Origin: Mycoplasmopsis lipofaciens ATCC 35015
GTDB taxonomy: Bacteria > Bacillota_I > Bacilli_A > Mycoplasmatales > Metamycoplasmataceae
DNA: 64,000 nt
Direction of reading: 5' to 3'
Assembly (NCBI RefSeq): GCF_000686585.1
Contig: NZ_JMKY01000005.1
Coordinates: 1 to 64,000, forward strand
In this document: positions 1 through 64,000 of the stretch, piece by piece
Layout of the letters: the number at the start of each line of letters is the position of its first letter
Numbering within the stretch: position 1 is the stretch's first letter
Position numbers and translations under genes: made by a program
The notes under the pieces: generated by a model
The model's input: the letters and a program-made list of their open reading frames with translations, nothing else
Databases searched by the model: none
What the model was told of the DNA's origin: nothing

Positions 1-299
1 GCATCATAGTTTTCGCCGATAATCAATGTATTTTGATCTTCAACATTTGCAAGGTTATCATTAAAACTTAATTTTTCATCTTTTTTTAGTAAAACAACTT
101 GCTTTGAATTTACTTCGGGAGCAATATCAAAAACAAATCCCGTTTTTACTCTTCTCAATAATAGTTGATACACTGATTGCAAATCTTCGTCATCAACTTT
201 ATTTAATATTTTTTTAGCTAATTCTTTTTGATCTTTGTTAAATTCAACATCTTGAACTAGGTCAAGTTTAGCTAAATATGTTTCTTTTAATTTACTCAT
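1..299 (-). CDS. mod: Type III restriction-modification methylase (Mod), N-terminal part
   Basis: The gene runs off the left edge; about the first 99 residues are present. It starts with ATG at 299 behind an AAGGAG site. The visible N-terminus (helical, with LLRRVKTGFVFD) ends in NTLIIGENYDA, which matches the entry to the FxGxG/SAM-binding region of type III Mod (beta-class N6-adenine) methylases, usually written as LxxxGDNYxAL in relatives. Known role of the family: methylates adenine in an asymmetric site and gives specificity to the Res nuclease. The catalytic DPPY motif lies outside the window, so activity cannot be judged. No homopolymer or tandem repeat that could switch the frame is seen in the part present. 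A promoter-like TATAAAAT lies upstream near 330-340 on the minus strand. Confidence 0.72.
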   Translation of the reverse strand, partial: MSKLKETYLAKLDLVQDVEFNKDQKELAKKILNKVDDEDLQSVYQLLLRRVKTGFVFDIAPEVNSKQVVLLKKDEKLSFNDNLANVEDQNTLIIGENYD

Positions 300-379
300 T
301 ATTTCTCCTTATAATTTTGAATATACTAATATTTTATAATATTAGAAAATATTTGGAGATATTCAATTGTTTTTATTCA

Positions 380-982
380 TTAATTCTTATCAAATTTGTT
401 AAGTAACATTCCTGTGCCTTTCAATCATAAATGTTTATCAATTTTTTTATATGTGTTATTTGGAAATTTGCTTTTTATATATTTGTCAAATTGATCTTTA
501 AAACAACAATAATTGTTCAAATTATTTGCCTTTATATTATCATTATTATGTTTAATTATTGTTAATAATATACTGTGAATAATAGAATCTTTTATTGGAT
601 ATTTATCAGGTTGATGTCATGAACAATATTTGCTTGCAAACGATAAACAATTTATTGTTTTATTTTCATTTATTTTTAAACTAGCAATTTTATTAACTAA
701 ACAGGTGTTTCCTAATTTGAGATCTTTATCAATATTTAAAGATTCAATATATTTAGCCATTTTATAGTGATTTTTTAAATGAGTATTATACAAGGCATCT
801 AGAGTAATGACTTTTACAAATATTTCATTAAAATTTGTATTATTTTTATATTTGTTTTGAAATAAATCTCGAAGGAAAGATTCTTCAGAAACAAGATTTT
901 CTCTTTTTTCTCATTCGTTTAAACTTTTTATCAATTCTTTTTCATTTAGTCACTCTTTTATATCTTCAATTTTAAATTTCAT
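380..982 (-). CDS. Hypothetical protein upstream of type III mod
   Basis: 200 codons with three to four UGA tryptophans, starting at ATG 982 behind AAAGGA. The protein is soluble, rich in Lys and Asn, with no signal peptide or membrane segment. A middle segment, residues about 110-125, reads FASKYCSWHQPDKYPIKDS. I do not recognise the family with certainty, but this pattern of FASK, W/FH, P and D resembles conserved blocks seen in unnamed proteins of defence or restriction neighbourhoods. It lies 80 bp upstream of mod on the same strand, with a promoter-like stretch between, so it may be part of the restriction locus or only a neighbour. Function not assigned. Confidence 0.75.
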
Positions 983-1040
983 ATTTGTTCCTTTAAGTTT
1001 TTTTATTAAATAAATTTTAATTGATTACTTTTTTACAATT

Positions 1041-1072
1041 AAAAAAATAAAAAACTCTTGCCGAAGCAAGAG
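1041..1072 (-). terminator. Intrinsic terminator of rnpB
   Basis: On the minus strand a 7-bp stem CTCTTGC/GCAAGAG with a TTCG loop is followed by TTTTTTATTTTTTT. It ends the RNase P RNA transcript. Confidence 0.85.
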
Positions 1073-1352
1073 TAGCATCTATAAGCCACGTTTTGTACCT
1101 TAACGGTGCCAACAATTTATCTAATTGGTAAAACCAATTCTTTTCCTTTGATTCAATTCTCTTAGAAAAGTTCCCCTACCAAAATTTGGGTTTCTAGCTC
1201 ATGGAGTTTACCGCGTTTCACAATTCTCGTCTCTGTGGCACTAGTCGTCTAAGCCTAGGTTTATTGGACCTAGCATGAACACTACAAGCATCGCAGCTTG
1301 TGCTAGCGTGGACTTTCCTCTACTTAAAAAAGCAGCTGTTGGCCAATGCGTA
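1055..1352 (-). ncRNA. rnpB: RNase P RNA (M1 RNA)
   Basis: The RNA component of RNase P, which cuts the 5' leader from tRNA precursors. Signature blocks on the minus strand, in order: GAGGAAAGTCC near 1310-1320 (start of the P4 core), CACAGAGACGAGA near 1225-1240, GTGAAACGCGGTAAACTCC near 1200-1220, GGGGAACTTTTC near 1160-1170 and the 3' core AACGTGGCTTATAGATGC near 1075-1095. The relatively GC-rich block stands out from its AT-rich surroundings. Ends are approximate: the 5' end is set from a -10 box at 1358-1363 and the 3' end from the terminator hairpin. The architecture is that of the type B RNA of Firmicutes and mollicutes. Confidence 0.95.
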
Positions 1353-1357
1353 AGAAT

Positions 1358-1363
1358 ATTATA
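1358..1363 (-). promoter_or_regulatory. -10 box of rnpB
   Basis: Perfect TATAAT on the minus strand, about 7 nt upstream of the start of the RNase P RNA and only about 12 bp after the holA stop codon, so rnpB has its own promoter. Confidence 0.65.
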
Positions 1364-1374
1364 CATTCATTTTT

Positions 1375-2337
1375 TTAAATAAAAAATTTTATTAAAAATC
1401 TTTCAAAACCTATTTTGGGATTTATTTTACCTTCTTTAATTTCTTCGTCCAATAATGCTAAGGATAAAATAATTTGTTTAATTTTATTTATGCCATATTT
1501 ATTCAATAAATAACTTACTTTTTTTACTCTAAATTCATGAATTTTCAATTCTTTTGAAATTTCAAATAAGCTTTTGTTAATCATTTTATATCCATAAATT
1601 TGATTAGCTAATATAAATATTTGAGATGTTTGCGCAATTAAAATGCTTATATCAACTCCCTCAATGCTTTTTTCTTTATATTTTCTTCAAATGGTATTTA
1701 AATCATTAGATTCAAAACTATTTGAAAAACCAAAAACATCTTCTGTATAAATATCACTAACACTCTCTTCAACCATTTTTTCATTTATTTGTTTGTTTTG
1801 GTTTAATAATTTATTTATTTCTATATTAATTAAATATAAGTCATTAGGCACTTTGCGACTAAGTAACAGCGCAGCTTGTTGAGTAATAGAACCACCATTT
1901 TTTTTAGCTAAGACACATATTTCATTAACCAAATCATTAGCACTTATGCTTTTGGTTTCTACTGATATAACTTTATTTGCAACTTCTTTAAATAAAAAAT
2001 TAGTTAATTCATTTTTGACAATTTTATTTTTATTAATAAGATCTTGATTAACAAATACAATTGTATCTTTGGTATTATTTTGGAGATATTTAATCAAAAT
2101 ATTTATGTTACCTTTATCATCTTTTGATATTTGTTTTTCAAAAAAAGGCAAATCATAAATTATTATTATTCTTTCAGAACTAAATAAATCATTAGCCATA
2201 ACAATATCTAATAATTGCATTATTTCATTGTTGTCATCATAATAAAAAGTTACTAATTTTTTATTAGCATTTTTGTTAATTATTTCGTTGATTTTTTGTT
2301 TAATAAAATATTTTTCACTACCATAAATAAAATACAT
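1375..2337 (-). CDS. holA: DNA polymerase III subunit delta
   Basis: 320 aa with a UGA tryptophan near residue 217 (1684-1686). The N-terminus MYFIYGSEKYFIKQKINEI and the block around LFSSERIIIIYDLPFFE are typical of HolA, the clamp-loader subunit that opens the beta sliding clamp. The middle LLSRKVPNDLYLINIEINKL corresponds to the delta segment between the degenerate AAA+ module and the C-terminal collar domain. Length is close to the 320-340 aa usual in mollicutes. It starts 14 nt after the whiA stop with no clear Shine-Dalgarno site, so translation may be coupled to whiA. Confidence 0.85.
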
Positions 2338-2351
2338 ATTTTTATTATAAA

Positions 2352-3188
2352 TTACTTTTTGTTTTCTTTATCTTTTAAAACAATTTTATTTAATTTCATA
2401 AGTCAATGATTTAAACCACTTTTAGTTATGTTTATATTATTTTGTTTTAATATTTCAACATACTGATCTAAGGTTTCTGGTTCAGAGGTTTGCATAATTT
2501 TAAAGAAGGTTATTTGACTTTCATTAAATGCATTCAATAAATTATTTTGATAAATATATTCAATGTTTTTAATATGCTTATTATAAGCGTTTGTTACTTT
2601 TTTAATGTTAGCTATGTCAATATTATTTATTCTATTTAATGAATTGTCGAAGTCTCTTTGAATTGATTTATCTTCAAAAATAAATAAACTATCAATAGCA
2701 ATAATGGCCTTTAAAAAATCTGCAATTTTTTCATGTTTTTTAATATATGCAACATATTTATTTTTATGTTTTAATTTATTAAAACCAAAATGATATTCAT
2801 TTAATTTGTTAATAAAAATATCAATAAAATGTTCGTAATTACTACTGATTTCAAGATGATAACTACTTTTATTTAAACTGCTTATACTTCCTGAACCTAC
2901 GAAAAAGCCAGCAAAAAACATAGAAGGATTTGAGAATTGTTCTTTTAAATTAATATCATTTTTTTGAATATATAAAATGCAAGTTCGATTTTGTATGTAT
3001 TCAATCTCATTAAAAGCTAGGTATTTAATAATTGTGTCAAATATTAAATTATCTTTTATTATTAATTTAATGTTATTTTTTAATAAATATCCCTTAGCAA
3101 AAATAAAACCACGTAGAAATTCCATAGTTTCATTCTTATTCTTTTTTCTTTCTATAATTTCTCGTTTTATTTGTTGGCTAAAATTCAT
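2352..3188 (-). CDS. whiA: DNA-binding protein WhiA
   Basis: 278 aa; the last 18 residues follow a UGA codon in SGLNHWLMKLNKI, the conserved end of the C-terminal helix-turn-helix of WhiA (SGLxHRLRK in relatives). The N-terminal half carries the LAGLIDADG-like fold: KREIIERK, MEFLRGFIFAKGYL and the block FAGFFVGSGSIS, where bacterial WhiA usually has a GCG-S motif. Known role: a DNA-binding protein tied to chromosome segregation and division in Firmicutes and to sporulation genes in actinobacteria; in M. gallisepticum it controls ribosomal genes. Head of a whiA-holA operon. The start at 3188 has AAAGAAAGA upstream. Confidence 0.88.
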
Positions 3189-3328
3189 GTTGGTCTTTCT
3201 TTATTTTTATCTATTTTATTGTTTACAATTTTTTTAGAGTATTGAAATCTTTTAACTTAAATCACTATTAATTTCAATTTAATATTTTGTATAATTTAAA
3301 ATTACTATTATTTTATATTTAACTATTA

Positions 3329-3334
3329 TATAAT
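3329..3334 (+). promoter_or_regulatory. -10 box of the cdaM-mgtE operon
   Basis: TATAAT 31 bp before the first ATG, in the 176-bp AT-rich gap between divergent whiA and the operon. No clear -35 is visible. A second TATAAT lies near 3290. Confidence 0.5.
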
Positions 3335-3364
3335 TATACATATTTAATATTAATGAGGTGAAAA

Positions 3365-3661
3365 ATGGCACAAGGAATTGATAGAGATCCTGTTCAATGT
3401 GAATTAAGAATTCAAAAAAGAAGAGAATTTTTAATTCAACAATATGAAGAAAATAAACAAGAATTACTAAATCCAGCTTTGATAGTTGAAGAACAACCAA
3501 TTACTGGAGAATGTCAGGAATTAATGTGTTTATTAAAACCAGAAAATAAAGAGCAAAATAAAAGTAAAATTGTTACTAAAATTTTATTGATGACAATAAG
3601 TGTATTAATTATTGTTGGAGCAACTTTATTGGCTATTTTAATAGGGAAAATGGGAAATTAA
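3365..3661 (+). CDS. Small single-pass membrane protein upstream of CdaM
   Basis: 98 aa, start chosen for the GAGGTG site 6 nt upstream. Residues 1-65 are charged and presumably cytosolic, with a helical segment rich in Arg, Lys and Glu (ELRIQKRREFLIQQYEENKQ). Residues 70-95 form one hydrophobic helix followed by only GKMGN, so this is an N-in tail-anchored or single-pass protein. No known domain recognised. It ends 1 nt before the ATG of the di-adenylate cyclase and so is very likely co-translated with it. Firmicutes pair CdaA with CdaR; this protein has the wrong topology for CdaR but holds a similar position. Role unknown. Confidence 0.8.
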   Translation: MAQGIDRDPVQCELRIQKRREFLIQQYEENKQELLNPALIVEEQPITGECQELMCLLKPENKEQNKSKIVTKILLMTISVLIIVGATLLAILIGKMGN

Positions 3662-3662
3662 T

Positions 3663-4241
3663 ATGAAAGTAGTTGTTGTTTTATTATCAATAATTTTATC
3701 TTTAGTAGTTTTAATTCTATTAATTGTAACCACTCCATATATTTTGAATAAAGTAAAGAATAAAATTTTAAAAAACCAATACAACAAATTAGGCAGAAGT
3801 AGTCAAATTCGTTTAATTAATCAACTTCGTGAAGCTGTGGAATATTTATCGAAAAATAAAGTAGGAGCATTAATCACTATTGAAAATAACGATAATATTG
3901 AAAGTTTAAGAACAGACGGTGTTATTCTAAATGCCAATATTTCTTCAAGTTTATTAATTTCAATTTTTAATAAATATTCACCCCTACATGATGGTGCAGT
4001 AATTATTAGAGATAATAAAATTTATTATGCATCTACTTTTTATAAGATTACTAAAAAATCAATCGATAACCAATATGGTGCACGACATAGAGCAGCAATG
4101 GGAATTAGCGAGTTATGTGACGCAACCACAATAATTGTAAGTGAAGAAACCGGTAATGTTAAATTTGTTAAAAATGGTACTTTTTATAATATTAGATTGG
4201 ATCAATTCCAAGAACAATTAATTAAATACTTAAAGGATTAA
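3663..4241 (+). CDS. cdaM: Di-adenylate cyclase, CdaM type
   Basis: 192 aa. Residues 3-26 are one membrane helix, unlike CdaA with three; this matches CdaM, the form known in Mycoplasma pneumoniae. The DAC domain follows: HDGAVII at residues 109-115 and GARHRAAMGISE at about 139-150, the two motifs that bind ATP and metal. The expected reaction is 2 ATP to c-di-AMP plus 2 pyrophosphate. Second gene of a three-gene operon, 1 nt after the small membrane protein and 1 nt before mgtE. c-di-AMP controls potassium uptake through KtrA in Firmicutes; ktrA is at 27311 in this window. Confidence 0.92.
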   Translation: MKVVVVLLSIILSLVVLILLIVTTPYILNKVKNKILKNQYNKLGRSSQIRLINQLREAVEYLSKNKVGALITIENNDNIESLRTDGVILNANISSSLLISIFNKYSPLHDGAVIIRDNKIYYASTFYKITKKSIDNQYGARHRAAMGISELCDATTIIVSEETGNVKFVKNGTFYNIRLDQFQEQLIKYLKD

Positions 4242-4242
4242 A

Positions 4243-5673
4243 ATGATAGAAGAACAAGAAAAATTATTAAATAAGAATATTGTTAACATAGTTAAAAATA
4301 AAGATATAAATCAAGCACGCCTTTTACTAGATGAGCAACCTAATGCTGATATTGCTGCAATTGTTAATGATTTAACAACAGAAGAACAAATAACATTTTT
4401 ACGTTTATTAAAAACAAGTGATGCAGCTGAAATATTTAGTTATTTAGATGATGAAATTCAAATAAAATTAGCACAAAGTTTTACTGAAGAATGAGGAATG
4501 AAATTGCTTCAAGAATTACAAAGTGATGAATTAGTTGATGTTTTAGAAGAATTGCCTGCTAATGTTACAAGTAAAATTTTAGCATATACTCCTCATGAAA
4601 AACGAGCGACATTAAATAGATTATTACACTATGATGAAAATCAAGTGGGTTCAATAATGAGTATTGACATTTCAAGTATTTCAAATTCATATACTTGTGA
4701 ACAAGCTTTACATAAAATTCGTCGTGATTACAAAAAGAGAAATGCAGAATTAGTACATTATTATTATGTTGTTAATGAAACACAAAAGCTTTTAGGCGTT
4801 TTAACTTTGGAAGAAATTATTTTTGCTAATCCACAAGATAAAATTGATGACATTTATTCACCTGTTGCATCAATTAAAGCAAGTGATAAAAAGGAAGAAG
4901 CAGCACAATTATTTAGCGAACACGATATGTCTGTTTTACCTGTTACAAACAATGAAAAAAGACTTATAGGTATGATAACAAGTGATGAAGTTATTGATGT
5001 TATACAAGAAGAGACAACAGAAGATTTATATAAAATGGCTGGTATTAATGCAGATAAAGCAAATGAGCACGAATATATAAAAACACCATGATATAAACTT
5101 GTTCGTTTTCGTTTAGTTTGATTAGTACTTTTATTCTTATTTGCAACGTTGACACAAATAATAATTCATGCGTCATTAAGTGCAGTAATGACAAAAGTTG
5201 CTGAAACAGCATCACTAGTTATTGCATTTGCAGCAATTATTCCGGTTATTAATAATACAACCAGCAATAGTGGATTACAAAGTAATATAACTGTTTCACG
5301 AGCATTAAGTTTAAATGAGATAGAAAAAGAAAATTATTTAAAAGTTATTGGTAAGGAAACACTTGTTGGTTTTGCATTAGGTTTAATTTTAGCAATTTTA
5401 AATGTAGCACGTCTAGGAATTTATTTTTCAATAACTAAGGATTTACTAGGTTCAAATGCAATGCAATATTGAGCAATTATTATTTCTACATCAGTAGCGT
5501 TATTGATTGCTTTAACATTATCAAAAACTTTTGGAGCATTATTTCCAATCATATGAGCAACATTTAAAAAAGATCCTTTATCAATTTCTGTTTTAACAAT
5601 TAATACGATTATAGATATTATTTCATCTTCATTGTTATTTGGTTTCACTTTCTTAGTAATTCAAATAATTTAA
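4243..5673 (+). CDS. mgtE: Magnesium transporter MgtE
   Basis: 476 aa with UGA tryptophans. Order of domains: an N-terminal superhelical MgtE_N domain (residues about 20-125, with DELVDVLEELPANVTSKIL), a CBS pair (about 140-260, with GVLTLEEIIFANP, MSVLPVTNNEKRLIGMITSDEVIDVI) and a C-terminal region of five membrane helices from about 283. In the last helices NTTSNSGLQSN and KKDPLSISVLTI fit the conserved membrane core; the Asp-Pro corresponds to the pore-lining DP of MgtE. It imports Mg2+ along its gradient and the cytosolic domains close the pore at high Mg2+. Last gene of the cdaM operon. Confidence 0.93.
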
Positions 5674-5680
5674 TTATTAT

Positions 5681-5703
5681 AAAGCACCATTAGGTGTTTT
5701 TTA
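5681..5703 (+). terminator. Terminator after mgtE
   Basis: Stem AAAGCACC/GGTGTTTT with an ATTA loop and a T run. Confidence 0.7.
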
Positions 5704-5756
5704 TATAAACTTATTTGGCAGTTTTTTAAATATATGTTAAAATTTTTTTGCCTATT

Positions 5757-5841
5757 GCCCGAGTGGTGAAATTGGCAGACACGCTAGACTAAGGATCTAG
5801 TGGAGAAATCCATGCAGGTTCAAGTCCTGTCTCGGGCACCA
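5757..5841 (+). tRNA. tRNA-Leu, anticodon AAG
   Basis: 85 nt with encoded CCA. Acceptor GCCCGAG/CTCGGGC with discriminator A, D arm GTGAAATTGGCAGAC, anticodon stem CTAGA/TCTAG with loop CTAAGGA, a long class II variable arm and T arm AGGTTCAAGTCCTG. The loop gives C32 U33 A34 A35 G36, so the anticodon is AAG and reads CUN leucine codons. Most bacteria use UAG or GAG here. It stands alone between mgtE and lepA. Confidence 0.95.
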
Positions 5842-5846
5842 AATAC

Positions 5847-5874
5847 AAAAAAACTAGTGAAAAACTAGTTTTTT
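5847..5874. terminator. Bidirectional terminator between tRNA-Leu and lepA
   Basis: Perfect 10-bp stem AAAAAACTAG/CTAGTTTTTT with an 8-nt loop. It gives a T run on both strands and so serves the tRNA (plus) and lepA (minus). Confidence 0.85.
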
Positions 5875-5875
5875 G

Positions 5876-7672
5876 TTATTTTTTATCTATATTAGTTTTA
5901 AGTATATTTAAAAAAGCTTCTTGTGGTACTTCAACACGACCCAACATTTTCATTTTCTTTTTTCCTGCTTTTTGTTTTTCTAATAATTTTTTATATCTCG
6001 AAACATCAGCAGCATGAAGTTTAGATGTTACATCCTTACGATATGCTTTAATTGTTTCACGTGCAATTATTTTGCTTCCAATTGTTGCCTGAACTGGAAC
6101 TTCAAATTGTTGTCTTGGAATACTTTCTTTTAATCTAACACATAAATCTCTTGCTCTAGGATAAGCATTATCACGATGACAAATAATTGAAAATGCATCA
6201 ATTTTATCACCATTTAACAAAATATCAACTTTAACTAAATCACTTATTTTATAGCCAATAACATCATATTCGAATGAAGCGTAACCTTTTGTAGAACTTT
6301 TTAATCTATCAAAAAAATCTAAGACAATTTCAGCTAACGGCATTTCGTAAACTATTTTAGCTCTATTTGCATCAATATATTGCAGATCTTTATAAATACC
6401 ACGTTTATTTTGACATAATTCCATAACATTACCTATATATTCATTAGGTACTAAAATAGTTGCTTCAATATAAGGTTCTTCAATATGCTCAATAAACGTT
6501 CTATCAGGTAACAATGATGGATTAGAAACTAATTCAACTTCTTTATTAGTTCTAAATACTTTATATTCTACACTTGGACTAGTAGCAATTATTCCAATAT
6601 GGTATTCTCGGTTTAATCTTTCTTGCAATATTTCCATGTGTAACATGCCTAAAAAGCCAACTCTAAAACCAAAACCCAATGCTTTTGATGTTTCTTGTTC
6701 TCAAGTTATTGAACTATCACTTAATGAAATTTTTTCAAGGCTTTCTTTTAATTCCATATAATCTCTAGTATCGACTGGATAAAATCCAGTAAAAACTACA
6801 GGTTGCTTTTTCTTGTAGCCAGCTAATGGTTTATCAGCAGGATTGTTCACTAAAGTAATTGTATCTCCAACATTAACTTCTTTTGCGTCCCTAATTGTTG
6901 CTGCAACTCAACCAACTTCTCCAGCTTCGAGATATTGTTTCTTTGTTTCTTTAGGATTTTTAACTCCTAATTCGCTAACAAAAAATTTTTTATTACTTGC
7001 CATGAATTTAAATTCATCATTTACTGCGAGTTTACCTTCGAAAATTCTAATTAACATGATAACTCCACGATATTCGTCAAAATATGAATCAAAAATTAAA
7101 GCTTTTAATGGTTTTGTATCATCAGCATTAGTTGGACTAGGAATATATTTTTCAATGGCTTCCAAAACTTCTTCACAATTTAACCCTGTTTTAGCGCTAA
7201 TACATACTGCATTGTCTGTTGGTAGTCCTATAACCTCTTCAATTTCTTTTTTAGTCATTTCAATATCTGCTGAAGGCAAGTCAATTTTATTAATTATAGG
7301 AATGATAGTTAAATTATTTTCTAAAGCTAAATACACGTTAGCTAAGGTTTGTGCTTCAATACCTTGTGTCGCATCTACTAATAATAGTGCTCCTTCGCTC
7401 GCCGCAAGCGAACGAGAAACTTCATAAGTAAAATCAACGTGTCCAGGTGTATCAATCAAATGAAAAATATAATCTTTATATTTAATCTGTACAGCATTTA
7501 ATTTTATTGTAATTCCTCTTTCACGTTCTAGGTCCATTTGATCTAAAAATTGATCATCCATATCATGTTGATTTACTGTGTTAGTTAATTCTAAAATACG
7601 ATCTGCTAATGTGCTTTTACCATGATCAATATGAGCTATTATTGAAAAATTCCTAATCTTATTTTTTTTCAT
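5876..7672 (-). CDS. lepA: Elongation factor 4 (LepA)
   Basis: 598 aa, the normal LepA length. GTPase G1 AHIDHGKST at residues 13-21, G3 DTPGHVDF near 77-84, G4 NKID near 131-134 and G5 SAKTG. The C-terminal LepA-specific domain is seen in [26 protein letters not shown]-like [13 protein letters not shown] and the Lys-rich tail [26 protein letters not shown]. It is a ribosome-binding GTPase that promotes back-translocation or late initiation steps. Start at ATG 7672 with AAGGAA upstream; divergent promoter region shared with the kinase at 7779. Confidence 0.97.
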
Positions 7673-7778
7673 AAATTATTCCTTATCTAAAATGTGTATA
7701 TATTTTATAATTTTATAATATTTATATATATAATCAAACGAAAGTAAGTAAATATTTATTAAGAAATGAGGTAAAGAT

Positions 7779-8513
7779 ATGAAAGAAATGATTAAAATTG
7801 GAATGACTAATGTTTCATATAAAGAAGATGGAGAATTTGTTCAAGAACAAATTTATACAGGGTTTAATCATAAAATTGATTATGAACTTTTAAAAAATTT
7901 TTCTTTTGTTCCAAAATTAATAAGTAATAAAGATGATATTTTAAAATGAGAATATGTTAACGGTAAACAACCTGAAATGAATGATGAAAATATTTTAAAA
8001 GTTGCAAGACATTTAAAAGTACTTCATAATTCAAATTTGCCTTTTCCAAGTAGTAACCATGCTGCAAGAGTTAAAAAATATCGTAGTATTTTAAAAGAAA
8101 AAAATATTAATATTGAAGTTTTAAATGAATTTTATCGTTCTATAAATTTAACATTAAGTAAGATGGATAAAACAACTCCGCTTCATAATGATTTGTGACC
8201 ATGAAATATGATTGAAAATCAAAATGGAAAAATATTTTTTATTGATTGAGAATATGCAACTCTAGGTGATAAACACTTTGATTTAGCCTATTTTATCGAA
8301 AGTTCACAAATGACAAACGAACAACAAAAATTGTTTTTAAATGAATATGGAGAATACAATGCAATTTATTTGCTAAAGCATCGCATTTTAGTGAATTATT
8401 TAGTTATTTTGTGAGTGAATGCACAAGAGAAAATTCATTTTTCATATAAACCGTTTAGTGACAAAATTTATCAATTAAATAAAGAATTAGAAGAATTATT
8501 AAAAACTATATAA
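7779..8513 (+). CDS. Choline/ethanolamine kinase-like (LicA/APH family) phosphotransferase
   Basis: 244 aa with several UGA tryptophans. The kinase signature is clear: catalytic loop LHNDLWPWNM at residues 135-144 (D138 as the catalytic base, N143 for metal) and the metal site FIDWEYATLGDKHFDLAYF with D156. The N-terminal ATP lobe is short and lacks a clear glycine loop, as in small LicA and thiamine-kinase relatives. The substrate could be choline, ethanolamine or another small alcohol, for use in phospholipid or glycolipid head groups; the sequence does not decide. Own promoter, GAGG site 9 nt before ATG, terminator directly after. Confidence 0.78.
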
Positions 8514-8521
8514 ATTAAAAT

Positions 8522-8546
8522 AATGATTTTAAATCATTGTTTTTTT
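8522..8546 (+). terminator. Terminator after the LicA-like kinase
   Basis: Stem AATGATT/AATCATT with a TTA loop followed by a T run. Confidence 0.7.
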
Positions 8547-8626
8547 GTTTTTATTACTAAAACCTTAATATTAATAATATAAAATAATAATGTAAATTTT
8601 AAGAAATAGTTATTTAAGGAGAGAGT

Positions 8627-11600
8627 ATGAATAATAAAGAAAATGTGGATAATCAATATCAAAGCATATTAAATAATCTTTTAGATGTTTCGCCTAATGA
8701 TAGTGCTGTATTTACAAGAATAAATAATAAATATGCTTTTGATTTTTATACTCTATTTGGACCCGAGGCTTTTAATTTTATTTATAGAAATAATCACTTT
8801 GATATTCCAATTTTAGAAGTTAATTTAATAAGAATTATCAATATTTTAGAAAAAATTGATAATTATGAAGAGATGATGAAATTGTTGGAAGAAAATAATA
8901 TTGAAATTAGTGAAAATAAAGCTAATCAACTAAAGAAAAATTTTAATTCCACAAAGTTAAAAATTATTGAGGAATTAAAAGTTAATTTTCAAAAACAATC
9001 TTTAAAATGAAAATTATTTCTGAATAAATCAAATGAAATTAATACTGAAACTAATATTTGACCAATGCATTTAGGTTTTTTATTTGTTAGACTTCAAATA
9101 GAAAATAAATCAGTTTATGCTCCACTATTTTTGAAAGAAGTATATATCGAAATTAGAAATGGGCGTCCTTTTTTGGTTTCAAATGGTGATATCAAAAATA
9201 ATGAAAAATTATTATTTCTTTTGAATAACGCAGGATTTGACTTAAATGTAAATGAAAATTTTGGCGATTGAAGTATAGAACAATTAATAAAATATTTAAA
9301 AAATGAATGAAGAGATTTATTTGATTTTAAAATTAATTTAAATGAGCCATTTAGACGAATGATTCCTGATTTTATTGATAATGAATCAATAGTTTTTGAA
9401 CCTGGTGTTGTTTTAGGATTATTTCAACCATCTGGTGGTTATGCTAGAAATAGAATGATGGAAATAATCGAAAATAACGAATTGAACAATATTTTAGATA
9501 TTGAATTTAATAAAAATATTTATAAAAATAGAGTTAAAGAAACAATTTTTAATCCTAGAACAAGTATTTTTAAAATAACTCCAACTAATTATAGTCAAGA
9601 TAAAGCTATTGCTAGTAGCTTGAATCAAAATACAATCATTTGAGGCCCACCTGGAACAGGTAAAAGCCAAACCATTGTAAATATATTGACTAATTTGTTG
9701 GTGTATAAAAAAACTTCACTTGTTTGTTCACAAAAAAAAGCTGCTCTAGAAGTAATTAAGAATAGAATGAATTCTTTAAAAATGTTTTGTCTATTTATGT
9801 TAAATTCTAAAAATATGAATCGTAAAAGTTTTTATTTACCATTAAAAAAATATTTGGATTATTTAGAAAATTATGATGAAACTTCTAATTTGAAACCTCA
9901 AAGAATAATAAATGCTAAAGATATAAAATTTGTTAACAATATTAAAAAATTTGCTGATGATAAACGTTTTGATATTGCCACAAAATTAATTCCATTAATT
10001 AATAGTAACTGACATAACTTTAGTCAAGAATTATGGGATTTCCTTTTAACATTGCCCTCTGATTTAGTTTATCCTCAATCTTTAAAATTCAAATCACAAA
10101 AAGAATTAGTAAATAAATTTTTAAGACTTAATAAAGTATATGGAAAATTTTGAAAAGTTAAAAATATCACAATTAAAAAAATAAGTAAAAGTATTTTTAA
10201 TACATTAAATAATTTTGACTTAAATATTGACAAAATAATTAAATTAATTAATGGTTATCAAAAAGAAGATTTTATTTTTATTAATGATTTAATTAACATT
10301 CTTCCTATATATCAAAATAATGATATTAGCGATGAAAATGAACTTAAAAAATTTATTGCTAAAAATATCATTGATATGATAACAAAATTTAATGATGAAG
10401 AAAAAAAAGAATATAAAGACTTTGCCGCAACTATTAGATTAGCATCATTGGAACCTTATAAATTTATTAAGCGTTTTGCCAATATGATTAAAAAAATTTT
10501 TCCTATTGTAATAGTTACACCTGAAGCCGATTTATCAGCTTGGAATAAAGAAGAATTTGATTATGCGATTTTAGATGAATCAAGTCAAATTTTTTTAGAA
10601 AAAGGCTTACCAATTTTATATTTAGCAAAAATTAAAATTCTAGCTGGTGATGATCAACAAATGAAGCCAAGTAATTGATTCGGAACAAGAGTCACTGATG
10701 ATGATAGTATTTATGGAAAGGTAGAAAGTTTATTAGATTTTGCCAAAAGTTTAGGTGTTTATAATGTTCTTTTAGATAAAAACTATCGTTCAAATTTTGC
10801 TTCTTTAATGACTTTCAGTAGTAAATACTTTTACAATAAATCGCTAGATGTAATTGATTCAGCATGAAAGGATAATAATTATCAACCAATTGAAGTTTAT
10901 GAAGTAGATGGTGTTTGAGAAAATAATCAAAATGAGTTTGAAGCCAAATTAGCTATTAAATTGTTACAGGATAATATTGATATTTATAAAAAAATTATTT
11001 TATTATGCTTTAATTCAAAACAACAAGACGCAATAACAACAACTATTTTTAAAAATTATCCAGAACTAGAGAAAAAAATTAATACAGGGCATTTATTATT
11101 AAGAAATATTGAAAATATTCAAGGTGATGAAGCTGATTTAGTTATTGTTTCTATTGCATATGATAAAAATACAGCAATTCATTCTACATATGTGGGTCGA
11201 CCAGGTGGAATGAATGCCTTGAATGTAGCAATAAGTAGAGCAAAAGATAAAATGATTGTTATCAAATCTCTTAAGTCACAAGATTTAACAATATTAACTA
11301 ATAATGAGGATGCTTTAATATTCAAACGTTGATTAGAATTTTTAGAATTAAATTCTAAAGACAAACAAAATTTTTTAACTTTGGAAGATGAACAAAATGA
11401 AGATAAAAGTAATAATGATATAAAACCAATTGAACATAATGAATTAAAAAATTTAATTAAAAATGAACTATTAAAAAATATTGAAAATAAACCATTTTTA
11501 TCATTGTGTGATAATGAATCGTTGGGAACTATAAATGTAGACTTAGTATTGAAACGCCATGATGAAATTTTATTGACATTTATAATTGATAATTATAAAT

Positions 11601-12157
11601 ATGCTAATGATGTTGAAAACTTTGTTAAGTTAAATGATTTATGTAAATTTATTAGAAGCAAAAATTACACATTATATAAATTAGATAAATTTTTATGAGA
11701 AAGTAAAAAACAAGAAATTTTTGATTTAATTAATTCATATAAAGACATTACTCAAAAAGAAATTGTGAATGAATTTACTGAAATACCTATTTCACAAATT
11801 GAAAATAAAAAAAATAAAGAATTAGAACTATTAAAAACATCTGAATATATCGTAAATATTGAAGATATAGAAGATATTGAAATAGTAAGTGATGATAAGT
11901 TAGATTTAAATAAAAAACAAATTCAATTGATTAGTGATGAAGAAACAGCTGAAATATTACTAGATGAAAATCTTTATGAATCTGAATTATTATTACAAAC
12001 TGATAATCAAATAAATGTAAACGATTCAATGACTATTGAAGAAATTCTTGATAATGAATCTAACAATGATGACTTTGTAGCACGTGAAGTAGTTCCAGTG
12101 AAAAAAAATTTTGAAGAAAATACAAAAGAATGAAAAATTATTTTGGATTCTAAATAA
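8627..12157 (+). CDS. Large superfamily 1 (Upf1/Dna2-like) helicase
   Basis: 1176 aa with at least eleven UGA codons and an intact frame. Residues 1-330 form an N-terminal region of unknown fold. Helicase motifs: Walker A WGPPGTGKSQT at about 339-349, motif II DESSQ at about 650-654 in place of DEAD or DEAA, motif III GDDQQMKPS at about 673-681, motif IV KNYRSN near 717, motif V NIQGDEADLVIVSIAY near 830-845, and motif VI NVAISRAKDKMIV near 866-878. A long insertion of about 300 residues lies between motifs I and II. The last 250 residues are acidic and Asn-rich with a possible nuclease-like or docking segment (TINVDLVLKRHDEILLTFIID). It probably unwinds DNA or RNA in repair or restriction; the substrate is unknown. 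Stands alone between two terminators, GGAGAG site before ATG. Confidence 0.88.
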
Positions 12158-12166
12158 TTTAATTAA

Positions 12167-12196
12167 AAACACAAATGATTATTTTGTGTTTTTTTA
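12167..12196 (+). terminator. Terminator after the SF1 helicase gene
   Basis: Perfect 9-bp stem AAACACAAA/TTTGTGTTT followed by TTTTT. Confidence 0.8.
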
Positions 12197-12213
12197 TTTT
12201 TAATTTTTTATAT

Positions 12214-12235
12214 AAAAAAATGAGCTCATGCTCAT
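12214..12235 (-). terminator. Terminator of the infC-rpmI-rplT operon
   Basis: Minus strand stem ATGAGC/GCTCAT with ATGA loop and a T run, 4 bp after the rplT stop. Confidence 0.8.
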
Positions 12236-12239
12236 TTAA

Positions 12240-12590
12240 TTATTTAGCTTCTTTGGCTAAAGATACAAGTTGTGCAAATACTTTAGGTTCATTAATAGCT
12301 AATTCTGATAACATTTTTCTGTTAATTGAAATATTTGCTTTCTTTAAGCCATTTATAAACATTGAATATGACATATCATGAGCTCTAGTTGCTGCATTAA
12401 TACGTGCAATTCATAATTTTCTATATTCACGTTTAACTTGTTTTCTATCTCTAAATGCATAGGTTCATGATTTAACAACTGCTTGTTTAGCAACTTTGTA
12501 ACCTATTGATTTGTGTCCAAAATATCCTTTAGCAAGTTTTATTCATTTTTTACGTCTTGCTCTTGTAATTGTTCCGCCTTTAACTCTCAT
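12240..12590 (-). CDS. rplT: 50S ribosomal protein L20
   Basis: 116 aa, the usual length. N-terminus [23 protein letters not shown] and core [18 protein letters not shown] are diagnostic of L20, which folds the 5' region of 23S rRNA early in 50S assembly. In Firmicutes L20 also represses its own operon by binding the leader RNA. Last gene of infC-rpmI-rplT; AAAGGA site upstream of ATG 12590. Confidence 0.98.
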
Positions 12591-12639
12591 TGTTGATTCC
12601 TTTCAAAATTAATAAAAATTGTTTTTTAATAATAAAACA

Positions 12640-12828
12640 TTAAAATAATGCTTTGAATCTTTTGATGTCAGATGGATGCATTTGTGTAGCTTTACGTGCT
12701 TGACGTTTTTGTTTTGTGGTTTTATTTTGGGCGAGGTGTGAACGATATGCTTGTTCACGCATAACTTTTCCTGTTGCTGTGATCTTAATACGTTTTTTAA
12801 GAGCACTCTTAGTCTTCATTTTAGGCAT
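12640..12828 (-). CDS. rpmI: 50S ribosomal protein L35
   Basis: 62 aa beginning [21 protein letters not shown], the standard L35 start, and ending [13 protein letters not shown]. Middle gene of the operon, AAAGGAG site 6 nt before ATG. It sits 14 nt after infC. Confidence 0.98.
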
Positions 12829-12842
12829 TTTTGCTCCTTTAT

Positions 12843-13463
12843 TTACTCTTTTTTAGAGTTATCTTGACTATCTGTAGTATTTTTATTATCTACTAAGTTA
12901 TGTTCTTTTTTATATTTAGCAACTTTGTTTTTATTTGGTTGTAAATACATATCTAAGAAACGATTATTATTTAAAACTGGCTCTTTAGTAATATCAGCTA
13001 TATCTTCTAAAGTTTTAAAAAATTTGTCTAATGTGTCATAACCTAAATCTTGACGTGCCAATTCGCGACCACGAAATTTTAAACTAACTTTAATTCTATC
13101 GCCATCAAGTAAAAACTCTTTTGCTTTACGACTTTTTACCATTAAATCATGTTCACCAATCATAGGGGTTAATCTGATTTGACGATTTTGAATAGTCGTT
13201 TGTTTTTCTTTTGCAATTTTTTGTTTTTTCTTTCTTTCGTATTTAAATTTTCCATAATCTAAAATACGGGCTATTGGTTTTGGTTCGACACTAATAAGAA
13301 CTAAGTCTAATCTTTGTTCCTTAGCAATTTCGATAGCTTCCCTTGTAGGTTTAACTCCGATTTTTTCACCATTTGCATCAAGCAAAAAGACTTTTGAAAA
13401 TGGTATATTTTCATTAATCATGTGCTCTGCAGTAGGTTTTTTCATTCTTCTGTTTTGTTGAAT
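12843..13463 (-). CDS. infC: Translation initiation factor IF-3, probable AUU start
   Basis: From the proposed ATT start at 13463 the protein is 206 aa; from the first ATG (13445) it is 200 aa. IF3_N is seen in [20 protein letters not shown] and [22 protein letters not shown], then the linker [16 protein letters not shown] and IF3_C with [16 protein letters not shown]. An Asn/Asp-rich tail of about 20 residues follows. Start choice: the only strong site is AAGGAG at 13476-13471. It lies 7 nt before ATT (13463-13461) but 25 nt before the ATG. AUU is the known infC start in E. coli, where IF3 rejects it to limit its own synthesis. A second ATT lies 3 nt closer to the site and is less likely. 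Confidence 0.93.
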
Positions 13464-13476
13464 AATATAACTCCTT

Positions 13477-13620
13477 ATAGATAAAATTTTTGAATAATAA
13501 AAAGTAAAAGTGGTTTCCCACTCTAACTACATTCTAAAAATAAAATTAATATTTTTAATTGTAGCGAGAACCCAAGGCTATTACCATCAGGTGAGAAATT
13601 AATCTACTTTCTGCAATTAA
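13477..13620 (-). promoter_or_regulatory. Structured 5' leader of infC-rpmI-rplT (probable L20 leader)
   Basis: On the minus strand a relatively GC-rich block, GAAAGTAGA then TTTCTCACCTGATGG then CCTTGGGTTCTCGCTAC, is followed about 40 nt later by AGAGTGGGAAACCACTTTT, a GNRA-capped hairpin with a T-rich 3' side, and then the Shine-Dalgarno site. GTAG and CTAC can pair to close the first domain, and a second GTAG near 13532 could compete, which would allow attenuation. The position fits the L20-responsive leader known upstream of infC in low-GC bacteria. The structure and family identity are inferred, not computed. A TAAAAT -10 candidate lies near 13635. Confidence 0.6.
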
Positions 13621-13676
13621 ATATTGCTTTATTATTTTAACATAGTTAATTTTTTAAAAAAGAAATATTTTAAATA

Positions 13677-13717
13677 AAAAAATAGCTTTTTTGAATTGCA
13701 AAAATTAGCTATTTTTT
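13677..13717 (-). terminator. Terminator of the 13709-14341 lipoprotein gene
   Basis: Perfect 11-bp stem AAAAAATAGCT/AGCTATTTTTT; the upstream arm includes the TAG stop codon. T run on the minus strand. Confidence 0.8.
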
Positions 13718-14341
13718 GGGTCTATATTCCTGATTTGTTTTACTTAAATTATAAATATAGTTTTTTGTTAAAGAATTATTTTTAGTTTCACTACCTAAAT
13801 GATTATGATCAATACCATAACTTATAAAACCTGTTATTTCAATGGTTCTAGTGTCTTCAAATATAAAATGTCCTTTATTATCTGTTTTAACGATTTTGTA
13901 TGTTATTTTAGTATTATTTGTATTATCAAAAACACCATTATTTTTTGTAATTATTATTTGATATTTATCTTTAAATTTACTATTTTCACGCCATTCAAAT
14001 TTAATTAAATGTCTTGCTCACAAATATTCAGATGTGAAACTACCTTTAACTGGTAAAGTAGGTATTCTATTATCAATATCATTTAGAGTTGATTCGTTTA
14101 ATTCTAAATTATTTTTAACTTTTTTAATATCATTAATTTCTTTTGTAAATAGTTTATTAGAAAGTGTTTCATCTTCAACATTAAGTATGTAGTCTTTGTT
14201 ATATTTAATTTCTGAAATATCTTTTTTAAATTCAATATAACTATTATTGTTTTTAACGCAACCAGCCGAAACTACAATGGGTAATGGCAATGATAAAGTT
14301 GATGAAATTAATGAATATTTTAAATATTTTCTATTCATCAT
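13709..14341 (-). CDS. Small Cys-lipidated surface protein
   Basis: 210 aa, one UGA tryptophan at about residue 108. Signal peptide MMNRKYLKYSLISSTLSLPL ends in the lipobox VSAGC with Cys28, so the mature protein should be a diacylglyceryl-anchored lipoprotein. After it, an Asn/Lys/Glu-rich linker and a C-terminal part with alternating beta-like strands (KYQIIITKNNG, KITYKIVKTDNKGHFIFED) that could be a single beta-sandwich. No known domain recognised. AGAGGG lies just before two adjacent ATG codons; either could start. Monocistronic with its own terminator. Confidence 0.82.
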
Positions 14342-14386
14342 CCCTCTTTTCTATCTTTGTTAATCTCTACTAAATTATATACATAA

Positions 14387-15298
14387 TTATTTTTTTCTAT
14401 ATTTTCATTTTTTATTTAAAATTCATGCAATTATTCTTTTAATTCTTGATGAAGTATATCTTTTAGATGTACAAGCTTCAACAAATAAATCATAGCTAGG
14501 TATATTAATATTTTTTTTAAATAAATTTTCAATTCCTTCACTTACTAATGGAATTTTTTTAAGTTTGGAAACACTAGTTTTTTTTACAATTTTTTGAAAT
14601 TTAGAATATTTATCTTGAATTTTTTTAGGTTTTTTATTAAAAACCATTGGGCTATATTTATCAATTGCTTCATTATTAAAAATCATTTTTCTAATTAAAG
14701 ATGCTGAAGCATAAATATCATTTGTTTCTTCGGAATGGAAATCAATATTTCTTTTTATTGTATAAATGTCAATCGGTAAATTTTTTTCAACTATCACTTT
14801 AATGTATTCAAAACCCAAAATATCATTAGGTTTGGTAAATTCTTTACCACCTAATTCAGATATAGTTTCGGCCATAGCTCTAGGATAACTAGTTTTGCCC
14901 TTTTTTAATTTAGCATGTAAAATATTATGAAATTCTACTTGTTTTTCTTTCATTAATTGGGCTGTTTTAATCATTGTTTGTGGATCATCATCTTCAGAGC
15001 CAAAAACAATTTTATCAACTCCGTGTTTATATAGTTTTAATATTGCACTATAGGCAAAAATATGTGCAGCTTGTACAGTTTCTTCAAATTTTAATTTCAA
15101 AATTTTATCAACTCCATATTTCATAGCAATGGCTTTTCTTTGTTTAAAAGAAGCAATTGCTAATTCGCCACGTTGAGTGTATTTATCACTCATTACAACT
15201 ATTATTTTCTCATTAGGGAATTTTTCTTTTATTCAATTTAATTGTCTTATATGCCCATTATGAAATGGGTTATATTCTGCAACAATACCAATAGCCAT
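14387..15298 (-). CDS. tmcAL: tRNA(Met) cytidine acetate ligase-like protein (TmcAL)
   Basis: 303 aa. N-terminus MAIGIVAEYNPFHNGHIRQ with the HNGH nucleotidyl-transfer motif, then VVMSDKYTQRGELA and the FGSEDDD block; these are hallmarks of the YlbM/DUF795 family. The Bacillus enzyme activates acetate with ATP and acetylates C34 of elongator tRNA-Met to ac4C. UGA tryptophan at residue 22 and two more near the end; translation starting only at the later Met (15193) would lose the HNGH motif. AAGGAG lies 8 nt before ATG 15298. Confidence 0.87.
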
Positions 15299-15433
15299 AT
15301 GCAATCTCCTTAAACTTATTATCAAGTTATATAAATATACCAAATTTTAATTTTATTAAAAAACTATCTTTTTCCTTACAATGTTCAGATTTTTATATCT
15401 TTAAAACATTTACTATTTGATATACTAGTTAAT

Positions 15434-15826
15434 ATGAATGATTTAAATGTTTATGTAAAGTCTGTTTTATCAGCAATTGTTTTAATATGTTTTTTAATTC
15501 AATGCTATGTTTTAATTTCACTAAGACGTAAAAATGAATATCAGCCAGATGAAATAAAAAAATATTGAATTAACATTTATCTATCAATTTTTACAATGGT
15601 AATAAATGTTGCTATTATTTATCCAATATTTATGTTTTATGCATTTAGAGGACAAAATTTAGTTAATTTAAAATCCAATATTGTTCCTTTAAAAATAAAA
15701 AGTATTGCTCTAATAATTTTTTACCAAATATTACCAGCGATGATATTTGTCTATATTATTAAATTTTTAATTTTAAAAAAATATTTAATAATTGAAGAAA
15801 AAACATATTCAAATAAAGAATTTTAG
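15434..15826 (+). CDS. Small hydrophobic membrane protein
   Basis: 130 aa with one UGA. Three predicted membrane helices: residues about 9-28, 48-71 and 90-114, separated by short charged loops, and a basic/acidic tail ending TYSNKEF. No signal peptide, no recognised family. No strong ribosome site: the sequence before ATG is GATATACTAGTTAAT. It lies directly upstream of tRNA-Leu(CAA), 28 bp away, and may be co-transcribed with it. Confidence 0.7.
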
Positions 15827-15854
15827 AATATAATAAATTGTGCATATTCTAAAA

Positions 15855-15938
15855 GCCCAAGTGGTGGAATGGTAGACGCTGTGGACTCAAAATCCACTGG
15901 AGCAATCCGTGCAGGTTCAAGTCCTGTCTTGGGCACCA
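15855..15938 (+). tRNA. tRNA-Leu, anticodon CAA
   Basis: 84 nt with encoded CCA. Acceptor GCCCAAG/CTTGGGC, D arm GTGGAATGGTAGAC, anticodon stem GTGGA/TCCAC with loop CTCAAAA giving anticodon CAA (reads UUG), long variable arm, T arm AGGTTCAAGTCCTG. Near-identical T arm to the tRNA-Leu at 5757. Confidence 0.96.
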
Positions 15939-15944
15939 TATATT

Positions 15945-15970
15945 AAAAACCAGCCAAAAAACTGGTTTTT
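15945..15970. terminator. Bidirectional terminator after tRNA-Leu(CAA)
   Basis: Stem AAAAACCAG/CTGGTTTTT, perfect 9 bp. Serves the tRNA on plus and the DUF2779 gene that ends at 15969 on minus. Confidence 0.8.
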
Positions 15971-18314
15971 ACTTTTCAATTATTTCGATTTTTTTAGTGT
16001 CAAAATTGTAAGCTAAATATTGATTTTGTTCTAATTTATGTTCATAGTTATATATTTCAGGAAATTTATCAGCTACAAATTTCATAATGAAATCATAAGT
16101 CATTAACATTGCCTTAACATCATTAGCACAATATTTTTTTAAATGTTTTTCTTTTTCTTTTCATTCATTATCACCGGTATAACCTAAAAATCTGTTCATT
16201 GCTACTTGCAAAGCCATTCCACCATTTTTAACATTTAATTCTTTATAAGGAATAATATTATTTTTTAATTTAATATTATGAGTTGTAATCAAATTTTCAA
16301 TTTTTTTAATACTACTTTTACCTAACAGCTCATAAATAAAAATATTCTTTGTTTTATTATTTTCATAAAAATATTTAGTAGAAATTTTTTTCAATTCATC
16401 TTTATCTTTTTGAAAAGCGATCTCTAACTCGTTTGAAATTTCATTTTCTCTAAAATTAAATACTGGTACTAAGTTTGATTGAAAACAAGCTATTCCTTTG
16501 TAAGGTGTTTCATTATATTTATCTTTTTGAAATTCTTCATTAACGACATTTCTTTTTAAGAAATCTAATAAATCTAATGTATTTTTATTAATATGCTCAA
16601 CAATTTTTGCAAATTCATTAACAGAATTAATGTTTCTTTTTTTCATTTCTAAAATAAAATCGATATTATTTTTTTGATAGTATTTTTTAACATAATTTAC
16701 AATATCTTTATTTTTAGAGTTTTCATAACTTTTATTGTAAACTATGTATTTGTCAGCTTTATTAGAATAAACAGTTATTATGTTGTCAACAATATCAATT
16801 AATTTAATATTCTTAGGGTCTTTCACAATGTCTATTTTATTTGTTATTTCTCCATTAATTGTTTCTAATAATGAGACCTGATTTGTAACTTGCAAATAGG
16901 GTTCATTTCCATCAAATAAAGGTATCAATGATGTTAAACCTTCATAGTCATATCAAATAATTCTTTCATCGCGTTTATTGTACTCTGAAAGCATAAAAAT
17001 AGTGTTATTAGTAAAAAAATTAGGAATAGATTTCAATTTAGAAACTTCTTCTTTAAATATTTGAACATATTCTTCATCAATTACATTTTTTTTGGATACT
17101 AAACCTGGAGAATATACAAATTCATAGCCCAAATATTTTAATAATATTTCATTTATTAATGAATTTTTGCCAAAATTAGTATTATCTTTATCTAGATAAA
17201 ATTCAAAACCATAATCTTTTTCTATTGAAAAATTAGGTTTTTTAATGAAATAATAATTTATAGCATTTTTTATCGCTAAATCAAAGTTTATAAATGAACA
17301 TGATTCATTTAATGGTAAATCTTTTTTTAATTTTATTTCGGTTGAATTGTTATTCTTGTCTATTTTAAGTATTAATCCACCTAATACACAATTATTTTCA
17401 ATACTATACATAAAATTTAAATCTCTTTGATATAAATTTTTATTGTTATATGCTAAGCCATTATTTAATTTGTTTAATTGTTCTTTAATATTTTCTTTTT
17501 CATTTTCAGTAAGGTGTAAATTATTTAGATTTTTACTAGCTTGAGATTTTGAAGAACGCGCTGCTGTAGTTTCAATTCATTCAATTTTTTTGGTTTTCAT
17601 CCATGTTTTGTTAATTAAAATAATCTTTATATTTTTTATTTTTTTGTCTTTTTTAGCATTAATGAAATTTTTGTTTAAAAATCTTGTAGCACATTCATAA
17701 TGAAATTTTGCGTCTAAATAATCTAAGATATTTGTTTTAGAAACAAATTTACTTAAATATAAAGTTTTATTAATTTTGTCATACAAAAAAGGAGTTGATT
17801 TAAAATAGAAATCAATATTATTTTGTGTATCTATTTTTTCAGCGAATGTAGGATAAAAAATAAATCGATTATTAGAATTTATACTATTGATAGTTTCATA
17901 TATAGCTTCATCCACTTTTTTTGCAACATTTAATATTTCATAACTATTATTTTGAATAATATTTTTGATAGCATATTCTTGTAATTGTTTTTGAGCAATT
18001 AAAAACATATTTTGATTTTCTTTTTCATAATTTCAAGAGATATATTCAGCTTTTTTTAATTGTTCTTCGAAAAACATTTTGTAATTTTCTAAATTATCTT
18101 CCTGTTCTTCATTATCAGAAAGTATCTCATTTATCATGAATTTTCACTTTTCATTTTTTGAATCACTTTCATGATTTTTTTCATCATACAATTTAAATCC
18201 ATTAATGTCAATATAAGGTATTTCTTTTTCACCTCTTGAAAAAACATAATATGGTTGACAATAATGCATTTTTTTATAAACATTATTGTTTATCATAACT
18301 TGTTTTTTTTGCAT
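15969..18314 (-). CDS. DUF2779-type nuclease-like protein
   Basis: 781 aa with UGA tryptophans. The C-terminal 290 residues match the DUF2779 pattern: RIIWYDYEGLTSLIPLFD with an acidic D-x-E pair like the first motif of DEDD (RNase H-fold) exonucleases, then the conserved end NRFLGYTGDNEWKEKEKHLKKYCANDVKAML with a CxxDv block. The N-terminal part, with LSKFVSKTNILDYLDAKFHYECATRF and KIILINKTW, fits a RecB/Cas4-like module that binds nucleic acid. DNA or RNA degradation is plausible, but no activity can be claimed. I believe NCBI calls the mollicute family 'UU173 family protein' (from memory). It starts 1 nt after the stop of the nuclease gene at 18316, so the two are co-expressed. Confidence 0.8.
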
Positions 18315-18315
18315 A

Positions 18316-19161
18316 TTATCACCAATTAAATTCTATGTCTTTATCAACTTTACCAATTGATTTTCACTCTTCAAACAATTGTTTTCATTCGTCTATATTT
18401 TTACATCTTAAAAAAGCTACTAAATCTGCATCTTCGGGTAAAGAGTATTTTGGGCTAATTCCATCTTGTGAATATTTTTTTCAAAATGCAATAACTTTAT
18501 TTGCATCATCTTTAGCTTTTTCTCGATCAACTTTAAATACATATTGACCGATATTTCTTTCATTTAAATTTACTTTTTGCGGCTCTTTATAATCTTCTTC
18601 ATGTAAATATGTTGCTACTATTGAATAGTAATCATAATTAAGTAAATAAGCATAAAGTTGTGCTTGCTTTTTATAATCATTAGGAATTCCAGAATTTTTA
18701 TCTTTTTCTCATTCTTCTTGTTTTTTAGCACCAACGGCTTTCATTTCTAATACCATTTTTTTACTTGGTATTAATCCATCAGGAACACCACCAAGTATTT
18801 CTAATTTTGGAAAATAGTCATAATTCACATCTTTAGCTTCAATATGTTGAATATCTAAATTAGGCAAGGCTTTTTTCATTACTTCAAATGTTTTGGGTTC
18901 AATAGCAACACCAGCATTTATGTATTTCATTTGTAATGGTGGTAAGTTTAATCTTGACATAAAGCAAAAAGCAGCAAATTCGCTTTTATATTTTTCATCT
19001 GCACATAAAATATTTCCAATTGATGATCCACCAAATTTTTTAAAACCTTTTTTGTTTTTTATATTATTTAATAAAAAATTATGAAATTCAGGTCTTAGTT
19101 TAAGTATTTGTTTTTTTTCATCTAATATGTAGTCTTGTTCATTAAAATATCTCTTTGGCAT
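18316..19161 (-). CDS. PD-(D/E)XK-type putative nuclease
   Basis: 281 aa, UGA tryptophans, ends EFNWW. Core seen: GGSSIGNILC (residues about 43-52), helix with EFAAFCFMSRL, NAGVAIEPKTFEVMKKALP where Glu may be the first catalytic acid, then GGVPDGLIPSKKMVLEMKAVGA, in which D and ExK form the PD...ExK catalytic signature (G-x-PDG then LExK), and KKQAQLYAYLLNYDYYSIVATYL, the QxxxY helix of RecB/YqaJ-like nucleases. So all elements of an active site are present. First gene of a two-gene unit with the DUF2779 protein. GGAGAAAA site before ATG. Likely the family NCBI names 'MAGa7180 family putative nuclease' (from memory). Confidence 0.8.
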
Positions 19162-19306
19162 CTTATTTTCTCCTGTTGATTTATAAATTAATCATTATTA
19201 TAGATAAATAATTAAAAATATAAAGTTAAAAGACCAATTCCCAATTTTATTTTCGTTTTTAAAACAATGTTTTGTATTTAAACTATAGAAAACTTTTTCA
19301 TTTAAT

Positions 19307-19336
19307 TTAACAAAATTGTTGAGATAAATGTATAAT
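19307..19336 (+). promoter_or_regulatory. Promoter of the giant surface protein gene
   Basis: TTAACA at 19307-19312 and TATAAT at 19331-19336 with an 18-bp spacer, 38 bp before the ATG. The rest of the 213-bp gap (19162-19374) is featureless AT-rich sequence. Confidence 0.55.
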
Positions 19337-19374
19337 TATTTAATAATAATTAAAGTAAAAAATAAGGAGAAAAT

Positions 19375-22300
19375 ATGGCAATAAAAAGTAGTAAATCTGT
19401 TGTTGTGTTAACAGGATTAATTGCAGCAACATTTACATCTGGTAGTATTTTGGTTTCATTAATTTATTTGAAAAACAGTAATGAAAAAAATAGAAAGCAA
19501 ACTATTAAAGAATATGCTGATTCAATCAAAGTTCATGTTGATGGAAATACTAATGAATTATATGCTAGTTATATTTCAGAACAAAGTTTTGTTAAAGAAA
19601 ATGAAGAAGATGAAAATTATTCATATTCATTAAGTGTTGACAAAGATAAAGTGAATGATAAAACTGGTCAATTAGTTCTTGATATTATTGTAAAAAATAA
19701 GAAAAAACCTAGCGAAACATTAAAAGTTTCTAGAATAGTATCAGGTTTTAAATGCTTTGATAAAAATGAAGTAATTAGAGAAGGCAAAGGTTTAGAAAAT
19801 AAATTTGATAATGTAAATGAATTACGTAATTTTTTAAATTCATTAAGTAAAAGTTATTATGGTTTACAAAAATTAGAAGATAATGGTTATATTAAAGTTG
19901 AACTTTTACCACAGAGTTTAGGTGTAACATTTAGTAATTATGAATTAACTACAGTTACAGAAAATTCAGTGGCTAAATACGTTTTTAAAATTAATTATAA
20001 AGTTCTAGGAGAATTAAAAACCTATGAAAATGAAAATTCTTTGAATAATAAAACAATTTTAAAAGATAATAAAGAGAATAAAACTGCTAGCTTGTTTTTA
20101 GATATTTCAAAATTTGTAAAAAATGTTTCAGCAAGTGAAACAGCTAAAACTATTCATGAATTAGAATTGCTAAAATCTAAATTTGACAATTTATTGAATG
20201 AAATTCAAAATTCGAAAGAAAAATATAAAAATGATTCATATGACGAATTAATTAGAAAAATTAATAATCAAAGATCACAAATTGATTCTTTTCTTGCTAA
20301 ACCTGAATTAACTAAAAACACTGACTTAAATTCATTTAATGATAAATTTGATGAGTATTCTAATGAGAAAAACATGATTGATTTACAAAACGCAATTGAA
20401 GAAGCGCAAGCAATATTAGATAAATATGAAAACAAATTTTCAACTGATACAATGAATTTAAAGAAAGCAATTCAAGAAGCAAACCAAGCTATTACAAATC
20501 ATAGTGTAAATGAATTTTTCAATCATATAACTAGTGTTAATGAAAATAAGATTGAATATATTAATTCTATTGAAAATGAATTAGAAAATTCTAAAAAACC
20601 GTTTAAGAATTGAAAGACTGAAAATGAAGATTTTATTAATTTCATAATTAATAAAAATCCTATGAATACTGAAGAAAGTCAATTAGTTGATAAGTTAAAT
20701 CATTTAAATGAATTATTAAATAAAAATATTGATCAAACTACACCATTAGAAGTCAAAACAACTTATACTGATTTTTTGGCTACAGTAGTTTCTTTAAAAG
20801 AAATGATTAGTAATGCTATTAAAAGTGAATTAAATTTTATTGAGCAATTTAAATTAACATATCCTAATGATAATTCAGCACTCAATTTAAATTGAAATTA
20901 TCAATTAGTTAATATTAATGATAAAGAAAAAACATTAGGAAGTTGAATTGATTATTTTAGTTTTCTTGAGAAAGATTCATATCAATTGTTAAATACAAAA
21001 TTAAATCAAGTTAAACAATTAAAAGATCTAGTTAAACAAATTAGACAAAATGCATTAAAAGATGTTGTTGATAAAATCAAAGATGAAGTTTTATTAATCA
21101 AACCATTAGTTGAAAAATTAAAAGATTCAAAATATGACACCATTAGTGATGATATTAAAAATGCGTTTGATATTAATACAACAGAAGGAGAAAATTATAA
21201 AAACGCTTTAGATTTTGTTAATAATACAAAAAATTATTTAGATTACAAAAAGCCTGAATTAAATAATGTTCTTACAAAATTAATCAACGATAAAAATAAT
21301 TTAATAGATGCGATGTCTCGTATCGATGATAGAGATGAATTTTATAAACATGCATTCGAAAAGGCAAAAAACAAAATTGAAACTTTTGAACTCGCGTTAC
21401 AAAATGATTATAAATTAATTCCTATTTCTTCTGATATTCAAGATGATATTAATACAGCTAAAAATAATTTAGTAGATCAAAATAATATTGCTGCAATTGA
21501 TGATAATTCTTTGGATATCAAATTGAAAAATATTGAGGATTCTTTGAAAGCGGCAAAGACTAAAGCTGATAATTTAGTTGATAGTTCTAGAAGTTTGGCA
21601 TTAGAAGAATTAAATAAAATTAAAGAAATTAAAAAATATGTTGCAAAAAATCCAATGTCATTGAATAAAAATGATTTTGATTTTGATGTTGACTCAATAG
21701 AAAAAATATTAGTTTCTGGTTCAAAAGATATTCAAAATTACCAACAAAAAACAACGGAATTGCAAACTATTGTTCAAGATTATAATAGTAAGATTAACTC
21801 TAAATTAGATGAATTAGTAAATTCTATTACTGCATCTTTAACTGAAATAGATAATTTTAAAGTTGATGAAGTTATTTTGAGTGATGTAAAAAATATTATT
21901 TTAAATAAATTAAATAGTTCGGAAACTCAAAATATTATTGCTGAATTAACAAATGTAAAAAATCAAAAAGAAAGTTTTAAAAATGATTACACATCAACTT
22001 CAACATTTAGTCTAGATGATACAAAAACTAAATTGGATAATTTAAATAATGTTTTCATGACAACTCAAGAAAACAAACAAGACGCACTAAACGCTGTTGA
22101 ATTGAAAAAAGAAAGTGTTGTTGATTTACAAACAAAATTAAATGAATTAATAACAAAAGCTAAAACAGAATATAAATTACCTAATGACTCATTGATATTT
22201 AAAAATATTAATGATTATTTCACAAATAATTTAAATAATTTAGAAGATAAAAATTTAACTCAACTAACTCAAATAGAAATCAAATTAAAAGAATTTAAGA

Positions 22301-25116
22301 GTCAATTAATTTCTAAAATGGAAATGAAATTAAATACTGATAGAGAAACTTTAAACAATAAAATAAATGAAGCTAAACAGTTAAAAGAAAACAATTCTAA
22401 TGATAATGATATTGTTAATGTTTTAGAACAACCTATAATCGATGCAGAAATAATTAAAAATAATCCTAATAGCAACATAAAAGAAATTAATGATGAATTT
22501 AATAAGTTGCAAATGGTATTAGATAAAGTTGAATCTATAATAAAAGCCAAAAAAGCAATAGAAGACGCTAACGATGTAATATCAAAAGGGAATATAAAAC
22601 CTGAAGATGAAAATGATATTAATTCTAAAAAAGATGAAATAAACAACGCAATTACAGATCCAAGTAAAACTAAAGAAGATATTGATAAATTAACTGATGA
22701 ATTAAATAAAAAAGTAGAAAAAGCTAAATTAAATAAACTTATTGAAGAGGCTAAAGAATTTAGAGACAAGCATAAAAATAGTGAAAAAATTATAGGCAAT
22801 TTAACTATTCAAATTCAAGAAGCGGAAAATACCTTGCAAAATGAAAATTCAACAGTGGAAGAATTTAACAGTGAATTAAATAATTTAAATGAAGAATTAA
22901 ATAAGGCTAGATCTAGAAATAAATTTTATGATATTAAAATAAAATATCTTGAATATAAATCTAAAATTAAAAATTATAATTCTGATCATCTTGGAATCAT
23001 AGAAGAAAAAGAATATGATGAAGATGAGATAAATAAAATGTTAAATCAAATAGATGAAAATATTTCAACAAAAGAAATACAAATCGATTTTAATACAGAT
23101 AGTAAACGAATTGATGAGTTGGCAAATAACTTGAATATTAATGTAGCTGAAAGTTATGCATCGTATATACAAAGATATTTTTCTGGCATGGAGACTTTTG
23201 GAATTTTTTATTTAACACCATTTAGATATTTAATTTCTACCAGTAAGAATGAGAAAATTGAATATGATTCTACAAAAGTGTTTATTCAAATAGATAATAT
23301 TGGTGATGTATCTGAATTTATTGCTCGCGATGCTGATAAAGCAATAGATATTTTGGAAACATTTATGTTGTATTTATGAAAAACCAATTTTTATTATTAC
23401 ATAAAAGAAGACTTGCTTAAGGAACAAATTAATCAATTCCCAAATTTAAATCAACGTCCAAATCTATTTTCAATGGAACCATTTAATTTTCCAATTATTG
23501 CTTATAATGAAGCATATCCAGAAATTATTGCAAAAGCCAATGAATGTTTAGAATTAATAGAAGACGATTCTGTAACCACAGAACAACTTGCTAGTGCATA
23601 TTTTAATCTTCGAATTATGGAGAAAAAAGCGATTGTTAAAACATTTATAAAACAATATGAATCGTCAAATAATAATCCGACTCTAGATGACGAAATAAAT
23701 GCTGAATTTGTTCAATTGATTAATGAAGCAACAAATCTATTAAATATTGATATTTTTGATAGAAAACATTTAGACAAAATTAAGGCATTTTTAGATAAAG
23801 TTCAAAAAATTAAAAAGAGAGCATATCTTAAATATATATCTTCAGTGTTTAAAAGATATGTTTCTAAATTTAAAACTAAATACGATAACTATGATAAATC
23901 TGATTTAGATCGTTGAAATTATGCTAGAAATTCATATGATAAAATTAAGGAAATTATAGAAAAAATTGATAATTACGTTCCAACAGATAATATATATAAT
24001 ACAATAGAAGCCCTCATGTATTCTGCAATTGATCCATGAAAAAATTTTCTAGATAGTTTTTCAATAGATTCCAAAAACGGAAAAGATAATTATGAAGCGT
24101 TTACTTTAATATCAAATATTAATGTGCTTATTAATAGTTCAACTGAACTCATAAACAATGAATCATATTATTTACATAAAAACATTTCATTTATGTATTC
24201 AAAATTCCCAGATAAAAAACTTATTGAATTTGCAAATGTAATTGACAGAAAAAGTAAGGAACTTTGAGAACGAATAAATCAATCATTCGAAGAAAAAGAA
24301 GTTTTTGATTATAATGGACTTACCTCAAAAGAAGCAGCGGAATATTTATACTATGGAAGCGCTGCTAAATTAGAACAACTATTTTTGGAAAATGAATTAT
24401 TTAATAATATAAAAAATAGAGATTTTCTTAACAAAGTAATGACTAGATTAAATATTGGCAATTATGAATCATTATTACAAAAAAATCAAAGTTTTAGTGA
24501 TACAATTCAAAAACTTGAAAGAATGGAAAAAATTTCTAATGATTTTTCTCCAAAAGAATTTTTTGAAAAAGTTAGAACATTGTCCGTTGTCGCTCATTTG
24601 GTAAATAAAATGGCTATTTATTTTGAATTTGAAGACTCAATGTTAGAAAACGAAGATTTTGCTAATATTTGAATGACAAATTCAAAACAATTTAATTTTG
24701 GTGGTAACATAATGAAATTAACTTTCAAAGAAGCTAAAGAAAAAATAATTAATTTATTAACAACTAAATTTGCAGAGTTTACTAATGATGATAAATACAC
24801 ATCTAGTGAAATGTATATTTATCATCAATACTTATTAGATAGATATGATTTTTTAGTAAAAGAATTTACAAACTTATGTAAGGGACATCTTTATGATAAA
24901 TATGAACAATTAAAAGAATTGTATGAATCTAATCAAGGTGGCGCTCATCCAGAAGAAGGACTTAAAATTTTATTAAATGAAAATGCTGTAAATACGTGAA
25001 ATTGAACAAATTTATTTTCTCTTTCTTCAATATCTTATTCTAATTTTTCAGAGATTGAAAAAAGAATAATAGAATTTGTAGGAATATTGAAACAAGCTGA
25101 AGATGCAGCAAAATAA
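19375..25116 (+). CDS. Giant membrane-anchored helical protein (1913 aa)
   Basis: 1913 aa, in one frame with about ten UGA codons. Residues 1-30 carry a hydrophobic signal-anchor (SVVVLTGLIAATFTSGSILVSLIYL) without a lipobox Cys, so it stays in the membrane with the rest outside. Residues 40-250 look like a mixed domain with beta strands (GQLVLDIIVKNKKK, KPSETLKVSRIVSGF). From about 250 to 1300 it is almost purely helical with repeated patterns such as IEEAQAILDKYENK, INEAKQLKENNSNDN and EDANDVISKGNIKPEDENDI, like the FIVAR/GA-type three-helix modules of large surface proteins of Gram-positives. The C-terminal 600 residues have more aromatic residues and may be a separate domain. Probably an adhesin or structural surface protein; not assigned. 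AAGGAG site and TATAAT promoter upstream, strong terminator after. Confidence 0.85.
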
Positions 25117-25141
25117 ATATTTTAAGAATAAAACAGATTAT

Positions 25142-25177
25142 AAAAACACACCTAAATTTTAATAAAGGTGTGTTTTT
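25142..25177. terminator. Bidirectional terminator after the giant gene
   Basis: Perfect 12-bp stem AAAAACACACCT/AGGTGTGTTTTT with a 12-nt loop, between converging genes. Confidence 0.88.
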
Positions 25178-25192
25178 ATATTTTCGTTATTT

Positions 25193-25651
25193 TTATAAAT
25201 CAACAAAAAATAAGGTTATTTTTTTAAATTCTTTTTTGGTAATTTTATTTTCTGTTTTATTTCTCAAATTAGCGATTATTTTTCAACTATATAAATCTAA
25301 ATAAATATAAAAAGTATTAGATTTATATTTTCATATAAATTGCGATTGATTACTATTTATTTTTTGAAGTCAATTACATACTTTTATATAACTAATAATT
25401 ATTCCATTGCAAATTACAAGAAGTAATAAAAAGACATAAATTAGTAATGTTCAATAAATTGGTAAATTTCATTTGTTTTGTAAAGAAAAAATAATGTATA
25501 AGGAAGTAAAAATAATTACTGCTAATAGTAAAATGATTTCAAAAAAATAAAAATAATATTTATTTTTTGTAGTTAATTTAGAACTTAATGTGTTTTCTAG
25601 CTTTGAATTTGAAATGTTTAAATTTTGGAATTTTTGATATAAGTTATCCAA
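25193..25651 (-). CDS. Two-helix membrane protein coupled to ktrB, TTG start
   Basis: 152 aa. The start is TTG at 25651-25649, supported by a perfect AGGAGG 6 nt upstream that lies inside the end of ktrB; the first codons overlap the ktrB stop by 8 nt, so translation is coupled. Two membrane helices (about residues 35-57 and 65-86) in a hairpin, a charged cytosolic N-terminus of about 30 residues and a C-terminal 65-residue domain with many aromatic residues (FIWKYKSNTFYIYLDLYSW) on the cytosolic side. No recognised family. Position suggests a partner of the Ktr potassium system. Confidence 0.8.
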
Positions 25652-27233
25652 TAGTTACCTCCTCACTAATGTATTCATATTTATACGAAAAGTTATGTTT
25701 TGAACCTCAAATTAGAATGGTACTACTAATTCCAAATTGACCAATAAACATTAAGATACTAATAAATATTTTACTTGCAATATTATAATGAGCAGTTATA
25801 CCCGATGATAATCCCGTAGTACCAAAAGCTGAAACTGTTTCAAATAAAACATGTATGTATGACATTTTTTTACTATCAATTGAACCATAATAATAATCCA
25901 TACTTGACATTGTTATAAAACTTATTACAAGCACAATAAATAAACTAATTGAAAAGACTATTGCACTCATTCTTACTGTTTGATCTTCAATTTTTCTTTT
26001 AAATGATCTTACAGATGGTTTACCGATCATTTTAGAAATAATAGATAATATAAGAATAGCAAAAGTTGTAGTTCTAATTCCTCCACCCGTTGAAGCAGGA
26101 GCTGCTCCTATAAACATTAATATTATATTTGTCATAATGCTACCATGTGTCAAATCGGCCATATTTATTGTCGCAAAACCGGCACTACGAGTAGAAGCTG
26201 TTGTAAAAATTAAAGCTCAAATTTTATATCCTTTATTTCCATAATAACCATCTTGTTTTCAAAAATTAGTTAAACCTGTTCCTTTGTTAGAAGCTTCAAA
26301 ACTAATTAAAAGGATAAATCCAACAATTGAAACAATTAAATATGTTAAAGCACTAATTTTAGATAAAAGAGCTCAATAATATTTACGTTTAGGATATTTC
26401 ATTTTAAAACGTATAAAATTTAAAAAATCATGGATTACAGGATATCCAAGTCCGCCAACAATAAAAAGAAATAAAAAGATAATTTGTAAATCAATATTTT
26501 TATAATATGGTATCAATGAATTTTGACCAATAATATCAAAACCGGCATTATTTAATGCACTAATACAATGGAAAAAACCATATCTAAAACTTAGGGCTCA
26601 ATTATTTTGTGGAGAAACATATTCACCTATTATTTTATTACTATCATTATAGACATTATTGGTATTTGTAACAGTTGGAAAACTATTTGCGCTAGGTGTT
26701 GCAAAAAAGAAATAGAAACTAAGCAATATGCTAAATACTAAAAATATTATTAATAAAAGCCCAATTGAATCAATAACCACTTTTTTTGTTTGTCTTGAAT
26801 TTGTAGAGCCTCTTTCAAAATTAACTAGTTCCACTTCACTTAAACTACTTTTATTATTGAAAAATAATAAACTTATCAAAAATATTTTAAGCGCAAAAAT
26901 ACCTAAACCACCGCTAAAAATTAATATTGCTATTATGGTCTGACCAAACATATTTCATGTATCATATGTTGTTTTTGTCACTAAACCAGTATCACTAAAA
27001 GCTGAACATGTTGTGAAAAAAGCATCTCAAAAACTTATACTATTTCAATTAGAATATTTTGCACTATGAGTTATTGGACTATATAACAAGAATGTTCCAA
27101 TAATAACTACCAGTAGATATATTAAGAATATAAATCTAACTTTTGTTATATTCTTTTTTCATTTTAAATAATTAAGAAAAAAATTTCTTAGTTTGCTATT
27201 TCTTCATAAATAGCCAATTTTTAAATTTTTCAT
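25644..27233 (-). CDS. ktrB: Potassium uptake protein KtrB/TrkH family
   Basis: 529 aa with UGA tryptophans. Four membrane-pore-membrane repeats, each with a selectivity-filter glycine: AFSDTGLV, LNNAGFDI, TRSAGFAT and FGTTGLSS. The third repeat is followed by GAAPASTGGGIRTTTF, the conserved TrkH/KtrB loop. It is the ion-translocating subunit of the Na+- or H+-linked K+ importer; the gating ring is KtrA, encoded divergently at 27311. Slightly longer than Bacillus KtrB because of an extra loop in the segment around FPTVTNTNNVYNDSNK. Confidence 0.93.
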
Positions 27234-27310
27234 AGCATAATTTTAATATAATATTTAAAAAATAATAATCATTTATAATTGTAAGTATTAATATAGTAAA
27301 GTGAGGAAAA

Positions 27311-27982
27311 ATGAGAAAGAAAAATAATGAAGATATTTGTGTTATTGGTGCTAATCGTTTTGGTGGAGCAGTAATTGGACAATTAAGTAAAATGAATCGT
27401 TCTTTATTAATTATTGATAAAGATGAAGAAGTATTAAAAACATATACTGATATAGCACAAAAAATTGTGATTGCAGATGCTGCAGATATGCGAGCATTAA
27501 AAGCTTTAAATATTCAAGATATGGACACTGTAGTAGTTACAGTTCCTAATAATATTGAGATAGTAGCTGCCTTACTTGAATTAAAAGTTAAAAACATAAT
27601 TGCTCGTGCCACATCACGTCGTCATGCTCGCGTTTTGGAACAAATTGGTGTTAACGTTATTGTTCGTCCTGAATATGAAGCTGGTGTTCGAACAGCATTA
27701 ATAGCTGCAAATCCAAACTTTATTAAGTATTCAAAAAATTTACAAGAAATTGGGGATGATTTCGTTATGGGTACAACATTGATAACTAATCAAACCTTAG
27801 TAAATAAATCTATAAAGGATGTTAATTTTCATGAATATGGTATTTCTGTTGTTTTAATTAAAAGAGGTGTTGAAATAATTCTTCCAAACGGTTTAACAAC
27901 TTTAAAATACAATGATTTATTAACCATTTTGGGTAAAGTTGAAGATGTAACACATGCTTTTGGAATATTAAACAAACAATAA
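27311..27982 (+). CDS. ktrA: Potassium uptake regulatory protein KtrA (RCK)
   Basis: 223 aa, full length. RCK_N Rossmann fold with nucleotide motif VIGANRFGGAVIGQL at residues 11-25 and acidic end of strand 2 LLIIDKDEE; RCK_C from about 140 with FVMGTTLITNQTLVNKSIKDVNF and LPNGLTTLKYNDLLTILGK. It forms the octameric ring that gates KtrB with ATP or ADP. RCK_C is the c-di-AMP-binding domain in Firmicutes, so the cyclase at 3663 may act here. GAGGAAAA site, 77-bp divergent promoter region with ktrB. Confidence 0.95.
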   Translation: MRKKNNEDICVIGANRFGGAVIGQLSKMNRSLLIIDKDEEVLKTYTDIAQKIVIADAADMRALKALNIQDMDTVVVTVPNNIEIVAALLELKVKNIIARATSRRHARVLEQIGVNVIVRPEYEAGVRTALIAANPNFIKYSKNLQEIGDDFVMGTTLITNQTLVNKSIKDVNFHEYGISVVLIKRGVEIILPNGLTTLKYNDLLTILGKVEDVTHAFGILNKQ

Positions 27983-28024
27983 TTTGGGATTTTCTTCCAC
28001 ATTTTTTAAAAAAATAATAAAAAA

Positions 28025-28078
28025 CAAAAAAGCGAATTTTAGTATTTTTTTTATAAAAATTTGCTTTTTTGTTTTTTT
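28025..28078 (+). terminator. Terminator after ktrA
   Basis: 16-bp stem with one G-U pair (CAAAAAAGCGAATTTT with AAAATTTGCTTTTTTG) followed by a T run. Confidence 0.85.
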
Positions 28079-28160
28079 CTAATTTAATCTATTCAATAAA
28101 TATGAAAATTAGTTATTTTTTTCATATTTTTTCTTACCTAATAATATATATTATTGTAAA

Positions 28161-28190
28161 ATTGTGGTGAATAGTGGAGGAAAGTGGAAA
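28161..28190 (+). promoter_or_regulatory. MraZ box: three 10-bp GTG repeats before mraZ
   Basis: ATTGTGGTGA, ATAGTGGAGG and AAAGTGGAAA run back to back with an exact 10-bp period. This matches the mollicute MraZ operator (three copies of AAAGTG[T/G] plus three bases, reported for M. gallisepticum). The second copy also contains the GGAGG ribosome site, so MraZ binding would sit on the start region. A TAAAAT -10 candidate at 28156-28161 is directly upstream. Confidence 0.8.
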
Positions 28191-28624
28191 TGTATGGACA
28201 ATATTCTAGAAATATAGATGCCAAAAATAGATTATCTTTACCTACCAAGTTGAGAGATCAATTAGGAAGTAAATTTTATCTTACAATTGGCATGGAAAAT
28301 GTTGTAGAAATACGTTCGATTGCTGAATTTGAAAAACTTACTAGTGAATTAACTAGTCAAGGTTCATTTAATAGTGATGCTCGTAAGTTAAAACGCTATT
28401 GATTAGGTAGAAGTCAAGAAATAGAACTTGATAGTCAAAATCGTTTTATTTTGCCTAAACAATTCCTCGCAAAAGCCAATATTCAAAAAGAAGTTATATT
28501 TGTTGGTTTAGGCGACCTTGTTGAATTATGAGGAGCTGAAAAATACAATGAATATAATGAAAATATCAGCATTGAAGAAATATCGAGAGCTGCAGAAAAT
28601 CTTATGAATAGGAACAAGAATTAA
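28190..28624 (+). CDS. mraZ: Transcriptional regulator MraZ
   Basis: 144 aa with two UGA codons. Two AbrB-like half-domains: NIDAKNRLSLPTKLRDQLGSKFYLTIGMENVVEIRS and LDSQNRFILPKQFLAKANIQKEVIFVGLGDLVELWG, each with the D-[AS]-x-[GN]-R motif. A ring-forming DNA-binding protein that controls the dcw cluster. ATG 28190 is preferred over GTG 28184, because the GGAGG site is 9 nt from the ATG and only 3 nt from the GTG. First gene of mraZ-rsmH-(ftsA-like)-ftsZ. Confidence 0.95.
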
Positions 28625-28625
28625 T

Positions 28626-29528
28626 ATGTTAGATAAACATTATTCTGTACTTTTAAACGAATCTATTGATGCACTAAAAATTAAAGAAGACGGTATATAC
28701 GTTGATTTAACATTAGGCATGGGTGGTCATTCGAGTTTGATATTAAGCCAATTAACTAAAGGACAACTTATTGGTTTTGACAAAGACAATTTTGCGATAG
28801 AAAAGAGTCGTGAACGTTTAAGTAAAATTAATAGTAATTTTCATTTAATTCATTCTGATTTTGAAAATATAACAAATGAATTACAAAAAATGAAAATACT
28901 TAAAGTTGATGGCATAATAGCAGATCTTGGGATCTCTTCACCACAAGTTGATAACACAGAGCGTGGTTTCTCTTACAATAAAAACTCGCGTTTAGATATG
29001 CGTATGAATATGGATCAAGAACTTGATGCATATAAAGTGGTTAATGAATATAGTGAAAGTGATTTGATTAAAATTTTCATTGATAACGCTGAGGTAAAAC
29101 TTGCAAAGCGAGTTGCGAAAGCCATCGTCGAAAATCGACCAATTACTTATACTATTGAATTAGCAGACGTTATAAGAAATAGTTTGCCAGCTAAACTTGT
29201 GAAATTAAAAAATCCTTGTAAAGCAATTTTTCAAGCTATTCGTATTGAGGTTAATCATGAACTAGATTCTTTACGCAATATGCTAAATCAAGCTATTAAT
29301 TTATTAAAAATAAATGGTAGTTTGGCAATTATTACATTTCATTCGATTGAAGATAGAATTGTAAAACGTTTTTTTGGTAATTTAATAAAAAATAAAATGC
29401 CAGATAAAATGCCAATAAATGAAATTAAACAATATAGTGTAAAAACTATTAATCCATCTAGAAATGAATTAGAGGAAAATAGGCGTTCACGTAGTGCAAA
29501 GTTAAGAGTATTGACTAAACACTTTTAA
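28626..29528 (+). CDS. rsmH: 16S rRNA m4C1402 methyltransferase RsmH (MraW)
   Basis: 300 aa. HYSVLLNESIDALKIKEDG, then SAM loop DLTLGMGGHSSLIL, LIGFDKD, DGIIADLGISSPQVD, ERGFSYNKNSRLDMRM, and the C-terminal ITFHSIEDRIVKRFF with NRRSRSAKLRVL, all diagnostic of RsmH. It methylates N4 of C1402 in 16S rRNA. Starts 1 nt after the mraZ stop. Confidence 0.98.
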   Translation: MLDKHYSVLLNESIDALKIKEDGIYVDLTLGMGGHSSLILSQLTKGQLIGFDKDNFAIEKSRERLSKINSNFHLIHSDFENITNELQKMKILKVDGIIADLGISSPQVDNTERGFSYNKNSRLDMRMNMDQELDAYKVVNEYSESDLIKIFIDNAEVKLAKRVAKAIVENRPITYTIELADVIRNSLPAKLVKLKNPCKAIFQAIRIEVNHELDSLRNMLNQAINLLKINGSLAIITFHSIEDRIVKRFFGNLIKNKMPDKMPINEIKQYSVKTINPSRNELEENRRSRSAKLRVLTKHF

Positions 29529-29552
29529 AATCATTATTATGAAAGGGTAGTT

Positions 29553-30761
29553 ATGAATAAGAAATATTTCGTTAATTTTCTATTAAAAAGAAATAAAATT
29601 AAAGTAAATATACTTGAAGATATTGAATCTCAATATGTTCCTATTTTTCATAAAACCTTTAATTATAAATATAATGATTTTGAACGTTTAAATAAAAGTC
29701 TTGAAGAACTTCAAATTTACATCAAAAAAGAACTTTTAAGTTCTAAGTTCAATAAAATCAAAAAAGAAGTATTTTATTCATTAATAGTAAATGATAGTTT
29801 ATTTGATGATATCAATTTTGTAAGTTTAGATACAAATATAAAATTAAATAATAATATTGTTGATGAACATGCAAAAAATGAATTGTTTAAATTGTTAAAA
29901 AATAAAACATCAAGTTCAAATTATTTTGTTATTAATCAAGAAGTATATTTATATGAATTATTTTCAGCAAATAATTCGAAAAAGTATGAATCTTTTCCTT
30001 TAAATAAAAAAGGTGAAGAACTAAAAGCATATCAAGGAATATTTACATCTGTTAAAGATTCAAATCTTATTAAGATAATTGATTCTTTTGCATCATCAGG
30101 AGTAAATTTGAATCAAGTTTTACTTGAAAGTCAAACTTTATTGGCTAATGTTAAAAAAAGTGATAAATATTCATTGTTAGTAAATTTTGATTGAAATAAC
30201 ATCATAATAAATGGTTTTTTAAATGCAAAAAATTTTTATTATAAAAAAATAAAATTTGATGTCAGAAAGCTAACAAATTATTTTCAAAATAACTTAAATT
30301 TATCAAATCATGAAATAGATTTATATTGTCAATCAATAGTTAATAGCTGAGAATTTTGCAAAAGCAATAATTTAGATGCTGTTACAAAATCAATCTATAC
30401 AGTTTTAAATCAAGTATTTTCGCAGGTTTGCGACGAGATACAAAAGATTATCAATGATGAATTAAATTTACCATTAGATATAATTATCTACGGTTCTAAT
30501 TCACAATGTCTATTAACAAAAATGATAGATTTAAATCCAAATTTATCAATTGACATTTTTGATAATAAGGAATCACAAATTTTAAATATCGATGCTTCTT
30601 CACTAGGAGCAACATATATTATTGATAATTTCAGTAAAAAAGAAAGTTTAATTAATACATTAAATAACTTACCTGATATTACGAAAAAAGGAAACAAGGT
30701 TAACAAAATGATTAACTTTGTTGCAAGCAAATTTTCAAAATTTTTTACTAAAAATTCTTAA
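29553..30761 (+). CDS. Dcw-cluster protein in the FtsA position (divergent FtsA-like?)
   Basis: 402 aa with UGA tryptophans, between rsmH and ftsZ. Sequence identity to FtsA is not evident by eye. Features that would fit an actin fold: an early strand-like YFVNFLLKRNKIKVNIL, a mid domain, a C-terminal nucleotide-loop-like LDIIIYGSNSQ (around residue 309) and LNIDASSLGATYIIDNF near residue 350, where FtsA has a G-G-A block. It ends with an amphipathic basic stretch, NKMINFVASKFSKFFTKNS, that could be a membrane-targeting helix as in FtsA. GAAAGGG ribosome site. Mollicute relatives are annotated only as a conserved family (I recall 'MAG3720 family'). A membrane tether for FtsZ is an inference from position and tail. 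Confidence 0.7.
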
Positions 30762-30773
30762 TCGGAGGCAGAT

Positions 30774-31853
30774 ATGGAACATGAATCAAAAAGATTAAAG
30801 CTAAAAGTAATTGGTATTGGTGGTGCTGGAAATAATGCTATCAATTTATTACTAAATGAAAATTTATCAGATATTAGTTTATATATTGCAAACACCGATT
30901 CTCAAGATTTAGATAAAAGTATTTGTGAAAATAAAATTCTTTTAGGAAAAAATAATAACGGCATGGGTGCAGGGGGAAACCCTGAAATTGGTGCCAAATG
31001 TGCTAGTGAGAGCGAACAAGATATATACGAAAGTATTAAAGATGCTGACATTGTTATAATAGCAGCAGGATTAGGTGGAGGAACAGGAACTGGAGCGGCA
31101 CCAGTTATTGCAAATATTGCTAAAAAAGCAAATAAATTAACACTTGCAATTGTTACAACACCATTCGCTATTGAAGGTGATATCCGTGCTAATGTGGCAA
31201 ACGAAGGTTTTAAAAAATTAAAAACAGTTGTTGATTCTTATGTTCTTGTTTCTAATCAAAAAATATCAGATTCATATAATAAATTGCCAGTTTCTGAAAT
31301 GTTTAAATTTTCAAATACTGTTTTAAAAAATATGATTAAGATAATTAAAGAAATTGTATTTGAAACTGGTGCTATTAATTTAGATTTTAATGATTTGAGA
31401 GAAGTTTTAGTAAACGGACAAGATACTATTATTGGTTTAGGTAGAGCTGTTGGTAAGGAACGCTATAAAAAAGCAGTTGAAAATGCCTTAGCTCCTCTTA
31501 TGTTAGATGAAAATACAAGAAAATGTGAAAAAATTTTAATTCATATTATTTGTGATAAAAATACAAATTTTGATGAAATTGAACAAGCTAAAAAAATAAT
31601 TGATGGAAAATTAAAAAATGAAGAAAACAAGGCTCAAACATTTTTTGGTTTAAGATATTCAGAAACAACAGAAAAAGAAGAATTGTTCCAAGTCAATATT
31701 ATTGCAACAGGATTAAAAGATTGTTTATTAGATAATAACGATGATAATTCTTTCTCTAATATGTCAACAAATATCAATACTGTTAACACTTCTAAAAACA
31801 ATAATGAAACAAATGAAAGTTCTAAAGATCAAATACCAAATTTTTTTAGTTAA
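30774..31853 (+). CDS. ftsZ: Cell division protein FtsZ
   Basis: 359 aa. GTP-binding tubulin signature GGGTGTGAAP near residue 103, N-terminal VIGIGGAGNNAI, T5-T7 region GDIRANVANEGF and NLDFNDLREVL. The C-terminal domain is followed by an Asn-rich linker and the end DQIPNFFS, which resembles the universal IPxFL tail that binds FtsA and SepF. Walker-like strong GGAGG site before ATG. It polymerises with GTP into the division ring. Last gene of the dcw operon. Confidence 0.97.
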   Translation: MEHESKRLKLKVIGIGGAGNNAINLLLNENLSDISLYIANTDSQDLDKSICENKILLGKNNNGMGAGGNPEIGAKCASESEQDIYESIKDADIVIIAAGLGGGTGTGAAPVIANIAKKANKLTLAIVTTPFAIEGDIRANVANEGFKKLKTVVDSYVLVSNQKISDSYNKLPVSEMFKFSNTVLKNMIKIIKEIVFETGAINLDFNDLREVLVNGQDTIIGLGRAVGKERYKKAVENALAPLMLDENTRKCEKILIHIICDKNTNFDEIEQAKKIIDGKLKNEENKAQTFFGLRYSETTEKEELFQVNIIATGLKDCLLDNNDDNSFSNMSTNINTVNTSKNNNETNESSKDQIPNFFS

Positions 31854-31867
31854 TAATAGTAACACTA

Positions 31868-31908
31868 AAAAGCTATATGCTATCTATTTATAGCATGTGG
31901 CTTTTTTT
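31868..31908 (+). terminator. Terminator after ftsZ
   Basis: 16-bp stem AAAAGCTATATGCTAT/ATAGCATGTGGCTTTT with two G-U pairs and a T run. Confidence 0.85.
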
Positions 31909-31976
31909 ATATTTTTAAGATTAATATATAGTAAAATACTATAAAATAGTTATTTTGGAAAATATGGAGGCTTTAC

Positions 31977-32663
31977 ATGCATAGATTTTTTGTTGAAAAT
32001 AAAATTAATCAAGATTATTTTGAATTGTCTAAGGAAAATTTAAAACATATTAAAGTAGCTCGTCTAGAAAATGAATTTTTTTTATGTAATTATTTAGGAT
32101 GTTTTTATAAGTGTATTTTAGAAAATAATTTGGCTAAAATAATTGAAACAACCAATATTAATAATGAGGCTAAATATCAAATTATTTTAGCGTGTCCAAT
32201 TATAAAAATTAAACGTTTTGAATGAATATTACAAAAAGCAACAGAATTAGGCGTTACCAAAATTATTCCAATTATTACTCGCTATACAGACAATAATATT
32301 GTTAAATATGATTTAAAGAAAAAATATAATAGATTTTTAGATATTATAAAAAATGCAGCACAACAAAGTTTTCGCAATATTATTCCAGAATTATTAAATC
32401 CAATGCAATTAGAAAAATTTTTGAGTTTTTACAAAGATTTAAAAAAATATATTGCATATGAAAATGAAACAGTAGATTCGCAAGTAAATTATATTGAATT
32501 ATTGAATGATACAATTTTAATTGTTGGTCCTGAAGGTGGGTTTAGTGAAGAAGAAATTAAAATGTGTCAAAATTATGAAGCTCAGGTTGTTTCATTAGGA
32601 AAAAGAATTTTACGAGCTGAAACAGCTTGTTTATATATGTTGAGCAATTTAAAAGAAGCGTAA
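31977..32663 (+). CDS. rsmE: 16S rRNA m3U1498 methyltransferase RsmE
   Basis: 228 aa with one UGA at residue 83. MHRFFVENK at the start (PUA-like domain), QKATELGVTKIIPI in the middle and the SPOUT knot VGPEGGFSEEEI with LGKRILRAETA at the end, all typical of RsmE. It methylates N3 of U1498 in 16S rRNA. GGAGG site 7 nt before ATG; own promoter after the ftsZ terminator. Confidence 0.96.
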
Positions 32664-32728
32664 CAAAAAATAATTAGTTATTTATGTAAAATGAGATATT
32701 ATAAAGTTATAAAAAACTAAGGAGAAAT

Positions 32729-34642
32729 ATGAATAAAGAAATACTTAAAAATGATTTTTATGAAGCAGTTAACGATTCATGATTAAAAAAAGCAAAAATT
32801 CCTAATGACAAAAGTTCTGTAGGAGCATTTTTAGAAATTTTTTTAAAAAATGAAAAATTACTAAAAACTATGACAAAAGAATTAGTAGAAAAAAATGAAA
32901 ATCAAAAATTAGAGAATAAAATTTTAATTAATTATGTTGAATTATATAAATTATTATCTGATTTTAAAACAAGAAATGAATTAAAAGGAACTATTTTAAA
33001 ACAAGAATTACAAGCAATTATGAATTTAAATACTATTGATGATTTTATTGAAAATTATAATGAGTTTGTTTTGAAAGATTTTACAGTTCCGTTTAATTTT
33101 TCAGTTGGGCAAGATTTTAAAAACACTGAAGTTCAATTTTTAGAATTTTATGGACCAGAATTAATTTTGCCTGAGAAATCATATTATGATGATAAACACC
33201 CTTTAAAAGACGAGTTATTAAAAACTTTTAAAGAAATGTCAATTAAACTTTTATCACGTGGTTATTTTAGTAAAAAAGAAGCTAAAAAAATTGTTGAGCA
33301 AGCTTTAGAGTTTGATCAACAATTGGTTGAATTTTCTTTAAGTGCGCAACAAAAAAATGATTATGTGGGCTTATATAATCCAAAAATGATTAGTGATTTA
33401 AATGAATATAGTAAAAATATTGATTTCAAAAAACTTGCACAGGGATTAGTAAATAAAGAAGTAACAAAAATTAATGATATTTACCCTCATTTTAGCCAAA
33501 ATATCGATAAATTAGTCAATGATAAAAACTTAAATATTATAAAATCATGAATGTATTTAATGACTCTTTTACATTATGCAATTTATACAGATGACAAATC
33601 AAGAGTAATAAGTGGTGAATATGAAAGAAAACAAAGCGGAATAGCAAAACCAATGAATAAAAATAAACATGCATTGCATGTAGCATATTCTTTATTTAAA
33701 ATGCCAGTTGGATTATATTATGCTCAAAAATATTTTGGCAATGATGCTAAATTAGATGTTTTAAACAAAGTAAAAAATATGATTAATGTTTATGAAAATC
33801 GTTTAAAGAATAATAATTGATTGTCTGAAGCAACAAAAACAAAAGCTATTATTAAGTTGAAATCATTATCTGTTCACATCGGTTTTCCAAATCAAATAAG
33901 ACCTTATTATAGCAAGATTGAAATTCAAAAAGATGAACAAGGTGGTAATTTAATAGAAAATATTATAAACATTGCCAAAATAAAAAATCAATTTATGTTT
34001 TCAACATATATGGAACCGGTTAATAAGGAATATTGAAGTATGAGTCCAATGGAAGTTAATGCTTACTATAATCCTTTATTAAATCAAATAGTTTTTCCTG
34101 CTGGAATATTAAATAAACCATTTTATTCAATGAGCCAGTCTTCATCTCAAAATTATGGTGGTATAGGAGCGGTTATTGCTCATGAAATTTCTCATGCTTT
34201 TGATAATAACGGCGCAAACTTTGATGAAAATGGAAATTTAAATTCTTGATGAACACCGGAAGATTATAAAAAATTTGAACAATTGGGTCAAGATATGGTT
34301 GAATTGTTTGACGGGGTTGATACTGAATTTGGTAAATGTAATGGACGTTTAACAGTTTCAGAAAATATTGCTGATGCAGGCGGTATTAGTTGTGCTTTAG
34401 AAGCTTCAATGAAAGAACCAAATCATAATTCTAAACAATTTTTTAAACATTGAGCAATTATTTGAAGATCAAAATATAAAGAAGGTAGAGCTAAAACATT
34501 ATTGGCTACAGATCCACATGCACCAACTAAATTAAGAGCTAATCAACAAGTTAAAAATCTTGATGAATTCTATAAAGCTTTTAAAATTAAAAAAGGTGAC
34601 AAAATGTATTTAGAACCTGAAAAAAGAGTAAAAATTTGATAA
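32729..34642 (+). CDS. pepO: M13 family zinc metallopeptidase (PepO-like)
   Basis: 637 aa with UGA tryptophans. Zinc site HEISH at residues 485-489, third ligand ENIAD with E545 and D549, and the conserved segment [16 protein letters not shown] and [18 protein letters not shown] at the C-terminus. No signal peptide, so probably a cytosolic oligopeptidase as in lactococcal PepO, which degrades peptides of up to about 35 residues. AAGGAG site; followed by an intrinsic terminator. Neighbour of rsmE, but with its own promoter region of 65 bp. Confidence 0.94.
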
Positions 34643-34644
34643 TT

Positions 34645-34676
34645 AACTTCTCCTAATTAAGGAGATGTTTTTATTT
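34645..34676 (+). terminator. Terminator after pepO
   Basis: Stem TCTCCT/AGGAGA and flanking AAC/GTT with a T-rich 3' side. Confidence 0.75.
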
Positions 34677-34803
34677 TATAGATATGTTTCCATACTTTTT
34701 TGATAACTAAAAAAGACAAAACCCTGTATTACAATTATCAATTTATAATTTAAATATTGATATTTAACATATTTAGTTAAAAATATTATAAAAAGGAGTA
34801 AAT

Positions 34804-36507
34804 GTGAATATAAAAGGTATTGGTGCAAGTAAAGGTATTGCAATTGCTAAAGTATTTAAAATTGAAGAATTACCAGTAGAAGTTACTAAAGAGGCAAAAA
34901 ATGTTGAACATGAAATAGAATTATTTAATAATGCAGTAAAAGTTGTTTCTAATAAAATTCAAAAAACTATTGATATAGCAAAAAATGAAGATCAAAAAGC
35001 AATTTTTGAAGCTCATATGCAAATAGCGAATGACCCATTTGCAATTGAGTCAATTATAAATAAGATTAAAGACAACAATGAAAGTGCTGAATATGCAACA
35101 AAATCATTTTTTGAAGAGCAAGCAGCAATGTTTGCTTCTATTGATGATGAATATATGAAAGAAAGAGCTGCCGATGTAAAAGATATTATGAAAAAATATC
35201 TTTATGTTTTAAATGACATTGAAGAACCTGATTTAACTTCAATTAAAGAAGAAGTTGTTGTTGTAGCTTATGATTTAAGTCCAAGTCAAACTGTACAATT
35301 GGATAAAAAATATGTTAAAGGTTTTGCTACAAATATTGGTGGTCCAACAAGTCATACTGCAATTATGGCAAGAAGTTTAATGATTCCTTCTGTTGTAGGT
35401 ACAAATAGTATTTTAGAAAAAACTAAAAATGGTGAAACTATTATTATTGATGGTATAAAAGGTGAAGTAATAATTGAACCAAATGCTGATGAAATAGAAA
35501 AATATAGAGAAGAATTGTTAAAATATGAAAAATATTTAGAAACCATTGCACAATTTAAAGGAAAACAATCAATTACTAAAGATAAACATCATGTTGAATT
35601 AGCGGCAAATATCGGTAGTCCAAAAGATGTTGATTCAGTTATTGAAAATGATGCCGAAGCAGTAGGTTTATTTAGATCAGAATTTCTTTACATGGATAAT
35701 GATCACTGACCAACTGAGGAAGAACAATTTGCAGCATATAAAGAAGTTGTTGAAAGAATGAATAATAAGAGAGTTGTAATTAGAACCCTTGATATAGGTG
35801 GAGATAAAACTCTTAAATATTTTGAATTTCCACATGAATTAAATCCATTTTTAGGTTATCGTGCAATAAGATTTTGTTTAAAAAATCATGATATTTTTAA
35901 AACTCAATTAAGATCTTTAGTTAGAGCAAGCGCTTATGGAAAAGTTGCTATAATGTTTCCAATGATAACTAATGTACCAGAATTTTTAGATGCTAAGAAA
36001 ATTTTTGATGAGGCCTATGATGAAGTTGTGAAAGCAGGACATAAAGTTGCAGATAAAAAAGATATAGAAGTCGGATTAATGATGGAAACACCTGCAGCAG
36101 CTGTTTTATCAGATCAATTTTGTAAATATGCTGATTTCGTTTCAATCGGAACTAATGATTTAATTCAATACTCAATGGCAGCGGATAGAATGAGTGAATC
36201 TATTTCTTATTTATATCAACCTCTTAATCCATCTATATTAAGATTAATTAAAATGGTTATCGATGGTGCTCATGTAAATGGAAAATGAGCTGGTATGTGT
36301 GGTGAAATGGCTGGAGATAGCAGAGCATTACCATTATTGCTTGGTCTTGGATTAGATGAATTTTCAATGGGAGCTGGTAACATTTTAGTTGCAAGAGAAT
36401 TAGTGTCAAAACTAAATAAAAAGGAAATGGAAAATATTGCTAATCAAGCAATAAAATTAGATACTGAGGAAGAAGTAATTAATTTATTAAATCAAAAACT
36501 TCAATAA
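34804..36507 (+). CDS. ptsI: PTS Enzyme I (phosphoenolpyruvate-protein phosphotransferase)
   Basis: 567 aa. GTG start at 34804 (the overlapping ATG at 34802 is closed at once by an in-frame TAA in the next codons), with AAAGGAG 5 nt upstream. Active-site His in [12 protein letters not shown] at about residue 184, PEP-binding [30 protein letters not shown] with the RTLDIGGDK loop, and the C-terminal signature [17 protein letters not shown] and MCGEMAGD. It takes phosphate from PEP and passes it to HPr to start sugar uptake. This and pfkA indicate a sugar fermenter. Confidence 0.97.
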
Positions 36508-36527
36508 AAAGACAAATTTGTCTTTTT
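36506..36527 (+). terminator. Terminator after ptsI
   Basis: Perfect palindrome AAAAAGACAAATTTGTCTTTTT with following T run. Confidence 0.75.
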
Positions 36528-36597
36528 TATTTTTTTAATTTTAAATTTATTATAGAATTTTTTATATTTAATTAATTTCTACAATTAAAAATTAAGG

Positions 36598-39252
36598 ATG
36601 AAAATGAAAAAAAATAGAATTTTGTTTTTACTTTCAAATTTGACGATAATACCATCATTTTTTGTTAGTTGTGTAAATGCTAAAAATAATGCTAAACATG
36701 AAGTAATACCAGCAACAAAAATTAACCCCAACACTATTATTCCAAACAAAAAAGTAATACCTGCTACAAAAATAAATGTTGATACCGTAATTAAAAATAA
36801 AAAAGTAATACCTGCTACAAAAATAAATAATAATGCAATAAAAAAGTTGAAATATTATAAATTGGTTAATCCTAAAACGTTTAGCGTTGATTCAAATCAA
36901 CAATATGGCAACAATTTTAATTATGGTGATGTACCTTTAAGAGAAGTTAGAGATGAATTTATCACATCTGATGATATTGTTCAAATGATTGATTACATAG
37001 TTTGAAGTAAATTATCGGTTAACTATAATTTTGGTGATAGAAACATAGATACTAATATTGTTGCAAACGGTTATTCAAAATGATTAATAAATAATTGAAG
37101 AGATTATCCATTGTATAGTTTATCAGCTGGAGCATTAGATTTTACTTTAAAAAGTGGTAGTAATTTTGTGGGTATAATACATAATCCTGTTTATTCAAAT
37201 GAATGAGAATATTCTAATGATTTACATAATTCATTTATTGAATTTATAACAAATGGCTTAATTAATCTAGATTCTTCAATGACTGATGTAGATAGAGCTT
37301 TTTTTCTATGACGTTATGTTGCGGAGTGATTTGATTATTCTTATGACTATTCAACTAAAACATTACCAAGAGCAGTCAATGATCATAAGGCAGTTTGTTC
37401 ATTGTATTCAACAGCATATACTTTACTTTTGAATTTAGCTGGTGTTAAAGCTATTCCAATGTTAACTGGTAATGATGGCGGAGAGTCTGAATTGCATCAA
37501 GTAACTTGAGTTAATTTAGATTTAAATAATGATGGCAATTTTAAATGATATTTATCAGATGCAACATGAGGAAGAGTAAATGGTTCTAAATTAAATAGTA
37601 AATTTTTATCCTATTTAGATCCTACTATTATGAATTTATCTGAATTCTTAAAGCCTGTTTCGCTTGATCCAGATACTGCAAATATTAAAACCCAATATTT
37701 TAATAAACGTTTTTGGTGATTAAAATGAGATGATTTTTTCTTGGATAAATCAAAAATTGCTTATGGTAAGAATTTAGAAGAATTGATTAATAAAAAAATT
37801 ATGACTACGAGATATTCTAGAGAAAGAGATAAACGAAGTAGATCTGTTTTTTATAATGGTTATTGATACACTTTAGTTAAAACAAAAAACCAAAGAAAAA
37901 CTATATATAAATTAATGAAACAAAAAATTAATGAATATGATGGTGAAGAGGTTGATTTAAAACAATTAATTGGTGAAGAAAATTATAATGGAATAGAATC
38001 ATCATTTAAAGATTTTTATCCTCATTTATTTTCATACAAAAATAACTTAATATTTTTAAAAAATGATTATAGATTTGCAAATAAAACTTTTTTTATTTAT
38101 AATATGAAGACTAATAAAAGTATAAATATTGCAATTCCTTCAGATGGAATTGATAATGAAATGAATACATATTATGTTTTTAATAATCAAATATATTATC
38201 AATTGAAAAATTCGGAATTAAAGGTTTTAAATTTAACTGAAGAACAAAGGGAATTTATTTTTGGCGAAAATAATTACGACATAAGTGATTTGGAAAATCA
38301 ATTATTAATTAGTAAAACAATTTTATCTTCAATTTTAATTGGCCACGAATTTGGAAATATCACAAGTGAAGAGAAACTATTAATTGATAAAAAGATAGCT
38401 GAGTTTGAGAATTTTATAAAAAATAACACTTCTTTGACTCATAAACAAATATTAAATAAAATTAATGAAATTAAAGAGTTTGAAATTAACATTTATGATT
38501 TAGTTAACAAAAAACCTTCATCTACAATTGCAAATAAAACAATGGATGATATTTATTTTGTCAATTCAGAAAATATTGAAAAATATGGTTTTAATTTCGA
38601 TGGTTTTTTAGCGATGAAAAAATTATCAAGTACCACTAATCTCGGTTTAGGATTAAGATATAACGTTTACTATGGTAAAACAAAAAATTCAGTTACAAAT
38701 TTGATTTTGAACAATGTAACTAAGTCAAATTTGTTTATTAAAGATAAGAATTTATTAAAAAATGGTTTCTATTATATCGAAGCATTTTTACCTTCAAAAT
38801 CTAGCGAGATATATCAAAGTAAAATATTTGAAGTTAAATATTCAAACAATAATTTTGAAAGTCCTTATGTAAATTCATTGTTATATAAATTTTATAATTC
38901 TAATTTTAATTCATTAAATGATAATGTTGTTTTATCAACAACTATTAATAATTGAAACAGTGATTTATTTAATGTAAATGCTAAATTAATATATTACAAT
39001 CCTTTTACAAAAATAAAAACAGTCTTAAAAGAAATTAACAATATTAAAAGTTATTATAAATTAAATTACAATATTGGTCAAATTAATAACTCTAATACAG
39101 GCTTATATTATGTTGAATTAGATGTAAATAAAACAAATATAGATTTATCTTATAAAGTCTATTCAACATTTTATTGAGCGTTTACTAAAGATAATAATTC
39201 GGATAATTTTAGTGAGTGGAGTGAAGCAATTAAATTTATTAATCAAAATTAA
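36598..39252 (+). CDS. Transglutaminase-like domain lipoprotein
   Basis: 884 aa with many UGA tryptophans. Signal peptide with lipobox FVSC, Cys25 lipidated in the mature form. Then three copies of a 17-residue repeat with the core KVIPATKIN (residues 35-83). The central domain has the transglutaminase/papain-fold triad: Cys267 in KAVCSLYSTAYTLL, His300 in ELHQVTWVNL and Asp321 in WYLSDATWG, a spacing typical of the bacterial transglutaminase-like superfamily. The C-terminal 450 residues are Asn-rich with beta-type sections (TFFIYNMKTNKSI) that may be a propeller, then helical. Known members of this fold are cysteine proteases or cross-linkers; activity is inferred from the triad only. Starts at ATG 36598; a second ATG follows two codons later. 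Ends at a very strong hairpin. Confidence 0.85.
36700..36846 (+). repeat. 51-bp tandem repeat coding KVIPATKIN
   Basis: Two full units (36700-36750, 36751-36801) and one partial unit (36802-36846), 51 bp each, in frame. Copies 2 and 3 are almost identical over their first 27 bp (AAAGTAATACCTGCTACAAA). Copy number may vary between strains because the unit is a multiple of three. Confidence 0.85.
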
Positions 39253-39254
39253 AT

Positions 39255-39301
39255 AAAAAGCAAGAAAACAAAAGGTAAATTTCTTTGTTTTCTTGCTTTT
39301 T
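39255..39301 (+). terminator. Strong terminator after the transglutaminase-like lipoprotein gene
   Basis: Perfect 18-bp stem, AAAAAGCAAGAAAACAAA with TTTGTTTTCTTGCTTTTT, 11-nt loop. By far the longest perfect hairpin of this kind here. Confidence 0.92.
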
Positions 39302-39376
39302 ATAGTAGAATAAAAAAGAATTTATTAAATAAATTCAATTTGATCAAATTTAATTTAAAAAACACTATTATGGATT

Positions 39377-39410
39377 CACTTGGGTGTGCCTTGAGAAAAG
39401 GTGCTAGGTG
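39377..39410 (+). promoter_or_regulatory. Stem-loop leader of rpsB-tsf
   Basis: GC-rich island in AT-rich sequence: outer helix CACTTG/TAGGTG, small bulge, inner helix GTGCCTT/AAGGTGC with a GAGAA loop. A TATTAT -10 candidate lies at 39366-39371, so the hairpin would be at the very 5' end of the mRNA, about 45-70 nt before the rpsB ATG. Pairing was found by eye. It could be an S2-binding site, as other bacteria have S2 leaders at this position. Confidence 0.55.
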
Positions 39411-39454
39411 TTAGAAATAATAGGAAGTATAAAACAAACTAAAGGAAACAAAAC

Positions 39455-40402
39455 ATGTCAGATAAAAATATTAAAAACACAAATGAAGTTGCAAACAATA
39501 GCAACGATAAACAAGAAAAAAACCAAGATAAAGAAGCTAAAAAATTAATAGTTTCAAAAGATAAATTATTAGAAGCTGGTACTTATTTTGGTCACAAGAA
39601 AAGTCAATGAAATCCTAAAATGAAGGAATTTTTATTTCCTCAAACTAAAAGAGGAATTCATATTATTAATTCAAACGTAACATTACAACGTTTAGATTTT
39701 GCATACAATTTACTATTAAAATATGTATCAAAAAATCCTCGTACTTCATTTATTTTTGTAGGTACTAAAAAGCAAGCTAAAGAAACAATTAAGGAAAATG
39801 CTTTAAGAACAAATAGTTTTTATGTTGCAGATCGTTGATTAGGCGGAACATTAACTAACTCACAAACTATTTTTAAAAGAGTTAAATATATGGAAGAACT
39901 TGAAGCTTTAGCTGCTAAGGGTTTTCAAGGTAGAACTAAAAAAGAAGGTTTATTACTTCAAAAAGAATTAGATAAATTACACAAAAACCTTAATGGTATT
40001 CGTAAAATGCAAGGACTACCTAATTTTATGATTATTGCAGATCCAAATGAAGATGAAATTGCAGTTAAAGAAGCACGTAAAAAAGGTGTTAAAATAATTG
40101 GTATCTTAGATTCAAACACAAATCCAGATTTAGTTGATTTTGGTATTCCTGCAAATGATGATTCAGCTAAAAGTATTACATTAATAATGACAGTGTTAGC
40201 TGATGCTATAGCTGTTGCAAGAGGTGGAAAAGCATTATTTGCTTATCAACCAGATGAAAATATTGAATTTCCAAAATTTGAAGTAGAGCAAAATAATAAA
40301 AAACCAATTTACAATAGAAAACCTTTTCAAAAAAATAGTGATTTTAAAAAAGTAGACTCTTCTGAAAAAAATGAAAATAGTAAAGAAGAAAAAGGAGAAT
40401 AA
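39455..40402 (+). CDS. rpsB: 30S ribosomal protein S2
   Basis: 315 aa, longer than the usual 240-260. An N-terminal extension of about 35 residues (Asn/Lys-rich) precedes the S2 core, [20 protein letters not shown], and a C-terminal Lys/Asn/Glu-rich tail of about 40 residues follows [13 protein letters not shown]. Core motifs [34 protein letters not shown] and [23 protein letters not shown] are all intact. AAAGGAAA site. The stop is 1 nt before tsf. Confidence 0.97.
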
Positions 40403-40403
40403 T

Positions 40404-41282
40404 ATGGCTGTAGATAAAATGTCATTAATCAAAGAACTTCGTGAACGTACAGGCGGAGGAATGGTTGATTGTAAAAAAGCACTTGAAGAAAGTGAATGAG
40501 ATATTGAAAAAGCAATTATTCAACTTAAAAGCAGTGGAAAAATAAAAGCTGCTAAAAAAGCTGGAAGAGTATCTGCAGAAGGTCTTGTTGCAATAGCTAA
40601 AAACAACAGTAAAGCTGTTATTGTTGAAGTTAATTGTGAAACAGACTTTGTTGCTAAAAACGAAAAATTTAAAGAAGCAGTTGAAAAAATAGCTAATGCA
40701 ATTTTAACTTCAAATGCAACTTCAATTGAGGAAGCATTAACTGTTAAAGTAGAAAACGAAACAATTGGCGAATATTGTGAAAATCTAACCGCAACAATTG
40801 GTGAAAAAATTTCATTCCGCCGTTTTAATAAAGTAGAAGCAACAGAAGGTCAAACATTAGGAGCATTTGTTCACATTAATGGTAAAATTGCTGCTATTAC
40901 TAGAGTTGAAGGTTCAAAAGAGGAACCAGCAAGAAACGTTGCAATGCATGCAGCAGCTATGAAACCAGAATTTATTTTTGAGAACGAAGTTCCTCAAGAA
41001 AGAATTGAAATATTTAAAAAAGAATTTGTTGTTCCTGCTAATTTTGATAAAAAACCTGCAAATATTCAAGAAATGATTATTAAGGGTTCATTAGACAAAA
41101 AAATTGCTGAAGTTGTTTTAGTTAAACAATCATTTATGATGGATGACAGTGTTTCAATTGAAAAATATTTAGCAAACAATGGTGAAACATTATTAGAAGC
41201 TATTCGTTATGGTGTTGGTGATGGAATTGAAAAAGTTGAAACAGACTTTGCAGAAGAAGTTGCAGCACAAATGAAACAATAA
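40404..41282 (+). CDS. tsf: Elongation factor Ts
   Basis: 292 aa. N-terminal UBA-like MSLIKELRERTGGGMVDCKKALEE and the core KAVIVEVNCETDFVAKNE with TDFVA, which contacts EF-Tu. It exchanges GDP for GTP on EF-Tu. AAAGGAG site at the end of rpsB; the two genes form one operon closed by the terminator at 41296. Confidence 0.97.
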
Positions 41283-41295
41283 TTATTTCTAATCT

Positions 41296-41318
41296 AAGCG
41301 CTTTTGCGCTTTTTTCTT
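41296..41318 (+). terminator. Terminator after tsf
   Basis: AAGCGC/GCGCTT stem with TTTT loop and T run. Confidence 0.85.
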
Positions 41319-41483
41319 TTTCTTTATAAAAAGTAAAAACAAATTATTCATTGTGTATTTTAAGTTAAAAGTTATTTTTTATAAGTGATAAGAGCAAAAA
41401 AACTACTTTTTAATAGTTATCAACAATTTGTTTTTTATTAAAAAAATGCAAATGAGGATTTTCAACTTTTTTAAAATAAATGT

Positions 41484-41966
41484 ATGACAAATTTACAAAA
41501 TACAAATACAATAACAGCTTTGCCTGTTTTAAAACCAATTATTTTAACACCAAATTTCGTCCAAAAAATTAAAGGAGAATGTATAAAATCGGACGTGATG
41601 ATGTTAATTGCTGAAGATGAGGAATATGTTTTCTTTGTTTCTTGTTTAAAAGAATTTGATGAGAAATGTTCTAATTCCGATGTTATTAAAATAAATACAA
41701 CTGAGGGGGTTAGTGAAAAAGGTGATACAGAAAATATTACTATTGCAAAAGCTATAGATCTTTCAATAATTTATAAGATGGATTATTTTGAATTGAAGAA
41801 AAAGTTGCAAAATGAAAACAATGAAGTTGAAAAATTGCCCTATTTAGGTATTAAAAACCAATTAGAGGTTGTTAACAAAATAACTGAAAAATTAAGCAGC
41901 ACTGACGATTTACCAAAATTAGTCATTATTAAAAAATCGAAACAGAAAAATAAGAATAAAAAATAA
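41484..41966 (+). CDS. Small protein resembling the Lon N-terminal domain
   Basis: 160 aa. Residues 10-75 (ALPVLKPIILTPNFVQKI then EEYVFFVSCLKEFDEK) follow the pattern of the Lon substrate-binding domain: an LP-x-L strand, a P, helix, then a long strand and acidic loop; the GxxS helix of Lon is replaced. No ATPase or protease domain follows. The end is Lys-rich and helical. A TAAAAT hexamer ends only 7 nt before the ATG and there is no ribosome-binding site, so the mRNA could be leaderless. Weakly supported, could be an unrelated fold. Confidence 0.6.
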   Translation: MTNLQNTNTITALPVLKPIILTPNFVQKIKGECIKSDVMMLIAEDEEYVFFVSCLKEFDEKCSNSDVIKINTTEGVSEKGDTENITIAKAIDLSIIYKMDYFELKKKLQNENNEVEKLPYLGIKNQLEVVNKITEKLSSTDDLPKLVIIKKSKQKNKNKK

Positions 41967-42007
41967 AAAATATTGGAATTCATCATTAAAAAATTCCAAT
42001 ATTTTTT
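41965..42007. terminator. Bidirectional terminator between converging genes
   Basis: Perfect 16-bp stem AAAAAATATTGGAATT/AATTCCAATATTTTTT, 11-nt loop, overlapping the last base of the degV stop. It serves the gene at 41484 and the operon ending in degV. Confidence 0.9.
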
Positions 42008-42882
42008 TATATCTCTTTATTTTTTAATTTAGGTATTATACTAAAACAAATAGCTTCTGGACCTGTATGAATTGCAATTGTTGATGTATTTAGAGTTTGA
42101 GAATCAAATTTAACACCATGTTTCTCGCACAAATCAATTACTTGCTTTGTAAATTCTTTGTCAATACCATAAATAAAATCGACATTATAATATTTATTTA
42201 AATCCTTTATTTCTACATTAGCAAATTCGGCTGTTTTGGTTAGCATTTGGTTAATAGCGCTTTTAACACCTCTTGCAATTCCTCCCGTACTACCTGAACC
42301 ATTATAGAATTTAATATATGGTTTTAATTTTAGTTTTGCTACAGTTTTTAATAAAACTTTTTTAAAACTAGAAATCCTTCCGCCATTTATTACGTAATTA
42401 ATATTTAAAGGAAGGACAAATAAAATAGATTTATTTTTAATTTCTACTAATTTTTCTATAACAACATTTATATCTTGATATTTTTCATATATTCTTCTTG
42501 CATAATCTACAACATAATTATATTGATTTCCAACTCAACCATTATCAAACACATGAAAGTTAGAAAATTCTCTTTTAAATGTTTGCGCTGTTGAACTAGA
42601 TGAAGATAAATTTTGACCAATTGGGAGGTATAAAACATCATCGTATTCTTTAGTCATTTTTGAAATAACTTCCTCCATTGTTGAATATCTAGCTAATGAA
42701 GTCTTAACGTCTTTTGATTTATCAATTTTATGTAGTAATTCCTCTTTTTCTAAATCAATACCATCTTCATATTCTACTTCATCTAAAATACATCTAAACG
42801 GAAAATATCCAAAACCCTTTTTGTCTAATTCTGTTTTTTGCTCACTAATAAATGAATCAAAAATAAAACCTATTTTTTTCAT
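42007..42882 (-). CDS. DegV family fatty-acid-binding protein
   Basis: 291 aa with a UGA tryptophan. IGFIFDSFISE at the start, PFRCILDEVEYEDGID, KTSLARYSTMEEV, LYLPIGQNLSSSSSTAQTF with the S-rich lipid-head site, INYVINGGRISSF and ANLHTGPEA-like STIAIHTGPEAIC; these are the DegV landmarks. Fatty-acid-binding proteins of this family (FakB) hand fatty acids to the FakA kinase for phosphatidic acid synthesis, feeding the PlsY step at 63058. Last gene of the asnS operon, AGGAGG site 6 nt before ATG. Confidence 0.93.
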
Positions 42883-42905
42883 TCTTTGTCCTCCTTTTAA
42901 TTATT

Positions 42906-44525
42906 CTAATAATTATACTCAATGTTTAGTTTTTTAATAAAGTAATCATCTAATTTTTCATCTAACCCTTCATAGATAACTAAGGAATTTTTGATATTTT
43001 TAATTATTTTTATTAAATTAAATAATTTTAAATAAGTATAAGAGTCATATTGAAATTTACTTGAAATGTTTTTACCGATTATAAACGTATTAATTTTGTT
43101 ATTACTAATATAATTAATTAATTTTTCATCTATTTTTTCAATGTAAAAACCTATTTTAATGCTTTTGTCAATAATGTTGTCGAGTGCATCATCAATATTA
43201 TGATAGTCAAAATCTATTTCATTTACATTTACCATTAAAATAGTGTTTTTTCGGGTGTAATTTTGTATATTATTATACAAGTCGTATTCATTCGAAATTA
43301 AAATAATTTGTTCTTTTGTTCCACAACTCTCGATTAAGAAATTATTTCATTTTTTTGTATAAATTAACTTATATCAAGGAATATTTTTAAAAAAATTAAA
43401 ATCTTCATCAGTTAAACCCGATATTATATTTTTTAAAATTTTTATATTTGAAGGTTTATTTTTTTTAAACAAATTAATGTCAATAGTTTCTTTTATAAAT
43501 TTTTGAAAATTATTTTTATTTTCATAATCATTAACTTTAATTAAATATTTTTCAAAATTTTCTAGGTGAACATTATTGTCTAAAAATCAAGTGGAATATA
43601 ATGCTGAATCTTTATTGTTTTCTAAATTGTGAATTAAATATTTACATTTATCATTGTATTCTTGAATAAATTTCTTTTTTTCAAAACCTTTAGAAGTTAA
43701 AATAGAATATTTATTGAAAAATGGATTAATGATATTGTTTTTACAGATATATTCCATAATATCTAATGAATGTTTAATATATTTTTTTAATCTGTTCTGT
43801 GATTTTACGATTATTAAAATATTTAAAATTCCATTTTTTACATATAAAAAACCTTTATATTTTTGAATATCAAGAATTTTTGTAATTTTTTTTAAATCAC
43901 TTTCTGTAATTTTATCAACATAAAATAAAGAATTAATTGATAATGCATAACCCAAAAAAAATTTGCCCTTGGTCTTTTTAACAATTTCGTTTTCAGATTT
44001 AATAGTTTTAAATCTATGAATTCTATTAGTTTTGTTTTTAAATTTTCAATGTATCACACAAACATAGTTATTTGGTTGTTCGTCCAATAAATAAAATTTT
44101 AATTTTAGATTAACATCTTTGAAATTTATAAATTTATTTTTAAAAATTCGTTGTAATGAATTAGTTTTAATACCTTTATCACTCATTTTACAAATAATTT
44201 CAGCATTGTTTTTTTTATCATCTAAAAATTTTATTATTTCTTTTTGAGAATTTTTATCAAAGTATGAAAGAAAATCATTAAAATCAACATAATCATTTAT
44301 TTTAATACCTTCTCTAAGTGAATCAAAATTTAGACTTCCGCTCATTTTTTTATTGCTTAATCTAACAACAATTTTTTGGTTATAATCAATTTTAAAAATA
44401 GCTAAACCATTTGTGCTAAATGCTCTAATGGTATACATCCTTTTAAATATATATGATAAGTAGAAAATAAGAGATAAACTAAAAATTGATAAAAGTATTA
44501 TTAAAATAATTGTGTATATATTCAT
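42906..44525 (-). CDS. Membrane protein with degenerate PAS/GGDEF/EAL-like modules
   Basis: 539 aa, UGA codons throughout. Residues 4-27 are one membrane helix. Residues 40-155 fit a PAS-like sensor (FSTNGLAIFKIDYNQKIV... NDFLSYFDKNSQKEIIKFL). Residues 185-285 look like a ferredoxin-like fold with the strand/helix order of a GGDEF domain, YALSINSLFYVDKI and GFLYVKNGILNILIIV, with no GGDEF motif left. From about 400 the order of strands follows an EAL barrel: TILMVNVNEIDF, SIKIGFYIEKID, INTFIIGKNIS and near residue 518 VIYEGLDEKLDDYFIKKLNIEY, which parallels the end of EAL domains (viaEGVET, lgcd). Catalytic EAL and metal residues are mostly absent. Overlaps the pcrA stop by 1 nt (TAATG). Possibly a receptor that binds but does not cut a cyclic dinucleotide; not established. 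Confidence 0.65.
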
Positions 44526-46708
44526 TAGTTGATTCCTTTATCTTTTAATAGTCTTATTGAATCATGGTTTTTAGCAAGAGTTCTAATTTGTGGAGAATTT
44601 ACAAATCTAACATCTATGGTATCATCATTAACTTGTAATACTGTACCTTCACCGAAATAGGTATGACTTATTACATCTCCTACTAAAATGTTTTTATTTA
44701 TAGCTCTTAATTTTTTTTCATCTGTAATTTCAGAATAATCAATATTTATTGTCTCTTCTTTGATTATATAATTTTTTAAATCAATTCCCATTTCGCTAAT
44801 AAAACGAGATGGATTTTTTTTATGATTAGTTCCAATTAAAAATCCTCTACTATCACTAATGAATAGTCTATCTCTTGCTCTTGTTAAAGCAACATATGCT
44901 AACCGTCTTTCTTCTTCTAATGCTTCTTCATTATCAGATTTTAATGCATGTGTGTTTGGAAAAATGTAATCACTCATGCCTACTAAAAAAATGTTATCAA
45001 ATTCTAACCCTTTGGCTGAATGAACAGTCATTAGCGTAACATAATTTGTTGCATTATCGTATTCATCTCCTGCTGAAAGTAGCGAAACAGCTTCTAGATA
45101 TTCTTTAATTCCCTTATCTTTATTATTTTTTTCTCAGTTCTCTATCGAACGTAATAATTCATAAATATTGTCACTGCCCGTGCCACGTAATGTTACATCA
45201 TCTTCTATATATTTAAAATATTTAACTTCTTCTAAGAATTTTTCTAATACTAAGGCTATAGAATTTGTATCTAAAGCTTTTCTATATTTTAAGAATAAAT
45301 TAAATAATGAAACTAATTTTTTCTTAGTTTCAATTGGAATTGGAATAGTTTTAATATGTTTAAGAATAGCATTATGTAAAGTCATAGATTTTTCTTTAGC
45401 AAATGCATTCAATTTGTCAAGTGTTTTTTCGCCTATTTTTCGTGTTGGGATATTAATAATTCTATTTAATGATATATCAGAACCATCATAGATAACTCTT
45501 AAAAAAGATAAAGCATCTTTAACTTCGCGACGTTGAAAGAATTTTTGTCCATTAAAAATTTTATGATTAATGTTTTCTTTAATCAATTCTTCTTCAAATG
45601 GACGTGAATAATAATTTGAACGATAAAATATTGCAATATTTTTCAATTGTATTTTTTTCTTTTTTAATTCATTAATTTTTTGAACAACTCATCTTGCTTC
45701 AGCTTCAGCACTAAAAGCATGAGTGAATTCAATTTCTTCTCCAACATCGTTTAAAGTAACTAAGTCCTTACTAAAACGTTTTTTATTGTATTTAATTAGT
45801 TTATTAGCAGCATCTAAGATGGTTTGTGATGAACGGTAATTTGTTTTTAAAATTACAGTCTTGCAATTTTTAAAATCTTTAGCAAAGTTTAATATTAAAT
45901 TAACATCTGCTCCTCTTCAACTATAAATTGTTTGGTCGGGATCTCCAACAATTGTTAGCTGCGCATTATTTGAGGTCAAATATTTAACAATTTCATATTG
46001 CATTTTTGATGTGTCTTGAAATTCATCAACTAAAATAAATGAATATTTAGAACTTCAAATCTTAACAACTTCAGGAAAATTATCAAACAATTCTTTTACT
46101 TTAATAATAAGATCGTCAAAATCTAATGTTTTATGATTAATTAAATATTTGTTATATTCTTCATATATTAATCCAATACGTTCATTGGGTATTTTACCTT
46201 CAGGGTCATTTTTATCTAATTCTTTTATTAATTCATTTTTATCTAAATTATTGTTTTTAGCAGAAGAAATAATTTTAATTAAATTTTTATATGACATTTC
46301 TTGTGAAACAATGCCATAGTGTTTATAAATATTTTTTAAGATAGTTTTTTTATCTGTTTCGTCAATAATTTGGAAATCATTGCTTAAATTTAAGTGCAGA
46401 GCCTCTTTACGTAAAATTTTGGCACACAAAGAGTGAAAAGTACATATTTCTATATTATCTGTTTCATCTCCGGTATATTGACGTACACGCTCACTCATTT
46501 CGTTAGCTGCTTTATTGGTAAAGGTAACAGCTAAAATACGATTAGAAGGTATTCCTAATTCGCTAACTAAATAGGCAACTTTCCGAGTTAAAACACGTGT
46601 TTTACCACTACCAGCACCAGCAATAATACGCAATGGTCCATCAAAATACAATAGCGCTTCTTTTTGATCAGCATTAAGTTCTAATAATATTTGTTGTACT
46701 TTATTCAT
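44525..46708 (-). CDS. pcrA: ATP-dependent DNA helicase PcrA/UvrD
   Basis: 727 aa with UGA tryptophans. Q-motif LNADQKEAL, Walker A AGAGSGKT at about residues 31-38, motif Ia [23 protein letters not shown], motif II DEFQDT (near 45990 on the minus strand), [13 protein letters not shown], motif [18 protein letters not shown] and motif [18 protein letters not shown]-terminal [15 protein letters not shown] is the typical UvrD/PcrA Tudor tail. Repair and rolling-circle helicase. AAAGGAGA site. Confidence 0.96.
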
Positions 46709-46727
46709 AATTCTCCTTTTGTTTATT

Positions 46728-47390
46728 TTAACTATCTATAAATTCATATTTATTGTTATTGTGACGAAATGGCATTAATTTTTGTTTATTTATAATTTTT
46801 TTAATTTCAAAGTGTTTAAGATAAACAATTCTACTATCAGAAATAAAATCGAATAATGATCTATTATCTTTTCGAACTATTAACATTCCATAATGAATTG
46901 CTATTAATAGAAATCAAATACTTGATAATGTGTAAATTAATCTATTTGTCATTATTAATTTAAAATTCTTACTTGAACGAATATTATTTGTTATTTGTTT
47001 AAATTCATCTATATCTTTTGGTCATATTAATATAATTAAAATTATTATTATAAAAATGTAATAAAAACAAGTAATAATACTTTTTTTGAGTATTGTTTTG
47101 TAAAAATTATTTTTATTTTTTATGTCATAAAGAAGTTGTGTCTGTAAAACAATCATACCAATTGTTCTTCCTTGAAAAACCAACGGTATTAATAAAAATA
47201 AAACTAAACAAATAGTTATACTTATTAAATTAAAAGTTATAAATTCCTTATAATGATTGTTAGCGTTTTTAACAAACAAAAACCAATAATTAATAGTAAT
47301 TAAGATTAAAAATAAACTAAAATCAATTAAATTCAATAAAAAACGATATCAAAAAGATATATTTTTATGTATAAATTTGTTATAAATCAT
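46728..47390 (-). CDS. RDD family membrane protein
   Basis: 220 aa with several UGA. Four membrane segments (about residues 15-35, 45-70, 105-130 and 150-170). R-x-LLNLIDFSLFLI near residues 16-30 and FQGRTIGMIVLQTQLL near 75-90 match the RDD pattern (Arg, then Asp-Asp-like, with a later G-x-T-x-G). Function of RDD proteins is mostly unknown; some are transporters or stress regulators. Its start overlaps the end of the glycosyltransferase gene by 11 bp. Confidence 0.72.
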
Positions 47391-48390
47391 TAATAATGTC
47401 TTTTCATTCCGATTTAGGCGGTAAATATATTAATTTTTTAGTTTCTTGATTATCTTTGTGAATGTAAATATTTGTATTAAAAAATAATTGCTCTTCGTTA
47501 TGCGCTTTTTCTAAATATTTATATAAATCATTAATAAATTTTTCTGTTCTTTTTTCATTGTAATTAATACGATCCTTTATTACGCCGAAACCACCTAAAA
47601 TTCTAAATTTTCAGGAATCTAATAGGCTTGTTAAAAATATTTGTAAGAAATAAATTCGTGCATAATCTAACTCTTGATTTAGTTTAATATTATTTACATT
47701 TAGAAAGTTTTCAATAATTTTAAACTCTCCAATAAAATTAATTGGATTTAATCATGTTGTTGATGATATAAACTCTCTAACGATTCTTCTGTCATCATAA
47801 ACATATGTTTGAGCGTTGATTAATAAAAAATATGTTAATTCTAAACAAAATTTGGTGTCAGTTGTTTCTTTAGGTTTGTGTTTTATAAATTGTGAAATTA
47901 ATGATTTTTTAAATATTTTATTAAAAATAAATGGGAAACTATAAGCGATAAACTCTGGATTTTTATCTTTTTTATATAATTTCATAGACTCTAATCTAGC
48001 ATGAGGTTTTCATCTAAAAGTACCTACAAGACGAGGTTTAAATTCAAATACATCAGGTTTATGTTCGTCAAGATTTTTAATTAATTCTTGAACAAAATAT
48101 GGTCTGAGTGTATTATTAGAAAACATTATATGTACATAAGAAGCTTTAACCATATGAAAAGCACAAACAATATCGCTTTGAGTACTTTTACGTTTATCAT
48201 TTATTATAAATTTTAATCTTGAGCCAAAGAATTGAAGATTTTTTTCAAGAATAGAATACATTTTTTTAGATGCTGATGATAAAACCAAAATTACTTCAAA
48301 ATCTTGATTATTTTGAATTTTTAATCCTTCTAGCAAATTAGATAAATTTTTTGAAGAATTTATTGAAGGTGAAATAATTGAAATTTTCAT
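47380..48390 (-). CDS. Family 2-like glycosyltransferase
   Basis: 336 aa. N-terminal GT-A fold: KISIISPSINSSKNLSNLLEGLKIQNNQDFEVILV, typical nucleotide-sugar-binding strand-helix, then IVCAFHMVKASYVHIMFSNNTLRP where the DXD motif should be; only N-N/D-like residues are seen. So the fold is recognised but the acceptor and donor are not, and activity is not certain. No membrane helix. Within the asnS operon. GGAGTAG site 4 nt before ATG. Confidence 0.75.
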
Positions 48391-48399
48391 ATCTACTCC

Positions 48400-49752
48400 T
48401 TACATTTTTATATTTCCACTTGTTCTTGGATATGGTATAACATCACGAATGTTATCAATGCCTGTAACATACATAACTAATCTTTCAAATCCAATCCCAA
48501 ATCCAGCTGAACCACTATCACCAAATCTACGTAAATCTAAATATCACTGTAATTCTTCTTGACTAATACCTATTTCTTTAGATCTTTGTAATAATTTTTC
48601 ATATCTAACTTCACGTTGGCTACCACCAATTAGTTCACCAATACCTGGAACTAATAAATCAAATGCTGCAACTGTTTCATTATCATCATTTTGATGCATA
48701 TAGAAGGCTTTGAAAGATTTGGGGAAATTAATAACGGCAACAGGACCATTAAATATTTTTTCAGATAAATAACGTTCGTGTTCAGTGCCTAAGTCAAGAC
48801 CAAATTTAATATCTTGTTCTTCAAAATTTTCTTTAACTTCAGCAAGCATCTTAATAGCATCACGATAGTCAACAATTTTAAGACCACTATTTATAAAATT
48901 ATTTAATCTATTAAGTAAATTTTTATCTACATTTTCAACTAAATATTTAAATTCTTGGGGGTGTTTTTCAATTGTATTTTTAATAACATTTTTTAATAAG
49001 TCATTAGCAAGATTTATATCATCATTTAAATCATAAAATGCTACTTCAGGTTCTACCATTCAAAATTCAGCAGCATGTTTTTTAGTGTTTGAATGTTCAG
49101 CTCTAAATGTTGGTGCAAATGTATAGACTTTTTTAAATCCAAGTGCATAACTTTCCGCATGTAGTTGTCCGGTTACTCCTAATGTAACTTTTTTTGAACC
49201 GAAAAATGGATTTTTTGTTCCATCATTTACAAAGAATGTTTCTCCTGCACCTTCACCATCATTTGAAGTTATTATAGGCGCATTAAAATATAAAAAACCA
49301 TTTTTATTAAAATAATTGTGAATTTCTAATGCTAATGTTGAACGAATTAACATTGCGCAACGTAATAAATTTGTTCTATGTCTAACATGAGGAATTTCTC
49401 TTAATGTTTCTAAATTAATGGCTTGTTTTTGAATTGGATAGTCCAAGTCAGCATCTTTTAATAATTTAAAATCATTAGCTAATAATTCAGCAGGTTGTTT
49501 TGCTTGTGGAGTTAAAACAATTGTTCCTTTAACATAAAGTGCTGCGCCCAAGTGAATTTGATCTAATAAGTCAAAATCAAAGTTACCTTTAAATGTTATT
49601 TGTAAGTGTTCAACAGTAGATCCATCATTTATAGCAATAAAACGAATTTTTTTATTTCCTCTATTCGCGGTTACTCAGCCTTTTATTTCTAACTCTTGAT
49701 TTTCAAATTTTTCTATCTGTTTAAAAATTTTTTTAATTTCAATTTCTTTCAT
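48400..49752 (-). CDS. asnS: Asparagine-tRNA ligase
   Basis: 450 aa. N-terminal OB-fold [20 protein letters not shown], class II motif 1 [37 protein letters not shown], motif 2 [23 protein letters not shown] and motif 3 [15 protein letters not shown], with the AsnRS-type [11 protein letters not shown] and PRTSG. It charges tRNA-Asn with Asn. GAGGTGAAT site; head of a six-gene operon down to degV. There is no T-box-like leader upstream. Confidence 0.97.
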
Positions 49753-49820
49753 ATTCACCTCTATAAAAACATAAAAAATTTTAATAACATTATCTTTGAA
49801 AAAAGTAATCAAAATTGATA

Positions 49821-49845
49821 ATTATTATTAAAAAGTAATAATAAT
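49821..49845. repeat. Inverted repeat upstream of asnS
   Basis: Perfect 10-bp inverted repeat ATTATTATTA/TAATAATAAT around AAAAG, about 70-95 bp upstream of the asnS start, with no T run after it. In the 228-bp gap 49753-49980, which otherwise shows only AT-rich promoter-like sequence, a TATATATAGATATAA stretch and the pfkA terminator. Confidence 0.45.
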
Positions 49846-49927
49846 AATTTTAACATATATATAGATATAAATGTCTAATATATATAGAAAAGTTCTTAAT
49901 TGAATTCAATTTACCTTATTGTATTTT

Positions 49928-49961
49928 TAAAAAATAAAATAGACCAAAATAAATTGGTCTA
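49928..49961 (-). terminator. Terminator after pfkA
   Basis: Minus strand TAGACCAA/TTGGTCTA stem with TTTATTTTT run. Confidence 0.8.
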
Positions 49962-49980
49962 AATTTAATGAGGATTTTTA

Positions 49981-50970
49981 TTATTTAATTTTATTTAATT
50001 TATTAAATTTGTTAGCAAGTTCTGCGGCTTTTTTTATTCTTGATTCCCTATTAATTGATAAAGCCTCAAGAATAGGCAAAGTAGTTATTTCATTATTTAA
50101 AATTCCAATTACAATTCCCGATTCATTTTTTAATAAGCATTCAACAGCCTTCATTCCAAACATGCTAGATAACACTCTTTCTTGTGCACTTGGATTTCCG
50201 CCTCTTTGAATATGGCCTAACACATTTGCTCTTGTATCGAAACCTTCGATAGTTGATAATTTGTCGACTAATTCTTTTAAGTCATACATCTTTTCGCTCA
50301 CAGCTATAATTATACTTCTAATATCTTTGTTTTTTGTTTGTGTGATTTTTTTAGCATCTTCATAAATTTGTTCAATTGACAATTTGTTTTCACTAGTTGA
50401 AATTATTTCAGCACCTGCTGCTAAACCTCCATATAGTGTTAAATCTCCACATTTATTTCCCATAATTTCAACAACCACAATTCTTTTTTGACTTGATGCT
50501 GTATCACGAATCTTATCCATAGCATCAACAACAACATTTAATGCGGTATCAAAACCGATAGTTAAGTCACTTGAAGTGATATCATTATCTATTGTTCCGG
50601 GTAGCCCTATTGTTTTAATTCCTGCTTCATGAAGCAATTGAGCTCCTCTAAAACTACCATCACCTCCAATTACAACCAAAGCATCTATTTCTCTTTTTTT
50701 AAGATTATTTATTGCAACTTCTCTAACTTTTGGATCTTTAAATTCAGGAAATCTTGATGAATAAATACATGTCCCGCCACGTGAGTTTTGATAGTCTAAA
50801 TCAATTTCAGTAGAATTTATAAATTTATCATAATATAAGCCTTTGTATCCTTCAAAAACCAAGTATGCTTCTAAACCTTCGCTTCTTGCTGATTTTGCAA
50901 TAGCTCTGATAGCACTATTCATTCCCGGCGCATCGCCACCAGAAGTTAAAATAGCAATTTTTTTAATCAT
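49981..50970 (-). CDS. pfkA: 6-phosphofructokinase
   Basis: 329 aa from ATG 50970. KKIAILTSGGDAPGMNSAIR at the N-terminus, YSSRFPEF, GGDGSFRGA (ATP/Mg), PGTIDNDI with the catalytic TIDND, EIMGNKCGDLTLYGGLAAGAE and RGGNPSAQERVLSS. ATP-dependent conversion of fructose 6-phosphate to fructose 1,6-bisphosphate, the commitment step of glycolysis. The upstream ATG at 50982 is rejected: it lies on the GAGG ribosome site that sits 6 nt before ATG 50970. Confidence 0.96.
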   Translation of the reverse strand: MIKKIAILTSGGDAPGMNSAIRAIAKSARSEGLEAYLVFEGYKGLYYDKFINSTEIDLDYQNSRGGTCIYSSRFPEFKDPKVREVAINNLKKREIDALVVIGGDGSFRGAQLLHEAGIKTIGLPGTIDNDITSSDLTIGFDTALNVVVDAMDKIRDTASSQKRIVVVEIMGNKCGDLTLYGGLAAGAEIISTSENKLSIEQIYEDAKKITQTKNKDIRSIIIAVSEKMYDLKELVDKLSTIEGFDTRANVLGHIQRGGNPSAQERVLSSMFGMKAVECLLKNESGIVIGILNNEITTLPILEALSINRESRIKKAAELANKFNKLNKIK

Positions 50971-51096
50971 TTCAAACCTCATTTCTAATTTGATTTTTAA
51001 TATAAGTTTTATTAATCTTTAACTTTATTGTATTTTAATTTAAAAATTAAAAATTTTAATTAAATACTTTACTTTTATTAATCTGATGACGAGACG

Positions 51097-51134
51097 ATAT
51101 AGTTTTTATGATAAAATTATCATATAGTTTTTAT
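51097..51134 (+). promoter_or_regulatory. Operator-like palindrome and direct repeats of the deo operon
   Basis: A 13-bp direct repeat, ATATAGTTTTTAT at 51097-51109 and 51122-51134, flanks the palindrome ATGATAA-AA-TTATCAT (51108-51123). The palindrome overlaps a TAAAAT -10 candidate, about 100 bp before deoD. In the 251-bp gap between divergent pfkA and deoD. Confidence 0.55.
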
Positions 51135-51221
51135 TAATAAAAAAACTTAAAACTAATATTACCTAAATCTCACCTTATCAGATTTCTATTAGTATTTTTA
51201 TAAAAATTAGGAGGTAAATTT

Positions 51222-51932
51222 ATGACACCACACATTAGTGCCAAAAAAGAAGATATTGCAAAAGTAGTTTTAATGCCAGGAGATCCTTTAAGAGCAAAAT
51301 TTATTGCTGAAACTTTTTTAGATCCTGGATATAAAAAAGTTAATAGTGTTAGAAATATGTTTATGTATACTGGAACATATAAAGGTAAAGCAATTACAAT
51401 AGCTGGAAGCGGTATGGGTTGTCCATCAATTGGAATATATTCGTATGAATTATTTAATTTTTATGATGTAGACAAAATTATTAGAATAGGTACAACAGGT
51501 TCTTATGATAAAGATTTAGCATTATATGAAACTTTTTTAGTTACTGAGTCATATTCAGATTCTGCATCATACCGAAAATTAGTCTTAAATGATGAAAATG
51601 CAAGCAATTTAGCTTATCCTTCAAAAGAATTAAATGCTGAATTAGAAGAAAAAGCAAAAGAGTTGAATATTAATTTAAAAAAGGGTAGAACTCATTCATC
51701 AGATGTATTTTATTCAGCTATTCCATTAGAGCAAAGAATTAAAGAAACACAAGCAAAATGTGTTGAAATGGAAACTTACGCTTTATTTACAAATGCTGAG
51801 AAACTTAATAAACAAGCAGCGTGTTTATTAACAGTTAGTGACAATTTAATTACGCATGAAGAAACAAGTCCTGAACAAAGACAAACTGCATTTACAAATA
51901 TGATGAAAATAGCTTTAGCTATGGCAAAGTAG
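51222..51932 (+). CDS. deoD: Purine nucleoside phosphorylase, DeoD type
   Basis: 236 aa. MTPHISAKKEDIAKVVLMPGDPLRAKFIAE start, GSGMGCPSIGIYSYEL phosphate loop, RTGTTGSYD-like RIGTTGSYDKD, and VEMETYALF with the base-binding Glu, then TVSDNL. Hexameric phosphorolysis of purine (deoxy)nucleosides to base and (deoxy)ribose 1-phosphate. TAGGAGGTAA site. First gene of deoD-deoA-deoC. Confidence 0.97.
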   Translation: MTPHISAKKEDIAKVVLMPGDPLRAKFIAETFLDPGYKKVNSVRNMFMYTGTYKGKAITIAGSGMGCPSIGIYSYELFNFYDVDKIIRIGTTGSYDKDLALYETFLVTESYSDSASYRKLVLNDENASNLAYPSKELNAELEEKAKELNINLKKGRTHSSDVFYSAIPLEQRIKETQAKCVEMETYALFTNAEKLNKQAACLLTVSDNLITHEETSPEQRQTAFTNMMKIALAMAK

Positions 51933-51938
51933 GCAAAA

Positions 51939-53234
51939 ATGCGTATAGTAGATTTAATTGAAAAAAAGAGATTAAAACAATCTTTGACTAATGAAGAAAT
52001 TGAATTTCTTATAAATAGTTATGTACAAGGAAAAACACCTGATTATCAAATGTCAGCATTTTTAATGGCTGTTATGTTTAATGGCATGAAAAATGATGAA
52101 TTAGCATTTTTTACAAAAACAATGATGTATTCAGGAGATATTATCAATTTAGATGAAATACCGGGAATAAAAGTAGATAAACATTCTACTGGAGGAGTTG
52201 GAGATAAAACAACATTAGCTATTGCGCCAATTGTTGCGGCATGCAATGCACCTGTAGCTAAAATGTCGGGTCGAGGTTTAGGACATACAGGGGGTACAAT
52301 TGATAAATTGGAATCTATTCCTGGTTTTCGCGTTGAATTGAGTGAAAAACAATTTAAAGAGCAAGTGAAAAATTATAAAATAGCGGTTATGGGACAAAGT
52401 GATAAACTAGTTCCCGCTGATAAAAAATTATATGCTTTACGTGATGTGATAAATTGTGTTCAATCTATTCCTCTAATTGCTTCAAGTATTATGAGTAAAA
52501 AATTAGCAACAGGAGCAGATGCAATTTTATTAGATGTAAAATGCGGTAATGGTGCTTTTATGAAAAATGAAATAGAAGCTAAAGAATTAGCACAAACAAT
52601 GATAAATATTGGTAAGGAATTAAATGTGGATGTTCGTGCTGAAATTACTAATATGAATCGTCCAATAGGTAAAGAAATTGGCAATAAAAATGAAGTTTTA
52701 GAAGCTATTCGTACATTGCAAGGTAAAGGACCAAAAGATTTTACAGAATTGGTTTATTCATCTAGTGCCACAATGTTGATGCAAGCTAAAATTGTTGATA
52801 GTTATGAGGATGGCATAAAAAAAGTTAAAGAAGTTATTGACAATGGTTTAGCATTAGATAAATTTTATGAATTTATTCATTTACAAGGTGGAGATGTTAA
52901 AAAATTAAAATCTGAAGATTTTTGAAATCCTAAATATAAATTAGAAATTTTTGCTGAAAATGATGGTTATTTAGAAATTTTTGATAGTCTATCATTTGGT
53001 ATAGTTGCAATGAAATTAGGAGCAGGTCGCGAAACCAAAGAAGCAAATATTGATTTTGAGGCTGGAATTACTTTAAATAAAAAAACTAATGATAAAGTTC
53101 AAAAAGGAGATTTATTATTTACCTTGTTTTCATCTAAACAAATAGATGTAAATCTTGTAAATGAATTAAAGAATGCATATAAAATAAATAAAAATGAAAT
53201 AGAAAATAAAATCATTTTAGCTAAAATGAGTTAA
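51939..53234 (+). CDS. deoA: Pyrimidine-nucleoside/thymidine phosphorylase
   Basis: 431 aa with one UGA tryptophan. [49 protein letters not shown] (the [12 protein letters not shown] signature of the glycosyltransferase family 3 members), [19 protein letters not shown], and the C-terminal [19 protein letters not shown]. Phosphorolysis of deoxyuridine, thymidine or uridine. Starts 6 nt after deoD; weak ribosome site GTAGGC. Confidence 0.96.
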
Positions 53235-53247
53235 AAAAGGAGAAAAA

Positions 53248-53916
53248 ATGAAAATTGATTATAATCAAATGATAGATCATACATATTTAAAACCAGAAGC
53301 TACACATAAAGAAATTGATAAATTGATAGATGAAGCTAAAAAATACAATTTTAAAACTATTTGTGTAAATAGTTCTTGAGTAAGTTATTGTAAAGAAAAA
53401 TTAACAGGAACTAACATAGGGATTACTTCTGTTGTTGGCTTTCCATTAGGTGCTTGCACCTCAGAAACTAAGGCTTTTGAAGCACAAGAAGCAATTAAAT
53501 TAGGTGCCAATGAAATTGATATGGTTATTCAAATTGGAAAAATGAAAGAAGGCGATTATACATATGTTTTAAATGATATTAAAACAGTTAAAAAGGCCTG
53601 TGGTAATACTACTCTAAAAGTTATTGTTGAAACTGCATTATTAACTACTGAAGAAGTACAAAAAGTTACAGAAATTGTAATGCAATCAGGAGCTGAATTT
53701 ATCAAAACATCAACTGGATTTTCAACTCGTGGAGCTTCATTAGAAGATGTTAAAATTATGAAATTAGTTTGTGGTGATGCATTATTAATTAAAGCTGCCG
53801 GTGGAATTAGCAATAAACAAGATATGATTAATATGACGAAGGCGGGAGCTAATCGTTTTGGTACATCAAGATCAGTTGCAATTGTTGAGGATAAGCAAGC
53901 TACTGAGGGTTATTAA
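53248..53916 (+). CDS. deoC: Deoxyribose-phosphate aldolase
   Basis: 222 aa. [16 protein letters not shown] start, [23 protein letters not shown], and the Schiff-base segment [15 protein letters not shown] with Lys153 followed by [14 protein letters not shown]. It splits deoxyribose 5-phosphate to glyceraldehyde 3-phosphate and acetaldehyde, the last step after the two phosphorylases and a phosphopentomutase (not in this window). AAAGGAGA site. Confidence 0.97.
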
Positions 53917-53930
53917 TTTAATAAAATATT

Positions 53931-53970
53931 AAAAAAGAACACATCATATCATTAGCATGTGTTCTTTTTT
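53931..53970. terminator. Bidirectional terminator after deoC
   Basis: Perfect 14-bp stem AAAAAAGAACACAT/ATGTGTTCTTTTTT with a 12-nt loop; serves deoC and the lipoprotein gene that ends at 54002. Confidence 0.9.
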
Positions 53971-54001
53971 TGTAATTGTTTTAAAATGAATTTAAATAAA
54001 A

Positions 54002-57000
54002 TTAAACAATATCATGTATTTTGTAAACTAATTCTGTAAAAATATATGTTTTTAAAAAAATTGAAAATTGATTAATTGTATATAACAAGGGTTGTATACC
54101 AATTTCAACACGTTTTTTTAGTTCATTTTCTTGATCTGTTGTTAAGTTGTATTTATTTTTTAGTTTTAAAATTGTATTTTTTAGATTTTCATTATAAATA
54201 TCTGTACTCATAACTTTTTCTAAATTAGTTGCTAAATATCTTCTTCCAAAAGTCCCTCCACCTATAGGTTTATTTGAATTAGGTTCAACAATATGTCTAT
54301 CAATTAATCCTTTTTGATTTGGGCGAAATGAAGGAGATCCATTAATTAAAAGATTTCAATCTAAATTTTGATAATAATCTAAAACTTCATCAGAAATTAA
54401 GTTTAATTCTTTTTTAGTATCATCTACTAGTAAATTAGTATTAGAAAAATTAGAAAAAAACTCAGAATTTTTTATTTTATCAATTTCTAGATTCATTAAT
54501 TTTCTATAGTTATTTTGTTGAGAAATTACTGTTTGAAATAATTCTTGTGAATAAGGTTTTACTAGATTTGGAATTAGTATTCTTTTTCCAACTTCTATAG
54601 TTCCTAGAATTCATCAAGTTCATGGTGATTTGCTATATGTTGAATTGATTCCTGTTTTAAAAAAATCAAAAAGTTTTTCTTCAGTATTAACAAAAATCAA
54701 ATCTAAACTATTAGCAATTTCTTCAGTTGTAGAATTTAAACCAAAATATTTAAAATAAGCATTTTTTAAAATACTTTCCTTAAATTTAACAAAATCGTCA
54801 TATGCTTTTTTGTAATATTCTTTTATTTTTTGTTTTGATATTTCTTTTAAATCGTTTTTTTGAATTTTGGTTGAGACTCAATTATCAATTTTTTCATCTA
54901 TATCACTTAAAAAAAGTGTTTTTTGTTTAGAAATTATACTATCAATTTTTTCATTTATCATTTTTGTATTATTTTTAGAATTTCTTAGATTTACTGTAGC
55001 TGAATCTGAAAATACATTTTTAAATCTAGGATTCGTACTTTCTAAAATAAAATTAACTTTTAAAACAAAATTAGAATTTTCTTCATTAGAATTTTCTATT
55101 GATGTTGAAATAATTTTTATTTTCGCTTGTTTTTCAGGACCTAAATCTTTTTTAACTTTTAATTCCTCTTGAACTACAATATTTTCATCCAAAGGAACAT
55201 TTGTTTCAGGATCTTTTAAAATTTTAGCTTCATCTAGAAGAGAATTTAAGCGGTTTTTTTCTTCATTAACATCTTTTTCATATTTTGCATATGATGATGT
55301 TGTTCTAAATCCCTCAATTATTTGTTCTCCTGATACTGAAACGTTTTCACCATTTACTTGTTTAGACAATACTACAGTTGAATTAACTGTCCCTTCATCT
55401 CTATTTGTGCTATTAACTGTAAAAATAGCATTAATATCATTATCTAATCCGGTTACAAATATAAAATCATTAACATTACCATTGTTTATTTCATCAGCAA
55501 ACGTCAATTCTTTGTCTGTTAATTTAGAATTTTTAAATTGTCATTGCAATGAATTTAAAAATTCTTTCAATTGATTTGTTACTATAACTCTACTTAAATC
55601 AATGGTCTTATTTAGTATTTGTGATGAATTAGATTCTTTTCCATGTTTTGTAGATTTTAATTTATAAGAAAACTCTAATTTATAGTTTGATTTTGAAATT
55701 TTAGATGCTTGAAAACTAACAATTTCAATAAGACTATCGTTAGGTAAATTTTCAAAAATTACAAATTGTTCAGTTTTGTTATTATTATAATAATTGTTGA
55801 ATTTTATATGATCTGAAATTGATTCTGGGATTTCATCCACTAATTTATATGTAATTAAATTAACAGATTCATTAAGTCTTTTTGTTTCATTATTTAATAA
55901 TTTGTTGAAAACAAAATCTTTATATACGCTAGTATCCTTACTATTATCATTTTTAGTAGAAGTTAATGTGATACGAATTGTTAATGAACCGTTTTCGTTA
56001 TCAGTTGATATTATATTTTTAGTTATTGAAGCATTTTGTACATTTTGCACTGCGAAATTATTTGCTTGATATTCATTTGGTAATAAAATGTTTGCTTGAG
56101 AATTATCAATTGTTACAAATTCATTCTCTGATAATATTCCATTAAGTCTTTCTGTTTCTAATTTAATTTCATTTTGAGCAGTTGTTTCAAACTGATTCAT
56201 TGTCAATGATTTTTGAATACTTTCAATATCTTCATTAATTAAATCATTATGTTTTTTTAGATTAAAAAGAATTAAAAGTTGTCCTAAATCATCATTAGAT
56301 TGTATTTTGTATATAACATCATACTCTTGGCCTAAACCATGATTAAAAGTTATATTATTTTTTTGAATTGAACTTGGTAAGGATGATGATTTGTCAATAG
56401 AAGCATCCAATTGAATATTTGATAAATTCATTTGATTTATCAAATCATTTAAATTATTTTTTTCACTTTGTCTTATTTTTTCTTTTCATTGACTATTAGT
56501 TTGAAAACCTTCAATTAAAATTGTTTTTTCTCTAGTGACAATATCTGCTAATTCTCCCGATTTAGAAGATTGTATATGGAACAATAATGAAATGGTACCA
56601 TTTTCATTATTTATTTCATGGCTATTTATTACGATATTATAATTATTTTTTTGAGTACTAAAATCATTGTCGATATCTATTTCAGATGGTCTAACAGAAT
56701 TCTTTGTTTTATTTTTTAAAAGAATTGTATTAGTTTCATCTAAAATTTTATTTAAACGTTCTTGTTCCACTTCCCTATCATGTTCTAATTTAGTTTTAAG
56801 TCCTTCCAAGACAAACTCTTTATTTTTACTATTTATTACTCCTAATTCAGAATCATTTTTAGTAAATTTTAAATTTATTATTAGTTTACCCAGTTCGTCA
56901 TTTGGTTGAAATTCAACAATTGTTTCTTCATCTATGTTTGTTGTTTCAAATTGTGAAAGACTGTTATAAAATGAAGGTAATTGATTTTTAAGGTTTTGTA

Positions 57001-58687
57001 GAGTAATTGTTACATTTTCAAGCTTAGTATCTAATTGATTTTTAGCTTCTTCTTTTAATTGATTGATTCTTTGATTAGTTGTTAAGAATCCATTTAAAAT
57101 TATTTCTTTTGCATTATTGGTTTTTAAATTAGCTAAATGATTTTCATTTTTAGTAGTAATTAAGTGATATTTTATTTTGATTTGACCTTTTTCATCATTA
57201 GGATTCATTTCTTCAACAACTATTTTTGCATCATTTAAATTTAAATTAAAATCTTCTTCTACAATTTCTGATGGAAGAAATTCGTTAGCGTTTTTACTAA
57301 TTAAATTAATTGTTTGCAAATCATTTTGTAAATTAATTAAACGGTTTTGTTCAAGATTAATTTCATTTTCAATAGTTGTTAAAAAACCATTTATTGTACA
57401 TTGATGATTATCACTAATTATTGTACCTAATTCACTATTGTCTTTTTTTATTAAAAATGTGACTATGATATTACCTTGATCATTATTTTTTGTTAATTCC
57501 ACTATTTCATAAATAGTATCGCTAGGTAATAAAGCTAAATTTGTTAATGATATATCATTTTTTGAAACTAATGAAGGCAAGATACTATTTTTATTGTTTC
57601 TGTCACGATAATCAAAATTTAATTGATTTGAAAATGCATTTAACATATTTTTTATTTCTTCTCGTCTTCTTGCTCTAATTTGCGCATTTGTTAAAAAATG
57701 TGAAATTTTTAAAGTTTGTGCAGTATCACTTATTAATTCTGGATATTCTTTAGATTGCAATTTAAATGTTATTTCAATTTCGCCATTGTCATCGTTAGGA
57801 TTTAATTGTTCAATTAAAATTGAATATTTTGCATCATTATTTTGAATATCAGAATTTTTTATTGTGCTAGCTAATGTATTATTTTTATCTATAGATTCTA
57901 GAATATCAATTTTTTTTATATTTTTTATAAACGAATTTAACATATTTTGAGTTTTATTTTTTTTATCTAAAAGGGTAGTTAAAAATCCATTAAACGTTTT
58001 TTCTTTTAGTTCGCTTTTAATTATTTGGTCTTGTTCTTTTGTTTCATATCAATATTGAATTGTTATAGAACCTAAATCATTGTTTTTATCTATTTCTTTA
58101 TGAAATGTATATTTTTGATTAAGATTTTTAAACAAAAATCAATTATCCATATAGTTAGATGGTAATTCATTGCTACTATTATTATTTTGATTTTCGACAA
58201 TAATTTTGTCTAAATTTGTATTCAGCTCATCTTTTAAAGTCAATAAATTAAATACTTTATTTTTTACTTCAGTTTTAAATGTTTTATTCTGAACTTCAAA
58301 ATTATAGTAATAGTTAACAGTTAATGTACCTAAAACATCATTTTTATCCATTGATTTAATTTGAAATCTAATATTATCATTATTAGAATTATTATTTATT
58401 ATTAGATTTTGATATTGAATTGTTGAAGGTAAATTATTTTTAAATTCGTCTTTAATTGAAATTTCGGTGTTTTCTAAAAGTCTATTAGCTTCGTCTTGAT
58501 TTTTTTTATGTAATTGTCTTAATTTTTCTTCTGCTGTTGGTTCAATCGGTTTAGGTTTAGTGTGTATGTCTTGTTTATTAACAGAACAACTTGCTGATAA
58601 AAAAACCAAAGGAATAGAAAAAGAAATAGCTGGTGAAAGAGTTAAAGCTATTCTTTTTCTATTTATTCTTTTTTTATTTATTTTCAT
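54002..58687 (-). CDS. Giant lipoprotein with about twelve lipoprotein-17-type repeats
   Basis: 1561 aa with about eight UGA codons and an intact frame. Signal peptide with lipobox LSASC (Cys34). From about residue 60 to 1240 it is built of about twelve diverged units of 95-110 residues. Each unit runs: helix with RLNxxL, then LPS or xPS, a strand block, the turn N-[DE]-x-x-G (for example MNPNDEKGQIKIKYHL, IEQLNPNDDNGEIEITFKL, ELTKNNDQGNIIVTFLI), and a closing GF-[LQ]-T (for example NGFLTT, EGFQT). This matches the mycoplasma 'lipoprotein-associated domain' PF04200 pattern. The last 240 residues have no such repeats and end with a Lys-poor helical region. Surface exposed, possibly size-variable; function unknown. 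Follows the 317-aa lipoprotein gene by 4 bp. Confidence 0.87.
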
Positions 58688-58691
58688 AAAC

Positions 58692-59645
58692 TTATGCTTT
58701 AAAATGATCGTCTAATAATGTTGCAAGTTCTTGAGTTTTCTTTAATAATAATTCAATACTTTCACTAACAGATTGTTCTAATGAAATATACTTACTTTTT
58801 AGTACACTTCTAACAGCATTATAATCATCTTTATTTGTTAAAATAGATCTAGCTTTAGCTACGGCATCGTTTTTAAATGTAACTAATAGTTCTTTAAATT
58901 TATTTAAAACAGCTTTATGTCCAGTGTTTTCTACATCGCTTAATTCAATTTCTCTAGCTTTTTGACCAATTTCATTAACAGCTGCAACATAATGTGCTTT
59001 CATTTCATTAATAAATGTATCTAAAATAGGTATATTCTTAGTTATATCATTATCTCTTAATGAGTCAAAAGAAGAATTTGAAATAATTAAAGCACTATCC
59101 TTATTTTTTTCATAAATCTCGATAAGTTCGTTTTTAATTTCTGTCAATTTACGTCCATTTAATTCACTTTTAACAAAAGCTAAACCATTATTAATTGTAT
59201 TGTTTTCAGCATATGATTTTATAGCTGAATCCATTATACCAGCTAAAACACTATTTAGTTTTAAAGCTACTTTATTGTATGATCTTGCAATTTTCTCTTG
59301 ATCTTCTTTTGAACTAACCATTATTCTAATATTCATTAATGCAGTGTTTTCAATTTTACCTAGTTGTGTTGCAATTGAATCTGCATATTGTTTGATAACT
59401 TCTTGAATTTCAGTTTGTTTTTCTGGGCTTAAAATACTGATATCAATTCTATTAAAATCTTCATGAACTTGAGCTTTTAATTCGTTAACTGCTTGATATT
59501 CAATACTTCCATTGGTTTTAGGTTCTACATTAATCATAGGCTTTTTAGGTTTTTCTTTTTGAAAATTACATGACGCAACAAGAGCAACCGGTGCTATCGT
59601 ACTAGTTGCTAATGCTAATGTAAATATTTTTTTATTTTTTTTCAT
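58692..59645 (-). CDS. Helical lipoprotein (317 aa)
   Basis: Signal peptide MKKNKKIFTLALATSTIAPV ends in the lipobox LVASC with Cys26. The mature part, residues 45-317, is almost entirely alpha-helical with few Pro or Gly, and no recognised domain. No coiled-coil heptad is obvious. First gene of a two-gene unit with the 1561-aa repeat lipoprotein; the second gene starts 4 bp after this stop and has no clear ribosome site, so it may depend on reinitiation. GAGGTTA site before ATG 59645. Confidence 0.82.
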   Translation of the reverse strand: MKKNKKIFTLALATSTIAPVALVASCNFQKEKPKKPMINVEPKTNGSIEYQAVNELKAQVHEDFNRIDISILSPEKQTEIQEVIKQYADSIATQLGKIENTALMNIRIMVSSKEDQEKIARSYNKVALKLNSVLAGIMDSAIKSYAENNTINNGLAFVKSELNGRKLTEIKNELIEIYEKNKDSALIISNSSFDSLRDNDITKNIPILDTFINEMKAHYVAAVNEIGQKAREIELSDVENTGHKAVLNKFKELLVTFKNDAVAKARSILTNKDDYNAVRSVLKSKYISLEQSVSESIELLLKKTQELATLLDDHFKA

Positions 59646-59691
59646 ATTAACCTCTTTGTTGTTTTATATATTTATATATTTGTTTTGATAT

Positions 59692-59697
59692 ATTATA
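59692..59697 (-). promoter_or_regulatory. Extended -10 of the lipoprotein operon
   Basis: TGGTATAAT on the minus strand (TG-N-TATAAT extended -10), 47 bp before the ATG at 59645. Confidence 0.65.
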
Positions 59698-59735
59698 CCA
59701 CGATAACATAATTTTATATTTTTATAAAATATTAA

Positions 59736-61061
59736 TTATGCCAATGGGTCTCAAGGTTCCAATACAATTGATTCTTTTTCAGAAGCTTCTTTCAAAATAC
59801 TTGATTTAATATATTTTTGATTAACGATTACTTCAAAAACATATTCATCAAATCATTTGTCACTCATAGAAAAGTATCCTTTTTGTCCGTTTTTTTCTCC
59901 TCATGAATTTTCAACTTCTCATTTTATAGGTTTATTATTTTCATCTAAATCTACACCTACAAATGTCATCGCATGTGTTGCGGCAGAATATCTAAAATTT
60001 ATTCTATCTGCTTTTGACAATTCATCATAATTTTTAAGAGAATCAGTGAAATTAAATATTTCTGTATCCATAATTCCTTTATTACGATCACTAAATTTTC
60101 CAACATCGCAACCAAATCAAACAGGTTCATTTGCTTTTAATGAATCAATAATGGCTTCCTTTATATCGTTAATATCAGTGTTAATAAACTCAAATGTTTT
60201 ACCTTCAACAACAGATTTAAAATATTTAGTTTTAATTAATGTATTGAAATTATGTTCTGGTCTAGGGTCATGTCCAATATTAACCATTTCTTTTAAATCT
60301 TTTTTAACAAATTTATTTAAAAATTTTAATGGTGTCATATTTGATAATTTGTGAAATTTTTTATCTTTGTCACGATATTCATAATCAAATTTTTCTATTG
60401 GCATTCCAAATGCTTTAACACACATATCAAAAACAACATTTAGTGAATCTAATTTAATTTTTCTAATTTCTTCTAGTGATTTATTTTCACTAAAAGCTTG
60501 TTTAAATCTTTTTATAGTTGAAAATAAATGACCTTTAATAATTTGATTTAATGTATCAGTGTTTTCTGATGTAAATGTTTCATTCATAATACTTTTAGGA
60601 ACAACACCATATTTATTTATTAAATCTGCAGCTCATTCAAAATAACCACCATCTTCACTTGCAAAATCCACAAAAGATGTTATTAAACGATCATTATAAT
60701 CTAATTCATTGTGTTCAATCATTAATTCTAAAAATGTGTTTGCTTTTTCTAATTTATCTCAAAATGAAAGATAATTTTGTGAGAATTCGAAATTTTCAAC
60801 ATTTAATTCTTTTAAAATGTCTGTTTTTATAACATTTAAGGCAGCAAATATTCAACATCTACCACTTGCTTTTTGATTAGTCATTCCTGCTTTAGTAGTT
60901 TGAATTGAAAATTCATAATTATGAAATCTATTAACATCATTATTGAATGTTGCATTTTCAATTCCATTTTTGCTTATTGCATTTTCAATTACTTTATTTT
61001 CAATTTTATTTTGATATTTTTTTATAAATTTTGTTATATCTGTTTTTTTAATTGTATTCAT
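59736..61061 (-). CDS. pepC: C1B cysteine aminopeptidase (PepC / bleomycin hydrolase)
   Basis: 441 aa with UGA tryptophans. Catalytic Cys69 in KASGRCWIFAALN, His in YSAATHAMTFVGVD and Asn in KWEVENSWGEKNG: the complete papain triad. NQKASGRC and DMCVKAFGMP fit the bleomycin hydrolase/PepC family. A hexameric barrel with a C-terminal arm reaching the active site, cutting N-terminal residues from peptides; the end here is PWDPLA. Second gene after the HAD phosphatase (25-bp gap, AAAGGA site). Confidence 0.94.
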
Positions 61062-61086
61062 TTTTTAAATTCCTTTCAAAAAATAA

Positions 61087-61920
61087 TTATTGAATTATAC
61101 TAATATTTTCTAATTCTGATAATAGTTTTGCAACTCCTCCATTTGTATAATTTGGAGCTATATAACAAGCTTTCTTTTTAACTTCATTTGTACTATTGCC
61201 CATAGCAATGAAATTAGGAATATGTGGTAAACAATTTGTATCATTACCACTATCACCGATATGAACTGCATATTTAGGATCGATATTTAAAAGATTACAA
61301 ATAAATTTGTTACCTAGACCTTTATTGGCTTTTTTATCAGTTATTTCTAATGAATAACCACTAGAAACTGTATGAAATTCTAAATTAGGAAATTCTTTTT
61401 TTAATTTTAATTTAAATTCATTTGTTTTGTCGATATCTTTACCAAAAACTAATAATTTGGTTATTTCTTTTTCTAATTGCATTTTGGAATAAGGCTTTTT
61501 AGGACAATTCACAACTCAATCTCGCATTAGTGAAATTTTAGAATTTCGCCCATAAAAAACATCTTTATTGCCATTAATCATGATAAACATATCCTCTTTT
61601 TTTAACACTTCTAAAATATTTTTTACATCTTTTTCATTCATAGGATTTTTAATCAATACTTCGTTGTTTTTATTGACGATAATAGCGCCATTTTGACAAA
61701 TAACATATGGACTATTTATTTTTTGAGCAATGTTCATTACAAATTCACTATTTTTTCTTCCAGTAGATAAACACAATATTTTCTTTTCATTTATTTTTCT
61801 TGCAATATTTATATTTTTGCTACTTATTAGTTCTTTTTCATTTGGTTGGTCTAAAAAAGTTCCATCTATATCTACAAAATAAATTTGAACATCAAAATTT
61901 AATATTTTTTTATTTTTCAT
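61087..61920 (-). CDS. HAD-superfamily Cof-type phosphatase
   Basis: 277 aa from ATG 61920. Motif I FVDIDGTFLD (nucleophile Asp, acid Asp), motif II LCLSTGRKNSE, motif III Lys in SLEITDKKANKGLG, motif IV HIGDSGNDTNCLPHI. The cap is of the Cof type (C2). Such enzymes dephosphorylate sugar phosphates, nucleotides or flavin; the substrate is not evident. ATG 61920 is chosen since AAAGGA lies 8 nt before it; ATG 61950 has no site. A UGA at about residue 135. Head of the HAD-pepC unit, divergent from pncB. Confidence 0.87.
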
Positions 61921-62029
61921 ATTTTTATTTCCTTTGTGCGTCTCTAACATTTGTATTAATAAACATAATGTATTATATATTATGAACTTATAGTAAAATA
62001 TTATTACAAAATTTTAGAAAAGAGTTAAT

Positions 62030-63058
62030 ATGAGTAATAAATTAGATAAATACATAGCAAGTTATTTTTTTAATGCTGAAGAAATTATAAGACAAAAAAA
62101 TCCTGAAAATATAATAACATTACAATTTTTTCAAAGAAAAGATGATGTGTTATTGGCGGGAATGCAAGAAGTTTTAGACTTATTAGAAAAACACACCGAT
62201 ACATCTAAATACTCAATTAGATATTTAAAAGATGGAACTAAGATTAATAATCTAGATATAGTTTTGGAGTTAGAAGGACATTATCAAGATTTTGGTAAAT
62301 ATGAAGGTATGATTGATGGTATTTTAGCACGAAGTACATCACTAGCAACTAATGCTTATCGTTGTGTTAAAGAAGCTAAAGGTAAAGAAATTATTTTTAT
62401 GGGAGATAGAGCGGATCATTATTTAATGCAAGAAATCGATGGTAAGGCAATGCGAATTGCTGGAATAAATATTATGTCGACATTAGCTCAACAATCAAAA
62501 AATGAAACTAAAAAGCCTTTTGGATCAGTACCACATATTTTAATTCAAAATTTTGATGGTGATACAGCTGCAGCTATGCAAGCTTATCAAGATGTTTTTC
62601 CGGAATTTAAATATATCTCACTTGTTGATTATAAAAACAATGTTATAGAACAAGCTCTAGAATCATATAAAATATTAGGATCAAAATTAAGCGGCGTTAG
62701 AATAGATACTTCTAAAAATATGAAAGATCATATGTTTGATAATGAAATAGATAAAGAAGAATACTATGGTGTTAATGTTGAACAAGTAAAAAGATTGAGA
62801 AAAGCATTAGATCAAGCCGGAGCAAAAGATGTGAAAATAATTGTTTCATCAGGTTTTGATTATAAAAAAATTAAACATTTTGAAGAAAATAATGCTCCAG
62901 TAGATTTTTATGGTGTGGGGCAATCAATATTTAAATTAACTTCTAGTTTTTCAGCCGATGCTACATTGTTAAACAACAAAAAACAAGCTAAAGAAGGAAG
63001 GGAATATCGTAATAATCCCAATTTAATAATTTATAAGAGACAAGGGGCAAATAAATAA
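62030..63058 (+). CDS. pncB: Nicotinate phosphoribosyltransferase
   Basis: 342 aa. Start MSNKLDKYIASYFFNAEEII, then ITLQFFQRKDDVLLAGMQEV, YEGMIDGILARSTSLATN with the phosphoribosyl-binding area, GVRIDTSKNM and VDFYGVGQSIF. It makes nicotinate mononucleotide from nicotinate and PRPP, ATP-linked, the first step of NAD salvage. GTTAAT before ATG gives a weak AGAGTT site. Overlaps plsY by 1 bp. Confidence 0.92.
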   Translation: MSNKLDKYIASYFFNAEEIIRQKNPENIITLQFFQRKDDVLLAGMQEVLDLLEKHTDTSKYSIRYLKDGTKINNLDIVLELEGHYQDFGKYEGMIDGILARSTSLATNAYRCVKEAKGKEIIFMGDRADHYLMQEIDGKAMRIAGINIMSTLAQQSKNETKKPFGSVPHILIQNFDGDTAAAMQAYQDVFPEFKYISLVDYKNNVIEQALESYKILGSKLSGVRIDTSKNMKDHMFDNEIDKEEYYGVNVEQVKRLRKALDQAGAKDVKIIVSSGFDYKKIKHFEENNAPVDFYGVGQSIFKLTSSFSADATLLNNKKQAKEGREYRNNPNLIIYKRQGANK

Positions 63059-63765
63059 TGGTTATTTTTTATAGTATTTTATTAAATTTAGCATTTTTAT
63101 TAATTGGTTATTTATTATTCGGTTCTTTTAACACCTCTATTATTTTAAGTAACAAATATAAAAAGGATGATATTAGAAAACATTATAGTCATAATGCCGG
63201 AGCAACTAATAGTTTGAGAACATATGGTAAAAAATTTGCTTTGATTGTTTTTTTGATTGATATATTTAAAACATTTGTTCCTACAATTATTTTAGCTGCT
63301 TTACTTAATCATATAGGTTCATTTAACTCTTTTTCTCAAACCTATTATATTTCACCTCAATCTTTAGCATTAGGTGTTGTTATAGGACATATTTTTCCAT
63401 TGTATTTTAAATTCCATGGCGGTAAGGGTGTTGCTTGTACAATAGGATTAATAGCAACTATGAATATAATTATTTTTATAATTGCTGCAATATTATTTTT
63501 TACAATTCTTTTCAGTTCACGGATGGTGTCATTAGGTTCAATATTAACAGCATTTATTTTAATACCTATTTGTTTTATACCCTGATTAATACAGGGATCA
63601 TTAGGTTATTGAAGTAATTTTGTAAATATGTCTAATTCAATGAGCAATTTACAAAATTACTGATATGTATCGCCTATAATTTATTCTATTGCAGCAATAT
63701 TTATAATATGTGCTCATCATAGTAATATTAGAAGAATTATCAAAAAAGAAGAACATAAATTTTAA
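63058..63765 (+). CDS. plsY: Acyl-phosphate:glycerol-3-phosphate acyltransferase
   Basis: 235 aa with UGA tryptophans and 6 to 7 membrane helices. Conserved motif 1 GSFNTSIILS, motif 2 RKHYSHNAGATNSLRTYGK and motif 3 IGHIFPLYFKFHGGKGVACTIG with the acyl-phosphate site. First acyl transfer in phospholipid synthesis; it takes acyl-phosphate from PlsX or FakAB. Its start codon ATG shares a base with the pncB stop. Confidence 0.94.
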
Positions 63766-63783
63766 TGTACACATTTGTACATT
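63764..63783 (+). terminator. Terminator-like hairpin after plsY
   Basis: AATGTAC/GTACATT stem with a 6-nt loop, overlapping the stop codon; the T-run is interrupted. Confidence 0.5.
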
Positions 63784-63824
63784 TTATTTATATATTTTTT
63801 ATTTTTTATTACAATTATTATGAA

Positions 63825-63894
63825 CAGGGTGCTGTATAAAAATACGGCTGAGAATATACCTATAAGCTGATCAGGGTAATGCCTGCGTAGCACA
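63825..63894 (+). promoter_or_regulatory. TPP riboswitch (THI element) aptamer
   Basis: Conserved bases in order: ACAGGGTGC at 63824-63832, CTGAGA at 63848-63853 (pyrimidine-binding J3/2), CTGATC at 63867-63872, GGGTAATGCC at 63874-63883 (pyrophosphate-binding J4/5 side) and TGCGTAG at 63884-63890. This is the TPP aptamer. High thiamine diphosphate should turn the gene downstream off. Confidence 0.95.
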
Positions 63895-63930
63895 TTCAAT
63901 TTTTGTATTGAAAAAAACTGTATATTTAAT

Positions 63931-63970
63931 ATATTCTCCACCTGTTTAATAAACAAGGAGATATTTTTTA
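63931..63970 (+). terminator. Riboswitch expression platform: terminator hairpin
   Basis: CTCC with internal loop and TGTTT/AAACA at the tip pair with GGAG, followed by ATATTTTTTA. The 3' arm also contains the AAGGAG ribosome site of the next gene, so it can both terminate and hide the start region. Confidence 0.75.
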
Positions 63971-63974
63971 TATT

Positions 63975-64000
63975 ATGAAAAAATTAAACAAAATTTTAAC
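63975..64000 (+). CDS. Start of a TPP-controlled gene, probably thiamine transport lipoprotein
   Basis: Only the first codons are visible: MKKLNKIL(T), a typical start of a mollicute signal peptide. The gene is placed behind a TPP riboswitch, so a thiamine or thiamine-phosphate uptake protein such as the Cypl/p37 substrate-binding lipoprotein is likely. The ribosome site AAGGAG is 14 nt upstream, farther than usual. Confidence 0.5.

Follow-up and report, generated by a model that had tools for sequence, protein, structure and literature searches.

A heavily eroded relative of PAS-GGDEF-EAL proteins is encoded behind pcrA in mycoplasmas

The closest functional precedent for the protein described here is CsrD of E. 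coli, a membrane-bound regulator of CsrB/C RNA decay that is indifferent to c-di-GMP, has degenerate GGDEF and EAL domains and binds protein through the latter (PMC5876332). EIIA(Glc) binding and stimulated decay of CsrB/C by RNase E are its defining activities. CsrD carries a GAPES4-HAMP sensor part, and in inactive EAL domains generally it is the ExLxR motif that decides c-di-GMP binding (PMC10333796). LapD and FimX, likewise inactive GGDEF-EAL proteins, keep ExLxR and bind the nucleotide. PA0861 (RbdA; PDB 5xgb, 5xge and 5xgd) combines PAS, GGDEF and EAL domains; the PDB titles name c-di-GMP and GTP as ligands co-crystallised with it. GdpP joins an N-terminal membrane part, a PAS domain and a degenerate GGDEF domain to a DHH-DHHA1 C terminus. 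Mycoplasmas are considered to have lost c-di-GMP signalling. In Ca. Oceanoplasma callogorgiae, gene U1 encodes a membrane-anchored mollicute EAL protein and has been claimed to imply c-di-GMP use in some mollicutes (PMC11535214).

We analysed a 64,000-nucleotide stretch of the Mycoplasmopsis lipofaciens ATCC 35015 genome (the window; contig NZ_JMKY01000005.1), in which an earlier reading by eye had proposed a degenerate PAS-GGDEF-EAL-like membrane protein. The reading frame lies at the positions given, but on the minus strand, and is intact from its ATG at 44525; under code 4, with four TGA codons read as Trp, it encodes 539 amino acids (Table 1). Over its full length the protein belongs to NCBIfam NF045955, the MHO_4530 family (residues 5-539, 320.1 bits against a cut-off of 125, 2.5e-95), an entry that carries neither a function nor a domain annotation. 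The sole paper found that names MHO_4530 reports it as a hypothetical protein in an M. hominis infection array (PMC5533444). No domain assignment for the family was found in the literature searched, whose coverage leaves out most subscription journals, and as far as that literature shows the PAS-GGDEF-EAL reading is new to the family.

Table 1. Features of the MHO_4530-family locus in the window, and the gdpP gene of the same genome
Feature	Position	Strand	Basis
MHO_4530-family protein: membrane helix, likely PAS-like, likely degenerate GGDEF-like and degenerate EAL (by profile) domains	42906..44525	-	Reading frame and NF045955
N-terminal membrane helix, residues 3-34	44424..44519	-	AF2 (pLDDT ~85 at its start); family hydropathy
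Likely PAS-like domain, residues 36-165	44031..44420	-	VIA-align of AF2 models
Likely GGDEF-like domain, residues 190-305, order b-a-bb-a-b-a	43611..43958	-	AF2 secondary structure, both models
Hairpin turn V229-K-N-G-I-L234 where the GGDEF motif would lie	43824..43841	-	Sequence; AF2 hairpin strands 224-230 and 233-240
Degenerate EAL domain (by profile), residues 310-539	42909..43598	-	hhalign, residue counts, VIA-align
pcrA/UvrD helicase, upstream neighbour	44525..46708	-	TAA overlaps the MHO_4530 ATG
RDD membrane protein, conserved neighbour	46728..47390	-	PF06271 9.8e-08; synteny
Family-2 glycosyltransferase (GT2), conserved neighbour	47380..48390	-	PF00535 4.4e-10; synteny
Asparaginyl-tRNA synthetase (asnS), conserved neighbour	48400..49812	-	Read from ORF sequence; synteny
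DegV protein, downstream	42007..42882	-	PF02645 4.7e-44; position varies between genera
Full gdpP (PAS, GGDEF_GdpP, DHH, DHHA1)	L169:415-2391 (G000 contig C2)	-	Same genome; beside rplI, dnaB/dnaC

Taken singly, the protein gives little away. A Pfam scan returned no EAL, PF00990, DHH or DHHA1 match, a single-sequence search found zero related loci, and an alignment-based search recovered three Mycoplasmopsis loci. An AGS_C match at 0.03 is below cut-off, is absent from all other 49 members scanned and was rejected, as was the unrelated 1ivz, a single weak match (0.013) from an hmmsearch of the PDB with the family profile.

Family profiles are more telling. Profile comparison identifies a degenerate EAL domain in the C-terminal 230 residues: hhalign aligns the 88-member family profile with EAL domains of Bacilli at 90.7% (E 1.2e-6) and with Spiroplasma-type EAL proteins at 96.1% (E 3e-9), E-values that are rough for single comparisons, so that the argument is the contrast with controls. 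The controls, ten unrelated families (triosephosphate isomerase, GDPD and eight neighbour families) plus reversed profiles, stay at or below 1.9%. With 95 members the two values become 92.0% and 96.8%, and the EAL alignments are collinear over about 205 columns. PF00563 also matches the C terminus of several relatives (E per genome 6.4e-6 in G061, 8.7e-4 in G069, 0.003 in G062 and 0.008 in G068); at individual loci the values are 3.8e-5 for L142 and 0.001 for L143, which encode the G061 and G069 proteins, 0.0016 for L159 and 0.019 for L161. The protein of L161, a diverged relative, further matches NF008281, the CsrD model, at 0.005. The EAL-like end that had been suspected is thus borne out by both kinds of comparison.

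Support for the PAS-like and GGDEF-like domains comes from predicted structures. AF2 alignments comprised four rows, the window protein and three Mycoplasmopsis relatives, and because of this small number the models are of low confidence: mean pLDDT 52.6 and pTM 0.32 for the window protein, 61.9 and 0.38 for the M. buteonis homologue (24% identity). In the latter the PAS and GGDEF blocks are mostly at pLDDT 70-85, and in both models the first half of the EAL domain falls below 50. Searched with Foldseek against 350,542 PDB chains, both models find PA0861 first (6.3e-6; M. buteonis 5.7e-6), followed by LapD, DosP, MorA and EAL domains. PA0861 shares all three predicted domains and their order with the MHO_4530 protein. 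With VIA-align, PAS-like residues 41-162 of the window protein superpose on 6pps_D (Z 8.9, 2.8 Å over 91 positions) and the M. buteonis model on the FixL PAS domain 8js5 (Z 8.2, 3.0 Å over 94). For GGDEF, the M. buteonis model matches 3ezu (Z 7.9, 3.7 Å over 124) and DosC (Z 7.8), and the EAL block of the low-confidence window-protein model matches 4kie (Z 11.1, 4.2 Å over 161). Since a Z near 8 can, by VIA-align's own caution, reflect a common arrangement, we regard the PAS-like domain, between membrane helix and GGDEF-like domain, and the GGDEF-like domain before the EAL domain as likely, a grade below shown. The PAS-like assignment comes from predicted structures, the sequence-profile comparisons having included no PAS profile; its best conserved motif is G-x3-F-x-I-D near the domain start. 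The GGDEF block taken alone is not significant by profile even with 95 members (hhalign P 0.03-0.13).

The block order first read by eye is supported by two AF2 models and by Foldseek, and for the EAL block by sequence as well. The outcome that would have overturned it, models lacking a ferredoxin-like fold and a TIM-barrel C terminus or matches to unrelated families alone, was not seen. The boundaries set by eye (160-290 and 395-539) were roughly right and are now placed as in Table 1. The single membrane helix is likewise upheld by the AF2 prediction and by the relatives, 81 of 88 having a lone hydrophobic segment close to the N terminus and the other 7 having two. We conclude that the protein is a heavily eroded relative of PAS-GGDEF-EAL proteins, its PAS and GGDEF parts being drawn from predicted structure. 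An unrelated alpha/beta barrel membrane protein with a convergent likeness to EAL would sit easily with the low model confidence and with the few other TIM barrels far down the Foldseek lists, but we consider it highly improbable, as the profiles single out EAL over TIM or GDPD barrels and the PAS-GGDEF-EAL order matches.

So, could the protein still handle c-di-GMP? Catalytic motifs had been thought lost, and residue-level mapping over 88 relatives agrees. The EAL Lys is kept in none of 88, the second Asp of DDFG in 4 of 88, the EAL Asn in 7 of 86, the EIT Glu in 6 of 87 and the ExLxR Arg in 4 of 86. The only catalytic-site position retained is Glu519, the Glu of the EAL 'AEGVE' (74/88); the EAL motif's own Glu lies in an unaligned stretch, outside these counts. 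The GG(D/E)EF signature is absent, as the turn reads VKNGIL and the protein has no PF00990 match. Other aligned EAL proteins of the order are also degenerate. PF00990 exceeds its cut-off once in 320 genomes of the order, and no recognisable diguanylate cyclase was found among them by this model, part of its eleven matches having been opened. Those opened are GdpP-like genes or fall in a gdpP neighbourhood: the match in the window's genome is gdpP, and those in L205, L206 and L208 are gdpP-like genes beside rplI or dnaB/dnaC. Given the loss of the catalytic residues and of ExLxR, and with no recognisable maker of c-di-GMP, it is improbable that the protein is an enzyme or a receptor for c-di-GMP. 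That the protein binds or turns over c-di-GMP, as its EAL fold and the published claim for the Ca. Oceanoplasma callogorgiae gene (PMC11535214) might suggest, would have to be reconciled with the loss of the catalytic Glu, Asn, Asp and Lys positions and of ExLxR, and we give it very little credence. LapD, a second-tier structural match, and FimX resemble the MHO_4530 protein in being inactive but differ in the ExLxR motif, which they keep and this family has lost; the residues for the chemistry captured in the PA0861 crystals are lost here too.

The original prediction had also noted the layout of GdpP. The N-terminal membrane part, PAS and degenerate GGDEF domains of GdpP do resemble those predicted for the MHO_4530 protein, but its C terminus is DHH-DHHA1 whereas here it is EAL-like. 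GdpP identity is rejected on these grounds and because the genome encodes a genuine gdpP (658 aa) elsewhere. Of the original prediction as a whole, the degenerate PAS-GGDEF-EAL architecture, the lost catalytic motifs and the EAL-like end are supported; the GdpP reading and the suggestion of a relic are not.

NF045955 matches 130 of 320 genomes of the order, 128 of them among the 135 genomes of one GTDB family (f1), and the two matches outside f1 are short and weak. In the remaining seven f1 genomes a diverged homologue lies directly behind pcrA (E 1e-8 to 7e-28), so that none of the 135 is without one. Among the six closest pairs dN/dS ranges over 0.045-0.086, rising to 0.25 in pairs of 60-72% identity, where dS is near saturation; pcrA is lower in the same pairs (0.015-0.137). 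The gene is kept under purifying selection and is intact in nearly all genomes. One copy (G124) is split downstream of pcrA into two ORFs (80 and 448 aa), which may be a frameshift, a pseudogene or a sequencing error, and the G051 copy is possibly broken by one in-frame TAA. These two copies and the high divergence (14-37% identity of family members to the window protein) would suit a decaying relic without function, yet this reading is scarcely credible for a gene with a homologue in all 135 genomes of a group noted for losing genes, a frame open in nearly all of them and such low dN/dS.

From this architecture we infer that the protein is probably a membrane-anchored, catalytically dead PAS-GGDEF-EAL protein that serves as a regulatory scaffold of the CsrD kind, independent of c-di-GMP. 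The N-terminal helix would anchor the soluble part at the membrane's inner face. The PAS-like domain would receive a small-molecule or membrane-state signal, and the GGDEF-like domain would pass the resulting change on to the EAL-like barrel, where a protein (or RNA) partner would bind; the protein would neither make nor break a nucleotide. Dead GGDEF-EAL regulators are arranged in this way, with a helix-tethered sensor, a relay and a binding barrel. A membrane helix and a degenerate EAL domain are common to CsrD and this protein, whose GGDEF-like domain is predicted; the sensor part differs, being predicted as PAS-like, and orthology is not claimed. Mean column entropy differs little between the three domains (2.84, 3.00 and 2.91), so no interaction surface stands out. 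Every sampled member of a near-minimal genome group thus keeps the shell of a c-di-GMP system without its chemistry, and since the dead shell is kept throughout, the PAS-GGDEF-EAL scaffold would have a job that needs no c-di-GMP. A gene so far known only by the name MHO_4530 family thereby gains a concrete hypothesis, and the question of what such scaffolds do gains a tractable system.

In the window, asnS, GT2, RDD, pcrA, the MHO_4530 gene and degV form a run of six genes on one strand, in keeping with the proposed operon, and the pcrA stop and MHO_4530 start share one base (TAATG). Contigs of M. cricetuli, M. buteonis and M. sturni carry the same cluster, with family proteins of 547, 533 and 544 aa. 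Immediately upstream lies pcrA in 85 of 85 loci, two of them outside f1 (L159 of f2 and L161 of f5), and at the seven diverged members (92 loci examined). Gaps, which depend on mechanically assigned starts, range from -17 to +44 nt, with 52 of 85 between -1 and +3. Downstream, proS follows in L161 as in several f1 genera. A dedicated partnership with PcrA, for example as its membrane tether or regulator, would account for this unbroken linkage, which extends to two members from other families, and for starts that mostly overlap or abut. Against it, RDD, GT2 and asnS are conserved in the cluster too, and the linkage may be no more than that of a frozen operon; the sampled genomes of families f7, f8 and f11 have other genes behind pcrA. 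We think a PcrA partner unlikely, if the foremost of the alternatives to a CsrD-like scaffold.

The remaining alternative concerns c-di-AMP. The window does encode the c-di-AMP cyclase that had been pointed out (3663-4241, plus strand). Sensing of c-di-AMP by the EAL-like or GGDEF-like domain would fit the presence of both a diadenylate cyclase and gdpP in the genome, and a second family of dead EAL proteins is encoded directly upstream of a diadenylate cyclase (DAC) gene at three loci (L137, L138 and L141; the L141 DAC gene was recognised by sequence, without a profile scan). To our knowledge, c-di-AMP is not a ligand of any EAL domain. In the loci examined, moreover, the MHO_4530 gene never adjoins cdaA, and no pocket residue is conserved except Glu519; c-di-AMP sensing is accordingly rated slightly below the PcrA partnership, as rather unlikely. 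Broader and more doubtful again is the idea that Mycoplasmatales, after losing c-di-GMP, repurposed two dead EAL proteins, one behind pcrA and one before cdaA/mgtE, as receptors or regulators in c-di-AMP signalling (potassium/magnesium). If true, an EAL fold reading c-di-AMP would be without known precedent.

The second mollicute family (smpB-EAL-[cdaA]-mgtE) is membrane-anchored like the MHO_4530 protein and matches it at 96% by profile, and its aligned Spiroplasma-type members have also lost the catalytic residues. The Spiroplasma-type proteins differ in their neighbours and in a longer N-terminal membrane part, and because both families coexist in one genus (g9) they are not one orthologous gene. 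Protein U1 is membrane-anchored too. In most of L137, L138, L141 and the Spiroplasma-type loci L122-L131, the gene of the second family lies near smpB and before mgtE. The EAL gene overlaps or abuts the DAC gene placed before mgtE at L137:6450-8968, L138:7082-9551 and L141:7023-9523, and L141 has a DAC-like gene twice in tandem (6342-6920 and 7023-7601, minus strand), the two copies agreeing in length and start sequence. In the window the cyclase gene is directly followed by mgtE, without an EAL gene (3663-5673, plus strand).

Some proteins outside f1 deserve mention. Those behind pcrA in families f3 and f4 are of the right size and mostly have a membrane helix; in a small profile with L159 they reach 85.6%, and singly only L313 reaches 22%. 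As L159, itself a member, may carry the former match, they are not claimed as members. In family f11, a one-helix EAL protein is encoded directly before proS (L135:7954-9756 and L140:7997-9781, both minus strand), and is possibly a moved MHO_4530 orthologue; in L140 the turn in the place of GGDEF reads YDGQF.
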